In this document: piece by piece, positions 1 to 64,000 of the stretch | Position numbering within the stretch: the first letter of the stretch is position 1 | How the letters are laid out: every line of letters begins with the position of its first letter | Source of the DNA: Phyllobacterium zundukense | Lineage (GTDB): Bacteria > Pseudomonadota > Alphaproteobacteria > Rhizobiales > Rhizobiaceae | Direction of reading: 5' to 3' | Assembly (NCBI RefSeq): GCF_025452195.1 | Contig: NZ_CP104973.1 | Span: 2,215,001-2,279,000 of the forward strand | DNA: 64,000 nt | Position numbers and translations under genes: made by a program | Notes under the pieces: generated by a model | The model's database searches: none | Told to the model about the DNA's origin: nothing | What the model saw: only the letters and a program-made list of their open reading frames with translations

Positions 1-610
1 GCGTGGCACTCGGCTTGAGCCTGATGCGTCCACTGGAAAATCCACTGACGGTCAGCGGGTGGTCGATCTTGCAGACGCCTCCATCATTGATGGGTTCGCG
101 TTCCTGAAACACAACGCCAAGTTGTTTAAGCTGGGTACGACAGGCAATCTCGCTCCCCGACATGGCAAAGGCACTTTCTCCGCGCGCAATGGGGTCTCTG
201 ATTCCGGCCGCATAACCGTAGCTTTCGGCATCATCGGAGGCCGGTTCGGATTCCGGCAGCGAGTAGGGCTTCGGCTCTGCGACTTGCGGGGTCTCCGGCA
301 CGATAATTCTGTCCGGTTGCGGTTCGGCGTCCGGTACGGAAAGGACTTCGGGCTGCTGCGCGGCGATATCGTCCGACTGTGGTGTGGATTGTTGCTGGAT
401 TTCCTCGGCGGTGACCTGCGTGCTTTCTTCACTTGCAAGGGATTGGCTGGCAACGGACGTGTCGTTGCTACCAACATCCGCCATGGGTCGCCGAACATCG
501 CCCATGCCGCAACTGCTCAGCGCTGTCGACGTGAAAAGGACAAGCATGATCGAAAGGTGCTTAGAGCAAACCGCTCTAAAACGCGCGGCGGACGACAACG
601 CAATACTCAT
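1..610 (-). CDS. Extensin-like domain lipoprotein, C-terminus cut by window edge
   Basis: About 203 codons are visible and the frame is still open at base 1, so the C-terminal part is missing. The first 34 residues form a lipoprotein signal ending in the lipobox L-S-S-C with Cys34. A Pro/Glu/Gln/Asp-rich spacer of some 100 residues follows. From about residue 160 the protein resembles the start of the extensin-like C-terminal family: a Cys-Arg-Thr segment, then a conserved Cys-Lys-Ile segment and a GRIRLKPSAT stretch. It is probably anchored in a membrane facing the periplasm; the function of this rhizobial family is unknown. I chose the ATG at 608-610; a later Met (residue 22) would still leave a usable lipobox. 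Confidence 0.7.
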   Translation of the reverse strand, partial: MSIALSSAARFRAVCSKHLSIMLVLFTSTALSSCGMGDVRRPMADVGSNDTSVASQSLASEESTQVTAEEIQQQSTPQSDDIAAQQPEVLSVPDAEPQPDRIIVPETPQVAEPKPYSLPESEPASDDAESYGYAAGIRDPIARGESAFAMSGSEIACRTQLKQLGVVFQEREPINDGGVCKIDHPLTVSGFSSGRIRLKPSAT

Positions 611-641
611 GTCACCACATCCCCTTTGCCCGGTTACGCTA

Positions 642-906
642 GGGTCAGGACCCATTAATCTGGTCGAAATGGTAGGCGGCCATTTGTTTGGATACGAGGA
701 GCAAGGGCGATGGCAATGTTTATCCATTGTCGAGCCTTTGCGACAAAGTAGCCGGGCAAATGGACCCTATCCTGCGGACGCCGAAACGGCTGCAAGCTGC
801 AGTGTCGAACTGCTCGGCCGGGGGAAAAACCCCGCCCTTCGCATCTCTCCTCGCATCTTCTTGCCGTTTCAGGCGCCATTTCGATCATATTAATGAGTCC
901 TGACCC
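642..906. mobile_element. MITE-like element with 30-bp terminal inverted repeats and TA flanks
   Basis: Bases 642-671 and 877-906 are inverted copies of each other with three mismatches in 30. The outer ends read gggtcagga and tcctgaccc. Each end is bordered by TA (640-641 and 907-908), as expected for the TA target duplication of IS630/Tc1-type elements. The 205 bases between the arms hold no convincing transposase. A non-autonomous miniature element is the simplest reading; family membership is inferred from the TA flanks only. Confidence 0.55.
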
Positions 907-1070
907 TACGCGGATGCAGCTAAAAATAGAGGCAAATTGTAAAGGAAAGGTCAGCGTCGCTCTTAAGGCCTGCGTCGAAAATGTGATCCGATGCTGGTTG
1001 ATCCCGGCTTGATTTTGCTGCAATCACCTCGGCAACTGTTCTTCCTTCTCCTTCCTCCCGGAAACCATCC

Positions 1071-1421
1071 ATGACATCTCTGTTTTCACCCTACCTCATG
1101 CCAATATTCCTGCTTGCGGCGTCGAATGTGTTCATGACTTTTGCCTGGTACGGCCATTTGAAATATCCGATGGCGCCGCTTCCGCTGGTGGTCTTCATCA
1201 GCTGGGGTATTGCGCTTATGGAATATTGGCTGGCCATTCCCGCCAACCGCATCGGTCACACCGTCTATACGACGGCCGAACTGAAAACGATGCAGGAAGT
1301 CATCACGCTCGTTGTGTTCGCCCTGTTTTCGGTTTTCTACCTGAAAGAATCCTTCACCTGGCAGCACGCAGCAGGTTTTGCGTTGATAGCCGGCGGCGCA
1401 ACGCTGATCTTCAAGGCTTAA
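1071..1421 (+). CDS. DMT/DUF486 family small membrane protein
   Basis: This 116-residue protein has four predicted membrane segments (about 8-27, 35-55, 73-92 and 96-115). It matches the DUF486 branch of the drug/metabolite transporter superfamily, in particular the N-terminal PIFLLAASNVFMTFAWYGHL segment and the YLKE segment between the last two helices. No substrate is known for the family. It ends 11 bases inside the 3' end of the convergent EamA transporter gene. It lies downstream of the repeat element and no clear promoter was identified. Confidence 0.8.
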   Translation: MTSLFSPYLMPIFLLAASNVFMTFAWYGHLKYPMAPLPLVVFISWGIALMEYWLAIPANRIGHTVYTTAELKTMQEVITLVVFALFSVFYLKESFTWQHAAGFALIAGGATLIFKA

Positions 1422-2301
1422 GGGCAGCTCTGCTGCGCAAAGCGGGTATCAGTTCGACGGCGATCATTGCGAAGAAGATAAGGGCGCAGCCCGCCACGCC
1501 CTGAAGCGACATGCGCTCACCCAACAATATTGTGCCGAAAAGCGCCGCAAAAAGCGCTTCGGAAGACAGCATGATCGCTGCCTGCGGAGCCGTAGTGAAA
1601 CGCTGTCCAACCGCCTGCAGCGTGAAAGCGATACCGGACGAGAAGATGCCGGCAAAGAGGATTTCGGGCGCGGCTGCAACAATCGAGAAGAGCTCGGTGC
1701 GTTCCGTTCCGAGCGCGATAATCAAGCCGAGCACGCCGCATACGATGAACTGCACTAGTGCAAGCATGATCGGCCTGCCACTTCTAATGGCGATGCGATT
1801 GATGAAAATGATCTGCAACGCCCAAAAAGCAGCGCAGGCGACGGTCAACCAGTCGCCGGTGGCCAACCCGTCGAGGTGCCCGCCCGACAACAGGTAGATG
1901 CCGGCGAGCGCAGTGAGTGCGCAGGGCCAAACGACAGGATGGGGCCACTGCCAGAAAAGCAAGACAGCGAGGAACGGCACCATGACCACATAAAGTCCTG
2001 TCAGGAAGCCTGAGTTAGTGACAGACGTTGTCAATATTCCAACCTGTTGAAGTGCTGCGCCGGAAAAGAGCAGAACGCCGATAAAGAAAAACCCATAATA
2101 ATCGGAACGTTTTAGCTTTGCCGGTGTATTTCTGGCCTCGCGGATTGCGAACGGTGCAATGGTCAGGGTAGCCAGCAGAAATCGAAGTGCAACGAACATA
2201 AAGGGGCCAACGCTGCCCATCGCGCTGGACTGGGCGACAAAGCCGAGGCCCCAGATCGCTCCGGCAAACAGCAGCAAAATATTGGCGCGTCCATGCGTCA
2301 T
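1411..2301 (-). CDS. EamA/RhaT-type DMT transporter
   Basis: A 296-residue inner-membrane protein with about ten hydrophobic helices in two repeats of five (roughly residues 5-140 and 150-285), the usual size and layout of EamA permeases. Such proteins export or import small metabolites such as amino acids or nucleosides; the substrate cannot be told from sequence. GGGA lies a few bases before the ATG. The gene is convergent with the DUF486 gene, overlapping by 11 bases, and is separated from the sugar dehydrogenase gene on the same strand by about 90 bases. Confidence 0.85.
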   Translation of the reverse strand: MTHGRANILLLFAGAIWGLGFVAQSSAMGSVGPFMFVALRFLLATLTIAPFAIREARNTPAKLKRSDYYGFFFIGVLLFSGAALQQVGILTTSVTNSGFLTGLYVVMVPFLAVLLFWQWPHPVVWPCALTALAGIYLLSGGHLDGLATGDWLTVACAAFWALQIIFINRIAIRSGRPIMLALVQFIVCGVLGLIIALGTERTELFSIVAAAPEILFAGIFSSGIAFTLQAVGQRFTTAPQAAIMLSSEALFAALFGTILLGERMSLQGVAGCALIFFAMIAVELIPALRSRAALKP

Positions 2302-2393
2302 GAGAGTCCCGCAAAATTTCTGCGGCTACTCCAAGCACCGCATCGATCGCTCTCTAGCGATTGCAGTTCATGGCGGCAAGTGTGCTGCAAACG

Positions 2394-3530
2394 TTATGCG
2401 CGTGTCAGCCGTATGATTTTCCCGTCGCCTTCATCGGTGAGAAGGTAGATCGAGCCATCAGACGCTACGCGCACATCGCGGATGCGTCCAAATTCACGCT
2501 TCAGCATCCGTTCTTCACCCTTGATGGCGCCTTTCTCATCGCGGTCCAGGCGCACGAGCATCCGGGACTTCAGGGCGCCGGCCAGAAGGTCGCCTTTCCA
2601 CTCCGGGAACATCGCTCCGTCATATACCGCGAGCCCGGAGGGAGCGATCGAAGGGTCCCAGTAAAAGAGCGGTTGCTCATAGCCCTTCGCATGGGTGCCC
2701 TTGCCGATTTTGGCGCCGGAATAGTCCACACCATAGGTTATGACCGGCCAGCCGTAATTCTTGCCCGCCTGAGGCTGATTGACTTCATCACCGCCTTTGG
2801 CGCCATGTTCGACTGTCAACAATGAACCGGTGACGGGATCCCAGACCAACCCTTGCGGATTGCGGTGGCCCTTGGACCAGATTTGCGGCAGGCCTTTCTT
2901 GCCGTCGGCGAATGGATTATCCGCCGGGATGGTGCCATCCGCATTGATGCGGAGTATGGAGCCGGCCTCATCCCTGAAATCTTGCGAGCGCTTCATTGTG
3001 CCCTGATCACCGATCGTAACGAAAAGCTTGCCATCGGGTGCAACAAGAATACGCGAGCCGAAATGCGCCGATCCCTTGGTGCTTTGCTTTACCGAGAGCA
3101 GAACCGAGACGTTTTCGAGTTCGGCCCCGTCGCCATTGCGAACGAGACGCGCGCGCGCCATGACTGTGCCGGTACCATTCTGGCGCGGTTCGGTGTAGCT
3201 GAAATAGATATTCCCACTCTTGGCAAAGTCCGGCGCAAGCGCGACATCGAGCAGACCACCTTCGCCTCTGACCACGACTTTGGGAACATTGGCAACGGGC
3301 CTGGATGCTTTACCGTCCTCGACGATGCGTATCGTACCGCCGCGCTCAGTTACCAGGAGTGCGCCATCGGGCAGGAAGGCGAGGCCCCACGGATGGTCAA
3401 GGCCATCAGCAATTGTCTCGGCAGAGAGCGTCACCGTTTCAGTCTTGAAATCCTTGGCGAAAGCGGTCAGGGGCATTGATATCAAGACCGCAAACAGACC
3501 CGCTGAAGCGATTTTCGGTCCTTGTTTCAT
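2394..3530 (-). CDS. Periplasmic glucose/sorbosone dehydrogenase-like (PQQ-type) protein
   Basis: A 378-residue protein with an N-terminal signal peptide ending near Ala-Phe-Ala (residues 1-24), followed by a beta-propeller of the glucose/sorbosone dehydrogenase family. Typical landmarks are HPWGLAFLPDG early, GHRNPQGL in the middle, EHGAKGGDEVN and WDPSIAPSGLAVYDG. Family members oxidise aldose sugars in the periplasm using PQQ, as YliI of E. coli does. An upstream in-frame start is possible, but the Met at 3530 begins the signal peptide and has AGAGGA about 9 bases before it. It appears to stand alone. Confidence 0.85.
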   Translation of the reverse strand: MKQGPKIASAGLFAVLISMPLTAFAKDFKTETVTLSAETIADGLDHPWGLAFLPDGALLVTERGGTIRIVEDGKASRPVANVPKVVVRGEGGLLDVALAPDFAKSGNIYFSYTEPRQNGTGTVMARARLVRNGDGAELENVSVLLSVKQSTKGSAHFGSRILVAPDGKLFVTIGDQGTMKRSQDFRDEAGSILRINADGTIPADNPFADGKKGLPQIWSKGHRNPQGLVWDPVTGSLLTVEHGAKGGDEVNQPQAGKNYGWPVITYGVDYSGAKIGKGTHAKGYEQPLFYWDPSIAPSGLAVYDGAMFPEWKGDLLAGALKSRMLVRLDRDEKGAIKGEERMLKREFGRIRDVRVASDGSIYLLTDEGDGKIIRLTRA

Positions 3531-3820
3531 TGACGGCGATCCTCTTCGTCGTTCGCTGGATGATGTCATTTTGTGCACAGTTCGCCCATCCGGTCGTCTC
3601 ACAGTGATGTGAATTCTCACTCAGCCAACGCTGATTTGCCTGCGCAAATGCCCGACATGCGACATTTTCCACTTTCTACGTGAATTCGCCGGAATCGGTG
3701 TTATATTAAGCGCTGAATGACTGAACGGTTCCGGAGTCTTGAGCTTCGGCGACCGTTTTCTTTTTGTGTCGAGGGGCATCGATCGATCGCTATTCGACAT
3801 TGACTATGAAAGGAGAGGGC

Positions 3821-4294
3821 ATGGAAAAGGTCCCGATGACTCAGGCTGGATTCGACAAGCTCAAGGAGGAGCTGCGCTGGCGCCAGCAGGAAGAACGTCC
3901 ACGCATTATTGCGGCAATCTCGGAAGCGCGCGCCCACGGCGACCTTTCGGAAAACGCCGAATATCATGCCGCCAAGGAAGCCCAGAGCCACAATGAAGGC
4001 CGGGTCGGCGAGCTCGAGGATTATACGGCACGCGCCGAAATCATCGATATTTCCAAGCTGTCAGGCGACAAGATCAAATTTGGCGCTACCATTCAGCTGA
4101 TCGATGAGGATACCGAAGAGAAAAAGGTGTATCAGATCGTCGGCGATCAGGAAGCTGATCCCAAGGCTGGCCGTATCTCCATTTCTTCGCCCATCGCGCG
4201 CGCGCTGATCGGCAAGAGCGAAGGCGAGACGATCGAAGTCAACGCACCCGGTGGTGCCCGGTCTTACGAAATCATCGGCTTCAGGTTCCTCTAG
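3821..4294 (+). CDS. greA: Transcription elongation factor GreA
   Basis: A 157-residue GreA, the normal length. Residues 1-75 form the antiparallel coiled coil with the acidic tip ([16 protein letters not shown]), and residues 80-157 the FKBP-like domain ending [13 protein letters not shown]. GreA enters the secondary channel of RNA polymerase and stimulates cleavage of backtracked transcripts. The start was chosen at [11 protein letters not shown], preceded by the strong site AAAGGAGAGG. A glycosyltransferase GTG follows 5 bases after the stop, so greA and the two glycosyltransferases may be co-transcribed. Confidence 0.97.
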
Positions 4295-4299
4295 ACTTC

Positions 4300-5361
4300 G
4301 TGCAGGAGCCCCTAAGCAGCGTCGAAGTGATCGCTCCGAATTTCAAGCGAAAGCTTTCCGGAGTCACTTCGACGATAATCCAACTCATCCCGCTACAGCG
4401 GGCCAATGGCCTGAACATTGTCACCATGGGCCCTGGATTGCCGGCGGAGCTGCCGAGCATCGGCTGGACATCGATCCCCGGGCTCTGGTTCAAGCCAAGG
4501 ACCAGACCATTTCGCATCTGGCACGCGCGCCGCAACAATGAAATGATTGCCGGCATTCTCATGCGCCATGTCCTGCGCATGAGATTGAAGCTGTTGTTCA
4601 CTTCGGCTGCGCAACGTGACCACCAGCCTTTCACCAAATGGCTGATCCGGCGAATGAACGCAGTGATCGCCACGAGCGGCAAGTCCGGAAGTTTCCTGAA
4701 GGTGCCCCACACCGTCATCATGCACGGTATCGATACCGAGCTGTTTCATCCACCACAGGACGATCAGGACAGGTTTGCAGCCTCGGGCCTCCCGGGGGAA
4801 TTTCTCGTCGGCTGTTCGGGGCGCATCCGGCCTTCGAAGGGTACGGATCTCTTCGTCGATGCGATGATCAATTTGCTGCCGAAACATCCGCAATGGACGG
4901 CGGTCATGACTGGCCGCACGACTGCGGAGTACAAGGGCTTTGAACAGGCGCTGCGCGAGAAGATTGCGAAAGCCGGGCTTGGCGAGCGCATCCTGTTTCT
5001 GGGGGAGGTGCCCGATGTGCGCCTCTGGTATCGCCGGATGTCGCTTTACGTGGCGCCGTCGCGCAATGAGGGCTTCGGCCTGACGCCGCTTGAGGCGATG
5101 GCCTCGCAGACCGCGGTGGTTGCGAGTGATGCCGGGGCCTATGCCGAGATGATCGAACCGGAGACAGGAACGGTGGTTGCCGCCGGTGACGGGCGCGCGC
5201 TTGAACAAGCGATTGCGCCTTACCTCGCCGATCCAGCGATGTGTGATGAGGCGGGGAAGGTGGCAATTGCCCATGTCCGCGAGAACTTTCCGCTGCAGAA
5301 GGAGGCCGGCCGTATTGGGGAAGTCTACGAGCAGCTCTTCGCCGGTGGACCGCAGTCGTGA
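4300..5361 (+). CDS. lpcC: LpcC-like LPS core mannosyltransferase (GT4)
   Basis: A 353-residue glycosyltransferase of family GT4. The N-terminal half carries signatures I associate with rhizobial LpcC and Brucella WadC (APNFKRKLSGVTSTIIQLIP, HARRNNEM, LLFTSAAQR), enzymes that add mannose to Kdo of the LPS inner core. The C-terminal Rossmann domain has the GRIRPSKGTDLF and EGFGLTPLEAMA motifs (nucleotide-sugar and E-x7-E region). The start is a GTG 5 bases after greA; a site for it would lie inside greA. Its last 4 bases overlap the start of the GT25 gene, so translation is probably coupled. The symbol rests on recalled family features, not on a search. Confidence 0.8.
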   Translation: MQEPLSSVEVIAPNFKRKLSGVTSTIIQLIPLQRANGLNIVTMGPGLPAELPSIGWTSIPGLWFKPRTRPFRIWHARRNNEMIAGILMRHVLRMRLKLLFTSAAQRDHQPFTKWLIRRMNAVIATSGKSGSFLKVPHTVIMHGIDTELFHPPQDDQDRFAASGLPGEFLVGCSGRIRPSKGTDLFVDAMINLLPKHPQWTAVMTGRTTAEYKGFEQALREKIAKAGLGERILFLGEVPDVRLWYRRMSLYVAPSRNEGFGLTPLEAMASQTAVVASDAGAYAEMIEPETGTVVAAGDGRALEQAIAPYLADPAMCDEAGKVAIAHVRENFPLQKEAGRIGEVYEQLFAGGPQS

Positions 5362-6086
5362 CTGTTACGGCTTTCATCATCCATCTGAAGCGCGCGACAA
5401 AGCGCGGCGAGCACGTTCGCGGATTGATCGAGCGCTTGCCGGTGAAGGCGGAGATCGTCGATGCGGTGGACGCGCTCGAAATGGGCGAGGGTGATATTGC
5501 CGCCGTCTATGCCCGCTCGCTGAACAGTCCGTACTATCCGTTCGAGCTGCGGAAATCCGAGGTCGCCTGTTTTCTGTCGCATCGCAAAGCTTGGGCTGCA
5601 ATTATCGATCGCAAGCTCGATGCAGGTCTCATCATCGAGGACGATGTCGAGGTGGATGCCGGCTTCGCGGCACAGTTGCAACTTGCGATCGATACGCTGC
5701 AACCGTCCGACTACATCCGCTTTCCGCGCTGGCCGAGGGGTGAGGCGGGGGCTGAAATCGCTCGCGAGGGTGCCAATAGCATCATTGAGCCGGAACTGCC
5801 GGGGTTGGGGATGCAGATGCAACTCGTTGGACGCGACGCGGCTATTGCGCTTTTTGCTGCAACGCAACGATTTGACCGGCCTGTTGATACGACGATCCAG
5901 ATGCGCTGGCTGCATCCCGTCCGTGTATTGTCAGCGCGGCCAATCACCATCCGCGAGATCGATTTCGATCTCGGCGGGTCGGTCGTTCAGGGCAAGAACA
6001 AGACTTTGGCCGGTCGGCTGAAGCGGGAAATCCTGCGCCCCTGGTATCGCGTCACGCTTTATCTGTTTAATAAGGTCCGCCGTTAG
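5358..6086 (+). CDS. Glycosyltransferase family 25 (LPS-modifying) protein
   Basis: A 242-residue cytoplasmic enzyme of the LOS/LPS glycosyltransferase family GT25. Visible marks are the N-terminal AFIIHLKRATKR, the ACFLSHRKAW segment and the IIEDDVEV acidic motif (metal and nucleotide-sugar binding). Members usually transfer galactose or a similar sugar to the LPS core. It begins with GTG at 5358, overlapping the stop of the upstream mannosyltransferase gene (GTGA), which supports joint action in LPS core assembly. Confidence 0.88.
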   Translation: MTVTAFIIHLKRATKRGEHVRGLIERLPVKAEIVDAVDALEMGEGDIAAVYARSLNSPYYPFELRKSEVACFLSHRKAWAAIIDRKLDAGLIIEDDVEVDAGFAAQLQLAIDTLQPSDYIRFPRWPRGEAGAEIAREGANSIIEPELPGLGMQMQLVGRDAAIALFAATQRFDRPVDTTIQMRWLHPVRVLSARPITIREIDFDLGGSVVQGKNKTLAGRLKREILRPWYRVTLYLFNKVRR

Positions 6087-6095
6087 AGGCTCGTC

Positions 6096-6566
6096 TTAAA
6101 GCACCATCAACGGTTCGTTCTTGACCGAACGGATGGTGAGGGACGTTCGAACGGAATCGACGTTGGGCGTCGAGGTCAATTCTTCGATGACGAAATTCTG
6201 GAACGTGCCGAGATCGCTCGCGACGCAATGCAGAAGGAAGTCCGACTCGCCGGAAACCATCCAGGCGCGGCGCACGAGTGTCCAATGCTTGGTTTTTTCG
6301 GCGAAGTTTTTCAGGTCGGCGTCAGATTGGCGGTGCAGACGGATCATGCAGAATGCGACGATATCCTGGCCGAGGATCGCGCCGTTCAGGATCGCACGAT
6401 AACCCTGGATGATGCCGGCTTCTTCGAGCTTGCGCACGCGGCGCAGACAGGGCGGTGCCGATATGCCGACGCGCTCCGCCAATTCCACATTGGTGATGCG
6501 GCCATTGTCCTGCAATTGTTTCAGGATTTTCCAGTCGATCGCGTCGAGATCCGCCTTCAAAGGCAT
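6096..6566 (-). CDS. Lrp/AsnC family transcriptional regulator
   Basis: A 156-residue Lrp-type regulator: an N-terminal helix-turn-helix (about residues 6-60, LDAIDWKILKQLQDNGRITN) and a C-terminal RAM ligand-binding domain (65-156). These proteins form octamers and sense amino acids. The start MPLKADLD is preceded by GGACAGGATGG. It converges on the GT25 gene with only 9 bases between the stops. The target is not evident; the divergent neighbour across a repeat-filled gap is trxB. Confidence 0.9.
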   Translation of the reverse strand: MPLKADLDAIDWKILKQLQDNGRITNVELAERVGISAPPCLRRVRKLEEAGIIQGYRAILNGAILGQDIVAFCMIRLHRQSDADLKNFAEKTKHWTLVRRAWMVSGESDFLLHCVASDLGTFQNFVIEELTSTPNVDSVRTSLTIRSVKNEPLMVL

Positions 6567-6675
6567 ATTCCATCCTGTCCCACGAGAATTGCGGTCACCA
6601 TAGGCGATTCCCCATGCTGTGTAATCACATCCCGCGATGGTTGCAAACAGGTTCCACAAATCTCCCAGGCTCTAT

Positions 6676-6800
6676 CGAAATTCACGCCATGGCGGCCTGC
6701 AAACGGCGTTTTTCTGCGCTCCGGTGCTTACGTACCAAATGTACGCTGCGCTGCGGTGCTCGAAAACCACCGTTTTCGCCTCGCCCTGACATGAACCTCG
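6676..6800. repeat. Palindromic intergenic repeat, copy 1
   Basis: A 125-base imperfect inverted repeat in the 403-base gap between the Lrp gene and trxB. The centre is a CGTAC-caaat-GTACG hairpin flanked by ccggtgct and tgcggtgctcgaaaacc; outer arms (cgaaattca ... tgaacctcg) also pair. Its core is closely related to the repeat at 44691-44810, so it is a dispersed element of this genome. Confidence 0.65.
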
Positions 6801-6858
6801 ACAGACCCTAGAAACGCCGCTCTTCCGCCACAAGCTGTGGCTAACCCGTCTATGTTGA

Positions 6859-7944
<1,086 letters not shown>

Positions 7945-8005
7945 CAGCCGTTAATTTAGAGCCGGTCCCCGATGTGCGTGGCCGGAATGGGGGAGAGACT
8001 GCGCG

Positions 8006-8902
8006 ATGTCGCTTGATTGGGACAAATTGCGAATATTTCATGCTGCTGCGGAGGCGGGGTCCTTTACCCATGCCGCCGAGACGCTACATCTGTCGCAATC
8101 AGCTATTTCCCGTCAAGTCAGCGCACTTGAGCAGGATGTCGGCGTTCCGCTGTTCCACCGCCATGCTCGCGGCCTTATCCTGACCGAGCAGGGCGAAGTG
8201 CTTTACCGCACCGCCCATGAAGTTCTTATGAAGCTGGAGAATGTCCGCTCTCGCCTGACAGAGAGCAAGGACAGGCCGTCGGGCAAATTGCGCGTGACGA
8301 CGACGGTCGGCCTTGGCTCGGGCTGGCTTATCGAGCGCGTGCAGGAATTCATCGAGCTTTATCCGGAAGTTCAGCTGCAGCTGCTTTTTGACAACGAAGA
8401 GCTCGATCTGACGATGCGTCACGCGGATTGCGCTATTCGCCTGCGTCAGCCGCAGCAGCCGGATCTGATCCAGCGGCGGCTCTTTACCGTGCACATGCAT
8501 GTCTACGCTTCACCGGCCTATATCGCCAAGTATGGCAAGATCGAAAGTATCGAGGAAATCGATACCCATCGCATTGTCAGTTTCGGCGAGCCCGCGCCGT
8601 CTTATCTCACCAATCTCAATTGGCTCGAGGTGATCGGCCGGACGGATGGCAATCTGAGACCCGCTGTCCTGCAGATCAACAACCTCCTGTCGATCAAGCG
8701 CGCTATACAAAAGGGCGTCGGCATCGGCGTGCTTCCCGACTATATGGTGGAAAAGGATTCGACGCTGGTCCGGCTCCTGCCAGAGATGGAATTGCCGTCG
8801 TTCGACACGTTCTTTTGCTACCCCGAAGGAATCAAAAACGCCGCTAAATTGCACGTATTTCGAGATTTTCTTTTCTCGAAAGCGCGTACTTGGTCCTATT
8901 AG
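8006..8902 (+). CDS. lsrB: LysR-family regulator, LsrB/VtlR type
   Basis: A 298-residue LysR protein: winged helix-turn-helix at about 5-64 (LDWDKLRIFHAAAEAGSFTH) and a substrate-binding domain from 92. Its position just after trxB, and next to an AbcR-like sRNA, matches LsrB of Sinorhizobium and VtlR of Brucella; VtlR activates abcR2, and LsrB senses redox state through cysteines. Two cysteines are seen here, Cys142 and Cys271; I cannot say which correspond to the studied LsrB residues. GGGGGAGAG lies about 10 bases before the ATG. The assignment rests on context and general resemblance. Confidence 0.8.
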   Translation: MSLDWDKLRIFHAAAEAGSFTHAAETLHLSQSAISRQVSALEQDVGVPLFHRHARGLILTEQGEVLYRTAHEVLMKLENVRSRLTESKDRPSGKLRVTTTVGLGSGWLIERVQEFIELYPEVQLQLLFDNEELDLTMRHADCAIRLRQPQQPDLIQRRLFTVHMHVYASPAYIAKYGKIESIEEIDTHRIVSFGEPAPSYLTNLNWLEVIGRTDGNLRPAVLQINNLLSIKRAIQKGVGIGVLPDYMVEKDSTLVRLLPEMELPSFDTFFCYPEGIKNAAKLHVFRDFLFSKARTWSY

Positions 8903-9083
8903 GCAAGCTATTTCGACATTTTCCGAAAAGTTTTTCTTTCCAATCTTGTGCTGCTTTGCAGCATGATTTTGCCTGCGTCATCGACATTCCGTACCTGCAA
9001 TTCCAACATTGTTCGTGATTTCGCCGGTATGCACCAAACGCATGGGTGCGATGCACAATTGGATGTTGCGAGACGGCGTCAAA

Positions 9084-9216
9084 GGGCTCATATCCACATC
9101 ACTTGCCGGTGCGTCTCCTCCTCCCATTGCGCGCCCGCAAGTGTTCCCCTCTGGAGGTATAGCCGGAAACGGCACCTTCAAAACTTAAGGCCGGGCAATT
9201 GTCCGGCCTCTTTTCT
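9084..9216 (+). ncRNA. abcR: AbcR-like small regulatory RNA
   Basis: The 333-base gap after lsrB holds no ORF but ends in a strong terminator (9187-9216). Upstream of it lie a pyrimidine stretch, tctcctcctccca (9115-9127), in the loop of a weak gtgcg/tgcgc stem, a cacttgccggtg hairpin, and a gccg-gaaa-cggc hairpin (9161-9172). AbcR RNAs of Rhizobiales (the alpha-r15 family) sit beside lsrB/vtlR, use such anti-Shine-Dalgarno loops to repress ABC-transporter mRNAs with Hfq, and are of this size. The 5' end is a guess. Confidence 0.6.
9187..9216 (+). terminator. Rho-independent terminator of the AbcR-like RNA
   Basis: A 7-bp stem aggccgg/ccggcct with loop gcaattgt, followed by a U-rich run (cttttcttttc). 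Confidence 0.8.
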
Positions 9217-9235
9217 TTTCAGGGGGTATGTCTTG

Positions 9236-9622
9236 TCATCTTTTGGGTGAGTGCGGATCGTCATCTTCGTTGCTGCGAAGTGCTTGAATTAATCTGCGTC
9301 TTGGCTCCATGTGCTCATGAAGCACACCTAATATGACGACCTCCTTTTCGCCCTCCGTGTCTTGTACCTCTTTAAAGTATATCAGGTGAGAGGCGCTGTG
9401 CCGTCGCTTGGAAACAAGTTCCAGATGCAAAGACCTGACGCCGTCTCTTAGGTCTTCTCGCGCGGTGGTCGACGGACGGTAGGGCTCATCGGCAATCAGA
9501 TTGATGCCGTCGCTGATGATTTTGGAATATATCTGAACCTGTTTGGCACCAAAGAGATTCTTTGTGGTTCTAAGAATATCGGTTATATGAGCGTCCGCCT
9601 CTCTCGTCAGACGGTACTTCAC
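9236..9622 (-). CDS. parE: ParE/RelE-type toxin
   Basis: A 128-residue protein of the ParE/RelE superfamily, somewhat longer than the usual 95-105 residues because of a charged C-terminal tail. The N-terminus (YRLTREADAHITDILRTTKN) and the middle (LRDGVRSLHLELVSKRRHSASHLIYF) fit the fold. ParE toxins poison DNA gyrase; RelE types cut mRNA at the ribosome, and sequence alone does not decide between them. Its ATG overlaps the stop of the antitoxin gene (ATGA), the usual coupled arrangement. Confidence 0.85.
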   Translation of the reverse strand: MKYRLTREADAHITDILRTTKNLFGAKQVQIYSKIISDGINLIADEPYRPSTTAREDLRDGVRSLHLELVSKRRHSASHLIYFKEVQDTEGEKEVVILGVLHEHMEPRRRLIQALRSNEDDDPHSPKR

Positions 9623-9882
9623 TCATTGTCCTCTGAAAGAACGCTTGCGGCAATTTCCTCTATGCTGCGTGAGGAAAAATCCCGGCGGTCCGCTTGTCCT
9701 ATCCCGACATCGAGCTTACGTCGCAGAATTTCGATTTTCTCGCGCTCGATATCTCGATCCCGTCTCAGCGCCCGGAGAGCATCGCGAACGAGTTCGCTGG
9801 CTGATGCATAGTCACCACTGTTCAACTCGGTCGAAACAAACTCAGCCATTTCCGGCGTCAGATTTACGTTCATAGTAGGCAT
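9619..9882 (-). CDS. parD: ParD-type antitoxin
   Basis: An 87-residue antitoxin with an N-terminal ribbon-helix-helix DNA-binding domain (MNVNLTPEMAEFVSTELNSG) and a C-terminal arm (about 45-87) that would bind the toxin. The start at 9882 was chosen because AGGAGG lies exactly 5 bases upstream; an ATG three codons later has poorer spacing. The perfect palindrome at 9892-9903 abuts this site and is probably where the complex represses its own operon. Confidence 0.88.
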   Translation of the reverse strand: MPTMNVNLTPEMAEFVSTELNSGDYASASELVRDALRALRRDRDIEREKIEILRRKLDVGIGQADRRDFSSRSIEEIAASVLSEDNE

Positions 9883-9891
9883 GGGGGCCTC

Positions 9892-9903
9892 CTTTACGTA
9901 AAG
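9892..9903. promoter_or_regulatory. Likely ParD/ParDE operator
   Basis: The perfect 12-base palindrome ctttacgtaaag lies directly upstream of the parD ribosome binding site. Ribbon-helix-helix antitoxins bind such palindromes to repress their own operon. Assignment is inferred from position. Confidence 0.5.
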
Positions 9904-10009
9904 AATTAGGGTATTGGCAAAAATTGTCAATGCGGGGTGCTTGCGGTACGCCAGGACCGATAGCCGTGTCGGATTCAGTCCGTTGGCAAAAAAGGATCTT
10001 GCCTCTTTG

Positions 10010-10028
10010 CCTTGGGTCAAGCCCGAGG
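10010..10028. repeat. Short palindrome of a common alphaproteobacterial repeat
   Basis: The core ccttgggtcaagcccgagg, continued by atgacggagggtgagg, resembles the GTCATCCTCGGGCTTGACCC repeat I recall as widespread between genes in alphaproteobacteria. It lies between the parDE promoter and the terminator of aatA, in a 249-base gap with no gene. Confidence 0.4.
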
Positions 10029-10086
10029 ATGACGGAGGGTGAGGGTGCTTTAGGACAAGGCGATGTTCCGAGCTACATTCGACGAA

Positions 10087-10111
10087 TGAAAAAGGGGCCA
10101 TTGGGCCCCTC
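10087..10111 (-). terminator. Terminator downstream of aatA
   Basis: On the minus strand, AGGGGCCC-AAT-GGCCCCT followed by TTTTT, about 20 bases after the aatA stop codon. Confidence 0.8.
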
Positions 10112-10131
10112 GATTTCATCTATTGATCTTC

Positions 10132-11436
<1,305 letters not shown>

Positions 11437-11610
11437 TCACATTATGCAGTTTCTGTGCAGGGTGTGGCATCGAACGTCCAATACATCAGCAATGTTTGAA
11501 GAATGCTTCAATCAAAATGATTGGACATATCGGCTCGCCGTGGGAATAGTCGCCCGCCAACCAAGCCGTCATTTGTGTGTCCGCACCGACGCTCTCAGGA
11601 GACCGCCACC

Positions 11611-12225
11611 ATGCCAGTACTTTATTCACAACCTGATTCAGGAAATTGCTACAAGCCGCGGCTTTTGATGGCGAAATTGGGGATGCCTTTCGACCATATT
11701 TCGATTTCTTCAACTGATGGTTCAACGCGTAAACCTGAATTCATGGCGAAGAATCCGAACGGCAAGGTGCCGTTGCTTGAGTTGGACGACGGACGGTTTC
11801 TCGCAGAATCGAATGCCATTCTGCTTCATCTGGCGGAGGGCAGTCGCTTTGTTCCCGAGAATTCGTACGAGCGCGCATTGATGTATCAATGGCTGTTCTT
11901 CGAGCAATATACGCATGAACCAAATATCGCCGTTCGCCGGGCATTGCTGGTCTATCCGGAGCGGGCAAAGGATGCGACGCCCGAGCGTTTGGCAGCGACG
12001 CTGGAGGGTGGCAACAAGGCGTTGCTGGTGATGGAAAACCAGTTGCAGAAGACGCCTTATTTCACAGGCAATACCATCAGCGTCGCCGATATCGCACTTT
12101 ATGCCTATACCCACGAAGCCAATCGCGGCGGATATGACCTCTCCGCCTATCCGTCTGTGGTAAAATGGCTGAGCCGCGTCGCGGGTGACGAGGGCCATGT
12201 TCCGATCACTTGGCTACCTGTTTGA
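11611..12225 (+). CDS. Glutathione S-transferase family protein
   Basis: A 204-residue GST: an N-terminal thioredoxin-like domain (1-78; YSQPDSGNCYKPRLLMAKL, then the cis-proline GKVPLLEL and the glutathione-binding ESNAI) and an alpha-helical C-terminal domain (85-204) with the NTISVADIALYAYTH N-capping motif. The role may be conjugation or peroxide reduction; the substrate is unknown. AGGAGACCGCCACC precedes the ATG. It ends just before the convergent LysR gene. Confidence 0.9.
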   Translation: MPVLYSQPDSGNCYKPRLLMAKLGMPFDHISISSTDGSTRKPEFMAKNPNGKVPLLELDDGRFLAESNAILLHLAEGSRFVPENSYERALMYQWLFFEQYTHEPNIAVRRALLVYPERAKDATPERLAATLEGGNKALLVMENQLQKTPYFTGNTISVADIALYAYTHEANRGGYDLSAYPSVVKWLSRVAGDEGHVPITWLPV

Positions 12226-13146
12226 TCATCTATCAAGCTCTTGGCTATCGCCTGTAATGCCGGGCAGACGCTCAGCTAACGTATCAATCAAAATGCGAAT
12301 GCGTGCTGGCATAAACGGTGCCTTCGGCCAGACAGCGTGTGTATCGAAAACCATCGATTCTACATCGGCAAGAACCTGTACAAGTTTGCCCTCGTTGACG
12401 CGATCACCGATCAGCCAGTACGGTAGCCAAGCCAAACCCAAACCATCGGTGGCTGCGTCGGCTACCGTTTCGAGATCGTCAAAGACGATCCGGCTGTTTA
12501 CTAGCGCTGTACGGTAGCCTTTTTTGCCATCAGGGAAGAGCCAGGAACGGATGTTACCATTCTGGCCGTAAAGGATCGCTTGATGGGTCGCCATGTCGTC
12601 CAGTGTCGCAGGCGTCCCGTGCGCGGCAAGATAGGATGGTGCTGCACATATGGTCATACGCTGGCGGGCAATGCGTCGTGCGACAAGATCGGCAGTGTCC
12701 GGCAGACCCGCATTGCGGACAACAAGATCGTAGCCCTCCGCAACCAGATCCACCGGACGATCGGTAAAGGATACTTCAAAACGCAGCTGCGGGTGCCGCC
12801 GCGCAAGTTCGAATATAACTGGAGCGACGCATCGGCGACCGAAAAGCACGGGTACGCTGAGGCGCAAACGGCCCGACGGTTCGTTTTTTTCAGATGCCAC
12901 CGCGGCTTCGCCAACATCAATTGCCGCAAGAACGCTCAAGCAATGTTCGTAAAAGGTATGGCCATCACTTGTTAGTGTGAAAGACCTCGTTGTGCGATGG
13001 CAAAGCCGCACGCCCAATCGCGCCTCAAGCCGTGCGATCGTCTTTCCCACTGCTGAACGTGACAAATGCAGCTTTTCAGCGGCAGCCGAAAACCCGCCTG
13101 CATCTACAACAGCGACAAATTCCTGAATGCCTGCCAGCCGGTCCAT
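12226..13146 (-). CDS. LysR-family transcriptional regulator
   Basis: A 306-residue LysR protein with the usual helix-turn-helix (residues 1-60, FVAVVDAGGFSAAAEKLHLS) and a CrgA-like substrate-binding domain (90-295). It is transcribed divergently from the oxidoreductase gene at 13264, 117 bases apart, the classic setting for a LysR regulator controlling its neighbour. Its 3' end abuts the GST stop (adjacent, convergent). Confidence 0.9.
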   Translation of the reverse strand: MDRLAGIQEFVAVVDAGGFSAAAEKLHLSRSAVGKTIARLEARLGVRLCHRTTRSFTLTSDGHTFYEHCLSVLAAIDVGEAAVASEKNEPSGRLRLSVPVLFGRRCVAPVIFELARRHPQLRFEVSFTDRPVDLVAEGYDLVVRNAGLPDTADLVARRIARQRMTICAAPSYLAAHGTPATLDDMATHQAILYGQNGNIRSWLFPDGKKGYRTALVNSRIVFDDLETVADAATDGLGLAWLPYWLIGDRVNEGKLVQVLADVESMVFDTHAVWPKAPFMPARIRILIDTLAERLPGITGDSQELDR

Positions 13147-13263
13147 TCCATACTCTCATTGTAGAATCAAACGATACAGCTATGAGCTTATTCGGCGCAA
13201 CTGTTTTGATTCTTACTCATATAGACAAGTCCCGAGCCTCACAAATGCAATAAGGACCATGCC

Positions 13264-14295
13264 ATGACCAAAACAATGAGACGCTGGCAAATTACTGCCG
13301 CAGGCCGCGAAAACCTGAAACTTATCGATGCAATCATTCCGACGCCCGGCCCGGGAGAAATTTTGATCAAGGTTGCGGCAGTTTCCCTTAACTATCGGGA
13401 CAAGCTGTTGATCGACGCCGGATTTGGGCTGCCAAATCCAATGAAAGAGCCATTTGTTCCCATGTCCGATCTTTCTGGAGCGGTTGTCGCAATTGGCGAT
13501 GGCGTTACGCGCTTTGCAGAAGGCGACCGCGTGATTTCGACGTTCATTCCTGACTGGATTGAGGGTGATGGACCTGGCACAGCGCGCCACCCGAACGGGC
13601 GCACCCTTGGGGGACCCGTTGCGGGCGTCCTGGCAGAATATGTAATTTTAAGCGAAGAGTGGGCGGTCCGCGGGCCGGACAGGCTGAGCCATATCGAGGC
13701 GAGCACCTTGCCTTGCGCCGGTCTCACTGCGTGGACTGCGCTTGTCGAGAGAGGCAATCTGAAGGCTGGTCAGAAGGTGGTCGTTCTTGGAACCGGTGGC
13801 GTATCGCTCTTCGGTCTGCAGATCGCATTGTTGCACGGAGCTGAGGTCATTGTCGTTTCCGGTGACGATGACAAACTGACCAAGGCGAAAAAACTGGGGG
13901 CGCAGTACGGGATAAATCGCAAGAATGTAGACTGGGTCGAAACAGTGTATGCGATTACCAATGATCATGGTGCAGACCATATTCTCGAAACTATTGGCGG
14001 TGCCCATCTGGACAAATCCTTAAATGCTGCAGCAGTGACCGGTCGTATTACGTTGATCGGAATTTTTGACGGGTTCAGTGTTTCGGGAAGTTTTTTACCC
14101 CTCGCGGTCAAGCGCCTTGTCGTTGAAGGTGTCCAGGTCGGGCATCGCAAGGCATTGGAGGATCTCGTCAAGGCATATGATTTGTCAGACACAAAGCCTA
14201 TTATCGAAGCCCTCTACAAAATGGAAGATTTGAATGTCGCGCTGGACCATCTGGATCGAGGTCCGTTCGGCAAGATCGTCGTCGAGGTGGGTTGA
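13264..14295 (+). CDS. Zinc-free MDR-family alcohol dehydrogenase/quinone reductase-like
   Basis: A 343-residue medium-chain dehydrogenase/reductase. The GroES-like half has NYRDKLLIDAG where zinc alcohol dehydrogenases have a Cys-His pair, so the catalytic zinc is probably absent. The NAD(P)-binding motif is VVLGTGGVSLFGLQIA. It resembles the NAD(P)-dependent alcohol dehydrogenases found next to LysR regulators in many proteobacteria. The divergent LysR gene is the likely regulator; the natural substrate is unknown. The gene ends 40 bases before a bidirectional terminator. Confidence 0.87.
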   Translation: MTKTMRRWQITAAGRENLKLIDAIIPTPGPGEILIKVAAVSLNYRDKLLIDAGFGLPNPMKEPFVPMSDLSGAVVAIGDGVTRFAEGDRVISTFIPDWIEGDGPGTARHPNGRTLGGPVAGVLAEYVILSEEWAVRGPDRLSHIEASTLPCAGLTAWTALVERGNLKAGQKVVVLGTGGVSLFGLQIALLHGAEVIVVSGDDDKLTKAKKLGAQYGINRKNVDWVETVYAITNDHGADHILETIGGAHLDKSLNAAAVTGRITLIGIFDGFSVSGSFLPLAVKRLVVEGVQVGHRKALEDLVKAYDLSDTKPIIEALYKMEDLNVALDHLDRGPFGKIVVEVG

Positions 14296-14334
14296 ATCTA
14301 CACCCCAGTCTTTGAGAGGTGACAGATAAAATGC

Positions 14335-14363
14335 AAAAAGGCGGGATAAAATCCCGCCTTTTA
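14335..14363. terminator. Bidirectional rho-independent terminator
   Basis: The hairpin aaggcgggat-aaa-atcccgcctt has A-rich and T-rich flanks on both sides. It lies between the convergent oxidoreductase and csp genes and can serve both. Confidence 0.85.
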
Positions 14364-14405
14364 AATTCATGTGCGTTCAGAAATCAGACGATTCCCGTAT
14401 GTGGA

Positions 14406-14618
14406 TTAGCCAGCAACGCTAAGGTTGTCAGCGGACGACTTGCCCGAACGACGGTCCTGTACGATCTCGTAGTTGACCTTCTGGCCATCGTTGAGACCGC
14501 GCAAACCTGCGCGTTCAACAGCGGAGATATGGACGAATACGTCTGCACCGCCAGTATCAGGCTGGATGAAACCGTAGCCCTTGGTGCCGTTGAACCATTT
14601 CACTGTTCCCGTAGCCAT
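14406..14618 (-). CDS. cspA: Cold-shock protein (CspA family)
   Basis: A 70-residue single OB-fold protein. It carries RNP1-like KGYGFIQP and RNP2-like VFVHIS and is of normal length. Such proteins bind single-stranded RNA and DNA and act as RNA chaperones. GAAAGGAATTTCCC precedes the ATG. The 333 bases upstream hold no gene; part of them probably forms the long 5' leader usual for csp mRNAs. The ABC exporter gene is divergent. Confidence 0.95.
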   Translation of the reverse strand: MATGTVKWFNGTKGYGFIQPDTGGADVFVHISAVERAGLRGLNDGQKVNYEIVQDRRSGKSSADNLSVAG

Positions 14619-14951
14619 GGGAAATTCCTTTCAGATATATAAGACAGGCAGCAAGCACATTTGCGGCCCAGGGAATCGAACCTATGCAATGGAGTTCATC
14701 AGGAAGCGCAACAGGTTACGCAGGTCGCAAAGTCACTCGACCGATAAAATCGATGCGGATTACATATGACAGAATTTGCCCCAAAACAAGCCGTATTGAA
14801 ATGGGTTTATCGTCAGGGTTAAGTGCGGCGGGTTGCATAGGCGAATTTTGCCCCTACATTCGTTGTTGAATTTCAGCACAGTATCCGACGTGTTTTCATA
14901 GTAGATGCTAATGTGAACTGGCCGAATCGCGGTCGTCCACGGGGGAGACTC

Positions 14952-16736
14952 ATGGCGGAGCAGAAACCAAGCCGATCCACAGCCACCTCGGTCGCGGGCG
15001 AAGTGGAAGCCGGGCTGCTCTCCCAGTTGCGCGTGATATTGGATATCTACTGGATATCGCCGGTCCGCAACCGCCTGATTCTCATGATACTCGGCGTTGT
15101 CAGTATCATCATCGTCACATCAGCGGGCCAGGTGCTGCTGAACCGCTGGAATGTCCCATTTTACGATTCACTGTCGCGACGCGATTTCCCTGCTTTTGTC
15201 GACCAGTTGATGGTGTTTTTTGCCATCGCTTCGGTTCTTCTCGTTTTCAACGTGGCACAAACCTGGCTGAACCAGATGACACGGCTGAAGCTGCGCGAGG
15301 GACTGACGCGCGATCTGGTCGGTGAATGGCTGGAACCGCGCAGGGCATTCAAGCTCTCGAATTCTGGACCGATTGGCGTCAACCCCGACCAGCGTCTGCA
15401 TGAAGATGCGCGACATCTTTCGGAAATGTCGACTGATCTCGGGTTTGGATTGTTGCAGGCCACGATATTGCTGGTGAGCTTCATCGGTGTGCTGTGGACA
15501 TTTTCCAGTGGTTTCGTGTTCAATGTCTATGGTTATAGCTTTTCCATCCCAGGCTACATGGTCTGGGCTGCTATCCTCTATGCCGCATCTGCATCGTGGC
15601 TCAGCTGGCTCGTCGGACGTAAATTGATCCGGTACAACGCGGACCGCTACCAGAAAGAGTCCGAGCTCCGTTTTTCGCTGATGCGGGTCAACGAGCATAT
15701 CGATGCGATTTCGCTCTATAGAGGAGAGGCTGACGAGAATCGCCGGATCGGCTTTGACATCGACAGCCTTCTCTCTGCAATCCGCTTGCTGGTCACGGCG
15801 CTGACACAGCTGACCTGGGTCACCTCCGGTTATGGCTGGATCACCATCGTCGCGCCCATCCTCGTGGCAGCACCCGTCTACTTTGCCGGAAACCTGTCAT
15901 TTGGCGGGTTGATGGCAGCAATCGGGGCCTTCAACCAGGTGCATGATGCCTTGAAATGGTTCGTCAATAATTTCGGCGCCATTGCCGACTGGCGCGCCAC
16001 GCTCTTGCGCGTGACATCGTTCCGGCAGGCAGTGCAGGCGACCGACATCAAGAACAGCGTCGAACAACGGATCAAGTTCACGCAGTCGGAGACAAATGAG
16101 ATCGTCCTCGACAAACTGAAGATTACGGCCCCACGCGAGACAGTTCGCCTGAAGGAGAAGAAGGCCGTGGTCAAGGAGGGCGAGCGCGTGTTGATCACCA
16201 GCGAACCCGGGATCGACAGAACCCTGCTCTTTCGAGCCATGGCCGGCCTCTGGCCCTGGGGGGCGGGCACCGTCAGTCTGCCGGCGAATACCAACATTCT
16301 TTTTATGCCGCGCCTGCCTTATTTCCCTCCAGGCAGCTTGCGTGAGGCGATGTCCTACCCTGTCGGCAAAGACGGATTCTCCGATGAGGAACTTGTTTCG
16401 GCGCTACACGAGCTGGGCCTGATCCGGCTCGAACCGATGCTCGACTTCAGGGCGCGCTGGGACAGGGAATTGAGCGACGATGAACAGCGGTCTCTCGCAT
16501 TCGCGCGGCTCAAACTGCATAAACCGACGTGGGTCGTAATCGATGAGGCGCTGGACGGTATGGAGAAGGACGCCTACGAACGGGTTACCGCTGTGCTACG
16601 CGATGACCTGGCCAAATCAACAGTCGTCCATATCGGACGCGAGGACAAAAACGATCATGTCTTCTCCAAGGTGCTGCATTTCGTTAGCGATCCTTCCGGT
16701 CACGGACTTGAAGAAGAGGGTATCGCAGGCGTTTGA
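14952..16736 (+). CDS. BacA/SbmA-type ABC transporter, fused permease-ATPase with degenerate ATPase motifs
   Basis: A 594-residue fusion: a membrane domain of the ABC_membrane_2 (SbmA/BacA, YddA) type with about six helices (roughly 40-370), then an ATPase-like domain (about 385-580). The nucleotide-binding motifs are altered. Walker A reads SEPGIDRT (no Lys or GKS/T), the Q-loop segment reads LFMPRLPY, the signature reads LSDDEQ instead of LSGGEQ, and the D-loop is replaced by GMEK. The Walker B WVVIDEA keeps its acids. Relatives import peptides or move very-long-chain fatty acids. The ATG at 14952 follows GGGGGAG; an upstream GTG at 14913 is less likely. Catalysis by this domain is doubtful. 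Confidence 0.82.
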   Translation: MAEQKPSRSTATSVAGEVEAGLLSQLRVILDIYWISPVRNRLILMILGVVSIIIVTSAGQVLLNRWNVPFYDSLSRRDFPAFVDQLMVFFAIASVLLVFNVAQTWLNQMTRLKLREGLTRDLVGEWLEPRRAFKLSNSGPIGVNPDQRLHEDARHLSEMSTDLGFGLLQATILLVSFIGVLWTFSSGFVFNVYGYSFSIPGYMVWAAILYAASASWLSWLVGRKLIRYNADRYQKESELRFSLMRVNEHIDAISLYRGEADENRRIGFDIDSLLSAIRLLVTALTQLTWVTSGYGWITIVAPILVAAPVYFAGNLSFGGLMAAIGAFNQVHDALKWFVNNFGAIADWRATLLRVTSFRQAVQATDIKNSVEQRIKFTQSETNEIVLDKLKITAPRETVRLKEKKAVVKEGERVLITSEPGIDRTLLFRAMAGLWPWGAGTVSLPANTNILFMPRLPYFPPGSLREAMSYPVGKDGFSDEELVSALHELGLIRLEPMLDFRARWDRELSDDEQRSLAFARLKLHKPTWVVIDEALDGMEKDAYERVTAVLRDDLAKSTVVHIGREDKNDHVFSKVLHFVSDPSGHGLEEEGIAGV

Positions 16737-16756
16737 ATGATCGGTTTGCGGGACGG

Positions 16757-17155
16757 TTAAATCCAGTTCTCGGTCAAGACCCCGGGCATGCGTATAAATT
16801 CGCGCATATTGTTGGTCACAACAACCAGTCCTTCGCTGCGCGCGTGACCACCTATCTGCATATCATGCGATCCGCACGGAGTTCCGGCTCGTTCAAGGTC
16901 CGCACGTATCTGTCCGTAGTGCACTGCCGCACCTGCAGCGAAAGGCAATACTTCGAGCCGGCTGACGAAGTGTTCGATCGCTTTCAAATTTTCAACGGTG
17001 CGAGCTGATTTCTCCGTCCCATAATGCATTTCGCCGAGTGTGATGCTGGATATGCATAGCTGTTCCGCGAGTGCATTGAACTTCTCCCGCAATTGAAGAG
17101 GATAGCTTTTCATTACGTAAATGCAGATATTTGTATCCAGCATATACCGTAGCAT
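16757..17155 (-). CDS. vapC: VapC-type PIN-domain toxin
   Basis: A 132-residue PIN-domain ribonuclease toxin. The acidic active-site residues Asp7 (MLDTN), Glu42 (GEMHYG) and Asp98 (SHDMQIG) are in place, with TNNMREF near the end. VapC toxins cleave tRNA or rRNA. The ATG at 17155 overlaps the vapB stop by one base (TGATG); a TTG one codon earlier is less likely. The TNN keeps an Asn where many relatives have Asp. The frame is intact. Confidence 0.9.
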   Translation of the reverse strand: MLRYMLDTNICIYVMKSYPLQLREKFNALAEQLCISSITLGEMHYGTEKSARTVENLKAIEHFVSRLEVLPFAAGAAVHYGQIRADLERAGTPCGSHDMQIGGHARSEGLVVVTNNMREFIRMPGVLTENWI

Positions 17156-17388
17156 CAAAGCGGCTCGCGATCTTCGATTACAGGCTGTTCGCGTTCACTC
17201 ATAAAGTCGTCGCTCAAACGCGGTCCCTGCGTAAAAAGATCATCCCAACGCTTGCCTTGAGGAACCACAAGACGACCCTGGCCGATCTTAAGGATATCCA
17301 CTTGGTGCACGTCTTCGGGAAAAGCGACTGCTTTCGGCAAGCGGACGGCCTGACTGCGATTGGTCGTAAAAACGGTGGAGCTGGTCAT
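17155..17388 (-). CDS. vapB: VapB-type antitoxin
   Basis: A 77-residue antitoxin of the AbrB/SpoVT fold: the N-terminal segment TTNRSQAVRLPKAVAFPEDV is typical of VapB/MazE-like DNA-binding swapped hairpins, and the acidic C-terminus (RLSDDFMSEREQP) would block the toxin. The ATG at 17388 lies behind AGGATTC; an in-frame ATG at 17406 lies within the palindrome and is less likely. Together with vapC it is a complete module next to the ABC exporter. Confidence 0.88.
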   Translation of the reverse strand: MTSSTVFTTNRSQAVRLPKAVAFPEDVHQVDILKIGQGRLVVPQGKRWDDLFTQGPRLSDDFMSEREQPVIEDREPL

Positions 17389-17398
17389 GGTGAATCCT

Positions 17399-17423
17399 AT
17401 GTACATCCCATTGGGATATACAT
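17399..17423. promoter_or_regulatory. Likely VapB/VapBC operator
   Basis: A near-perfect inverted repeat, atgtacatccca-ttgggatatacat (one mismatch in 12), 10 bases upstream of vapB. Position and symmetry suggest autoregulation. Confidence 0.5.
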
Positions 17424-17476
17424 AGGATAATGCTCGGAAAATGGCAAGACGACGACGTCCCTTGATTGGCAGAACG

Positions 17477-20400
17477 TCAGAGAAAATAATCCTGCAGCGG
17501 CCTCACTTCCAGCGAACCGGCCTTCAGTGCAGCGATGGCTTCGGCGACTGCGTCGGCTCCCGACAGCGTTGTGTAATACGGCACCTTCTGCATCAACGTT
17601 GCACGGCGCAGCGACTTCGAATCCGAGATTGCCTTGGCGCTGTCGGTGGTGTTGAACACCAGCTGCACCTGACGGTTGCGGATGGCATCCTCTACATGCG
17701 GCCGGCCTTCCTGCACCTTGTTGATTTTCTGGGCTTCGACGCCGTTTTCGCCGAGGAAGCGGGCGGTGCCTCCGGTGGCGAGAATTTTGAACCCCAACGC
17801 CGCCAGACGTTTTACCGGTGCGAGAATGCGCTGCTTGTCCTCATCGCGCACCGACACGAACAGCGTTCCATCGCGCGGCAGGTCGACACCGGCACCAAGC
17901 TGTGACTTGGCGAAGGCCAAGGCATAATCGTAGTCGAGCCCCATGACTTCGCCGGTCGAGCGCATTTCCGGTCCGAGCAATGTGTCGACGCCGGGGAAAC
18001 GTGCGAAAGGAAATACGGCTTCTTTTACCGCGATGTGCTTGCGCGCCGTGGTCGAAGGTTTGCCGCCATAATTGGCCAGCGCTTCATCCAGCGTTTCGCC
18101 AGCCATTATACGCGCCGCAACCTTGGCAATCGGCGTACCGATGGTCTTGGCGACGAACGGAACCGTTCGCGAGGCACGTGGATTGACTTCAAGCACATAG
18201 ATCGTGCCGTTCTTGATGGCGTATTGCACGTTCATCAGACCGACGACATTGAGCGATTTGGCAAGCGCAGCAGTTTGCTTTTCGAGCTCGGCGACGGTTT
18301 CGGCTGAAAGCGAGTGCACCGGAAGCGAACAGGCGCTGTCGCCCGAATGGATGCCGGCCTCTTCGATGTGCTCCATGATGCCGGATATCCACGTATTCTT
18401 GCCATCGCAGAGGCAGTCCACATCAACCTCGATTGCTTCGCTCAGATAACGATCAAAGAGGAGCGGATTTTTGCCGAGCAGTGTGTTGATCTGGCCGGTC
18501 TTGTCGTTGGGATATTTCTGCTTGATATCCTCGGGCACGAGTTCCGGCACCGTATCGAGCAGGTAACTCTGCAGGCCGCGTTCGTCATGGATGATCTGCA
18601 TGGCGCGGCCGCCCAAAACATAGGACGGGCGAACGACGAGCGGAAAGCCGAGTTCGCCGGCAATGGTGCGGGCTTGTTCAACGGAATAGGCGATGCCGTT
18701 CTTCGGCTGGGCAAGGTCGAGTTTGATCAGGAGCTTCTGGAACCGGTCGCGATCCTCGGCAAGATCGATAGCATCGGGGGAGGTGCCGAGGATCGGGATG
18801 CCGGCTTTCTCAAGGGCATCCGCAAGCTTCAGCGGGGTCTGACCGCCAAACTGGACGATGACACCGTGCAGCGTTCCGGCCGTCTGTTCGGCGCGCAGGA
18901 TCTCCAGCACGTCCTCGGCTGTCAGCGGTTCGAAATAGAGCCGGTCCGACGTGTCATAATCGGTCGAGACAGTCTCCGGATTGCAGTTGATCATGATGGC
19001 TTCGTAGCCTGCATCACGCAGGGCAAAGGCCGCATGGCAGCAGCAATAGTCGAACTCGATACCCTGGCCAATGCGGTTCGGACCGCCGCCGAGGATGACA
19101 ACCTTCTTGGCATCGGAAACCTGTGCCTCGGATGCGAGCGCACCGGCAAAGGGCACTTCATAGGTCGAGTACATGTAGGCGGTCGGCGAAGCAAATTCGG
19201 CGGCGCAGGTATCGATGCGTTTGAAGACCGGATGTACATCGAGCTTGTGGCGCAGCTTGGTGACTTCGCTTGGTTCGATTCTGGCGAGGCCGGCAAGGCG
19301 GGCGTCGGAAAAGCCCATGCCCTTCAGCATGCGCAGGTTTTGCGCATCCTGCGGCAGGCCATGCTCGCGCACGCGCTCTTCCGTAGCGATAATCTCCGCC
19401 ATCTGTTCGAGGAACCATGGATCGATCTTGCAGCCTTCGTGAACCTCCTCGACAGAGAGGCCAAGACGCAGGGCTTGGCCGACCATGCGCAGGCGATCGG
19501 GTGTCGGCACGCCGATGGCGGCACGGATGGCATTGTTGTCATTGCCTTCGCCAAGGCCGGGAATTGCGATCTCATCAAGGCCGGTAAGCCCGGTTTCAAG
19601 GCCGCGCAGCGCTTTTTGCAGCGATTCCTTGAAGGTGCGGCCAATGGCCATGACTTCGCCGACGGATTTCATTGCGGTCGTCAGCGTCGGTTCGGCGCCG
19701 GGGAACTTTTCGAAGGCGAAGCGCGGGATCTTGGTGACAACATAGTCAATCGAAGGCTCGAACGAAGCAGGTGTGGCTCCGCCGGTAATGTCGTTGTCGA
19801 GCTCGTCCAGCGTGTAACCGACGGCAAGTTTCGCCGCGATCTTGGCGATCGGGAAACCCGTTGCCTTCGACGCCAACGCCGATGAACGCGACACGCGGGG
19901 ATTCATTTCGATGACGATCAGACGGCCGTTTTCGGGATTGACCGCGAACTGCACATTGGAGCCGCCCGTTTCAACACCAATCTCGCGTAACACCGCGATC
20001 GAGGCGTTGCGCATGATCTGGTATTCCTTGTCCGTCAGGGTCAAGGCAGGGGCGACGGTGATGGAGTCGCCGGTATGGACACCCATCGGATCGATGTTTT
20101 CGATGGAACAGATGATGATGCAGTTATCCGCCTTGTCGCGGACAACCTCCATCTCATATTCCTTCCAGCCAAGGACGGATTCTTCGATCAGCACTTCGGT
20201 CGTGGGCGACGCATCGAGACCGCTGCCAATGATCTCGTAGAACTCGGTGCGATTGTAGGCGATGCCACCGCCGGTGCCGCCCATGGTAAACGACGGGCGA
20301 ATAATGGCTGGAAGCCCGACGTGATCGAGCGCCGCACCTGCCATGCCCAGCGCATGGGAAACATAGCGCTGCTTGCGGTCGCCTTCGCCAAGCTGCCATT

Positions 20401-20962
20401 CGGTCTCAAGCTTGTCCAAGGCCGCGTCGAGTTCAGCGTCGGAATATCTGGCTTTCACGGCTTCCCGCTGCTCTTGATGCAACTTGCGGTCGTGGTCCTT
20501 GACTTCGGTGGCATTGGCCAACATGGATTTTGGCGTTTCGAGACCGATCTTGGCCATCGCCTCACGAAAAAGCGCGCGGTCCTCGGCCTTATCAATCGCC
20601 TCGGCATTGGCGCCGATCATCTCGACATTGTAGCGGTCAAGCACACCCATGCGACGAAGCGACAGCGCGGTGTTGAGCGCAGTCTGTCCGCCCATCGTCG
20701 GCAGCAGCGCGTTCGGGCGCTCCTTGGCGATGATCTTGGCAACAACTTCCGGGGTGATCGGCTCGATATAAGTGGCGTCCGCCAATTCCGGATCGGTCAT
20801 GATCGTTGCCGGATTGGAATTGACGAGGATAACGCGGTAACCCTCTTCCTTAAGTGCCTTGCAGGCCTGTGTGCCGGAATAATCGAATTCGCATGCCTGA
20901 CCGATGATGATCGGACCTGCGCCGATGATCAGAATAGATTTGATGTCGGTGCGTTTTGGCAT
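17477..20962 (-). CDS. carB: Carbamoyl-phosphate synthase large subunit
   Basis: A 1161-residue full-length CarB. It makes carbamoyl phosphate from glutamine-derived ammonia, bicarbonate and two ATP for arginine and pyrimidine synthesis, with CarA at 25753-26997. It has two homologous ATP-grasp halves (about 1-555 and 556-950, both with the PTMGGQT- or [15 protein letters not shown] motifs and RPSY/RPSF loops) and a C-terminal MGS-like allosteric domain (about 1000-1140). Length exceeds the 1073 residues of E. coli, as is usual in Rhizobiales. The leader carries a terminator-like hairpin (20991-21019) 29 bases before the ATG. Confidence 0.97.
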
Positions 20963-20990
20963 GTTCGGTTCCTATCAATAGCGTGCTGCA

Positions 20991-21019
20991 CAAAAAACCG
21001 CACGGTTTTGACCGTACGG
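20991..21019 (-). promoter_or_regulatory. Terminator-like hairpin in the carB leader (possible attenuator)
   Basis: On the minus strand a 9-bp stem CCGTACGGT/ACCGTGCGG (one mismatch) with loop CAAA is followed directly by TTTTTTG, then 29 bases to the carB ATG. The upstream gene is divergent, so the only transcript crossing it should be that of carB. A short ORF (MPARTVKTVRFF...) starts at 21028 and covers the hairpin. Attenuation is inferred. Confidence 0.5.
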
Positions 21020-21289
21020 GCAGGCATATAATTCCAAATGCGAGGCTAAGGCTGCCTTATAGGCAAAGGAAGCGCATTGTGTAACCCCAAAAACGCGCGA
21101 TTTTACGGTTTTTCGGAGCAGTTTTCGGCCAGATATATCGTGTGCATTAATCAGTCACGAAAATTGATTATCTATCGACTGCAGCTACACGTTGAAAAAT
21201 AGCATCGTGCGTGAAACAAATATCGCACTATACTGTTGGAACTACAGCGCATCGACGTCTGTGCCGATGCAAGAGCCGGGAGACAGGAA

Positions 21290-22219
21290 ATGCGTTGGCA
21301 GGGCCGCAGGCAGAGTGACAATGTTGAAGATCAACGCGGCGAGGGCGGTGGTTTTCCCGGCGGTATCGGCCGCGGTGGCGGCTTTCGACTTCCAGGTGGT
21401 TCCGGCTTTCGCACAGCGCGCGGGGGAGGCTTTTCCGGTATCGTCATTCTTGCAGCGATTTTCCTCTTCCTGAAATTCTGCACGAATATAGACCCCATGC
21501 AGATACTGGTCGGTGAAGGCGGCGGCCAGCTGGTGCCCGGCCAGAGTCAAGCGCCAAGCGGCGGCACTTCGGTCAAGAACGACGATCAGATGACGCAGTT
21601 CGCGCGCACTGTTCTTGCCGAGACCGAAGACGTCTGGAGCGGTATTTTCCAGGCCGAAGGACAGCAATATCCGGCTCCGACTATGGTGTTGTTCAGCGGC
21701 CAGGTCCGCTCCGCCTGCGGCTTTGCGAGCGCCGCATCCGGGCCCTTCTACTGCCCCGGCGACAAGAAGCTCTATATCGACTTGAGCTTCTATGACGAAC
21801 TCGAACAGAAATTCGGCGCCTCCGGGGATTTCGCACAGGCCTATGTCTTAGCGCACGAAGTAGGCCACCACATACAGAACCTCATCGGCGTCCTGCCGAA
21901 ATTCAACGCGATGCGGCAGAGCATGAGTCAAGCCGACGCGAATTCGATGTCTGTGCGTGTCGAGCTTCAGGCGGATTGCTTCGCCGGTATCTGGGGGCAT
22001 TTCACCAAGCAGCAAGGCATACTTGAAGCTGGCGATCTCGAAGAGGCACTCAATGCTGCCCAGCAGATCGGCGATGATAATCTGCAGCGGAGGACGCAGG
22101 GCTATGTCGTGCCGGAAAGTTTCAACCACGGCACGTCGGCTCAACGCGCCAACTGGTTCAAACGCGGTTTCGACAGTGGCAAGCTCGAGAGCTGCGACAC
22201 GTTTAGCGGGAATATTTGA
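21290..22219 (+). CDS. ypfJ: YpfJ-family neutral zinc metallopeptidase
   Basis: A 309-residue protein of the putative neutral zinc metallopeptidase (YpfJ/KPN_02809) family. It has a Gly-rich Arg-containing N-terminus (MRWQGRRQSDNVEDQRG), one membrane helix (about 50-70), and a periplasmic domain with the HEVGHHIQN zinc site and a downstream acidic segment (ELQADCFAGIWG) giving the third ligand. The start was set at the family's typical MRWQGRRxSxNVEDRRG. GGAGACAGGAA precedes it. Target proteins are unknown. Divergent from carB. Confidence 0.9.
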   Translation: MRWQGRRQSDNVEDQRGEGGGFPGGIGRGGGFRLPGGSGFRTARGGGFSGIVILAAIFLFLKFCTNIDPMQILVGEGGGQLVPGQSQAPSGGTSVKNDDQMTQFARTVLAETEDVWSGIFQAEGQQYPAPTMVLFSGQVRSACGFASAASGPFYCPGDKKLYIDLSFYDELEQKFGASGDFAQAYVLAHEVGHHIQNLIGVLPKFNAMRQSMSQADANSMSVRVELQADCFAGIWGHFTKQQGILEAGDLEEALNAAQQIGDDNLQRRTQGYVVPESFNHGTSAQRANWFKRGFDSGKLESCDTFSGNI

Positions 22220-22225
22220 GCCTAG

Positions 22226-22402
22226 TTATCTCCCCTTTTGTGGGGAGAAAGCGATTTCAGCATCTTAGCCCTTGCTAAGTGCTAGAAATTGCAAGAAAGG
22301 GGATCCGCCCCAATGAACTACCCCCTCACTTGGATTTTCCAAGGATTTAGCGAAGAGGCTAAATCCAGGAAAATCCTTTCTCTCCCACAAGGGTAGAGAT
22401 AA
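22226..22402. repeat. 177-bp palindromic element with inverted ends
   Basis: The ends ttatctccccttttgtggggaga and tctctcccacaagggtagagataa are imperfect inverted copies, and each end is itself a hairpin. Inside, ggattttccaaggatttagc pairs with gctaaatccaggaaaatcc (22333-22378). It fills the gap between the convergent ypfJ and racemase genes, contains no ORF, and looks like a rhizobial intergenic MITE. Confidence 0.55.
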
Positions 22403-22426
22403 GAGGCGCCGTGCTATTTCCTTCGA

Positions 22427-23149
22427 TCAACCCGCGTCCTGCTCGCTCATGAAATCCATCCCCAGAGCATGCGCCACGGCGGCGTTTGAGTGAATAGTCG
22501 TTGAATCGAACACCGGCAGAGCGAGATTGTCATCGGTCAGAGACAGACAGATCTCCGTGCACCCGAGAATGACGCAGTCGGCGCCGGCATCCTTGCCGCG
22601 CTGGACGATCTTTTCCAACGCGTGACGGGAATCATCCTTGACGACGCCGCAGCAAAGTTCGTCGAAGATCACCGAATGCACCTTGGCGCGGTCAATCTCA
22701 TTGGGCACAATCAGCTCGATATCGAACTGATCGCGCATATAGTTTGCGTAAAAACTGTGCTCCATAGTGTAGCGCGTCGCGAGAAGCAGTGGCCGCTTCT
22801 TGCCCGCTGCCTGGAGCGCGCGGCCGGTTTCATACCTGATATCGATGAGCGGAACATTGACGGACGCGGCAACCGCATCGGCCACCAGATGCATGGTATT
22901 GGTACAGATCAGGACACAGTCCGCACCGGCGCCTTCAAGTCGCTTGGCCGCGTCGGCGAGAAGGGCTGCGGCGTCATCCCAGCGGTCGCTTTTCTGCAAC
23001 GCGACGACTTCGGCGAAATCCAGCGATTGCATGGCGATTTTGGCTGAGGCGAGACCGCCCAGACGTGCCCGGACCATTTCGTTGATCTGGCGGTAGTAGA
23101 CCGCCGTACTCTCCCAGCTCATTCCACCGATCAGTCCGATAGTACGCAT
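22427..23149 (-). CDS. Aspartate/glutamate racemase family protein
   Basis: A 240-residue cofactor-independent racemase of the aspartate racemase family. It starts MRTIGLIGGMSWESTAVYYR and holds both catalytic cysteines in VLICTNTMH and VILGCTEICL. It interconverts L- and D-forms of an acidic amino acid. AGGGAAC lies 8 bases before the ATG at 23149. The frame continues upstream, but that part overlaps the divergent regulator and is a shadow. The Lrp gene 147 bases away is the likely regulator. Confidence 0.9.
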   Translation of the reverse strand: MRTIGLIGGMSWESTAVYYRQINEMVRARLGGLASAKIAMQSLDFAEVVALQKSDRWDDAAALLADAAKRLEGAGADCVLICTNTMHLVADAVAASVNVPLIDIRYETGRALQAAGKKRPLLLATRYTMEHSFYANYMRDQFDIELIVPNEIDRAKVHSVIFDELCCGVVKDDSRHALEKIVQRGKDAGADCVILGCTEICLSLTDDNLALPVFDSTTIHSNAAVAHALGMDFMSEQDAG

Positions 23150-23296
23150 TCGCAAGTTCCCTAAATTGATTACTGGCAGGATAATAAATCGGCTTGAGCG
23201 CGGAGTGTTGGCAAAGTTTGTGGAAGTTCCTTGCCGGCAGACAAAAATCAGGCGTATAATTCTCCAAATGCGCTGAGAAATTGCTGGAGGGGTGAG

Positions 23297-23761
23297 ATGC
23301 TCGATGATCGTGATCGCAAGATTCTCAATTTGCTGCAGGAGAATGCGTCGTTTGCCGTCTCTGATCTGGCCGATCGGGTAAGCCTTTCGATCTCGGCTTG
23401 TTCGCGGCGGATTCAGCGCCTGGAGGACGAGGGTTATATCGCCAAGCGGGTCGTGCTTCTGGATCGTGCACATGCCGGCCTGCCGACGACGATGTTCGTG
23501 ATCGTGCGTACAGCCCGCCATTCTGCCGGTTGGCTCGAACAGTTTCGCGCGGCGATCGTCGACATTCCCGAAATTGTCGAAGTGCATCGCATGACCGGGA
23601 CGATCGATTATATCCTGAAGTTGGTGCTTCCGCGCGTCGAAGCCTATGACGACATCTATAAGGCGCTTGTGGAGAAGGTCGAGTTCTTCGATATATCCGC
23701 CTCTGTTTCGATGGAAACATTGAAAGCGACTACAGCGGTGCCAACGCACTATGCCCGCTAG
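23297..23761 (+). CDS. Lrp/AsnC family transcriptional regulator
   Basis: A 154-residue Lrp-type regulator with the N-terminal helix-turn-helix (MLDDRDRKILNLLQENASFA) and the C-terminal RAM domain. GGAGGGGTGAG is the ribosome site. It is transcribed away from the racemase gene, so the two probably form a regulator/target pair responding to an amino acid. Confidence 0.9.
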   Translation: MLDDRDRKILNLLQENASFAVSDLADRVSLSISACSRRIQRLEDEGYIAKRVVLLDRAHAGLPTTMFVIVRTARHSAGWLEQFRAAIVDIPEIVEVHRMTGTIDYILKLVLPRVEAYDDIYKALVEKVEFFDISASVSMETLKATTAVPTHYAR

Positions 23762-23951
23762 ATTCAGGTGATGCCGGCCTGATTGCGCACAATTTGACAG
23801 GGTTTGTCAGGAGGATTTCGCCGAGAATGCACTTTCCGGTGGCGGAATGGCAGATTTCCTGATCATGTTCACGGATTGTTTCGCATTATCCTATGCAATA
23901 CAACGATTTTCCGCGCAATCGCGGACATAAACGCCAGTTGCGAGTTTTCCG

Positions 23952-25223
23952 ATGATTGACCCTATCCTGGCCAAACGCGGCCTGACGCTCGTCTTCATGA
24001 TCCTGCTGCTGGACATCATCGGCATCGGCATCATCGTGCCAGTCTTGCCGGAGTATCTTGAGGAATTGACCGGCACGGATGTGGGGAATGCAGCAATCTA
24101 CGGCGGGTGGCTGCTTTTCGCCTATGCCGGCATGCAGTTTGTTTTTGCGCCGCTGATCGGGAATCTCAGCGATCGCTTCGGCCGCCGGCCAATATTGCTG
24201 ACGTCGGTTATCACCTTTGCCTTGGACAATCTGATCTGTGCGCTTGCGCCAAACTTCGCCATCCTGCTGATTGGCCGAATCCTTTCAGGTATCAGCGGCG
24301 GCAGTTACTCCACGGCCTCCGCTTATATCGCCGATGTCAGCACGGACGAAAACCGCGCCAAGAATTTCGGCCTGCTTGGCATTGCATTTGGTATCGGTTT
24401 TATTCTTGGACCCATCATTGGCGGCTTCCTCGGCGAGTTTGGCCCACGCATACCGTTTTACGGGGCGGCGCTGATCTCGTTTCTGAATTTCGTCGCGGCT
24501 TATTTCCTTCTGCCCGAAACGCTTGCCGCGAAGGATCGCCGGAAATTCGAATGGAAGCGTTCCAATCCGCTTGGCGCTCTAAAACAGATGCGCAATCACA
24601 CGGGCATTCTGTGGCTCGGGCTCGTGTTCTTTATGCTGACGCTCGGACACATGTCGTATCCCGCAGTATGGGCCTATGTCGGCAGCTACCGCTACGGCTG
24701 GAGCGAAAGCGATATCGGCATATCACTTGGCATCTACGGCCTGTGTGCGGCAATTGTAATGGGGCTTGTTTTGCCTCGCATCGTGTCGAGATTTGGCGAA
24801 TGGCGCACGGCCGTCATCGGCCTTGCCTTTGCGGCGCTCGGTTTCTTCGGTTATGCCAGCGCCTGGCAGGGCTGGCTGGTCTATGTGGTGATCGTTGCGA
24901 CCTGCCTTGAAGGGGTCGCTGATCCAGCCATGCGCAGTATCGCCTCCGCAAAAGTGCCTGCATCGGAGCAGGGCGAGTTGCAGGGGGCGATGACCAGCCT
25001 GTTCAGCATCACCAATATTATCGGGCCGCTGATCTTCACGCAGATATTCGCGATCTACACCGCGCCGGGCGCATCCATCACCTTTAGCGGCGCTCCCTAT
25101 GTGCTTGGCGGGATTTTCGTGCTGATCGGCCTGATCGTTTTTGTACTGCGCGTCGAAAAGCCATCGCTGGCCAAAGACGAGGTTCTCGTTCCAGGTGCGT
25201 TGGCCCAGAACGAGGCTGGTTAA
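23952..25223 (+). CDS. MFS transporter of the TetA/TCR type
   Basis: A 423-residue inner-membrane protein with twelve predicted helices. The loop 2-3 motif [14 protein letters not shown] and the helix 5 motif [16 protein letters not shown] are those of 12-helix drug/proton antiporters such as TetA. The pair with [18 protein letters not shown] at the N-terminus is typical of the TCR/Tet subfamily. Chromosomal members often have unknown substrates, so tetracycline export is not implied. It stands alone; the 190 bases upstream show no clear operator. Confidence 0.88.
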
Positions 25224-25229
25224 GCGGTT

Positions 25230-25703
25230 TTATAGTCCCAAGTCTGACAGGCCGGGATGATCGGCTGGACGTGGTCCGGAACGATCCCAGTGAAACTTGC
25301 GTTCGGATTCCTTGATCGGAAGGTCGTTGATGCAAGCAAACCGCTTTTGCATCAGGCCGTTTTCGGCGAATTCCCAGTTTTCATTGCCATAGGCGCGAAA
25401 CCAATTGCCAGAATCATCGTGGTATTCGTAGGCGAAACGAACGGCGATGCGATTGCCGGTGAATGCCCAAAGCTCCTTGATGAGCCGATAATCGAGTTCA
25501 CGGTTCCACTTGCGCGTGAGGAAAGCCACGATTGCCTCGCGCCCCTCCACAAACTCTGCACGATTGCGCCAATAGCTGTCGATCGTATATGCCAGCGATA
25601 CCCGCTCGGGGTTGCGGCTGTTCCAACCGTCCTCCGCGCCACGAACTTTTTGCGCCGCGGTTTCGTGAGTAAATGGAGGTAGGGGCGGGCGCTGTTCCGG
25701 CAT
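25230..25703 (-). CDS. DUF1348 (NTF2-like) family protein
   Basis: A 157-residue protein of the DUF1348/YesE family, a one-domain NTF2-like fold. Diagnostic stretches are [30 protein letters not shown], and [24 protein letters not shown]. No function is known; the fold often binds small hydrophobic ligands. It is convergent with the MFS gene (6-base gap) and sits just downstream of carA on the same strand (49-base gap). Confidence 0.88.
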
Positions 25704-25752
25704 GGTCGATACTCCTCATTTCTACTTTCCGTGAGTCGCGCTTAGTCCTTGA

Positions 25753-26997
25753 TCAGGCGGCGTGGTCCCGTTCCGGCAGTGTCTGCATGCCCTTGCTCTC
25801 CCGGATCAGGTTGAAGAACCTGCGGAACAGATAATGCGAGTCTTGCGGACCGGGCGACGCTTCGGGGTGATGCTGCACTGAAAAGACCGGACGCCCAACA
25901 ACACGCAGGCCGCAATTGCTGCCGTCGAACAGCGAGATATGGGTTTCCTCGACACCATCCGGAAAGGATTGCGCATCGACGGCAAAGCCATGGTTCATAG
26001 AAACGATCTCGACCTTGCCCGTTGTGTCGTCTCGCACCGGATGGTTGGCGCCATGATGGCCTTGGTGCATCTTCTTGGTATCGCCGCCAAGTGCGAGCGC
26101 CAGCATCTGGTGACCGAGGCAGATGCCGAAGACCGGAATGTCGGTCTTGATAAGCTCCTTGATGGCAGGAACGGCGTATTTGCCGGTCGCCGCCGGATCA
26201 CCTGGTCCATTGGAGAGGAAAATGCCATCGGGTTTATGGGCCAGAACGTCTTCTGCGGTGGCTGAAGCCGGGAGAATAGTGACTTTGGCACCGAGACCGG
26301 CGATGAGCCGGAGGATATTGCGCTTGATGCCGTAGTCGATGGCGACGACGTGGAATTCAGGCGCTGTCTGCTCGTCAAAGCCTTCATTCCATACCCATGG
26401 CTTCTCGGTCCAAACGGAACTTTGCCCCGAGGTAACGTCTTTGGCGAGGTCGAGATCAAGCAGGCCATGCCACGCTGCGGCGCGCTTTTTCAGCGCTGGA
26501 ATATCAAATTTCCCGTCCGGATCATGGGCAATCACCGCGTTCGGCATACCCTTCTCGCGGATGAGAACCGTCAGGGCACGGGTGTCGACGCCAGCCAGAG
26601 CAATAACGCCGCGGGCTTTCAACCAATGATCCAGGTGGTCGGCAGCGCGATAGCTCGAGGGTGCCGTAATGTCGGCCTTGAAGATTGCGCCAACCGCACC
26701 CGCGCGATTGGCCGGGGTCAGGTCCTCGATGTCTTCCTTGTTGGTGCCGACATTGCCTATATGCGGGAAGGTGAAGGTGACGATCTGGCCGGCATAGGAC
26801 GGATCGGTTAGAATTTCCTCATAACCGGTAAGCGCGGTGTTGAAGCAGACTTCCGCTTCGCAGATGCCGGTCGCGCCAAGGCCCTTGCCTTCGATGACGG
26901 TGCCATCGGCCAGAACCAGCAATGCCGTCGGCTTGAATTCGGTCCAGCCCGCGGTCTTTGAGGATGTACCGGCGTCTGTCGTTGTGTTGGTGGTCAT
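25753..26997 (-). CDS. carA: Carbamoyl-phosphate synthase small subunit
   Basis: A 414-residue glutamine amidotransferase subunit of carbamoyl-phosphate synthase, the partner of CarB 5 kb away. The N-terminal CPSase_sm domain begins near residue 22 (TALLVLADGTVIEGKGLGATG), and the class I glutaminase domain has the catalytic Cys in FGICLGHQ and His in HHPEASPGP. The first 20 residues (Thr-rich) are an extension over E. coli CarA. AGGAG lies 6 bases before the ATG at 26997. carA and carB are not in one operon, as in other Rhizobiales. Confidence 0.96.
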   Translation of the reverse strand: MTTNTTTDAGTSSKTAGWTEFKPTALLVLADGTVIEGKGLGATGICEAEVCFNTALTGYEEILTDPSYAGQIVTFTFPHIGNVGTNKEDIEDLTPANRAGAVGAIFKADITAPSSYRAADHLDHWLKARGVIALAGVDTRALTVLIREKGMPNAVIAHDPDGKFDIPALKKRAAAWHGLLDLDLAKDVTSGQSSVWTEKPWVWNEGFDEQTAPEFHVVAIDYGIKRNILRLIAGLGAKVTILPASATAEDVLAHKPDGIFLSNGPGDPAATGKYAVPAIKELIKTDIPVFGICLGHQMLALALGGDTKKMHQGHHGANHPVRDDTTGKVEIVSMNHGFAVDAQSFPDGVEETHISLFDGSNCGLRVVGRPVFSVQHHPEASPGPQDSHYLFRRFFNLIRESKGMQTLPERDHAA

Positions 26998-27268
26998 GCG
27001 GCACTCCTGAGCGTGGGCTTGCGTCGTTGCCGGCGTTGAAAAACGCCGTCCAACGTTCCATATGACATGGCTGAACGCGGTGGTGACGAGGCTCCCCACC
27101 GCAGCAACAACAAAATGTCTGGCTAAGACCCAGTCCATAAACAAAGCCGCGCACAAGGTCAATTGCGACACAAGAACTCTTCGTGGAATCATGCCAGAAT
27201 CGGCGTTTCGCGATGATTGTCTTTGTTTGCCGTCAACATTAGGGTGCGCGAAAGCAGGAGATCAAATT

Positions 27269-27718
27269 ATGCGCGATACCATCGCAGCGGCACTGACCAC
27301 AGCCATTAAAGCACAAGACAAGCGCCGCGTGCCGACGCTGCGCCTGATCATGTCCGCAATCAAGGATCGCGATATTCTCAACCGGGGTTCGGGCAAGGAA
27401 CCCGCAACGAATGAGGAAATAAGCTCCATTCTCGCCAAGATGATCAAGCAGCGCGAAGAGTCGGCAAAGCTTTATGAAGAGGGCAATCGTTCGGAACTCG
27501 CCGGGCAGGAGCGGGCGGAGATCGAGATCATTCGTGATTTCATGCCGAAGCAGTTGAGCGAAGCGGAGATCCGCCATGCCGCCAAGCAGGTAATCGATGA
27601 GATTGGTGCAAGCGGCCTGCGTGACATGGGCAGGAGCATGAATGTGCTGAAAGAAAGATACGCTGGCCAGATGGATTTCAGCAAAGCCAGCAGCATCGTG
27701 AAAGAGATTCTGCAATAG
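27269..27718 (+). CDS. yqeY: GatB/YqeY domain-containing protein
   Basis: A 149-residue YqeY protein, full length, related to the tail domain of the GatB amidotransferase subunit. It begins MRDTIAAALTTAIKAQDKRR and ends in MDFSKASSIVKEILQ. Its role is not settled; a part in tRNA-dependent amidation has been proposed. CAGGAG lies 8 bases before the ATG. It is divergent from carA. In related genomes I recall yqeY close to dnaG; here an 8.7-kb block comes between. Confidence 0.9.
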   Translation: MRDTIAAALTTAIKAQDKRRVPTLRLIMSAIKDRDILNRGSGKEPATNEEISSILAKMIKQREESAKLYEEGNRSELAGQERAEIEIIRDFMPKQLSEAEIRHAAKQVIDEIGASGLRDMGRSMNVLKERYAGQMDFSKASSIVKEILQ

Positions 27719-27790
27719 GTGAGTTCATCGCATCTGTAGTGATGCTGGCCATCTTCCGAAGCCGCGCATGTCGCGCAGAGGATTGGAATG

Positions 27791-28378
27791 TCATGGCCCT
27801 CGGGACGAAAGCGCAATACGCCTGACCTCGTCAGCCGCTGCTTCGAGAACGTGCTGCGACATATCTTCATCTGTCATGATACGAGAGACCACCACGGCCC
27901 CAACCATGAGGGACAGTACGGCCATCGCTTTATGACAAGGTTTGGAGCTCTCCGATTTCGGCATCATCTCATCCAGGATCTTCAGATGAGCTTCGATGCC
28001 GTCTTGAAACGGAGCCCGTACCTCTTCGCTCTGCCGCGCGGCATCAGAACCAAGTGCCGCCAGAGGGCACCCGTCGCTCCTCTCCTGGCGATGGCCCATG
28101 GACAAATAGAACGAAACAACTGCTTCAAGTGGATCAGGATTGCCGGTAGCTGCTGACGACCATCTGCGGGTTGCGTGTTCCATCGCACGTCTTGAAGCCT
28201 GTGCGGCAAGATCGGCTTTGGATTCGAACTGCTTATAGAACCCGCCCTGAGTAAGGCCGGCGCCCTTCATCAAATCCTTCAGTCCAATGCCGTCAAAGCC
28301 GTGCTCCCGGAAGAGCCGACTTGCGGCGTTTATCACCCCTTCGCGATTTTCTTCGGCCTGTGCACGGCTGACTCGCAT
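27791..28378 (-). CDS. TetR-family repressor of the RND pump
   Basis: A 195-residue TetR protein: helix-turn-helix at about 10-55 (INAASRLFREHGFDGIGLKDLM) and a ligand domain with GGFYKQFESKADL. GGAGG lies 6 bases before the ATG. It is divergent from the RND adaptor/permease genes, with palindromes between them, so it probably represses both. The ligand is unknown. Confidence 0.9.
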   Translation of the reverse strand: MRVSRAQAEENREGVINAASRLFREHGFDGIGLKDLMKGAGLTQGGFYKQFESKADLAAQASRRAMEHATRRWSSAATGNPDPLEAVVSFYLSMGHRQERSDGCPLAALGSDAARQSEEVRAPFQDGIEAHLKILDEMMPKSESSKPCHKAMAVLSLMVGAVVVSRIMTDEDMSQHVLEAAADEVRRIALSSRGP

Positions 28379-28393
28379 TTTGACCTCCAAAAT

Positions 28394-28443
28394 TAGATTT
28401 CGTTTGACATCTATAGCAAGTTTAGAGTTAGATCGCAATCTAA
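28394..28443. promoter_or_regulatory. Palindromic operators between the TetR and RND genes
   Basis: The perfect palindrome ttagat-cgca-atctaa lies at 28428-28443, and a second pair of half-sites, tagat ... atcta, at 28394-28413. Both share the TAGAT half-site and lie in the 100-base divergent promoter region, as expected for a TetR repressor. Confidence 0.6.
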
Positions 28444-28478
28444 ATCGAACCCTGCACCTGTCAACAAGGCTAATTGCA

Positions 28479-29594
28479 ATGAACCGCAAATTTCTTCTCT
28501 CATCGATAGCGTTTCTGGTGGCGGCCGGCGCTGCGGGAATTGTGTTCGTCGTCGAACCATCTGGAAAGGCAGCGGAAGCCGCGGATCCCCGCATGGCGGC
28601 CCCATTCGTCAAAGTGGTGAAAGCAAAGGCGCCCGAGACGTTCGAGCGAACCTTCACAGGAACCATCGCCGCCCGGGTGCAGAGCAATCTTGGGTTTCGT
28701 GTGCCTGGCAAGATCGTTCAGCGTTACGTGGACGTCGGCGAAAAGGTCAAAGGCAGCCAGCCTCTAATGCGCATCGATGAAACTGATTTGCGTCTTGCGC
28801 TTGCGGCGAAACGCAATGCAGCTGCCGCTGCCCGTGCGGTATTCACACAAGCGCAAGCAGACGAGCGAAGATACGCCGCCCTCGTTAAAAATGGCCTGGC
28901 TGCATCTCCCCAACGTTATGAGCAAGCCAAGACAGCTCTCGACACTGCCGCCGCGCAGCTTGCTGCGGCGGAAGCCGATGCAAGCGTCTCGGAGAATGAG
29001 GCAACCTATTCGCTTCTGGTCGCTGACTCCGATGGAACCGTGGTTGAGGCGCTCGGGGAGCCCGGACAAGTCGTAGCGGCAGGCCAAACTGTCATCAGGC
29101 TTGCCAAGGCGGGGCCGCGGGAAGCACTCGTCTGGCTTCCTGAATCGCTTCGGCTGGAACTCGGGGAAGTGGCACATGCAAGTGTCTACGGAAACGAAGC
29201 GGAGGAAGATAAGGCCCGGCTTCGCCAGATATCGGACGCTGCGGACCCTCAGACTCGCACCTATGAGGCTCGGTGGGTTCTGGAGGGCGCAGCAGCATCG
29301 GCTCCGCTAGGTGCAACAGTGACAATAAGAGTTTCCAACAAAAGCAGCCAAGCGCATGCAGTGGTGCCTGTCGGCGCTGTCTTGGATGATGGCAGTCGAA
29401 CCGGGGTATGGGTATTCGACGAGAAGCCCTCGATCGTCCACTTCAGGCAGATAAAGGTCGAACATATCGGCGAGGAGAACGCAGTTGTCTCCGGCCTCGA
29501 GACAGGCGAGCCGGTCGTCGCTCTTGGGGCCCATTTGCTGGTGGACGGGGCAAGCGTCCGAACCAAAGCAGAACAAACCAGAGTGGCGAACTAA
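28479..29594 (+). CDS. RND efflux periplasmic adaptor subunit
   Basis: A 371-residue membrane fusion protein linking an RND pump to an outer-membrane channel. It has a signal/anchor (1-27), the lipoyl-barrel start GFRVPGKIVQRYVDVGEKVKGSQPLMRID, an alpha-helical hairpin rich in Ala (about 105-165), the second lipoyl half ADSDGTVVEALGEPGQVV, and a beta-barrel domain. The frame is open upstream; the Met at 28479 begins the signal region. It ends one base before the permease ATG, so they form an operon. No outer-membrane factor gene is adjacent. Confidence 0.92.
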   Translation: MNRKFLLSSIAFLVAAGAAGIVFVVEPSGKAAEAADPRMAAPFVKVVKAKAPETFERTFTGTIAARVQSNLGFRVPGKIVQRYVDVGEKVKGSQPLMRIDETDLRLALAAKRNAAAAARAVFTQAQADERRYAALVKNGLAASPQRYEQAKTALDTAAAQLAAAEADASVSENEATYSLLVADSDGTVVEALGEPGQVVAAGQTVIRLAKAGPREALVWLPESLRLELGEVAHASVYGNEAEEDKARLRQISDAADPQTRTYEARWVLEGAAASAPLGATVTIRVSNKSSQAHAVVPVGAVLDDGSRTGVWVFDEKPSIVHFRQIKVEHIGEENAVVSGLETGEPVVALGAHLLVDGASVRTKAEQTRVAN

Positions 29595-29595
29595 A

Positions 29596-32500
29596 ATGAA
29601 CCTCAACCTTTCAGCGCTGGCAGTTCGTGAGCGGGCCGTCACCTTGTTTTTCATCCTGCTCTTGGCCGCTGCGGGTGTCTATGCCTTCGTCAAGCTCGGC
29701 CGAGCAGAGGATCCCTCCTTCACCATCAAGACCCTGACAGTGACAGCCGCATGGCCAGGTGCAACAGCGCACGAGATGCAGGATCTCGTCGCTGAGCCAC
29801 TTGAGAAGCGTATCCAGGAACTGACGTATTACGACCGTGTCGAGACGACAACTCGACCAGGCTATGCCTTTTTGACCGTTACTTTAAAGGATAGTATGCC
29901 ACCTAATGCCGTCGACGAAGAGTTTTATCAGGCTCGCAAAAAGCTTGGAGACGAGGCGCGAAAACTGCCTCAAGGTGTCTACGGACCTTTTGTCAATGAC
30001 GAGTACTCCGATGTGAGCTTCGCTCTTTATGCGCTGAAGGCCAAGGGATTGCCTATGCGAGAGCTCGTGCGGCAAGCCGAATTGATCCGTCAGGATCTTC
30101 TCCATGTTCCGGGCATCAAGAAGATCAATATTCTCGGAGAGCGGCCCGAACAGATCTTTGTCGAATTTTCCTATTCCAAGCTGGCCACTCTTGGAATCTC
30201 GCCACAAGACATCTCTGCCGCTTTACAGAGACAAAACACGGTAACGCCTGCCGGCTCAATCGATACGAGAGGTCCGCAGGTCTTCATGCGTTTCGACGGT
30301 GCATATGTTGGTATCCAGGCAATCGCGGATACGCCCATTGTCGCAGCCGGGCGCACGTTGAAGCTCTCAGATTTCGCAGAAGTGCGGCGCGGCTATGAAG
30401 ACCCGGCCACTTACATCATCCGTCATGAGGGTGAGCCGGCCATCATGCTTGGCGCAGTAATGCAGCAAGGTTGGAATGGTCTGGAGCTCGGCAAGGCGCT
30501 CGAGGAAAAATCTGCCGCGATCGCTCAAACCCTTCCGCTCGGCATTACGCTCGCTAAGGTCAGCGATCAAGCGGTGAACATCGAAGCTGCGGTCGGTGAG
30601 TTCATGATGAAATTCGCCATGGCACTCGGCGTAGTATTGCTTGTGAGCCTCATCAGTCTTGGCTGGCGTGTAGGAATTGTTGTTGCGCTTGCCGTTCCGC
30701 TCACGCTTGCCGTCGTCTTCCTCATAATGCTCGAAACCGGCAGGTTTTTCGATCGTATCACGCTCGGCGCGCTGATCTTGGCGCTCGGACTTCTTGTTGA
30801 TGATGCCATCATTGCCATTGAGGTCATGGTAGTGAAAATGGAAGAGGGGATGGATCGAATAAAGGCGGCCGCGTATGCCTGGAGCCATACCGCAGCGCCG
30901 ATGCTGTCCGGGACACTTGTGACGATCATCGGGCTGATGCCAGTTGGTTTTGCCCGATCGACCGCCGGCGAATATGCGGGGAACATCTTCTGGGTGGTGG
31001 GTTTTGCGCTCGTTGTTTCGTGGGTCGTCGCGGTGATCTTCACGCCGTACCTAGGCGTTAAAATGTTGCCAGAGATCAAGGCAGTGCAGGGTGGTCATCA
31101 CGCCATCTATAATACTCCGAATTACCGTCGCCTGCGTTCGCTTATCGAGTTAGCAGTTCGCCATAAATTCATGACGTGCGGAGTGGTCGGCATCGCCATG
31201 GCCGTTTCTGTCGTGGGGATGGGAGCTCTGAAACAGCAATTCTTTCCGACGTCGGACCGCCCCGAGGTCCTGGTCGAGGTTCGCATGCCTGAAGGTACCA
31301 GCATCGAGGCGACGACCGGCGCGGTCGCAAAAGTTGAAAGTTGGCTGCAAAACCAGCCCGAGGCAAAAATCGTCACAAGCTACGTCGGTCAGGGCGCTCC
31401 TCGTTTCTTTTTTGCCATGGCACCGGAATTACCAGACCCCGCGTTCGCCAAGATCGTTGTACTCACTCCTGATTCTCCCGCGCGCGAGGCTTTGAAGCAT
31501 CGCCTTCGGGCTGCCGTTTCGGACGGGCTAGTCCCCGAAGCCTCTGTCCGCATCACCCAGCTCGTGTTCGGCCCTTACACTCCGTTTCCGGTCGAGTTTC
31601 GCATCATGGGCCCCGACCCCGACCAACTGTACGACATCTCGGAAAAGGCCCTCGATATCATGAAAGGCGTGCCCGACGTTCGCCAAGCTAATCGAGATTG
31701 GGGCAATCGAACGCCTGTACTTCGCTTCGTTCCTGACCAGGATCGGCTTAATCTGATCGGCCTTTCTCCAGCGGAGGCAGCCCAGCAGATGCAATTGTTG
31801 TTGACGGGTATCCCGATTACGCAGGTGCGGGAAGACATCCGCAACGTGCCTGTCGTCGCACGTAGCGCCGGTGAGAACCGGCTCGACCCCTCAAGATTGG
31901 CCGATTTCTCGCTGACGAGCAGGGATGGCCGGCAGATCCCGCTTGATCAGATCGGCCATTCCGAGATCCAGTTTGAGGAACCGATCCTGAAACGCCGCGA
32001 CCGGACGCCTGTCATCACAGTCCGTTCGGACATCAATGAAACGGCGCAACCTCCGGAAGTCTCCCAGCAGGTTCTGAAGGCGCTTCAGCCGCTCATTGCC
32101 TCGCTCCCCGTGGGCTATCGCATCGAGATGGGTGGCAATATCGAGGAATCGCTCAAGGCCAATCTCGCGCTGGTTCAGATATTTCCAGCGATGATTGCCG
32201 CCATGTTGATCGTTATTATCCTCCAGGTTCGTAGCCTGTCGACGATGACCATGGTCATGATGACAGCGCCGCTCGGTCTGGCCGGGGTGGTGCCGGTGCT
32301 CCTCCTCTTCAATCAGCCTTTTGGCTTCAACGCCATCCTCGGGTTGATCGGATTGGCAGGGATCCTGATGCGTAACACTTTGATTCTTACCGAACAGATC
32401 AAGGAGAACCGGGCGGCTGGTCTCGATGACTACCACGCCGTCATCGAGGCTACAGTGCAGCGGACTCGTCCCGTTATCTTGACTGCACTGGCGGCCGTTC

Positions 32501-32706
32501 TTGCTTTCATTCCACTGACCCATTCGGTTTTCTGGGGATCGATGGCATACACGCTGATCGGCGGTACGGCCGTCGGTACTGTAATGATCCTCCTCTTTCT
32601 TCCCGCACTTTACGCTACCTGGTTCCGCATCAACCCCGGGGAGAATGACGCCGATAGAAATTCGCTGAAGGAGGTGCATGTGCAAACAGCTATGGCCGCC
32701 GAGTAA
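29596..32706 (+). CDS. RND efflux transporter permease (AcrB/HAE1-like)
   Basis: A 1036-residue inner-membrane pump with twelve helices and two large periplasmic loops. The proton-relay helix 4 motif GLLVDDAIIAIEVM holds the two conserved aspartates. The N-terminus (MNLNLSALAVRERAVTLFFILLL) and the AEDPSFTIKTLTVTAAWPGA segment fit the RND branch often called the HAE1-like or multidrug type with an AcrB fold. It probably exports drugs or other toxic compounds; the substrate is not known. It is co-transcribed with the adaptor under the TetR protein. About 350 gene-free bases follow. Confidence 0.93.
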   Translation: MNLNLSALAVRERAVTLFFILLLAAAGVYAFVKLGRAEDPSFTIKTLTVTAAWPGATAHEMQDLVAEPLEKRIQELTYYDRVETTTRPGYAFLTVTLKDSMPPNAVDEEFYQARKKLGDEARKLPQGVYGPFVNDEYSDVSFALYALKAKGLPMRELVRQAELIRQDLLHVPGIKKINILGERPEQIFVEFSYSKLATLGISPQDISAALQRQNTVTPAGSIDTRGPQVFMRFDGAYVGIQAIADTPIVAAGRTLKLSDFAEVRRGYEDPATYIIRHEGEPAIMLGAVMQQGWNGLELGKALEEKSAAIAQTLPLGITLAKVSDQAVNIEAAVGEFMMKFAMALGVVLLVSLISLGWRVGIVVALAVPLTLAVVFLIMLETGRFFDRITLGALILALGLLVDDAIIAIEVMVVKMEEGMDRIKAAAYAWSHTAAPMLSGTLVTIIGLMPVGFARSTAGEYAGNIFWVVGFALVVSWVVAVIFTPYLGVKMLPEIKAVQGGHHAIYNTPNYRRLRSLIELAVRHKFMTCGVVGIAMAVSVVGMGALKQQFFPTSDRPEVLVEVRMPEGTSIEATTGAVAKVESWLQNQPEAKIVTSYVGQGAPRFFFAMAPELPDPAFAKIVVLTPDSPAREALKHRLRAAVSDGLVPEASVRITQLVFGPYTPFPVEFRIMGPDPDQLYDISEKALDIMKGVPDVRQANRDWGNRTPVLRFVPDQDRLNLIGLSPAEAAQQMQLLLTGIPITQVREDIRNVPVVARSAGENRLDPSRLADFSLTSRDGRQIPLDQIGHSEIQFEEPILKRRDRTPVITVRSDINETAQPPEVSQQVLKALQPLIASLPVGYRIEMGGNIEESLKANLALVQIFPAMIAAMLIVIILQVRSLSTMTMVMMTAPLGLAGVVPVLLLFNQPFGFNAILGLIGLAGILMRNTLILTEQIKENRAAGLDDYHAVIEATVQRTRPVILTALAAVLAFIPLTHSVFWGSMAYTLIGGTAVGTVMILLFLPALYATWFRINPGENDADRNSLKEVHVQTAMAAE

Positions 32707-32914
32707 TGTCCTTGCGGTGAGCAATTTTGAACGCTGGAGATGCGGAGCCCTCACGTGATCTTAGTTTCGAGTTCGGCTTTCCACCGAGAAAACGATTGAA
32801 AATGCCCATTTTACTGGGTTTCTTTTACGATTATTGAGTCGGACTTTTGAAAGTGGCTACAGCATCGATCTGGTCAATGCGACAATTTGCATAGCTATTA
32901 TGCATTTTTGTAAG

Positions 32915-32942
32915 TTGCCAGATTTTTGTGCGGTGCTATTTT
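32915..32942 (+). promoter_or_regulatory. Putative promoter of the three-hairpin RNA
   Basis: A -35-like TTGCCA (32915-32920), 16 bases, then TATTTT with an upstream TG (extended -10, 32937-32942). This is just upstream of the first hairpin. Confidence 0.4.
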
Positions 32943-32945
32943 GTA

Positions 32946-33058
32946 GATGTTGGGTTCTTCTCCTCCCAGATACCCCAACATCGAATGTACTGCACCTCCT
33001 CCCGCGGTACATTTACAATCAGGACCGCTGCACCTCCTCCCGCAGCGGTCCTTTTTTA
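32946..33058 (+). ncRNA. Three-hairpin RNA with anti-Shine-Dalgarno loops (cuckoo-like)
   Basis: Three stem-loops lie in tandem. SL1 is 32946-32982 (9-bp gatgttggg/cccaacatc, loop tctcctccc). SL2 is 32984-33013 (10-bp aatgtactgc/gcggtacatt, loop acctcctccc). SL3 is 33021-33052 (11-bp aggaccgctgc/gcagcggtcct, loop acctcctccc), followed by six T, thus also the terminator. The stems differ while the loops are the same. Exposed CCUCCUCCC is the hallmark of the alphaproteobacterial cuckoo family (CcsR RNAs of Rhodobacter), which usually show two such hairpins and are linked to stress responses. No ORF fits. The T-run overlaps the stop of the DUF1003 gene. Confidence 0.75.
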
Positions 33059-33604
33059 TTTGGAGCTATCATCGGCCTCGTCAGGCGGTTGCTTCTGGGT
33101 TGCCAGTTCCTCGACTGCCTCCGCGAGAGTCACCACTTCCTTTTCCCGCATCTGGTCGATCTTCTGGTGAAGAAGTTCGATCTTCTCATGCAACAGTTCG
33201 ATTTCGAGCTCTGCCTTGATGTTGATGCGGTAGTCGTTCTCCGCTTCCTTCCGATCGATATCCTGCTGACGGTTCTGGCTCATCATGATGAACGGCGCGG
33301 CATAGGCTGCCTGGAATGACAGAGCCAGATTGAGAAGAATGAAAGGATAGGGATCCCATTCCCGCACGTAGGCGGTGACATTGAGTACTATCCAGAAAAA
33401 CAGGATTGTCGTCTGGATGATGATGAATGACCAGGATCCCATCGTTGCGGCAACTCTGTCGGCGATCTTTTGTCCGCGGGTGAGCTGATTTTCGATGTCG
33501 GCAGGTTTGATGTTGCGATCCCGCCGGCGAATTGCCCTTAAATGGTGAAGCAATTTTCGCTCGGCATCCCACAGACCTTGTTTCACTTCTTCGACATTGG
33601 TCAT
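33056..33604 (-). CDS. DUF1003 family membrane protein
   Basis: A 182-residue protein of family DUF1003: a charged N-terminus with TRGQKIADRVAATMGSWSFI, two membrane helices (about 55-77 and 86-105), and a C-terminal coiled coil (about 120-160, heptad-like EIELLHEKIELLHQKID). The function is unknown; the position suggests a membrane-associated scaffold. It follows the GNAT gene by 4 bases on the same strand and is probably co-transcribed with it. Its stop codon lies inside the T-run of the convergent hairpin RNA. Confidence 0.88.
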   Translation of the reverse strand: MTNVEEVKQGLWDAERKLLHHLRAIRRRDRNIKPADIENQLTRGQKIADRVAATMGSWSFIIIQTTILFFWIVLNVTAYVREWDPYPFILLNLALSFQAAYAAPFIMMSQNRQQDIDRKEAENDYRINIKAELEIELLHEKIELLHQKIDQMREKEVVTLAEAVEELATQKQPPDEADDSSK

Positions 33605-33608
33605 TCTT

Positions 33609-34091
33609 TTATCCGATCGCTTTGCTCATATTGACGCCTGTCACGCGAAATCCAGAAACATCATAAAGATGTTTCGCCCGTTTGTTGTCTTCAGCCACGC
33701 GCAACTTGATTTGCGTGATCCCCGTTTTGGACAGTTCCAACTCCAGAGCGGCCAAGGCTTCCTTGCCGTAGCCTTTTCCCTGATGCACGGCAAAAATATG
33801 GAAATCGCTTATGTGGATCGAGCGTGCCGGGATATCCGGCCGGTACCAGAGATAACCGATTATACTGTCCTCACCTGAAATACTGTCGATTATACACAGC
33901 AGCACCTGGCCCGGTGTTGCCACGCCTTGTGGCAGATCTTCATCAATCTCCCGCAAGGCCTGCAAACGAGATTCGACAGGTGAAAGTTGGTAATTGGCTG
34001 TTATTTCCGTCGCGTAGTCAGGAATGAAATAGTCCAGATAAGCCGCGTATTCATCGGCACGCATCGGTCTTAGCGAAATCATCACGCTCAT
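33609..34091 (-). CDS. GNAT-family N-acetyltransferase
   Basis: A 160-residue GNAT acetyltransferase. The acetyl-CoA-binding motif A is VHQGKGYGKEALAALE and motif B is NKRAKHLYDVSGFRVTG. These enzymes transfer acetyl to amines of antibiotics, proteins or metabolites; the substrate is not evident. It is the first gene of a probable two-gene operon with the DUF1003 gene. Confidence 0.88.
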   Translation of the reverse strand: MSVMISLRPMRADEYAAYLDYFIPDYATEITANYQLSPVESRLQALREIDEDLPQGVATPGQVLLCIIDSISGEDSIIGYLWYRPDIPARSIHISDFHIFAVHQGKGYGKEALAALELELSKTGITQIKLRVAEDNKRAKHLYDVSGFRVTGVNMSKAIG

Positions 34092-34178
34092 TTCCCGTTT
34101 TGTTGATTTGTAGTTCGGCGCTCCGCTGGAACTCGAATGACTTTGCGGCGTTCATTTATCATAAAAACGGAGGCTGAA

Positions 34179-34343
34179 ATGAAAGAACAAACCTGGTCGA
34201 CTATTATTGGAATGCTGGCTGGATTGTCAGTTGGCGCGGGTGTTGGCGAAGCAATCATGGGCAATGTACTTCTTGGACTTCTGATCGGTACCGCCATGGG
34301 CGCTTTCATTGGGTCCAACAGTCACATTCATCGCGATTATTAG
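34179..34343 (+). CDS. Small glycine-zipper membrane protein
   Basis: A 54-residue protein almost entirely made of two hydrophobic, Gly/Ala-rich segments (about 8-25 and 28-46) with small residues every four positions (GxxxG-like), ending in a short charged tail. GGAGGCTGA lies 3 bases before the ATG. No family is recognised; similar Gly-zipper peptides insert into the inner membrane. It stands between two minus-strand genes. Confidence 0.7.
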   Translation: MKEQTWSTIIGMLAGLSVGAGVGEAIMGNVLLGLLIGTAMGAFIGSNSHIHRDY

Positions 34344-34418
34344 ACACGAAATACACTGGCACAAGTGAGATCATCTGAGCGTTTCGCTGGATGTTGCGCC
34401 GACGGTCGCCCTTGACGG

Positions 34419-36089
34419 TCAGCTGTGCAAAGCGCGCAAACGTGTGGTGTTCAAAAGGCCCTGTTCTTCGAGGACGGGATACGCCATGGCTGCCAGCAGC
34501 GAATTGACCTGTTTCAAATCGCGGATCGTGTCGAGGTGAATCGAGCTCGTCTCGACGCTTCGGGTCGTGCCTTCACGCAGGCGGCGGAAGTGCCGCTCGC
34601 TGCTCTGCTTTTCAAGATCGCGCAAGTGGTCTTTTTCAAGCACCAGTTGATGGGCCGTTTCGCGATCACGTGAGACGAGCACATTAAACGCCATACGCGC
34701 GTTGGTGAGCACCTTGGCGTGGAAGTTGCTGAGTTCCAGCCAGCCTTCGTCGGTGAATTTGAGTTTCCGGTCCATCTTCTTCTGCACCAGCGCCAGCATG
34801 TTGCGGACGATGATGTCGCCGACCTGTTCCAGCTTTACGCATGCGCCAAGCAGCTCCCGGGCGCGTGCGACTTCAAAGTCGCTCAGAGGCTTGGTCGTCA
34901 GCTTGGCAAGGTAGAGTTTGATGGCCGCATGCTTGCGGTCGACCTTGTCATCAAGGCCGGACAATTCGTCGATACGCTCCTGAACAGGATTCTCGTAGAG
35001 CCCGATGATTCCGCGCAACATAATCTCGACAGTTTCGCAAACGCGGACGGTTTCGCGGGTGGCATTGGCGAGCGCAAGGCTCGGGGTATCGAGAACGCTT
35101 TCGTCCAAGGCGCTGAGTTCCGCGTGATCGAGCGATTTTGGCTGTTCGACCGGAACATTGAGCGCGACGACGGCCTTGGTTACCTTGAGGACAAGCGCGG
35201 AAAGCGGAACGCCAGCAAGCAAGATGATGATGTTGAAGAGGATGTGGCCATTGATGACCTGATCAGCTGGTGCGGAGCCAAGGAAGGTCACAGATGGTTT
35301 GAACGACAGATAAAGGATCAGGATAACGATGGAACCGGCTCCGCGCATCAGCAGATTGCCCATCGGCACGATACGCGTCTGCGGGGCGGCATTGCGGGTC
35401 AAAAGCGGTGCGATGAAGGACGAGCCAAGGTTCACGCCAAAAATCATCACGATACCAAGTTCTGGCTGGATGAGTCCACGCGAGGCAAATGTCACCAGGA
35501 GCAATACGGCGGCGATGCTTGAGTGGAATAGCCATGTCATGATCGCTGCAATCAGGAATGCGGTAACGGGATCGGTATTCAAATAGCCGACGATCACCGG
35601 CAGCAGTTCACTGTTGCGCAAAGGTTCTGTTGCCTGGCCGGTCATTTCGAGCGAAAGCACGAGAAGGCCGATGCCGACAAGGATACGGCCCACCTGCCGC
35701 CAGTTGCTTCGTTCGGTCGCCATGAAAATAACGGTTCCTGCCACCAGGCAGAGCGGTACCAGCAATGTCAGGTCGAAGCTCAGGATCTTGACGACGAGCG
35801 CTGACCCAACTTCGGCGCCCCTCACGGCCATGAGCCCGGCAATGCCGCTGACAAAGCCTGATCCCACGAAGGAGCCGACCAGAAGACTGACCGCCGTCGA
35901 GCTCTGCAGCGCGATGGAAAGCATCAGTCCCCACAGGACGGCGAGAACAGGATTGTGCAGTACGCCGCGCAAGCTTTGGCGCATGCGCTCGCCATAGGCT
36001 CGCTCTACGCCGGTGCGAACCATGCGTGTTGCCCAGAGCAAGAGCGCCACGGCGCCTGCCAGATGCAACAAAATTGCGGAACCGTTCAC
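34419..36089 (-). CDS. Na/Pi cotransporter family protein with PhoU-like domain
   Basis: A 556-residue protein. The first ~310 residues hold two Na/Pi-cotransporter repeats with the paired QSSTAVSLLVGSFV and FHSSIAAVLLLVTF motifs that form the transport site. The C-terminal ~200 residues form a helical PhoU-like domain (ARELLGACVKLEQVGDIIVRN). It probably imports phosphate with sodium. An inverted repeat about 37 bases upstream (36126-36149) may control it. Monocistronic. Confidence 0.88.
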   Translation of the reverse strand: MNGSAILLHLAGAVALLLWATRMVRTGVERAYGERMRQSLRGVLHNPVLAVLWGLMLSIALQSSTAVSLLVGSFVGSGFVSGIAGLMAVRGAEVGSALVVKILSFDLTLLVPLCLVAGTVIFMATERSNWRQVGRILVGIGLLVLSLEMTGQATEPLRNSELLPVIVGYLNTDPVTAFLIAAIMTWLFHSSIAAVLLLVTFASRGLIQPELGIVMIFGVNLGSSFIAPLLTRNAAPQTRIVPMGNLLMRGAGSIVILILYLSFKPSVTFLGSAPADQVINGHILFNIIILLAGVPLSALVLKVTKAVVALNVPVEQPKSLDHAELSALDESVLDTPSLALANATRETVRVCETVEIMLRGIIGLYENPVQERIDELSGLDDKVDRKHAAIKLYLAKLTTKPLSDFEVARARELLGACVKLEQVGDIIVRNMLALVQKKMDRKLKFTDEGWLELSNFHAKVLTNARMAFNVLVSRDRETAHQLVLEKDHLRDLEKQSSERHFRRLREGTTRSVETSSIHLDTIRDLKQVNSLLAAMAYPVLEEQGLLNTTRLRALHS

Positions 36090-36125
36090 TTGTGATGATC
36101 CTGTCGGGTACGGAAAAAACGGTAA

Positions 36126-36149
36126 TGCAACTACACGATTTTAGTTGCA
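36126..36149. promoter_or_regulatory. Inverted repeat upstream of the Na/Pi cotransporter
   Basis: The arms tgcaacta and tagttgca are perfect 8-base inverted copies spaced by 8 bases, in an AT-rich stretch. It could be a regulator site; it does not look like a Pho box. The rest of the 367-base gap to dnaG is AT-rich and holds nothing else I recognise. Confidence 0.4.
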
Positions 36150-36456
36150 ATTTATTAAGATAACATATCAATCAAAAAGGGAAAAAAATATGTTCCGGCT
36201 AAGAAAAAATGTGTCGCTTTTGGCATATTATAACAATTTTATGACAGTTCTGAATCCGCCAGGTGATCATTTGCCGGCTTTGTAAAGGCCGAAGCTCGTC
36301 GATGGGCCGTTCGACGCGATGAGCAGGGGATGATGTGCTTGCCGGACTTCCGTCGTGTTCCTATTTAATGCAATATGGTTCAGAGCCTGATAAATGGAGT
36401 TTCAGGCTGCCAAGACCGACTTTCCGAAGCGCCAATTTTGAAGAACGAAGAGCCGC

Positions 36457-38412
36457 ATGCGATTTCCGCCGTCCTTTCTCGATGAGATCAGGGAGCGTGT
36501 ACCGATCTCCAGCGTGATCGGGACGCGCGTTTCGTTCGACCGGAAAAAGACTAACGCCCCGAAGGGGGACTTCTGGGCCTGCTGTCCATTCCACGGGGAG
36601 AAATCGCCGAGCTTCCACTGTGAAGACCGCAAGGGCCGCTACCATTGTTTCGGCTGCGGCGTTACCGGCGACCATTTCCGTTTTCTAACCGAGCTCGAAG
36701 GGTTGAGTTTCCCCGAGGCCGTACAGCGTGTTGCCGACATGGCCGGAGTGCCGATGCCGGCGCGCGACGCCGAAATGGAAATACGCGAGGCGAAGCGCGC
36801 GACGCTTTATGACGTCATGGAAATGGCGACCAAGTTTTTCGAGGAACAGCTGCAGGCGGCGGGAGGAGCAAAGGCCCGTGCTTATCTGCGAGAGCGGGGC
36901 TTGAGCGCTGCGACGCAGCATTCTTATCGTCTGGGTTATGCGCCGGAGAGCCGCAACGCGCTGAAGGAACATCTGGCCTCAAAGAATGCCACCAAGGAGC
37001 AGATCGAGGCCGGCGGACTGGTGGTCTATGGCGACGACAAGCCGGTGTCGTTTGATCGTTTCCGTGATCGCATCATGTTTCCGATCGAGGATTTGCGGGG
37101 CCGTATCATTGCCTTTGGCGGGCGGGCGCTGGCGCCCAATGCCATCGCAAAATACATGAATTCCAACGAGACCGAACTCTTCCACAAGGGCAAAATTCTT
37201 TTTAACGCCCTGCGTGCCAGAAAGGCGGCGCAACCGCAGGCCGGCCAGCCGGCAAAGGCCGTCATTGCCGTCGAAGGCTATATGGATGTCATTGCCTTGG
37301 CGCAGGCCGGCTTCCCCCAGGCCGTCGCGCCGCTCGGAACCGCATTGACGGAAGATCAGCTCGATCTCCTGTGGCGCATGTCGCCAGAGCCTATACTTTG
37401 TTTCGATGGCGACAATGCGGGGATCAAGGCCGCGCACCGCGCGATCGATCTGGCTCTGCCCGCGTTGAAGCCCGGCTTCTCCCTGCGTTTTGCTGTTCTG
37501 CCGGAAGGCAAGGACCCTGACGATCTGGTCAAGAGTTCCGGTCCACAGGCTTTCCAGGCTGTACTCGATGATGCACGACCGCTTGCCGACATGCTGTGGA
37601 CGCGCGAAACGGCGAGCGGCGTCTTCGACACGCCGGAGCGGCGCGCCGAACTTGAAGCACGCCTTAAGCAGATGACGGCGCTGATCGGCGACGAGAATGT
37701 GCGCCGCCACTATGCACAGGATGTGCGTGAGCGTATCCAGCAGTTCTTCGGTTCGAACCAGCGCAGCAACAATAACGCACGCGGCAACAACCAGAACAGT
37801 TTCGGCCAGCAGAATGGTTATGGCCAACGGGGCAGGGGCGCAGCCAGTGGCCGTTTTGCGGTTTCCGACAGTCTGGCGCGTTCAGTTTTGGTCAAGACCA
37901 CGTCGGCGGCCCCTCCCTTGCGCGAGACCGCAATCCTGATGACATTGTTCAATCATCCGCGGTTGATCGAGGAGGATTTCGAAACCGTGGTGCGGCTTGA
38001 ATTCAGCCATCCGGACCTCAAGCGGTTTCATGCGGCCATGCTCAACGCAATGGCCGAGCATCATGTCGCCAACGGGACAGAGATGCGCAAGGCGATGGTC
38101 GATACCAATCATGGCGCTTTGATTGAAGCGCTGGAAGCATTGACGCGCCGTGCGCGCATGTGGACCGCGACGGCGGAAGCGGCAGAAGAAGATGCTTTGG
38201 AGGCGCTAAAGCAGGCGATTCACTTGCATCAACGCGCAAGCACACTACATAAAGAGCTGAAAGTAGCTGAAACCGCCTTGGCGAGCGAAGCCACCGATGA
38301 AAACCTTAACCGGCTCCTCGATATTCAGAATGATATTCGCAATGCGCAGGCAACTGAGGCGCTGATCGAAGGGTTCGGAATACCGTCAGGGCGATCGGGC
38401 AAGGGGTTTTGA
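36457..38412 (+). CDS. dnaG: DNA primase
   Basis: A 651-residue primase that lays RNA primers for replication. The N-terminal CHC2 zinc finger is CCPFHGEKSPSFHCEDRKGRYHCFGCG-like (here cut to its key Cys41/His44/Cys62/Cys65 pattern). The catalytic Toprim core has VEGYMDVIALAQAG and the metal-binding DGDNAG. A Gln/Asn-rich linker (about 425-455) precedes the helicase-binding C-terminal domain. It is followed by rpoD after 315 bases, the usual dnaG-rpoD order. Confidence 0.96.
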   Translation: MRFPPSFLDEIRERVPISSVIGTRVSFDRKKTNAPKGDFWACCPFHGEKSPSFHCEDRKGRYHCFGCGVTGDHFRFLTELEGLSFPEAVQRVADMAGVPMPARDAEMEIREAKRATLYDVMEMATKFFEEQLQAAGGAKARAYLRERGLSAATQHSYRLGYAPESRNALKEHLASKNATKEQIEAGGLVVYGDDKPVSFDRFRDRIMFPIEDLRGRIIAFGGRALAPNAIAKYMNSNETELFHKGKILFNALRARKAAQPQAGQPAKAVIAVEGYMDVIALAQAGFPQAVAPLGTALTEDQLDLLWRMSPEPILCFDGDNAGIKAAHRAIDLALPALKPGFSLRFAVLPEGKDPDDLVKSSGPQAFQAVLDDARPLADMLWTRETASGVFDTPERRAELEARLKQMTALIGDENVRRHYAQDVRERIQQFFGSNQRSNNNARGNNQNSFGQQNGYGQRGRGAASGRFAVSDSLARSVLVKTTSAAPPLRETAILMTLFNHPRLIEEDFETVVRLEFSHPDLKRFHAAMLNAMAEHHVANGTEMRKAMVDTNHGALIEALEALTRRARMWTATAEAAEEDALEALKQAIHLHQRASTLHKELKVAETALASEATDENLNRLLDIQNDIRNAQATEALIEGFGIPSGRSGKGF

Positions 38413-38727
38413 CCGAATTGATTCGCTTTTTTTCCCACGAATCAGTTGAGTCGGGGTTGACGTGGGTCAATAATGACGGAATCAGAGTGCGCGAATTAAA
38501 GATATTTCGTTGATGTTTGCGGGTAAAGCGAAAAAACCGGCAAATTCGGCAGATATGTAAGCGTGTCGGAATAACAGGGTTAATCCGCCATTAACAGGAT
38601 TTCGGCTAGTCGATCATTATACCTTGATGGTGTAGGGGAACCGGTGCGCTGCCGCGCTCGTTGTTTTCATGCATGAACAAAGCGCCCATCAGGGGAACAA
38701 AGCGAACACCGCTTGGAGATATAGAAT

Positions 38728-40756
<2,029 letters not shown>

Positions 40757-40777
40757 TATTCTGAAGTCACGACAAAC

Positions 40778-40808
40778 AAAAAAGCCCGGCCAAGTGCCGG
40801 GCTTTTTT
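40778..40808. terminator. Bidirectional terminator between rpoD and the YqhA gene
   Basis: Hairpin aaagcccggc-caagt-gccgggcttt with an A-run before and T-run after; it can stop transcription from both convergent genes. Confidence 0.88.
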
Positions 40809-40822
40809 GTTATGCGGTTCGT

Positions 40823-41347
40823 TCAAAGCGATGGCTCTTCTGCCTTCTTGTCGCCCTTGTCCTTCACCATCAGCTTGTCGATATAGGCGAGAAACAGCGC
40901 CGAGAACACGAAGGCAAGGTGGATTACGGTGAACCATGTCAACTGTTCGGTACTGAACTGGGTCAGGTTCAGAAAGACCTGCAGCAAATGAATCGACGAT
41001 ATGGCGACAATGGTCGATGCGACCTTGATCTTGAGCGATCCCGCATCGATCGTGCCAAGCCAGTGAACCTCATCGGCTTGATCGAAGCGGCTGACGAAAT
41101 TCTCATAGCCTGAAATGATGACCATGACGACGAGGCTGGCGACCAGCGCTGCATCGATCAGGCTGAGCATTTTGAGGATAGTATCGGTTTCGTTGAGGAT
41201 GGTGACCTTGGATACGAAGTCCACCAGCTTGCCGGCGAAAGAGAACGCGTAAATTGCAAGCGCTGCGGCAAGGCCAAGATAGAAGACGACCAGGAGCCAG
41301 CGCGAAGCGAGGATGATGTTTTCGACGAAGATTTCAAGACGTTTCAT
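40823..41347 (-). CDS. YqhA family (TIGR00645) membrane protein
   Basis: A 174-residue inner-membrane protein of the YqhA/UPF0114 family: four helices (about 15-37, 52-74, 106-125 and 133-152) and the segments FVENIILASRWLLVVFYLGL and DAGSLKIKVASTIVAISSIHLLQ. The function is unknown. The start was moved 22 codons inside the open frame to MKRLEIFVEN, where similarity begins; its ribosome site is weak. Confidence 0.87.
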   Translation of the reverse strand: MKRLEIFVENIILASRWLLVVFYLGLAAALAIYAFSFAGKLVDFVSKVTILNETDTILKMLSLIDAALVASLVVMVIISGYENFVSRFDQADEVHWLGTIDAGSLKIKVASTIVAISSIHLLQVFLNLTQFSTEQLTWFTVIHLAFVFSALFLAYIDKLMVKDKGDKKAEEPSL

Positions 41348-41424
41348 AAAATAAGGGTCCGGTTGAACAATCGGGCTCAGGTCAACAAATAGCGACAACA
41401 TACCCGAACTCAAGGATTTAACAC

Positions 41425-41454
41425 AAAAAACCCGGGCCTAAGTCCGGGTTTTTC
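41425..41454 (-). terminator. Terminator of the ompA-like gene
   Basis: Minus-strand hairpin AACCCGGACTTAGGCCCGGGTT with a T-run; lies 15 bases after the stop at 41470. It can also act in the plus direction. Confidence 0.82.
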
Positions 41455-41469
41455 GTTGGAAGGCCGGTG

Positions 41470-43521
41470 TCAGTTGCTGGCGACCGGGGCAACCAGCGGT
41501 GTGATGCGGCGAATGGCGACGCGGCGGTTCTCCTGTTCCGGGCCGTCGGCTTTGATCTTCAGATATTGCTCGCCATAGCCTTGGGTAGCCATGTTCTCAG
41601 GCGGAATATCGAAGACATTGGTCAGCGCCTGGGCCACCGATTCCGCCCGCCTGTCCGAAAGGACAAGGTTTGCCTGGTCGGACCCGACGGCGTCGGTGTG
41701 ACCCTCGATCAGGAAAGTCTCGGCGGGATTCTTCTTGAGGATTTGCGCCATTGCCTTAGCGACGCTTTCAATGTGGCTGATCTGGTCCTCGCCGACATCT
41801 GCCGAGCCGAACTGGAATGTGATTGTATCGAGATCGACGCGGCGAACCTTGTCGCGAATACGCGCCGAGCGCTTGACCTCGTCGATCGAATAGATGCGTT
41901 CGACTCGTTCCACTGGGGGCTGCTCGAAGAATTCGTACACCTCTTCCTGAGGGGCCTCTTCCGCGTCCAGTATATAGTCTCGAACCGGAATGTTGAGTGC
42001 GAGCGGCGGCAGGTCATCACCTGGATCACGCCATTCCAGACGCTCCTCACGGTCGTAGTCGGGCGTGTATGTCAGCACAACCTCGTGGCCGTCCGGCATG
42101 ACGCGTGAGCGCCTGATCACATCGCCATAGCGATTGCGGATCGTGACAATCTGGACGCCATTGTCGCGAACGATGATTTCTCTCGTGCGGTTACGAGGCA
42201 ACTCTTCGTAATACACGTCCTTCGAATCGCGTGACATACGTGGCCGGTCGGAGCTCTCGACATAGACGTTGTTGTCGATATTGACGACGGTCCGGTCTCC
42301 GAATTTCTTGACTACCTGTACATCGCCTGGACGCTCATCAGGCCTGCGCTCCCTGGTGCGGGTACCCTTTTCCGTTAGTACGGAATCGATCTTGACGGGA
42401 GCAAGCTCCTGTTGAACATCCGCATCGTTCCTTGGCGGGGCCGCTGCAGTGGCTGGCTGCTGGGCAACAGATTTTTGATCCGCAGGAGCTTCGGCTGTTT
42501 GCCCCCGCTTGGTTTTATCGGACGCCTCTCCGGCGGGAGCCCGTTTGGCGCTGTCGAGTGCTGGAGCAGCATTCTCCGGTAAAGGCGAAGCTTCCTGCTG
42601 CACGGCTTTGCCGGTGGCGGGATCGACGGGCTTGGCTTCCTTGGTGGTCGACTCTGCCGGTGTTGCCGGCGCCGCCCGCGACGGCTGTTCAGCGGTAGCG
42701 GGCGCGTCGGGTGCAGGAGCTGGCGGCGTTTCCTTTGCAGCCTTATCGGTTGCCTTCTTCGCTTCTTCGGCAGCCTTGTCGGTTTGCTTGTCCGCCGCCT
42801 TCTGGGCGCTATCGGTCTTCTTGCGGGCTTCGTCCTCGGCGGCCTTTTGCGCTTCAGCAGCCTTATCCGCTTCCCGCTCGGTCGTCTTCTTGACCTTTTC
42901 CGCCTCCTTGGCTGTTTGCTTCTCGGTCGCATTTGCGGCATCGGATTCTGCCGCTGCCTTCTTTCGCGCTTCCTCTTCTACAGCTTTTTGCTGCTTGGCG
43001 GCTTTATTGGATTCGGCTTCAGTGGCCCGTCTGGCTTTTTCGGCCTCCTGCGCCGCTTCCTTTTCGGCTGCTTTTGCAGCCTTGGCTTCTTGTGCGGCCT
43101 TCTGTTTTGCTTCTTCTTCTATCGCGTTTTGTTGCTTGGCGGCTTTGTCAGCTTCCGCATTTGCAGCGCGTTTCGCCTCTTCGGCCTTCTGTTCAGATTC
43201 TTTTTCAGAGGCCTTGGCGGCTTGATCGGCTTGGCGTTTCGCCTGCTCTTCGGCCTTCTGCTGTTCCTTCGCCGCAGCCTCCGTTTCCTCAGAGGCCCGT
43301 TTCTTTGCCTCTTCTGCCTGACGCCCGCCTTTGGGCTTTTTCAGCTCCTCGACAGGTTCTTCCGCCTGAGGCGCGGTCTCGTCCGCCTGCGCCAACATTT
43401 GTGAGGGTACATTGCTGTTCGAGGAGATGAAGGGCCGGTTGATTGGGGGCTGATCTGCCATTGCCGCCGGTGAAGAAAAGAGAATCGCCGTCGATGCAAA
43501 AAAGAGTGCTGTCCGTTTCAT
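41470..43521 (-). CDS. OmpA-family protein with a long TolA-like helical arm
   Basis: A 683-residue protein: signal peptide (1-22, ending PAAMA), a very long Ala/Lys/Glu-rich stretch (about 50-250) with recurrent EEAKxKAAxE and KAAEKEAxQEAEKA segments, a Pro/Ala-rich spacer, a middle domain, and the C-terminal OmpA-like peptidoglycan-binding domain (about 560-680; FQFGSADVGEDQ, IEGHTDAVGSDQANLVLSDRRAESV). The arm probably forms a long single helix or coiled coil spanning the periplasm. The second ATG (43521) has better spacing to CAGGG than the first (43527). Role inferred: envelope tethering. Confidence 0.85.
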   Translation of the reverse strand: MKRTALFFASTAILFSSPAAMADQPPINRPFISSNSNVPSQMLAQADETAPQAEEPVEELKKPKGGRQAEEAKKRASEETEAAAKEQQKAEEQAKRQADQAAKASEKESEQKAEEAKRAANAEADKAAKQQNAIEEEAKQKAAQEAKAAKAAEKEAAQEAEKARRATEAESNKAAKQQKAVEEEARKKAAAESDAANATEKQTAKEAEKVKKTTEREADKAAEAQKAAEDEARKKTDSAQKAADKQTDKAAEEAKKATDKAAKETPPAPAPDAPATAEQPSRAAPATPAESTTKEAKPVDPATGKAVQQEASPLPENAAPALDSAKRAPAGEASDKTKRGQTAEAPADQKSVAQQPATAAAPPRNDADVQQELAPVKIDSVLTEKGTRTRERRPDERPGDVQVVKKFGDRTVVNIDNNVYVESSDRPRMSRDSKDVYYEELPRNRTREIIVRDNGVQIVTIRNRYGDVIRRSRVMPDGHEVVLTYTPDYDREERLEWRDPGDDLPPLALNIPVRDYILDAEEAPQEEVYEFFEQPPVERVERIYSIDEVKRSARIRDKVRRVDLDTITFQFGSADVGEDQISHIESVAKAMAQILKKNPAETFLIEGHTDAVGSDQANLVLSDRRAESVAQALTNVFDIPPENMATQGYGEQYLKIKADGPEQENRRVAIRRITPLVAPVASN

Positions 43522-43737
43522 GTTCATCCCTGTCTCGCGTTTCTTATTGTTGAAACACGTCAAATGTTTGCGATCGCAACCTTGTTCCCGTTTGTGGCAA
43601 CGGTTTGTCTGGTGCGATCGTGGTTAGCAATGGACGAAGGATTGCAGGGGCAGTCTGTATCCCAAGTGAAGACGCTGTTCATCCCGCGTTCATGTTAAAA
43701 ACGTGGACGCGGGATCGCCCCGGATGTATTTGAGCGC

Positions 43738-44193
43738 ATGTCGAAAGAACCGTTCTGGAAAACCAAGACTCTGGATGAGCTGAACCGCTCGGAATGGGAG
43801 AGCCTGTGCGATGGCTGCGGGCGCTGCTGTCTACACAAGCTGGAAGACGAGGACACGGAAGAAATCTATTTCACAACAGTGGCTTGCACCTTGCTGGACG
43901 CCGGTACGTGCCAGTGTTCAGACTATATACATCGCAAGAAAAAGGTGCCCGATTGCGTATTCTTGACGCCGGAAATCGTACGGACAGTCGATTGGTTGCC
44001 GGAGACGTGTGGTTACCGTCTGATCGATGAGGGGAAGGATCTTCATTGGTGGCATCCGCTTGTTTCAGGGAACCCCGAAACAGTCCATGAAGCCGGGATC
44101 TCGGTACGGGGCAAGATCACTGCGTTCGATCACGAATTGAAAGAGGACGAAGATTATTTTGATCATATGATGCGAGAAAAATTGCCATCCTGA
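43738..44193 (+). CDS. YcgN/UPF0260 family cysteine-cluster protein
   Basis: A 151-residue protein with the conserved cysteine set of the UPF0260 (YcgN) family: [35 protein letters not shown], and PDCVFLTP. The cysteines probably bind metal. Function unknown. No clear ribosome site is seen before the ATG. Divergent from the OmpA-like gene with 216 bases between. Confidence 0.92.
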
Positions 44194-44337
44194 GCGGTTT
44201 CCAAGTGAACGCTGTGTGAATGATGCGTTGAGGATTTGTTCAGATCGTCTGTGGGACAAGGGGGCCTGTCCGGTTTTCAGAATGTCTGAAAAACGCTTTC
44301 CCCCAAAACCCGGACAATCAAACAGGAGAACGCTCAT

Positions 44338-44679
44338 ATGGCTAGTCTTTCACTCAAGCTGCTTGCAGTCGGCGCTGCGATCAGCATCGGTGCCATCCTC
44401 GGCGCCAACACATCGTTCGCGGCACCAGCACTTGCTTCACCGATCGTCGTCCAGCACGGGACAACTTCCGCTCCACTTGTCGATGTCCAATATCGCTATG
44501 GCCATCGCCCATATCGCGCTTGCACCCCTGGCCAGGCTGCCAGCAAGGCGAGCCGCATGGGTATCCGCAACCCACGGGTAGTCGTTAATCGCAACGTCGT
44601 TCGTGTATCCGGATGGAGGCGGGGTCTTCGCACTGCCGTTGTGTTTGCCCGTGCGCCAGGCTGCCCGATCATCCGCTAA
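44338..44679 (+). CDS. Small secreted protein of unknown function
   Basis: A 113-residue protein with a signal peptide (1-28, ending SFA). The rest is Arg/Pro/Val-rich with two cysteines (YRACTPGQAASKASRMGI and APGCPII), which may form a disulfide. CAGGAGAACGCTC precedes the ATG. It resembles secreted rhizobial proteins with a CTPGQA-like segment; no function is known. Confidence 0.75.
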   Translation: MASLSLKLLAVGAAISIGAILGANTSFAAPALASPIVVQHGTTSAPLVDVQYRYGHRPYRACTPGQAASKASRMGIRNPRVVVNRNVVRVSGWRRGLRTAVVFARAPGCPIIR

Positions 44680-44690
44680 TAGCCCATCTC

Positions 44691-44810
44691 GAAAGTCTAC
44701 TGCAGCGGTCATCTGACGCGGTTTTCTGTGCTTCCGGTGCTCACGTACTTTATGTACGCTACGCTCCGGTTCTCGAAAACCACGCCATCTAACTCGCCGC
44801 AGCGACTTTC
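44691..44810. repeat. Palindromic intergenic repeat, copy 2
   Basis: A 120-base imperfect palindrome: the outer arms gaaagtc ... gactttc pair, and the core cacgtacttta-tgtacgct with ccggtgct/ctccggttctcgaaaacc closely matches copy 1 at 6676-6800. Such elements are dispersed in rhizobial intergenic DNA. Confidence 0.65.
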
Positions 44811-44843
44811 CAAACGGACTCTAAGCCATTTACCACAAGAAGC

Positions 44844-44872
44844 AAAAAGGGTGCCGACTGGCACCCTTTTTT
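44844..44872. terminator. Bidirectional terminator
   Basis: aaagggtgcc-gact-ggcacccttt with A- and T-runs; lies between the secreted-protein gene and the convergent SIMPL gene. Confidence 0.85.
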
Positions 44873-44893
44873 CATTTCCAAGAATTGATCAGG

Positions 44894-45625
44894 TCAATTC
44901 TTCAATTCAAACGTGACGTTGACATTCACATTGTAGGTGTTTTCGCCCGCAGCTACAGGAACTGAATCCGCGGGTGCGGCCGCCATCATCTTGGCTTGGC
45001 CCATCGGCATCGGGCGAGGGCTGTAGGACTGCTCGCTGATCTCAAGCACTTTGCCGAGACCAACACCTGCAGCTTCCGTCAGGGTCTTCGCTTTGGCCAA
45101 TGCATTTGCAACGGCGTTCTTGCGGGCTTCTTCGACAATTGCCTCGGGTTTGTCATTGGTGAAGGTGAGGTTGCCGCCCTGATTGACGCCAAGCGTCACG
45201 GACTGATCGAGAATATCGCCAACCTTCTTCAGATCACGCACGCGTACAGTCAATGAGTTGGAAACAGCGTAGCCGACAATCTTCGGTGCTTCCGGCGGTT
45301 GTGTATTATCCTTGTTGTCAGGGTAGACATAACGAGGCTCGATATTGAAGCCTGACGTCTGCAGGTCGCGTTCGGCGATGCCTGCCTTCTTCATTGCGTC
45401 GAGTACCTTGGCCATGGCTTCATTGTTAGCCGTCAGCGCTTCGCGCGCGGTGGGCTTCTCCTGCAGCACCACCATTGAAACAATGGCCATGTCCGGCGCT
45501 GATGCCGCTTGGCCCTCGCCAGTCACGACAATGCGTGGACGCGGTGTTTCGTCGGCCAATGCGGCGAACGGCACTGCCATCATTGCGGTTGTCGCAAAGG
45601 CCAGGCTTACAAATTTCGATGTCAT
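44894..45625 (-). CDS. SIMPL-domain (BP26/Omp28-like) periplasmic protein
   Basis: A 243-residue secreted protein: signal peptide (1-24, AALA), then one SIMPL/DUF541 domain with [20 protein letters not shown] and the repeated [19 protein letters not shown] segment. Brucella BP26 (Omp28), a strong immunogen that forms channel-like rings, belongs here. A terminator follows the stop. No operon partner. Confidence 0.88.
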
Positions 45626-45771
45626 GGATATCTCCCCAAGTGACGTGGAGCTGTTGCGTCGCAGGTGATTATGGGTGGATTAGGGCAAAAGGCAAAACAT
45701 TCGAAGACCTACGCATTTTATGCATCCAAACAGTTTCTGAGACGTTTCCTTTGCAACTAAAGGAGCATGAC

Positions 45772-46065
45772 ATGTCTGGTAAAGAACCCAAGAACAGCCC
45801 TGAACGCATTGAGCCCCGGGAACCGGCATCGACTGTGCCCATCGAAACACCGGACTTGGATGATATCGGAACCGGCGAAGCGGAGATGCAAGCCGACGAT
45901 GAGCTTGCCATTCTGGGTGAACGGCAGGTCGAACCGGATGATGCAGGTCTCTCGGAGGAAGACGACGATAATCCATACCAGGAAAGCGACGAGGCTCTGC
46001 CCGATGATGACGAGGAGGCAGAGATTTCGCGTGATCCGGAACGGGAAGGGCATCGCTTCGAGTGA
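45772..46065 (+). CDS. Small acidic protein of unknown function
   Basis: A 97-residue, very acidic protein (long Asp/Glu runs such as LSEEDDDNPYQESDE and PDDDEEAEIS) with no predicted fold. AAAGGAGC lies 7 bases before the ATG. Likely disordered and cytoplasmic. It resembles small acidic proteins annotated only as hypothetical in Rhizobiales. Confidence 0.7.
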   Translation: MSGKEPKNSPERIEPREPASTVPIETPDLDDIGTGEAEMQADDELAILGERQVEPDDAGLSEEDDDNPYQESDEALPDDDEEAEISRDPEREGHRFE

Positions 46066-46137
46066 ACGGTGCTCGCGGGGGTCGAATCCGCCTGCGGTAT
46101 TCCTCGGGCTATTCTGCACATAGGTCTTGACTAAAAT

Positions 46138-46153
46138 ACAAATGTTCAATATT
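46138..46153. promoter_or_regulatory. Shared 16-base motif, copy 1 (upstream of the SAF gene)
   Basis: acaaatgttcaatatt, 60 bases before the ATG at 46213 and just after a -35-like TTGACT (46127-46132). It matches the motif at 51660-51675 at 15 of 16 positions. A binding site of the SorC-type regulator is the obvious guess. Confidence 0.5.
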
Positions 46154-46212
46154 CGATGTCTTGATTGACCAGCCTCGAAGTCCCCATCAGAGGCTGGCAC
46201 AGGGAGGCATTG

Positions 46213-47532
46213 ATGGCTACGAATGTTGCATTGACGGGATTGGCGCGGGACATGCAGGCGCGGGCGGAAACGGGCCGTCCGATCCGCATCGGCCTGATCG
46301 GTTCGGGCGAGATGGGCACCGATATCGTCACGCGTGTGGCGCATATGCCCGGCATCGAGATCGGGGCGATTTCCGAACTGAACATGGCCAATGCCCTGAA
46401 GGCCGTCGACATCGCCTACCAGGAACAGGGCCATTCGCGCGAGGTGTCGAATGCGTCGGCGCTGACGGAAGCGATGGAGGCCGGCAAGATCGCCGTCACC
46501 GATGATGCCGGTCTGATCCTTGCGAACGATCTGATCGATGTGGTCATCGATGCGACCGGGGTGCCGGCGGTCGGGGCCGAGATCGGCCTGAAGGCAATGG
46601 AGCACGGCAAACATCTCGTCATGATGAATGTCGAGGCGGACGTGACCATCGGCGCGTACCTCAAGAGCGAGGCCGACCGGCTCGGCGTCACCTATTCGCT
46701 GGGTGCCGGCGATGAGCCGTCCTCATGCATGGAACTGATCGAATTCGTCTCGGCCATGGGCCATCCGATCGTCGCCGCCGGCAAGGGCAAGAACAACCCG
46801 CTCAACATCGATGCCATACCCGACGATTACGAGGAAGAAGCCAGGCGCCGCCACATGAATGTGCGCATGCTGGTCGAGTTCGTCGACGGCTCGAAGACCA
46901 TGGTGGAGATGGCGGCGATCGCCAATGCCACCGGGCTCGTCCCCGACAAGCCGGGCATGCATGGTCCGGCGGCAACGCTCGACCAGCTGTCGAAGGTGCT
47001 GGTGCCGGAAAAAGACGGCGGCGTGCTCTCAAGGGTCGGTGTCGTCGACTATTCGATCGGCAAGGGCGTGGCGCCGGGCGTCTTCGTCGTCGCCGACATG
47101 TCGCATCCGCGCATCTCGGAGCGCATGGAGGACCTGAAGATGGGCAAGGGTCCGTATTTCACGTTCCATCGGCCCTATCACCTGACCTCGCTCGAGGTGC
47201 CGCTGACCTGCGCCCGCGTCGTGCTCTACGGCAAGGCCGACATGGTGCCGCTGGCCAAACCGGTTGCCGAGGTCTGTGCCGTCGCCAAGAAGGACCTGAA
47301 ACCCGGCGACCGGCTCGATGCGATTGGCGAATATTGCTACCGCGCCTGGATCATGACCGCTGAAGAAGCACGAAGCGCCGGGGCCATCCCCTGCGGCCTC
47401 TTGCAGGGCGGCAGCGTCACCCACCCGATCAAGAAGGGTGAACTCATCACCAGCGCCAATGCCGCCCCCGCGCAAGGCTCCAAGATCGTCGAACTCAGGG
47501 CCCGCCAGGACAGGCTGGTTTATGGGGCGTAA
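46213..47532 (+). CDS. SAF-domain, homoserine-dehydrogenase-like NAD(P) oxidoreductase
   Basis: A 439-residue protein with an N-terminal NAD(P)-binding domain like homoserine dehydrogenase (RIGLIGSGEMGTDIVTRVAH at about 24, then VIDATGVPAVGAEIG) and a C-terminal SAF domain (about 345-425) of the kind found in sugar-acid dehydratases. AGGGAGG is the ribosome site. It opens the E1/E2/PTS gene set. Its coding sequence looks richer in G/C at third positions than its neighbours, a hint of transfer. The reaction is unknown; oxidation or isomerisation of a sugar or sugar acid is plausible. Confidence 0.85.
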   Translation: MATNVALTGLARDMQARAETGRPIRIGLIGSGEMGTDIVTRVAHMPGIEIGAISELNMANALKAVDIAYQEQGHSREVSNASALTEAMEAGKIAVTDDAGLILANDLIDVVIDATGVPAVGAEIGLKAMEHGKHLVMMNVEADVTIGAYLKSEADRLGVTYSLGAGDEPSSCMELIEFVSAMGHPIVAAGKGKNNPLNIDAIPDDYEEEARRRHMNVRMLVEFVDGSKTMVEMAAIANATGLVPDKPGMHGPAATLDQLSKVLVPEKDGGVLSRVGVVDYSIGKGVAPGVFVVADMSHPRISERMEDLKMGKGPYFTFHRPYHLTSLEVPLTCARVVLYGKADMVPLAKPVAEVCAVAKKDLKPGDRLDAIGEYCYRAWIMTAEEARSAGAIPCGLLQGGSVTHPIKKGELITSANAAPAQGSKIVELRARQDRLVYGA

Positions 47533-47572
47533 GCCTCGAAAGCGTCTCTAAAATCAGACAGGGAGTGCCGAT

Positions 47573-48611
47573 ATGGCATCCGCCAGAAATTCAAGCGCCA
47601 AGCGCCATGACGATGGTAGCAACCTTCCCTTCGCATTTCGGCATTATCCGCCGGAGCAGCTGAAGGAAGCACTGCGCAAGATGTATCTGATACGTCGCTT
47701 CGAAGAGGGCGCAGAGGAGTCGTATACGCGCGGTCTTATCCACGGCACCATGCACCTCTCCATCGGTCAGGAAGCGAGTGCGGTCGGCATTTCGATGCCG
47801 CTCGCCGAAGATGACATGATCACCTCGACGCATCGCGGTCATGGTCACTGCATCGCCAAGGGTGCGGAAGTCTCGAAAATGTTCGCCGAATTTTTCGGCA
47901 AGGAAACCGGTTACTGCAAGGGCCGTGGCGGCTCCATGCATATCGCCGACGTCTCCAAGGGCAATCTCGGGGCGAACGGCATCGTCGGGGGCGGTATCCC
48001 CATTGCGGTTGGCGCTGCTCTGTCCGCAAAGAAGCAGAAGAACGGCAAGGTCGTCATCTCCTATTTCGGCGATGGCGCCAACAATGAGGGCGCGTTTCAC
48101 GAAGCGCTCAACATGGCTTCAATCTGGAAGCTGCCGGTGGTCTTCGTCTGCGAGAACAACGGCTATGGCATGTCCACTTCAACCAAGCGTTCAACGGCTG
48201 TTGCCAACGTTGCTGATCGCGCGGTCGCCTACAACATGCCGGGCGTTGTCGTCGATGGTAACAATCTCTCCGATGTCGCCGAAGCCTCACACGATGCGGT
48301 GGAGCGGGCGCGTCGGGGTGAGGGACCAACCCTCATCGAGTGCAAGACCTATCGTCATCGCGGTCATTCGAAGAGCGACCGCAACCGCTACCGGACAAAA
48401 GAGGAGATCGAGGACTGGATCAGCAATCGCGATCCGATCCATCTGTTCGAAGATCAGCTGAAGGAATTCGGTTTCGTAACTGACGCCGACATTGCGGCGA
48501 TCTCGCGCGGATGCCGAGAAAGAGATCGCAAACGCCATCGAATTCGCCAGGAACAGCCCATCGCCTACCCTCGATAACCTGACACGCGACGTTTACACGG
48601 TTGAAATTTGA
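47573..48611 (+). CDS. acoA: Acetoin/pyruvate dehydrogenase-type E1 alpha subunit, frameshifted near the 3' end
   Basis: A ThDP-dependent E1alpha: [40 protein letters not shown] and the ThDP motif [15 protein letters not shown]. After VTDADIAAI (about 48504) the frame breaks. Removing one base near 48503-48505 restores [20 protein letters not shown] and a C-terminus VYTVEI ending at TGA 48609-48611, 345 residues in all, with the E1beta ATG overlapping that stop (TGATG). As read, the frame stops at 48577 with a foreign tail. It closely resembles acetoin dehydrogenase AcoA; an acetoin-like 2-hydroxyketone or a 2-oxoacid is the substrate class. Confidence 0.85.
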
Positions 48612-49609
48612 TGGACGAGATAATCCGCGAACTGAGCTATTCGCAGGCAATCCAGGAAGCCATGGCCATTGCCATGGAGGCCGATGACCGCGTGTTTCTG
48701 ATGGGCGAGGATATCGGCGTCTACGGCGGCGCTTTTCAGGTGACCGGTGACCTCGTGCATCGTTTCGGTGAAGACCGGGTGATGGATACGCCCATCTCCG
48801 AGCTTGGCGGTGCGGGCGTTGCCGTCGGTGCGGCCTTGACCGGAATGCGGCCGATCTTCGAATTCCAGTTTTCGGATTTCGCCGCGCTGGCGATGGAACA
48901 GATCGTCAATCAGGCGGCGAAGATTCGCTATATGCTCGGCGGCGCTGTCTCGGTGCCTCTGGTGATGCGTTTTCCCGCCGGCTCCGGTACAGGGGCAGCG
49001 GCGCAACACAGCCAAAGCCTTGAAGCGTGGTTCGGTCACGTACCTGGCCTGAAGGTTATCCAGCCGTCGACACCGTATGATGCCAAGGGCATGCTGCTCG
49101 CGGCTATCGAAGACCCGGATCCCGTCATGATTTTCGAGCACAAGCTGCTCTACAAGATGAAGGGTCACGTTCCGGAAGGGCATTATACCGTGCCGATAGG
49201 CAAGGCTGCTGTCGTACGCGAAGGAACTGACCTGACCATCGTTGCTTCGGCCATCATGGTTCACAAGGCACTGGAAGCGGCGCGTGAGCTCGAGAATGAA
49301 GGCATCAATGTCGAGGTCGTCGATTTGCGCACCGTACGTCCGATGGACAAGGAAACCATTATCGCCAGTGTCAAAAAGACGTCGAAGCTGATGTGCGTTT
49401 ATGAAGGCGTGAAGACGCTCGGCATCGGGGCGGAAGTCAGCGCGATGATCGCCGAAAGCGAGGCCTTTGACTATCTCGATGCGCCTATCGTGCGCCTTGG
49501 TGGTGCGGAAACGCCTATTCCCTATAATCCGGAGCTAGAGAAGGCCACGGTGCCGCAAGTGCCTGGTATCCTGAAGAGTGCTCGCGATCTCGTTAAAGGG
49601 ATACGTTAA
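48611..49609 (+). CDS. acoB: Acetoin/pyruvate dehydrogenase-type E1 beta subunit
   Basis: A 332-residue transketolase-like E1beta subunit. Landmarks are [38 protein letters not shown], the [20 protein letters not shown]hDP-side loop, and the C-terminal [15 protein letters not shown] domain. The ATG at 48611 overlaps the upstream stop of the corrected E1alpha frame; a TTG one codon earlier is possible but unnecessary. It pairs with E1alpha and the lipoyl protein downstream (3-base gap). Confidence 0.93.
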
Positions 49610-49612
49610 GCC

Positions 49613-50938
49613 ATGCCCGTCGAGGTCATCCTTCCCAAGGTCGACATGGATATGGAAAGCGGCCAGATTTCGCGCTGGTACGCCAAGGATGGCGAAGCTG
49701 TCACCAAAGGGCAGGTGCTGTTCGAAATCGAGACTGACAAGGCCGCCATGGAAGTGGACGCGCCGTCTTCGGGCATTTTACGCAATGTCACGGCGGCGGA
49801 GGGGACGACAGTTCCTGTCGGCCAGGCTGTAGCGTGGATATTTGCCGAAGGTGAGGCTTTCACGGCTGTGGCACCAACAAATATTGCAGATGCACCGGCA
49901 GTAGTTGCGCCAGAGGCAAAGCCTGCGGCGGAATCAAAAGAAACCCCGCCTGCAACGACGGTAACGATCGCCGGTAAAGCCGACGGAGTTCGTGCAACGC
50001 CGCTTGCCCGGCGGGTTGCCAAGGAAGCCGGCATTGATCTGACATCGGTTTCAGGCTCGGGACCTAAGGGACGCATCCAGAAGAAAGATGTCGAAATTGC
50101 CACCCCGCAGGGTGCGGCGGCCACGAAGCCAGTTGTACAGGTTCGCGAACCTGCCGTTCAAGCCGGTGCTCCGCTTCATGCGGCATGGCTGCGTGAAGGC
50201 AAGAACTCGGAGCTTGCACCGCTTGTCCTGATCCATGGGTTCGGCTCCGATCTCAACAGCTGGAGACCGATGCTGGGCGGTGGAACGCTGGACAATCCGA
50301 TCCTTGCCATCGATCTGCCCGGTCATGGTGCTTCGCCGCACACCGTTCCAGATGACCTGCATGCGATTGCCGAACTGGTTGAGCAAACCGTTGCTGCCTG
50401 TCACTCTGGACCAATAATCCTGGTGGCACATTCGTTTGGCGGCGCGGTTGCGACCGAAGTGGCTGCCCGCAGCCATCTCGACATTCGTGCGCTGGTTCTG
50501 ATGGCATCAGCCGGGCTTGGACCTGAAATCAATGGTGCGTTTCTGTCGGGGTTCGTCCGCGCCCGTACCGAGCCGAGCCTCGTTGCGTGGATGAAGCAGC
50601 TGGTGCAGGATGAAAGTCTTTTGACCAAGCCATTTATCAGCGCAACGCTGGCTCAATCGCAGAACGTGGCTTTGCGCGACGCTCAGCAGCTCGTTGCCGA
50701 CCGTTTTTTCGCTGACGGAACGCAGGTCATCGATGTCAGGTCGACCCTTGCCAACTTGACCATTCCGGTCCGTGTGATTTTCGGAGCAGCCGATCGGGTG
50801 ATCCCGGCGACACATGCCGCCGGGCTGCCGGGCGAAATCGCTGTGCATCTCTTTGCCGGGACCGGACATATGCCGCAGCTGGAACAGCGAGAAAAGATCA
50901 TGCGGATACTGGCAGAGATCAGCCGTTCGGTAGCGTAG
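49613..50938 (+). CDS. acoC: AcoC-like E2 hybrid: lipoyl domain + E3-binding domain + alpha/beta hydrolase
   Basis: A 441-residue fusion. Residues 1-78 are a lipoyl domain (IETDKAAMEV, lipoyl Lys43). Residues 124-160 are the peripheral-subunit (E3) binding domain (VRATPLARRVAKEAGIDLTS). Residues ~175-441 are an alpha/beta hydrolase (LVLIHGFGSDLNSW; nucleophile elbow VAHSFGG, Ser274; DLPGHG; GTGHMPQLEQ with His). The usual CoA acyltransferase catalytic domain is replaced by the hydrolase, as in acetoin-dehydrogenase AcoC. The E3 partner must come from elsewhere. The 3' end overlaps the convergent gene by 20 bases. Confidence 0.9.
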   Translation: MPVEVILPKVDMDMESGQISRWYAKDGEAVTKGQVLFEIETDKAAMEVDAPSSGILRNVTAAEGTTVPVGQAVAWIFAEGEAFTAVAPTNIADAPAVVAPEAKPAAESKETPPATTVTIAGKADGVRATPLARRVAKEAGIDLTSVSGSGPKGRIQKKDVEIATPQGAAATKPVVQVREPAVQAGAPLHAAWLREGKNSELAPLVLIHGFGSDLNSWRPMLGGGTLDNPILAIDLPGHGASPHTVPDDLHAIAELVEQTVAACHSGPIILVAHSFGGAVATEVAARSHLDIRALVLMASAGLGPEINGAFLSGFVRARTEPSLVAWMKQLVQDESLLTKPFISATLAQSQNVALRDAQQLVADRFFADGTQVIDVRSTLANLTIPVRVIFGAADRVIPATHAAGLPGEIAVHLFAGTGHMPQLEQREKIMRILAEISRSVA

Positions 50939-51558
50939 TGCTGCTCGACTTCGGCGAAACGAGCGCCCGCTGAATGGCACTGCGGGCTGAAGCCAGATTT
51001 GGCATGATCCAGTTGGGCTCCGCGCCGAGGAACCTGTCGAGAAAGGCGATCGCTTGATCTGGAATCTCGCGGACGTTCTCGCGGTACGACCACCATGTGC
51101 GCAGATCGTCCGCGCATGCGTCGATCTTCGGAGTGGTACCGAATTCCTGCTCGCAAATTGCGGCGATCGCGCCGACACAGTAATTGGTGTAGAGGAACCC
51201 TTCGGGCCAGAACGCGATAATCTCCTGCATTTCTGTCAGCTGCGATTCTGCTCTGCTTGGGATGGCTTCGGACCGTTGCTGGTCCTATGGTGATAAGCTC
51301 TTTGAGCACAAGGCCCGCAGCGAAGATGATGAAATCCTTGCGATCAATCTGGGCATAGGACTTTTGTTGTTCAACCGTCTCGACCCAGTTGAGAAAAGCC
51401 TTGGTCAGCCTGGTTTCATCGATGGTAAAATGATAACCATAATGCTCCGCAATCAGCGCGGCATTCTTGCGGAAAGCCATGCGAAACCAACGCAGTTGAC
51501 GAAGCCGGTGCCGTAAATCCGGCATATGGACCAATTCGTCTCTGAACAGAAAATCCAT
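50919..51558 (-). pseudogene. Hypothetical protein, interrupted by one-base frameshift
   Basis: Two minus-strand frames make one protein: 51558-~51270 (MDFLFRDELVHMPDLRHRL... KDFIIFAAGLVLKELI) and ~51270-50919 (SRAESQLTEMQEIIAFWPEGFLYTNYCVGA). Dropping one G of the pair at 51270-51271 (plus strand) joins them as GPATVEAIPSRAESQ, giving about 212 residues. I do not recognise the family; the segment FWPEGFLYTNYCVGAIAA looks conserved. Divergent from the GutM gene. It may be a sequencing error or a true pseudogene. Confidence 0.6.
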
Positions 51559-51644
51559 GCCTTCTCACCTTTAAATTCATTGTATCACGTCATACGCTGT
51601 GATGCAGCACAAGCCAAGTTTTAACAGAACCGAAATCATACATA

Positions 51645-51675
51645 TTGACATTACAAAAAACAAATGTTCTATATT
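51645..51675 (+). promoter_or_regulatory. Putative promoter with shared motif, copy 2 (upstream of the PTS operon)
   Basis: TTGACA at 51645-51650 and a TCTATA-like -10 after 17 bases give a good sigma-70 promoter. The motif acaaatgttctatatt (51660-51675) overlaps the spacer and -10; it matches 46138-46153 at 15 of 16 bases. A repressor bound here would block transcription of the PTS operon. Confidence 0.55.
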
Positions 51676-51728
51676 TTTTCGTTCGATCATAGCATATGTT
51701 TGCGGTCGGGCGTTGGGAGGTTGAAGAC

Positions 51729-52163
51729 ATGGCAATGTGGCAATGGGGATTGCTGGCCCTTGGGATTTTGTGGGCGTTGCAATCACTGGGCGTCTGGTAC
51801 CAGATGCGCCACTACAGCGATGTGATGAAGGGCATCACTTCCAAATACAATGATGGTTTTGTTGGCGCGGGCAATGTTCGCGGCCGTTTTGGCAAAGGCG
51901 TGATCGTTCTCATTCTCGTCACGCCGGACCTCGTGGTTCAGCGTTTTCTCGTGATGAGCGGCAGATCAGTTTTTGCGAAATTCAAGCGGCGCGAGGAGTT
52001 TGAGGGTATCTCATTGAGTGCATTGCGCACCGATCCTGCGATGACGGGTCTGGGGGAGCCGAATATCGCCAAGGCCGCGGAGCGTGCAATCGAACAGATC
52101 GACAAGGCCAGGGCCGAGCCGAAACGGTCCGGTCTAATCGGGATCAAGCCAGTCAACGCATAG
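51729..52163 (+). CDS. gutM: GutM-like glucitol operon protein
   Basis: A 144-residue protein of the glucitol operon activator (GutM/SrlM) family: one N-terminal membrane helix (3-20), then a soluble domain with VRGRFGKGVIVLILVTPDLVVQRFLVMSG. In enterobacteria GutM activates the glucitol PTS operon with SrlR. Here no SrlR is adjacent, and the SorC protein may play that part. GGGAGGTTG precedes the ATG. It leads the PTS operon. Confidence 0.82.
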   Translation: MAMWQWGLLALGILWALQSLGVWYQMRHYSDVMKGITSKYNDGFVGAGNVRGRFGKGVIVLILVTPDLVVQRFLVMSGRSVFAKFKRREEFEGISLSALRTDPAMTGLGEPNIAKAAERAIEQIDKARAEPKRSGLIGIKPVNA

Positions 52164-52204
52164 GGACGACCGTTTGAAAAACGGTCGATAAGGAAGGAGG
52201 GAAC

Positions 52205-52963
52205 ATGTCAATTTTAACAATGCTGGCGCAACATGCGGACATCGCCGCGCACCATATTTCGGTGGCGGGATCGATGGTCTCCGATGCGGCGCTCCACGGC
52301 AAGCAGGCCATCACGCATGCGGGCAACGATCTTGTCGTGCTTGCGCAATCGACGGGAGATATCACCGTCGAGGAATTCAAGGACAAGCTGAAGAACGTCC
52401 AGCAGGAGGAGCAACTCGGCTGGCTGACCAACGTCGGTAAATACTTTATCGGTATCTTCCAGAAGGGCGGCGAGGTTTTCGCCGGATTTGTAACAGGCAT
52501 TATCCCGACGCTTGTCGTGCTGATGACCGCATTCTACGCTTTGACGGAGCTTGTCGGCGAAGAACGCGTGCATGGTATCGCCCGGGGTGCAGGCCGTATC
52601 GCGCTGACGCGCTACACCGTCTTGCCCGTGCTGTCCGTCTTCTTCCTCACGAACCCGATGGCTTATACGTTCGGTTCATTCCTCGAAGAAAAGCACAAGC
52701 CCGCGTTCTACGATGCGGCCGTATCCTATGTGCATCCGCCGCTTGGTCTGTTCCCGCACATTAATCCCGGCGAATATTTCGTCTGGGGCGGTATTCTCGT
52801 CGCGCTTCTCGAACTTGAGAAAAAAGGCGCGGTTCCCGTCGGCTATCACATCAACGTCGCCATCTGGTATGCGCTCGTTGGTCTGGTTGTCATCCTTCTC
52901 AAGGGCATGCTGACCGAGCGTATTACTGCCATCATGGCGCGCCGTCAGGGCATTGAACTTTAA
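52205..52963 (+). CDS. srlA: PTS glucitol/sorbitol-type permease IIC (SrlA-like)
   Basis: A 252-residue IIC-type integral protein of the glucitol PTS family. The typical IIC part begins near residue 75 (GWLTNVGKYFIGIFQKGGEVFAG) and runs through LTELVGEERVHGIARG, RYTVLPVLSVFFLTNPMAYTFG and PGEYFVWGGILVALLELEKKGAVPVGYHI. About 65 residues precede the part that matches E. coli SrlA (187 residues). AAGGAAGGAGG is the ribosome site. It is the channel through which the unknown polyol enters. Confidence 0.9.
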   Translation: MSILTMLAQHADIAAHHISVAGSMVSDAALHGKQAITHAGNDLVVLAQSTGDITVEEFKDKLKNVQQEEQLGWLTNVGKYFIGIFQKGGEVFAGFVTGIIPTLVVLMTAFYALTELVGEERVHGIARGAGRIALTRYTVLPVLSVFFLTNPMAYTFGSFLEEKHKPAFYDAAVSYVHPPLGLFPHINPGEYFVWGGILVALLELEKKGAVPVGYHINVAIWYALVGLVVILLKGMLTERITAIMARRQGIEL

Positions 52964-52984
52964 GTCGGGGCGGGGAGAAGCAAA

Positions 52985-54010
52985 ATGTCAAAGACCTATA
53001 AGGCAGTAAAAATTTCCAGAGGCAGCAATGGTTGGGGCGGCCCCCTGGTCATTCAGCTGACGCCTGAGCGCAACAAGGTCGTGTCCGTCACCGGTGGCGG
53101 CATTCATCCCGTCGCACGCCGCATTGCAGAACTCACGGGCGGAGAGGCGGTTGACGGTTTCAAGGCGCCGCCGGTTGAAGGAGAGATGGGCGTTGTTGTC
53201 GTCGACTGCGGCGGTACGGCCCGCTGCGGTGTTTATCCACGCAAACGTATTCCGACCGTCAATCTGACGCCGGTCGGCCAAGCAGGACCGTTGGCGCAGT
53301 TCATTACTGAGGATATCTACGTTTCAGGCGTGAAAGAGGCCAATATCGAGATGGCTGATGGATCGCAAGCTGCTGCGGTTCCGGGAGCAAGATCGTCCCA
53401 GGACTCGCCGCCCACGCCCGCAGAACTTGCCGCATCCATGGCAAGCCGGACTGCAGCGTCGGACAACGGTGAAGGTGGGTTAATAGGCTTTATTAGCACT
53501 ATCGGCCGAGCTATGGGCCGTGTGGTCGGCATTTTCTTCAATGCCGGTCGCCGTACCATCGATCAGGTCGTGCGCAACGTCCTGCCGTTCATGGCGTTTG
53601 TGACCATGCTGATCGGCTTCATCCTTTATACCGGGATTGGCGATGTGCTGGCGCAACCAATGGGACCGCTTGCCAACAATATCGTCGGTTTGCTGATCCT
53701 ATCAGCCATCTGCGGCCTGCCGTTCCTGTCGCCGATCTTGGGACCAGGTGCAGTTATCGCCCAGGTTATCGGTGTGGCGATTATCGGACCGCAGATTGCC
53801 AACGGCACGATTTCACCGGCAATGGCTCTGCCTGCACTGTTCGCCTATAATACGCAGGTGGGTTGTGACTTTGTTCCGGTTGGTCTGGCGTTGGGTGAAG
53901 CCAAGCCCAAGACGATCGAAATCGGTGTGCCAGCGGTTTTGATCAGTCGCCAGATCATGGGCCCCGTATCGGTCGTCATAGCCTGGATCGTCAGCCTGAT
54001 CGTATTTTGA
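52985..54010 (+). CDS. srlE: PTS glucitol/sorbitol-type IIB-IIC' subunit (SrlE-like)
   Basis: A 341-residue SrlE-like protein: an N-terminal cytoplasmic IIB domain (1-120, VDCGGTARCGVYPRKRIPTVN holds the phosphorylated Cys in its CGG/RCG segment) and a C-terminal membrane part (about 170-341) with GLPFLSPILGPGAVIAQVIG and NTQVGCDFVPVGLALGEAKP. It passes the phosphate from IIA to the sugar. It begins 21 bases after srlA. Confidence 0.9.
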   Translation: MSKTYKAVKISRGSNGWGGPLVIQLTPERNKVVSVTGGGIHPVARRIAELTGGEAVDGFKAPPVEGEMGVVVVDCGGTARCGVYPRKRIPTVNLTPVGQAGPLAQFITEDIYVSGVKEANIEMADGSQAAAVPGARSSQDSPPTPAELAASMASRTAASDNGEGGLIGFISTIGRAMGRVVGIFFNAGRRTIDQVVRNVLPFMAFVTMLIGFILYTGIGDVLAQPMGPLANNIVGLLILSAICGLPFLSPILGPGAVIAQVIGVAIIGPQIANGTISPAMALPALFAYNTQVGCDFVPVGLALGEAKPKTIEIGVPAVLISRQIMGPVSVVIAWIVSLIVF

Positions 54011-54040
54011 GTTCACTAAGAAGAAAAAGAGGTTCGCCAT

Positions 54041-54418
54041 ATGTCAGTCCTATTGAAAACACGGGTAACAGCCGTTGGGCCTGAGGTGGCGGATCTTGCC
54101 GAGGGAGGCGTTGTCATCCTGTTTGCGGATGGCGCGCCGCCTGAGCTTGCAGAAGTTTCGATCCTGCACGCTGTAGAGGGCAAGCCTTCTGACGAGACAC
54201 CGCCAGTGGGGGCCGCAATCCGTATTGGTGACGTATCTGCCAGCATCACGGGTATTGGCGACTATGCCTGGCAGAAGGTCAAAGATATTGGACATGTGGT
54301 GATTACGTTCAATGGGTCCGACCAAGTTGAACGCCCAGGTGAAATTTGCGCATCGGAAGTCGATACGGCTGAATTGGTATCGGCGTTGAAAATTGGAACG
54401 ACGATTACCATCGGGTAA
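54041..54418 (+). CDS. srlB: PTS glucitol/sorbitol-type IIA subunit (SrlB-like)
   Basis: A 125-residue IIA protein of the glucitol family. The His in VSILHAVEG is the probable phosphorylation site; GDVSASITGIGDYAWQKVKDIGHVVITFNG is typical of the family. It accepts phosphate from the HPr domain of the fused enzyme I encoded next and hands it to SrlE. AAGAAAAAGAGG precedes the ATG. Confidence 0.9.
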   Translation: MSVLLKTRVTAVGPEVADLAEGGVVILFADGAPPELAEVSILHAVEGKPSDETPPVGAAIRIGDVSASITGIGDYAWQKVKDIGHVVITFNGSDQVERPGEICASEVDTAELVSALKIGTTITIG

Positions 54419-54441
54419 TGAATTATCGAAGAGAGATTTGA

Positions 54442-56433
54442 ATGGAACGCTCGACAATAGTGCGGGTGCATGACGGATTGCATGCGCGGCCAGCCACCAG
54501 ATTTGTCAAACTCGCAAAGGGTTTCGAATCGGATATCGAGCTGATCAAGGCCGACAAATCCGTCAGTGCAAAGAGTTCCGTGAAGCTGATGCTGCTGGGC
54601 GTCAAAGAAAACGAGACAGTTACCGTAAGGGCGCGTGGTGCGGATGAGATCGAGGCTATCGAGGCACTGATCGGATACCTTGAAGATCCGCATGCAGGCA
54701 CGGCAGAGGAGGAAGGAGCTGAAACAGCATCCGTCGAAGCCGCCTCTGTTCGGCCCAAGGCCTTCTCGGCAAATTCCAACGCCTCAGCCTCGGGCAAATT
54801 GCGCGGGGTCGCCGCCAGCGAAGGCTTTGCCATCGGACCAGCCTTCGGCTTTTTCCCGGGGGAAATCAGACATGAAGACCGCCTGCTCGCAGCGGACGAA
54901 ATACCGGCAGAAACCAGCCGGCTGACCCAAGCTTTTGCGACGGTGCAGCATCGTATGGATATGTCATTGGCCGCGACGGATCTTGCAGAAAGCGACCGTG
55001 GCATTATCGCCGCTCTCAAGGATATTGCCTGTGACGATGAACTCACACAGGCTGCAGAAGCGCTGGTGAGAGAAGGCATGGATGCGATTTCTGCCGTCAT
55101 TGGCGCCACGTCACGAATTGCGGCGGATTTCGCTTCAATGGATGATCCTTACCTCAATGCCCGGGCTGATGACGTAAATGCAGTCGGGCGGCAGATTTGC
55201 CTTGCGCTGCTGGGGCAGGACGATGCCAATCTTGACGCTATTCCTTCCGGTTCAATTCTTATCGCCGACGATATCGGCGCATGGGATCTGGCCCGCGCGC
55301 CATTGAAGCGTATTGCCGGTGTGATATGCGGCCATGGTGGTGCTACATCGCATGTCGCGATCATTGCCCGAGCCCACGGGATCCCTGCGGTTCTCGGGCT
55401 TGGACATTCCGTGCAGGAATTGCAGCAGGTCAAGAGCGTTGCGCTGGATGGCAATAATGGAGATGTCTTCCCCGATCCGGACCAGGTGACGATCGATCGT
55501 TTCCATGTGCAAATCGGCGTAGCCGAAACGGAAAGGCAGGCATTGAAGGCTTATAAGGATATCGTACCGAAACGCGCCGACGGAACGATCATCGAGATCG
55601 CAGCCAATCTCGGCTCACTGGAGGAGATCGAAGCGGCGCAGGAAGCCGGTGCCATGGGCGTTGGGCTATTTCGCACCGAACTGCTCTTCATGCGGCACAT
55701 TCACTTGCCATCTGAAGATTTGCAGACCGAAACCTACACTACGCTTGCCAAAGCGTTCGCGCCATATCCTGTGATTGTCCGCACGCTGGATATCGGCGGC
55801 GACAAGCCGATATCCGGTATTGATTTTCCGGATGAAGAAAATCCGTTTTTGGGCTGGCGCGGTATTCGCATGTGCCTCGACCGTCCGGATGTTTTCAAAC
55901 CGCAATTGCGTGCGCTCCTGCGTGCCGCCGTACATGGCAACATCAAGGTCATGTTGCCGATGGTCTCGGATCTTGGCGAAGTTCGCGCTACGCGCAGCCT
56001 GATCGACGAGTGTGCCGCAGAACTCAAAGCAGAGGGGAGGGACTACGCGAATTTCGACCTTGGTGTCATGGTCGAGACACCAGCAGCCGTCATGATTGCA
56101 CCCATGCTGGCCAAAGAGGTTGCGTTCTTTTCCATCGGTACCAATGATCTGACCCAATACATCATGGCAGCTGATCGCCTCAACCCGACAGTTGCGAAGT
56201 TGAATGACGTGACGCATCCGGCGGTAATGACAGCTATCGAACTTACGGCGAAAGCCGGTGTCGAGGCTGGAATCATGGTCGGTATGTGCGGCGAGGCAGC
56301 TGGCCGCGCTGATCTCATCCCGGCATTCGTCAAAATGGGGCTGACGGAACTCAGCATGAGTCCGGCCTCCATTCAACGCGCAAAGAAATGCGTTTTGGAA
56401 CTAGGGCAAATGGGGAATCAAGAAGGCGAATAG
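54442..56433 (+). CDS. ptsI: HPr-enzyme I fusion of the sugar PTS
   Basis: A 663-residue fusion of both general PTS proteins. Residues 1-85 are HPr (VHDGLHARPATRF with His14; KSSVKLMLLGVK). Residues ~115-663 are enzyme I: active-site His304 in GHGGATSHVAI, GLFRTELLFM, the KPISGIDFPDEENPFLGWRGIR segment, and GTNDLTQYIMAADR near the end. PEP phosphorylates His304, which passes the phosphate to the HPr domain. With this protein the operon is self-sufficient. The last 33 bases overlap the convergent gene. Confidence 0.94.
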   Translation: MERSTIVRVHDGLHARPATRFVKLAKGFESDIELIKADKSVSAKSSVKLMLLGVKENETVTVRARGADEIEAIEALIGYLEDPHAGTAEEEGAETASVEAASVRPKAFSANSNASASGKLRGVAASEGFAIGPAFGFFPGEIRHEDRLLAADEIPAETSRLTQAFATVQHRMDMSLAATDLAESDRGIIAALKDIACDDELTQAAEALVREGMDAISAVIGATSRIAADFASMDDPYLNARADDVNAVGRQICLALLGQDDANLDAIPSGSILIADDIGAWDLARAPLKRIAGVICGHGGATSHVAIIARAHGIPAVLGLGHSVQELQQVKSVALDGNNGDVFPDPDQVTIDRFHVQIGVAETERQALKAYKDIVPKRADGTIIEIAANLGSLEEIEAAQEAGAMGVGLFRTELLFMRHIHLPSEDLQTETYTTLAKAFAPYPVIVRTLDIGGDKPISGIDFPDEENPFLGWRGIRMCLDRPDVFKPQLRALLRAAVHGNIKVMLPMVSDLGEVRATRSLIDECAAELKAEGRDYANFDLGVMVETPAAVMIAPMLAKEVAFFSIGTNDLTQYIMAADRLNPTVAKLNDVTHPAVMTAIELTAKAGVEAGIMVGMCGEAAGRADLIPAFVKMGLTELSMSPASIQRAKKCVLELGQMGNQEGE

Positions 56434-57153
56434 GCCTGACAAGGCTTTCACCTTATCCGGTGCGCCGATTGCCTGATTGAATTTGTCCTCGCGGGCCTGC
56501 AAAGCCAATAACGCGCTCTCGACCAATCTTTCGTCGCCCGGTTCATGATCTGCATAGGTGGCAAGACCGATCGCAAGGGCGATGGCGGAAAAGCACAAAT
56601 ACTGGGTGTCCAGATCCGGCTGCTGTCCGGTATAGCCGGGCAATGGCAAATGGGCCGGTTGATACTGTGATTGCAGCTCGATGGCCAGTCGGGCGCATGC
56701 TTCCGCAATGTCGTTCAGATCGCCATCCTTAGCGCCAGACAACAAAGCCTCGTGGCGGCGAATCACTGTCGCATGCACGGATGCGAATGTTGATTCGTGA
56801 ATGAGCGCATTGCGTGATCCCAAAACGCTCAGGATACGCTTCGTAAGGTAGTAGACGTCGCGCCGGAACAGCGCCTCGCCTTTGCTGGCATCGACGGGAA
56901 AATAGACATCGAGACCACGCGCTTCGATGGTTGTCGAATGGGCAGCCGGATCTTGCGAAACCAGAGAGATCGAAATTGTCTCTGCGGCCGTCAAAGCCTT
57001 GTCCATGACGCGGGCGGCCTTGCCGAACAGAAGATCCGGCAGATCCTGATGAACGGGCTTGCTATCCTGCCGGCTTGCCCTGATCAGGTGGCGTACATCG
57101 CGCAGCCGGTCTTTCAAACTGACGACAATATCGCTTGAAATATCCCGGATCAT
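56401..57153 (-). CDS. Hypothetical 250-residue cytoplasmic protein, PTS-cluster associated
   Basis: A 250-residue soluble protein, no signal peptide or membrane helix, rich in helix-forming segments (KRILSVLGSRNALIHESTFASVH; ARLAIELQSQYQPAHLPLPGY). I recognise no family. It overlaps the 3' end of ptsI by 33 bases on the other strand and starts 155 bases from the divergent SorC regulator gene. It could be a further part of the polyol system or its regulation; this is context only. Confidence 0.7.
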   Translation of the reverse strand: MIRDISSDIVVSLKDRLRDVRHLIRASRQDSKPVHQDLPDLLFGKAARVMDKALTAAETISISLVSQDPAAHSTTIEARGLDVYFPVDASKGEALFRRDVYYLTKRILSVLGSRNALIHESTFASVHATVIRRHEALLSGAKDGDLNDIAEACARLAIELQSQYQPAHLPLPGYTGQQPDLDTQYLCFSAIALAIGLATYADHEPGDERLVESALLALQAREDKFNQAIGAPDKVKALSGLFAFLIPHLP

Positions 57154-57307
57154 GATGGCGTACCTCTGCGCGCAAGTGGATAATCGTTTGTACCTTTTTT
57201 TCTTGGCTTGCTAAACAACATTCTCGTGAGGTGTAGTGTGCAGGTCGCGCCGGCTTTGATGCAGCATTGCTGCTTTGGAGGAACGGGAGCGATCAAAGGG
57301 GGGATGA

Positions 57308-58336
57308 TTGAGCGATCGACGCAAGCGAACGAATGGTACGGCGAAGAGCCTCCAAAAGACTCCTCTGGATGTGGGGCAGCCGGACACCAAGATCAGCCGG
57401 ATGCGTATGCGCGCCGCCTGGATGTACTATATCGAGCAGATGACGCAGAACGAGATAGCCGAAATCCTCGGCGTCGGACGCGTGACCATTGTGCGCATGC
57501 TGGCCGAAGCGCGGGCGCGCAACGAGGTCAAGATCGGAATCCAGGGCTATCTTTCGGACCTCGTCGCACTGGAAAGGCAGGTTGAAAAGCAATTCGGTCT
57601 CGACAAGGTGATCATCGCGCCATTGTCCCATCCGGATAACGACCCGATCCCGGCGATAGCGGCAGCCACCGGAGACTATCTTTCCGGGATCGTCAGCAAT
57701 GGCATGCGCGTCGGCGTCGGTTGGGGGCGGACGCTTCTCAACACCTTGTCCTATCTCGAAGCACGGGCGCTTGAGAACTTTACGGTTATCTCGCTGCTTG
57801 GCGGCATCAGCCAGCCACGGCGGTTCAACCCGGCGGAATTTGCCTGGCAATTCGCACAGTTGTTCCAGGGCGATGGCTATCTCATTCCCGCTCCTGCCAT
57901 GGTGGACAGTATCGAGACCAAAACCGCCTTGATTGAACGCTGCGGCCTCAAAAGCGTGTTCGAGATGGCCGAGGATCTAGACCTCGTGCTTCTGAGTGTA
58001 GGAGCCATCGAAACAGCGTCGAGCACGCCCTATCACATCGGTTTCCTTAATCAGGGACATCAGGCTTCCCTGGCGGAGCGTGGCGCAGTTGGCGATCTTT
58101 TGTTCCATTTTTACGACAAACAGGGCCGGCTGGTGGATCATCCTATCCATGACCTCGTCATGTCCGTTGGCATCGACACGGTGCAACGCGTGCCGGCGCG
58201 GGTATTGACATCTGGCGGCAAGGAAAAGATCAAGGCGCTTTATGGCGCTATGGCGCTCGTTCGTCCGACAGTGTTCATCACCGATGAGGAAAGTGCCCGC
58301 CGCTTGTTGGTGCTTGCCGAACAGGAAAATGGTTGA
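57308..58336 (+). CDS. SorC/DeoR-type sugar-binding transcriptional regulator
   Basis: A 342-residue regulator of the SorC family: N-terminal HTH (MTQNEIAEILGVGRVTIVRMLAEA at about 45-65) and a C-terminal sugar-phosphate-binding domain (90-335) with GVGWGRTL and LLSVGAIETASSTPYH. Family members include SorC, DeoR of B. subtilis, LsrR and EryD, which sense phosphorylated sugars. The start is a TTG at 57308 behind AAAGGGGGGATG; a later Met is possible. It lies at the end of the PTS cluster and is the best candidate to bind the shared motif at 46138 and 51660. Confidence 0.88.
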   Translation: MSDRRKRTNGTAKSLQKTPLDVGQPDTKISRMRMRAAWMYYIEQMTQNEIAEILGVGRVTIVRMLAEARARNEVKIGIQGYLSDLVALERQVEKQFGLDKVIIAPLSHPDNDPIPAIAAATGDYLSGIVSNGMRVGVGWGRTLLNTLSYLEARALENFTVISLLGGISQPRRFNPAEFAWQFAQLFQGDGYLIPAPAMVDSIETKTALIERCGLKSVFEMAEDLDLVLLSVGAIETASSTPYHIGFLNQGHQASLAERGAVGDLLFHFYDKQGRLVDHPIHDLVMSVGIDTVQRVPARVLTSGGKEKIKALYGAMALVRPTVFITDEESARRLLVLAEQENG

Positions 58337-58470
58337 GCTTTGCCTGCAATTTCCGTTGGAAATCAAAACAAGAGCGCCGGGTAATCCAAGTCAGGGATTG
58401 CATTCGCGATTTTTCCCGTTATTGATCGCGGGAGACGCGCGGCCAATTCCACTGCGTCTGATTTCAGGTG

Positions 58471-58547
58471 GGGCCTGTAGCTCAATTGGTTAGAGCCGGC
58501 GGCTCATAACCGCTTGGTTGGGGGTTCGAGTCCCTCCGGGCCCACCA
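58471..58547 (+). tRNA. tRNA with CAT anticodon, probably tRNA-Ile2 (lysidine)
   Basis: A 77-nt cloverleaf including the encoded CCA: acceptor gggcctg/cgggccc, D-loop agctcaattggttagagc, anticodon stem-loop ggcgg-ctcataa-ccgct with anticodon cat, and T-arm ggggttcgagtccct. The cgcttggtt after the anticodon resembles E. coli tRNA-Ile2 rather than elongator Met, so TilS-modified isoleucine is likelier. Not separable from Met with full certainty. Confidence 0.9.
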
Positions 58548-58557
58548 ACAATTTCAA

Positions 58558-58587
58558 AGGCTTGGCGAGAAATCGCTAAGCCTTTTT
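58558..58587 (+). terminator. Terminator after the tRNA
   Basis: Hairpin aggcttggcga-gaaa-tcgctaagcct followed by TTTTT, ten bases after the tRNA. Confidence 0.88.
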
Positions 58588-58617
58588 GTTCATCGGCCCT
58601 CGTGAGGATAAACCGGC

Positions 58618-59016
58618 TCAGACCCGTCTGGCTTCGGACACAGCCGCGATCTCCTTCGAGAACATCACCACCGCGAAGATCAATACGCCAGCGAAAATGA
58701 CTAGTGATCCTATCCCGACGAGCGGTTCCAACTGGCGATTGCCCAGTTCCATGAAGTAGAGCGCCGGCAGCATGACGATCAGACCAAGCGTGTAGACCAC
58801 GTAGTGAACCATAGCCAATCTCTTGACTGCCTTGGATGGATTAAGTGCGTAATAGCCGCCGAAAATGGAACAGGAAACCCAGCCCAAAAGGTTGAGGTGT
58901 GCGTGAGCAGCAACCACCGTATGGTTTCCGGACATGCCCATTTGCAGGCCCATCGCCAGCCCGATGATAAGGCATACGATGGCCGTCTTGAAGAAAAGTT
59001 GAGAAATCTGTGGCAT
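58618..59016 (-). CDS. Small four-helix membrane protein with a HAHLNLLGW motif
   Basis: A 132-residue protein of four membrane helices. The stretch VVAAHAHLNLLGWVSCSIFGG resembles the heme-binding helix region of cbb3-type cytochrome oxidase subunit I, and relatives are annotated as oxidase subunit I-like. It is far too short to be an oxidase. It may bind heme or act as an assembly factor; not known. Located between the tRNA terminator and the sensor kinase. Confidence 0.78.
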   Translation of the reverse strand: MPQISQLFFKTAIVCLIIGLAMGLQMGMSGNHTVVAAHAHLNLLGWVSCSIFGGYYALNPSKAVKRLAMVHYVVYTLGLIVMLPALYFMELGNRQLEPLVGIGSLVIFAGVLIFAVVMFSKEIAAVSEARRV

Positions 59017-59126
59017 TTTTGGCTCCCCCTGAACCAGAATTCAATGATACCGTGCACAATACACGCGAGCGACAGTGGTTTCCAGCAAGCTGCATTAAGC
59101 ATTAAGAATGAGCTTTGTATGCTTGG

Positions 59127-60524
59127 TCAGGTGATGGACGCTGCGATGTTTTCCATTGGTGCCCGCAGAGTCCAGACGAGGCGTTTTGGAGTCTGTTCCA
59201 AAGTGCCTGTCCCTCCGAGTGACAATGGCGTCACGCGCTCCAGGACGATCTTGCCAAATCCATGGGTGCGCCCAAGCCTCACAGGGGGCCCGTCAGATTC
59301 AGTCCAGGTCAGATAAAAGGTTTTACCATCATCGCCGACATACCAATCGACAGCGATATTGCCTTGGTCAGCAGAAAACACGCCGTATTTGGCCGAATTC
59401 GTAGCCAATTCATGGAACGCTATCCCCAGATACTGAACGGCATTGGGCTGCAGGACTATGAGAGGACCTGAAATTGCGACGCTGGATTCATCGCCAAACG
59501 GCTTCGTTTGCGCCAGAAGCAGATCCGATACAGTCGCTCCGCGCCATTCGGCGTGGACAAGAAGATCATGTGATCGCGCGAGAGCCATGATCCTTTCCCG
59601 CACCTGCTGCTCGAACTCGGTACTGTCTCCAGTGCGATTGCCGGTTTCCCGGATCATGGACAGGATGACCGCATATTGATTTTTGACGCGGTGGTTTACC
59701 TCGCGCATCAACATGACGATCCGTTCCTCCTTTTCCTTTCTCTCGGTAATGTCGCGCGCAATCTTGGACGCGCCAACGATACGGCCGGTCGAATCTTTGA
59801 CTGGCGATATGGTTAGCGAGACATGGATGCGCACTCCGTCCTTGCGCACTCGAATTGTCTCATAATGATCCAGGCGTTCACCTTTGCGAATTCTGTCGAC
59901 GATGGACGCTTCTTCGCCCAATCTTTCGGGAGGAATAACAGTGGTGATCGAACGGCCAATCATCTCCTCGGCTGTGTAACCGAATACGCGTTCGGCACCC
60001 CTGTTCCAGCTCCTGACGATGCCTGCGAGGGTTTTACTAACGATCGCATCGTCGGACGATTCCACGATCGCCGCGAGATGTTGCGCCGACTCTTCATTGC
60101 GCTTCTGTTCTGTGAGATCGACAAGCATATTCATGGCGCCAACAACGTCACCATTATTGTCCCGAAGCAAAACGGGGAATGGACGGAACGCAACGCGGCT
60201 GCCGTCGGACCGCTCGGCTATGGCTTCCAGCCCTCGCACATCCCGACCTTCGCGCAGGCTCATCGCCATGGGGCACTCGTCATGCTGCATGGGTGTGCCG
60301 TCAGGCCAGTATAATTTCCATGATCCGCACCAATGCTCTTCGCCGATCCGCGGTTCGCGCCCCCAAAACTCAGCCGCCGCGCGATTGTAGAATGTAATAA
60401 TGCCGGTTTTGTCTGTCGTATAAACCGGAATAGGCAGTTCCATGATCAGGGAATCACGGCTGAAGTTGTCCATGCTGTGCAAAGCTGCAAGTGAAGAACT
60501 AAGGTTGCTTTGCGCAATATCCAC
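59127..60524 (-). CDS. PAS-domain HWE-type sensor histidine kinase
   Basis: A 465-residue cytoplasmic kinase with two PAS domains (about 25-140 and 145-260, the second ending in the PAC segment DSTGRIVGASKIARDITERKE) and an HWE-family kinase core. The phospho-acceptor is in REVNHRVKNQYAVILSMI, AEWRGA supplies the W-R pair, and FHELATNSAKYG is the N-box. PAS domains suggest redox, light or ligand sensing. No response regulator is adjacent. No transmembrane segment. Confidence 0.9.
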   Translation of the reverse strand: MDIAQSNLSSSLAALHSMDNFSRDSLIMELPIPVYTTDKTGIITFYNRAAAEFWGREPRIGEEHWCGSWKLYWPDGTPMQHDECPMAMSLREGRDVRGLEAIAERSDGSRVAFRPFPVLLRDNNGDVVGAMNMLVDLTEQKRNEESAQHLAAIVESSDDAIVSKTLAGIVRSWNRGAERVFGYTAEEMIGRSITTVIPPERLGEEASIVDRIRKGERLDHYETIRVRKDGVRIHVSLTISPVKDSTGRIVGASKIARDITERKEKEERIVMLMREVNHRVKNQYAVILSMIRETGNRTGDSTEFEQQVRERIMALARSHDLLVHAEWRGATVSDLLLAQTKPFGDESSVAISGPLIVLQPNAVQYLGIAFHELATNSAKYGVFSADQGNIAVDWYVGDDGKTFYLTWTESDGPPVRLGRTHGFGKIVLERVTPLSLGGTGTLEQTPKRLVWTLRAPMENIAASIT

Positions 60525-60719
60525 TATTTTTCCTGCTTCAAGTAACTTCTTGCCAGTCGGGTTTTCGAATCAAGGGGGACCAGTTGACAACGGCATTTCA
60601 GTTCACCCCACGATCAAAAACTGTCTGTGATGATTTTGGTTCCAACGGAGCCGTGCATCAGGGATCAACGGGGGAGCTTTTGCGTTTCCATTCAATCCAA
60701 GTGAGTGGAGGAAATCGTT

Positions 60720-61163
60720 ATGATTTATACCCTGAGATTGACCAGCGTGCTCCTGGTCGCGCTTGCCCTTATTCCTGCGGGTGCGCATCTGTTCGCGATG
60801 ATCAACAAGGTTCACCTCGATCGCGCCGAGTATCTTATCTCACAGAGAGCCTATGACGGTTGGAGCCTTTTTTCCATTGTCATCATTGCCGCGCTGGTTT
60901 CGACGCTCGCCCTGTCAATCTGGCTTAACCGTTCGGGCGAACCTCACTGGCTGGCGGCGACGGCATTTCTTTGCATTGTGGCAACGCAGGTGATTTTCTG
61001 GCTGTTTACATTTCCCGCCAACAAAGCGACTCAAAACTGGACCGTCCTGCCAGAGGCCTGGGAAACGCTACGCTATCAATGGGAGTATTCGCATGCAGCA
61101 AGCGCCATTTTGAATTTCGTGGCGCTTTTCGTTTTGCTTCTCTCCGTAGTGAGAACGGACTAA
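60720..61163 (+). CDS. DUF1772-like membrane protein
   Basis: A 147-residue protein with four membrane helices. NKATQNWTVLPEAWETLRYQWEYSHA (split here as NKATQNWTVLPEAW and LRYQWEYSHAASA) is typical of the DUF1772 family. No function is known. GGAGGAAATCGTT precedes the ATG at 60720. The 196 bases separating it from the divergent kinase gene hold no clear signal. Confidence 0.8.
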   Translation: MIYTLRLTSVLLVALALIPAGAHLFAMINKVHLDRAEYLISQRAYDGWSLFSIVIIAALVSTLALSIWLNRSGEPHWLAATAFLCIVATQVIFWLFTFPANKATQNWTVLPEAWETLRYQWEYSHAASAILNFVALFVLLLSVVRTD

Positions 61164-61282
61164 AGGCCCAATATGCAATGGGCCAGTTTGGCTTGGAAAC
61201 CAGCCCATACCAACTCCTGCGCGTTCTGTCAGACGCACACAAATTCTCAGAGTTTTATGTTGATCGGATCAAATCCCGATAG

Positions 61283-61384
61283 TCAAACTGCAAAGACGAC
61301 AGCGGCAACTGCCAGCGCGCCGAACAAAATCATCGAGCATGTCATCCAGTTGGAGATATCGCCGTTTTCTTTCGTGTGTCGCAT
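61283..61384 (-). CDS. 33-residue single-helix membrane peptide
   Basis: MRHTKENGDISNWMTCSMIL followed by a short hydrophobic tail (FGALAVAAVVFAV). A strong AGGAGGAG lies 8 bases before the ATG. A polar start then a 19-residue helix suggests an inner-membrane small protein. It lies between the DUF1772-like gene and ntrY; no family recognised. The remaining 263 bases up to ntrY show nothing I recognise. Confidence 0.6.
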   Translation of the reverse strand: MRHTKENGDISNWMTCSMILFGALAVAAVVFAV

Positions 61385-61647
61385 CGCCTGACTCCTCCTG
61401 AGCGTAGCCGGATAGGACCGGCGCGTTCTCAAAAAATCATGAACACCCGTCGCTGATTTGAGTTGCCAGCGATCGATTCAAATTGTCGTGATCATGTGCT
61501 TTACCCAAATCATGGAAGGCTTAGTCCCATCATCCCGGCTTCACTGGAAAGGATTATAGCGCTTTCAATGTAGAGCGCAATTTGCGCCGTGCCTTGGTTT
61601 CATCACATTTTGATATCGAGTGAAAGGAAAGTGATACTGGGTAACGG

Positions 61648-63978
61648 CTACGCCGCACTGGCCTCGACGAGCCTTGGAAAGGTCATCCGCACCATCGCCC
61701 CGCGACCAGTGTGGAAGCTCTCGGGCGCATCCAGCATTTCGAGATGCCCACTATGATCTTCGATGATTTTCTTGACGATGGCGAGGCCGAGTCCGGTACC
61801 CTTTTCGCGCGTTGTCACATAGGGCTCGAGCAGTCGATGACGGTTGTCAGCGGGTAATCCTTTGCCGTTGTCGAGCACTTCGACAATGATGGACGAGGCC
61901 GTGCTGGCAGCGCGAACGAGAATGAAACCTTCCTCGATCGCTCCTGTCTGGAGCGCCGTCTCGATGGACTCCGAAGCGTTTTTTATGATGTTGCCGAAAG
62001 CCTGGCCAAGGAGCCGGTTGTCGAAATTTCCAACGAGCGGCTCGTCGGTAAAGTCATGCTCGAACCTGATCTGGTTGTTGCTGATTTCCACGAGGAAGGA
62101 CGCGTCACGCAGTACAGCGCGGATATCCGCTGCAGCGAGTTGCGGCTTGGGCATACGGGCGAATTCAGTAAACTCATCGACCATACGACCTATATCGCCG
62201 ACCTGGCGGATGATCGTTTCAGTGCATTGATCGAAGACCTCGCGATCCTCGACAATGACCTTGCCATAGCGGCGGCGGATGCGCTCGGCGGAGAGCTGAA
62301 TTGGCGTCAGTGGATTCTTGATTTCATGTGCAATGCGGCGTGCAACGTCCGCCCAAGCGGATGAGCGGTGGGCAGCGACCAGGTCGGTGATATCGTCGAC
62401 CGTCACCACGTAGGAGGTATTGTGTGTGCCGGCGTCTTCCCGGGTAATCTGCACGTTGAAAGAGCGTACGATACCATTGCGGGTAATCCCTATCTGCTGG
62501 CGGCTGGAAGATCTGTCGTTCCCCCGCGCCGCTTCGAATACAGCACCGATTTCCGGAAGGATGTGAACGAGGTTCTTGCCGATAGCTTGTGCAGCATCGA
62601 TCGACAGCATGTGTTCGGCTGGCCGGTTCAGACCAGCGATATCGCCTTGCGAGTTGACGCTGATGACGCCGGCGGTCACGCCGGACAGAACCGCCTCGGT
62701 AAAGCGCCTGCGCTCGTCGATCTCATCCTTCGCCGAAATCAGATCGTTATGCTGGGTTTTCAACTGCTCGACCATATTATTGAACGTGTGGGATAGTGAA
62801 CCGATATCGCCATCCGAAGCGCGGACAGGCACTGACACGTCAAAATTGCCTGTGGCAACGTCGCCGGCCGCGCCGATCAACAAGCGAATGGGCCTGACCA
62901 CACGATTGGCCACGGCAATACCAGTCCAGACGGCGGTCAAAAGCAGCAACAGTGTGAGCTCAATATAGAGCAGCGCGTAAGCGATCTGCGTATTCTTTCG
63001 GTTGCTCGCCAGCGACTGATATTCGGCATTGTTGTCTGTCATGACGCGCATGTTATCCAACGCCGACGAATCCACGGCGCGGATCGTATAGAGATACAAA
63101 TCCGGCAGCGCCTGCGTCTTGACGATTGCACCGACAAGATTGGTAGCCGCCGGCGGTATCAGCACCGGCCTGTCGCCCGCTGCACTTTTCAACGCCTCCA
63201 GCGGTGCTTCGGGGAGGGTATGATCGTTGAAGAGCTGGGCACTGACGACAACCTCACCGTTGGATCTAACCAGGGATGCGCCAAGCAGGTTGTTGCGGCC
63301 TGCGTCATAGGTCAGCCAATTGGCGAAGGCACCTCGATCGAGACTGTAGAGCATCCGCCGCTGGTCGAGATCGATCGCCATCGAAAGCGTTGTGGTCAAA
63401 AGACTTTGCGCATTGTCCTCGGTGTAGGACTGCGCGGCCTTGATCGACATATCAATGATCTGATTGTTTTCGGGATTGATCCATGAGTTCAAACGGTTGT
63501 CGAGGACGATAAGTGAAAAACAGGCGACAATGATCGAAGGGATCGACGCGATCAACGCGAAGATGATCGTTATGTTGGTATGCAGATCCCGGTGCTTTTC
63601 CTTGCTCTTGAACAAAAACAGCTTCCGGAGCGTCGCGTAGGACAAATAGATCAGCACCAAAATCGAAATCGCATTGGCTGCAATAATGATCTGCGTCGTC
63701 CGCTTGGTGGGCGAGATGTCGGTAATACCCATCATGATGACGAATGAGACAATCGTTGTCGCCAGCGTCAGGAGCGTCATGATCAACGCGCCTTTCGGCA
63801 GAACCTGCGGTTTGACTACGGTCTTGCTCATTTGCTGTCGATTATCGGTCGCAGCGTTACTTGTAAAGGAAGCTTGCGCTTCGAATGCGGTTTGAGGCAA
63901 CACGGGCTTGCGGCGTTGCTGATGTGCCACCCGATCCGTTTGAAAGGTCCAAGTTTTGACAGTACGTCCGATCCTCAA
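61648..63978 (-). CDS. ntrY: Nitrogen-regulation sensor kinase NtrY (start uncertain at window edge)
   Basis: A 776-residue transmembrane kinase. In order: two helices (about 63-110), a periplasmic/sensor part with a helix at 130-150, another helix near 340-360, HAMP (about 360-415), PAS (about 425-530), HisKA with the phospho-His in ADVARRIAHEIKNPLTPIQLS, and HATPase_c (NIIKNASESIE; DNGKGLPAD; GTGLGLAIVKKI). NtrY with NtrX senses nitrogen or redox status. The frame has no stop up to base 64000, so the true start may lie outside; TTG 63978, GTG 63930 and ATG 63831 are possible. ntrX is not found downstream here, unlike the usual ntrY-ntrX order. Confidence 0.92.
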   Translation of the reverse strand: MRIGRTVKTWTFQTDRVAHQQRRKPVLPQTAFEAQASFTSNAATDNRQQMSKTVVKPQVLPKGALIMTLLTLATTIVSFVIMMGITDISPTKRTTQIIIAANAISILVLIYLSYATLRKLFLFKSKEKHRDLHTNITIIFALIASIPSIIVACFSLIVLDNRLNSWINPENNQIIDMSIKAAQSYTEDNAQSLLTTTLSMAIDLDQRRMLYSLDRGAFANWLTYDAGRNNLLGASLVRSNGEVVVSAQLFNDHTLPEAPLEALKSAAGDRPVLIPPAATNLVGAIVKTQALPDLYLYTIRAVDSSALDNMRVMTDNNAEYQSLASNRKNTQIAYALLYIELTLLLLLTAVWTGIAVANRVVRPIRLLIGAAGDVATGNFDVSVPVRASDGDIGSLSHTFNNMVEQLKTQHNDLISAKDEIDERRRFTEAVLSGVTAGVISVNSQGDIAGLNRPAEHMLSIDAAQAIGKNLVHILPEIGAVFEAARGNDRSSSRQQIGITRNGIVRSFNVQITREDAGTHNTSYVVTVDDITDLVAAHRSSAWADVARRIAHEIKNPLTPIQLSAERIRRRYGKVIVEDREVFDQCTETIIRQVGDIGRMVDEFTEFARMPKPQLAAADIRAVLRDASFLVEISNNQIRFEHDFTDEPLVGNFDNRLLGQAFGNIIKNASESIETALQTGAIEEGFILVRAASTASSIIVEVLDNGKGLPADNRHRLLEPYVTTREKGTGLGLAIVKKIIEDHSGHLEMLDAPESFHTGRGAMVRMTFPRLVEASAA

Positions 63979-64000
63979 ATATCCGCATCCTGCACTACGT

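Follow-up and report, generated by a model that had tools for sequence, protein, structure and literature searches.

A Phyllobacterium gene cluster as a probable catabolic pathway for 2-C-methyl-D-erythritol

We describe a gene cluster of Phyllobacterium zundukense that is, in our judgement, quite probably a catabolic pathway for 2-C-methyl-D-erythritol (ME). It occupies 46138..58336 of the window, by which we mean the whole stretch of 64,000 nucleotides analysed here (NZ_CP104973.1, positions 2,215,001 to 2,279,000). The proposal draws on enzyme families, conserved residues of the reductoisomerase DXR-II, a putative operator motif common to both operons, co-inheritance and the exchange of importer types among relatives; from these sequence features we infer ME as the substrate, the direction of DXR-II and the cleavage of DXP. 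Paper searches in a library of open-licence PMC articles turned up no description of ME catabolism of this kind.

Locus layout and identity of the oxidoreductase

Profile scans bore out every gene named in an earlier note on this DNA, as well as their order, and added the minus-strand placement of UnkM and an extra minus-strand gene, Hyp3 (Table 1). That note had called the first gene a SAF oxidoreductase. The gene stands, but the name does not: its best Pfam match is DRL_cat, of the DXR-like family, and its SAF score of 20.1 bits lies slightly under the cut-off of 21.

Table 1. Features of the cluster, in window coordinates
Feature	Position	Strand	Evidence or remark
Putative shared operator 1	46138..46152	+	ACAAATGTTCAATAT, upstream of DXR-II operon
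DXR-II (DRL; DXP reductoisomerase type II)	46213..47532	+	PF21135 E 2.9e-68; PDB 3upl/3upy
E1-alpha, acyloin-dehydrogenase-like complex	47573..48577	+	PF00676 E 9.7e-89
E1-beta	48611..49609	+	PF02779/PF02780; NF006667 406.1 bits (cut-off 321)
E2, AcoC type: lipoyl, E3-binding and alpha/beta-hydrolase	49613..50938	+	PF00364, PF02817, PF12697; NF011457 401.5 bits (cut-off 307)
Hyp3, conserved accessory protein	50919..51558	-	Two frames here, one frame in relatives
Putative shared operator 2	51660..51674	+	ACAAATGTTCTATAT, upstream of GutM-PTS operon
GutM	51696..52163	+	PF06923 E 8.7e-23
SrlA, glucitol-type PTS IIC	52205..52963	+	PF03608 E 8e-63; NF049923 above cut-off
SrlE, glucitol-type PTS IIB(C)	52985..54010	+	PF03612/PF07663; NF049924 above cut-off
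SrlB, glucitol-type PTS IIA	54041..54418	+	PF03829 E 2.8e-26
HPr-enzyme I fusion	54442..56433	+	PF00381 and PF05524/PF00391/PF02896; TIGR01417 above cut-off
UnkM, conserved all-alpha protein	56401..57153	-	No Pfam/NCBIfam match at E<=0.001
SorC-type sugar-binding regulator	57308..58336	+	Sugar-bind PF04198 E 5.1e-54

Residues 1-435 of the protein match PDB 3upl_A (E 4.8e-217) and 3upy_A (E 5.3e-217), and in the 435-residue alignment with Brucella DXR-II (PDB 3upy) it keeps all ten residues that PMC3847144 names for the family (G121, E174, F178, K191, K193, T229, H250, R320, Y322 and V351). K191, K193, T229, H250 and R320 are present in 99/99 cluster loci; in this and our other counts of fetched loci (56 and 33; 87/99, 50/52 and 1/27), several loci are counted twice and many are near-identical Mesorhizobium. 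Several of the named residues are missing in each of four more distant proteins. These sequence comparisons place the protein among the type II DXP reductoisomerases; in family and named residues it is identical to the known enzyme (Brucella, PDB 3upy; Carretero-Paulet et al. 2013, PMC3847144). Whereas DXR-II is an isoprenoid biosynthetic enzyme in that paper, it lies here in a catabolic-type operon with an importer, a lyase and a sugar-type regulator; a term search of the paper's main text gave no occurrence of 'catabol', 'phosphotransferase' or 'transport'. The earlier note had judged the substrate not to be readable, but the identity of DXR-II points to methylerythritol phosphate (MEP).

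This genome has no DXR-I. A comparison of five Phyllobacterium genomes showed 95.7-99.5% nucleotide identity between the cluster and the stand-alone DXR-II inside each genome, with at most 94.1% between genomes. The two copies of each genome form a sister pair in the tree, where the stand-alone copies of Phyllobacterium cluster with cluster-type genes. This pattern is that of a cluster copy homogenised with the stand-alone copy of the same genome, in five of five cases. Since the stand-alone DXR-II groups with cluster-type genes and is homogenised with the cluster copy, in a genome without DXR-I, the cluster enzyme presumably makes MEP, interconverting it with DXP.

Importer and E1/E2 complex

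Glucitol-type IIA, IIB and IIC and GutM are all present, as in the transport part of a gut/srl operon. We found HARP in HPr, GGATSH in enzyme I and CGGTARCGVYP in SrlE, which we take to be PTS active-site motifs, and the HPr-enzyme I fusion is presumed to be the dedicated phosphoryl donor. The cluster shares GutM, SrlA, SrlE and SrlB with gut/srl but has its own HPr-enzyme I and a SorC regulator, which the classical gut/srl regulator is not. Sorbitol-6-phosphate dehydrogenase is absent from the 11 cluster proteins scanned, as the earlier note had observed, which speaks against sorbitol as the substrate. According to its title, Testa et al. 2004 concerns ME carried into Salmonella by the sorbitol PTS.

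The second module has the aco-type composition of E1-alpha, E1-beta and an E2 with a hydrolase-type C-terminal domain. It thus resembles the AcoABC acetoin dehydrogenase, also in its acyloin cleavage logic, but it adjoins DXR-II and a polyol importer, and its proposed substrate is DXP, not acetoin. Operons for acetoin dehydrogenase hold an aco-type regulator or acoX; neither is among the 11 cluster proteins scanned, and no E3 was found in the window. E1-alpha carries a THRGHGH motif that is common to 10/10 aligned cluster rows and absent from the genome's presumed PDH; compared with three fetched loci (L009, L013 and L014), its gene in this assembly carries a frameshift close to the C-terminal end, beyond about residue 310. 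Among the best 120 of 7962 E1-alpha homologues, all at least 75% identical, some are annotated as acetoin oxidoreductase, and canonical acetoin dehydrogenases are not reached.

A putative shared operator

The exact motif has two sites in the 6.4-Mb genome, one ahead of each operon (46138 and 51660). The motif was discovered in the window and tested on relatives afterwards. Its core, ACANATGTTC, stands within 160 bp upstream of cluster DXR-II in 87/99 fetched loci and of GutM in 50/52, and of stand-alone DXR-II in 1/27 (3/27 with at most one mismatch). With near-copies removed the counts are 29/41, 23/25 and 1/22, where chance predicts 0.013-0.017 per set. The SorC-type regulator would bind this motif, and we propose it as a sensor of MEP or DXP. 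Relatives of the regulator, at 49-56% identity, also occur in four loci with an ABC-type importer (L188, L189, L190 and L231).

Distribution and co-inheritance

With SrlE as the sole probe for the rarity of sugar PTS in Rhizobiales, we found it in 20 of 161 family genomes. E1-beta is present in all 20, on the same contig and within 20 kb of SrlE in 16 of them. In the whole set it occurs in 24 genomes, the other four being G043, G475, G476 and G496, which retain DXR-I and have DXR-II adjoining E1. A phylum-wide set, in which only the best 4-5 E1-beta and DXR-II candidates per genome were scored, gave both proteins in 10/10 SrlE-bearing genomes of the same family and, at the thresholds used, in 0/6 of those from another class (one family). 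The two halves are thus not found apart in most relatives, and the earlier note's view of them as one system is upheld by the common motif and the 20/20 co-occurrence. Given the same co-inheritance and motif, a chance neighbourhood is very unlikely.

Terrarubrum and Pseudoroseomonas have the same gene set, as does Priestia (Bacillota), there with an E3. S. meliloti Rm41 and Agrobacterium have an ABC transporter and a PfkB-type kinase where the others have the PTS. In Listeria, Ligilactobacillus and Enterococcus, the stretches fetched contain DXR-II and PTS but no E1, so the cleavage step proposed below would differ there. In one family genome (G512), the PTS and DXR-II-E1 sit on separate contigs.

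Two DXR-II per SrlE-bearing genome without DXR-I had been predicted, which was borne out only in part: two copies are present in 12 of the 20 genomes, G517 has two fragments and G486 no match at threshold. A single DXR-II and no DXR-I were found in six (G456, G415, G331, G540, G477 and G481), where one enzyme must therefore serve both roles; the cluster of G456 is without DXR-II.

Proposed route and its alternatives

In the proposed route, HPr-enzyme I, SrlB, SrlE and SrlA would bring in ME and phosphorylate it to MEP, which DXR-II, working in the catabolic direction, would oxidise (MEP + NADP+ -> DXP + NADPH). DXP is an acyloin like acetoin, and E1-alpha/E1-beta/E2 with a housekeeping E3 would cleave it oxidatively (DXP + CoA + NAD+ -> acetyl-CoA + D-glyceraldehyde 3-phosphate + NADH). 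Both operons would be controlled through the ACANATGTTC sites by the SorC-type regulator answering MEP or DXP. Overall, the first steps of isoprenoid biosynthesis would run in reverse as a food pathway, sharing MEP, DXP, glyceraldehyde 3-phosphate and a C2 unit with DXP synthase and the first MEP-pathway steps, but where DXP synthase condenses with decarboxylation, the E1/E2 complex would cleave oxidatively in a CoA-forming reaction. The earlier note had outlined a system that imports and phosphorylates a polyol or a branched or deoxy sugar and then cleaves a ketone intermediate, and this outline fits the route. The equilibrium of DXR favours MEP, which counts against the catabolic direction; DXR is listed as reversible in an excerpt of PMC13001223. 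We know of no DXP-cleaving, acetyl-CoA-forming complex. PMC3424233 describes PDH as able to make deoxyxylulose, and aceE mutants as making DXP.

The same architecture could serve another branched or deoxy polyol related to ME (2-C-methyl-threitol, another branched tetritol or a 1-deoxy-pentitol), with DXR-II acting on its phosphate through relaxed specificity. Substrate specificity is not legible from sequence, and additional genes in the stretches from S. meliloti and Agrobacterium, one for a glycerol-3-phosphate dehydrogenase/oxidase and one for an alcohol dehydrogenase, hint at related polyols. We nevertheless consider this unlikely, given the unaltered substrate-binding residues of DXR-II and its homogenisation with a stand-alone copy that itself groups with cluster-type genes in Phyllobacterium. 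It would be more surprising still if ME were imported as MEP to supply isoprenoid synthesis, with DXR-II acting biosynthetically. A genome without DXR-I does need DXR-II for biosynthesis, and the lone DXR-II of 6/20 SrlE genomes would suit such salvage, but both DXR-II and the E1/E2 complex would be superfluous for it. The motif, moreover, precedes cluster copies and is exact before only one of the stand-alone DXR-II genes, and DXR-II adjoins E1 in four of the five genomes that have a close DXR-II and retain DXR-I. The exception, G478, is the sole one of the five without an E1-beta match; its contig stops right after DXR-II, with a kinase adjacent. G429 and G521 were excluded as DXR-I holders because their DXR-I matches are weak and partial, and G307, G490, G420, G514 and G515 were excluded with a best DXR-II-type match only 35-37% identical.

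It seems to us highly improbable that E1/E2 is just an acetoin (or diketone/AI-2) dehydrogenase of the usual kind that happens to adjoin a polyol PTS. Its E2 passes the NCBIfam model for acetoin dehydrogenase E2, and the acetoin oxidoreductase names among the best 120 E1-alpha relatives agree with it, but DXR-II, E1 and importer stay linked across many alphaproteobacteria and Priestia, and the operator motif is common to both operons. The cluster proteins scanned lend no support to plain acetoin as the substrate, and nothing among them points to AI-2, which the earlier note had thought worth a test as a diketone-like signal.

Implications

If ME catabolism operates as proposed, it would be a new food pathway, the DXP-cleaving, acetyl-CoA-forming complex a new enzyme activity, and many bacteria could be retaining a seemingly redundant isoprenoid enzyme for this reason. 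The host is a plant-associated soil bacterium. Plants produce ME and ME glucosides, according to an excerpt of PMC11192765, so an ME user would own a plant-derived carbon source. The proposal also bears on ME rescue of MEP-pathway mutants in bacteria with these genes.

More tentatively, it is possible that DXR-II was catabolic at root, degrading ME, spread with PTS or ABC/kinase importers in Alphaproteobacteria and Bacillota, and was recruited to isoprenoid synthesis in lineages from which DXR-I was lost. Such an origin would explain its scattered distribution and its occurrence beside DXR-I and in bacteria without the MEP pathway. In Finegoldia magna, an excerpt of PMC3847144 reports, DXR-II is experimentally confirmed, yet other MEP or MVA genes are absent.

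Accessory proteins

Hyp3 lies between the two operons and is conserved in relatives; it is frameshifted in this assembly and forms one frame in L009 and L013. Its relatives have no Pfam match, and a structure model of one resembled no PDB entry at E<=0.001. Hyp3 matches occur in 56 fetched loci, 8 of which have no SrlE in that stretch. Nor did the structure model of UnkM (pLDDT 76) match any PDB entry at E<=0.001. UnkM was found in 33 fetched loci, and in 33/33 HPr-enzyme I or SrlE lies in the same stretch.

Identity of the cluster oxidoreductase

The first gene of the cluster, which the earlier note had labelled a "SAF oxidoreductase", needs a different name. Its product matches DRL_cat (PF21135, E 2.9e-68), and in a PDB search only 3upl and 3upy matched at E<=0.001, over residues 1-435 and with E about 5e-217. 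According to excerpts of PMC3847144, 3upy is the DXR-II of B. abortus, and all ten residues named there (G121, E174, F178, K191, K193, T229, H250, R320, Y322 and V351) are retained in the window protein. Because of the PF21135 and 3upl/3upy matches and these ten residues, the cluster oxidoreductase is, as judged from sequence, a DXR-II, a family whose known reaction converts DXP to MEP. The ten residues are nearly complete in 99 cluster loci (exceptions: Y322 in one, V351 in four) and in 28 stand-alone loci (exceptions: G121 in two, F178 in one, Y322 in two), and five Bacillota loci all retain K191, K193, T229, H250 and R320. Four more distant proteins have each lost several of the ten. A distant DXR-II-like oxidoreductase (25%) of the source genome, at G000:C4:166887-167468, lacks 7/10 of them in the alignment.

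The named loci closest to the cluster DXR-II are from Phyllobacterium; the window occupies G000:C5:2215001-2279000 of the source genome, which comprises 6.41 Mb in five contigs. The genes listed in the earlier note are all present, but one lies on the opposite strand and a minus-strand gene between the two operons had been overlooked. A tRNA-Met gene immediately after the SorC gene is a possible integration site of the cluster, and two alphaproteobacterial sRNAs lie in the window.

Positions of features in the window
Feature	Position	Strand
sRNA ar15	9101-9214	
sRNA ar14	32943-33057	
Cluster oxidoreductase (predicted DXR-II)	46213-47532	+
Region of E1-alpha frame change	48440-48580	
Hyp3	50919-51558	-
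UnkM	56401-57153	-
SorC-type regulator	57308-58336	+
tRNA-Met	58471-58547	

A candidate route for methylerythritol

MEP is phosphorylated 2-C-methyl-D-erythritol (ME), a polyol, and polyols are what a glucitol-type PTS imports; by its title, a 2004 paper of Testa, Cornish and Poulter reportedly has ME transported into Salmonella by the sorbitol PTS. Acetoin and DXP are both acyloins built on a CH3-CO-CHOH core, and the complex encoded next to DXR-II belongs to the acetoin-dehydrogenase type (its E2 scores 401.5 against NF011457, cut-off 307). Excerpts of PMC3424233 describe the formation of deoxyxylulose by a PDH-type E1 and in vivo synthesis of DXP in aceE mutants, and therefore the reverse reaction, cleavage of DXP, is chemically plausible. 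DXR is also listed among reversible reactions in the part of PMC13001223 available to us. Our best reading of the locus, and a probable one, is methylerythritol catabolism: a PTS-fed polyol operon built of known families, with chemistry that is apparently undescribed.

Excerpts of PMC3847144 place DXR-II both in bacteria that have DXR-I and in mevalonate users, and report that Finegoldia magna has a DXR-II confirmed by experiment, yet no other MEP or MVA gene. A catabolic role, if true, would account for all three.

Cluster and stand-alone DXR-II

DXR-I was not found in the source genome by a search that matched in 10/14 control genomes. A second DXR-II lies on another contig, with 98.0% identity over 1330 bases, barely beyond the gene; if isoprenoids come via the MEP pathway there, this stand-alone copy must make MEP. 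DNA identity between the cluster and stand-alone copies is 95.7-99.5% within every one of five Phyllobacterium genomes compared, against at most 94.1% between the genomes in the matrix, and in the tree both copies of each genome are sisters (the P. onerii pair weakly supported, 92/62). Whether by gene conversion or repeated replacement, this pattern would imply that the two copies have interchangeable activity. Genome G456, in which the cluster lacks DXR-II and a single stand-alone copy is present, points the same way. That 6 of 20 SrlE-bearing genomes have a single DXR-II is counted as a weak point of the catabolic reading.

Recurrence and co-inheritance

Among 161 genomes of the family, SrlE occurs in 20, DXR-II-type proteins in 112, and DXR-I in 59, none of them SrlE-bearing. 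Cluster-type E1-beta occurs in 24: all 20 SrlE-bearing genomes plus G043, G475, G476 and G496. E1-beta and SrlE lie at most 20 kb apart on the same contig in 16 of the 20 and on separate contigs in G477, G481, G540 and G512. Five genomes have a close DXR-II together with DXR-I. It adjoins E1 in G043, G475, G476 and G496; in the fifth, G478, where no E1-beta was found, the contig ends right after DXR-II and a kinase of the type seen in S. meliloti Rm41 adjoins. In the phylum set SrlE occurs in 16/398 genomes: all ten from the same family carry E1-beta and DXR-II, and the six from one family of another class had neither at the thresholds used. DXR-II was also matched in 99 of 100 fetched stretches of at least 8 kb with cluster-type E1-alpha (exception, L198).

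The PTS is divergent from DXR-II-E1-E1-E2 in Terrarubrum and Pseudoroseomonas, and one plasmid of Priestia aryabhattai (Bacillota) carries PTS, E1, E1, E2, E3, SorC-type regulators, DXR-II and an FGGY kinase. The PTS gives way to an ABC transporter plus a PfkB-type kinase in S. meliloti Rm41 and Agrobacterium CFBP7129, which also have lpdA and lipA. DXR-II and PTS occur without E1 in the stretches fetched from Listeria, Ligilactobacillus and Enterococcus, and therefore the cleavage step would differ there; the Ligilactobacillus stretch has fsa and tkt genes in place of E1.

The E1 subunits are close across the alphaproteobacterial cluster loci that were compared (E1-alpha 71-97%, E1-beta 76-98% identity); those of the window share 60 and 63% with Priestia and 43 and 46% with the genome's presumed PDH. 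All ten aligned cluster E1-alpha rows carry THRGHGH, which we take to be typical of acetoin dehydrogenases, where the presumed PDH has GYRDHGH.

Just past the cluster of Rhizobium sp. L51/94 (L233, 16817-21317) lie genes of thiamine biosynthesis: thiC, thiO, thiS, thiazole synthase, thiamine phosphate synthase and thiD. Thiamine diphosphate is a cofactor that E1 requires, and thiamine is itself made from DXP. Many relatives have a gene for a HAD-type phosphatase inside the cluster or close to it (matches in 48 fetched loci, for example L137, 26903-27571); the window gave no match.

A motif shared by the two operons

ACAAATGTTCNATAT has only two exact sites in the whole genome: one begins 75 bases ahead of the cluster DXR-II gene, the other 36 bases ahead of the GutM ORF. 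Mismatched sites number 40 (two with one mismatch, 38 with two), and the reversed control pattern gives 7 in all. In relatives, the core ACANATGTTC was sought at most 160 bases upstream. It precedes cluster DXR-II in 87/99 loci, GutM in 50/52 and stand-alone DXR-II in 1/27 (shuffling gives an expectation of 0.06, 0.05 and 0.01); without near-copies the counts are 29/41, 23/25 and 1/22 (expected 0.013, 0.013 and 0.017).

The sole exact stand-alone site is in P. endophyticum (L008), whose cluster copy (L009) lacks the motif and is preceded by ABC genes of the kind found at stand-alone loci, as if the DXR-II copies had recombined and swapped their upstream flanks. One-mismatch sites precede two more stand-alone DXR-II genes. 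At L191 a kinase adjoins and the contig ends right after DXR-II. L227 holds a second DXR-II (58%) of genome G494, adjoining a SorC-like regulator and an FGGY-like kinase in a stretch without E1; it is perhaps another catabolic variant.

Frameshifts and conserved proteins

Relative to close relatives, E1-alpha changes frame after about residue 310; a relatives-like C-terminus is legible in the next frame, and the frame is continuous in three fetched loci (L009, L013 and L014). Hyp3 is likewise split by a frameshift, and either sequencing error or decay may explain both. Hyp3 had no Pfam match, and the AlphaFold model of an intact relative (pLDDT 87) no PDB match at E<=0.001; the family, of about 210 aa, is conserved in PTS- and ABC-type loci (56 loci). 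UnkM, also without a Pfam match or a PDB fold match at E<=0.001, belongs to an all-helical conserved family present in 33 fetched loci, every one of which also has HPr-EI or SrlE.
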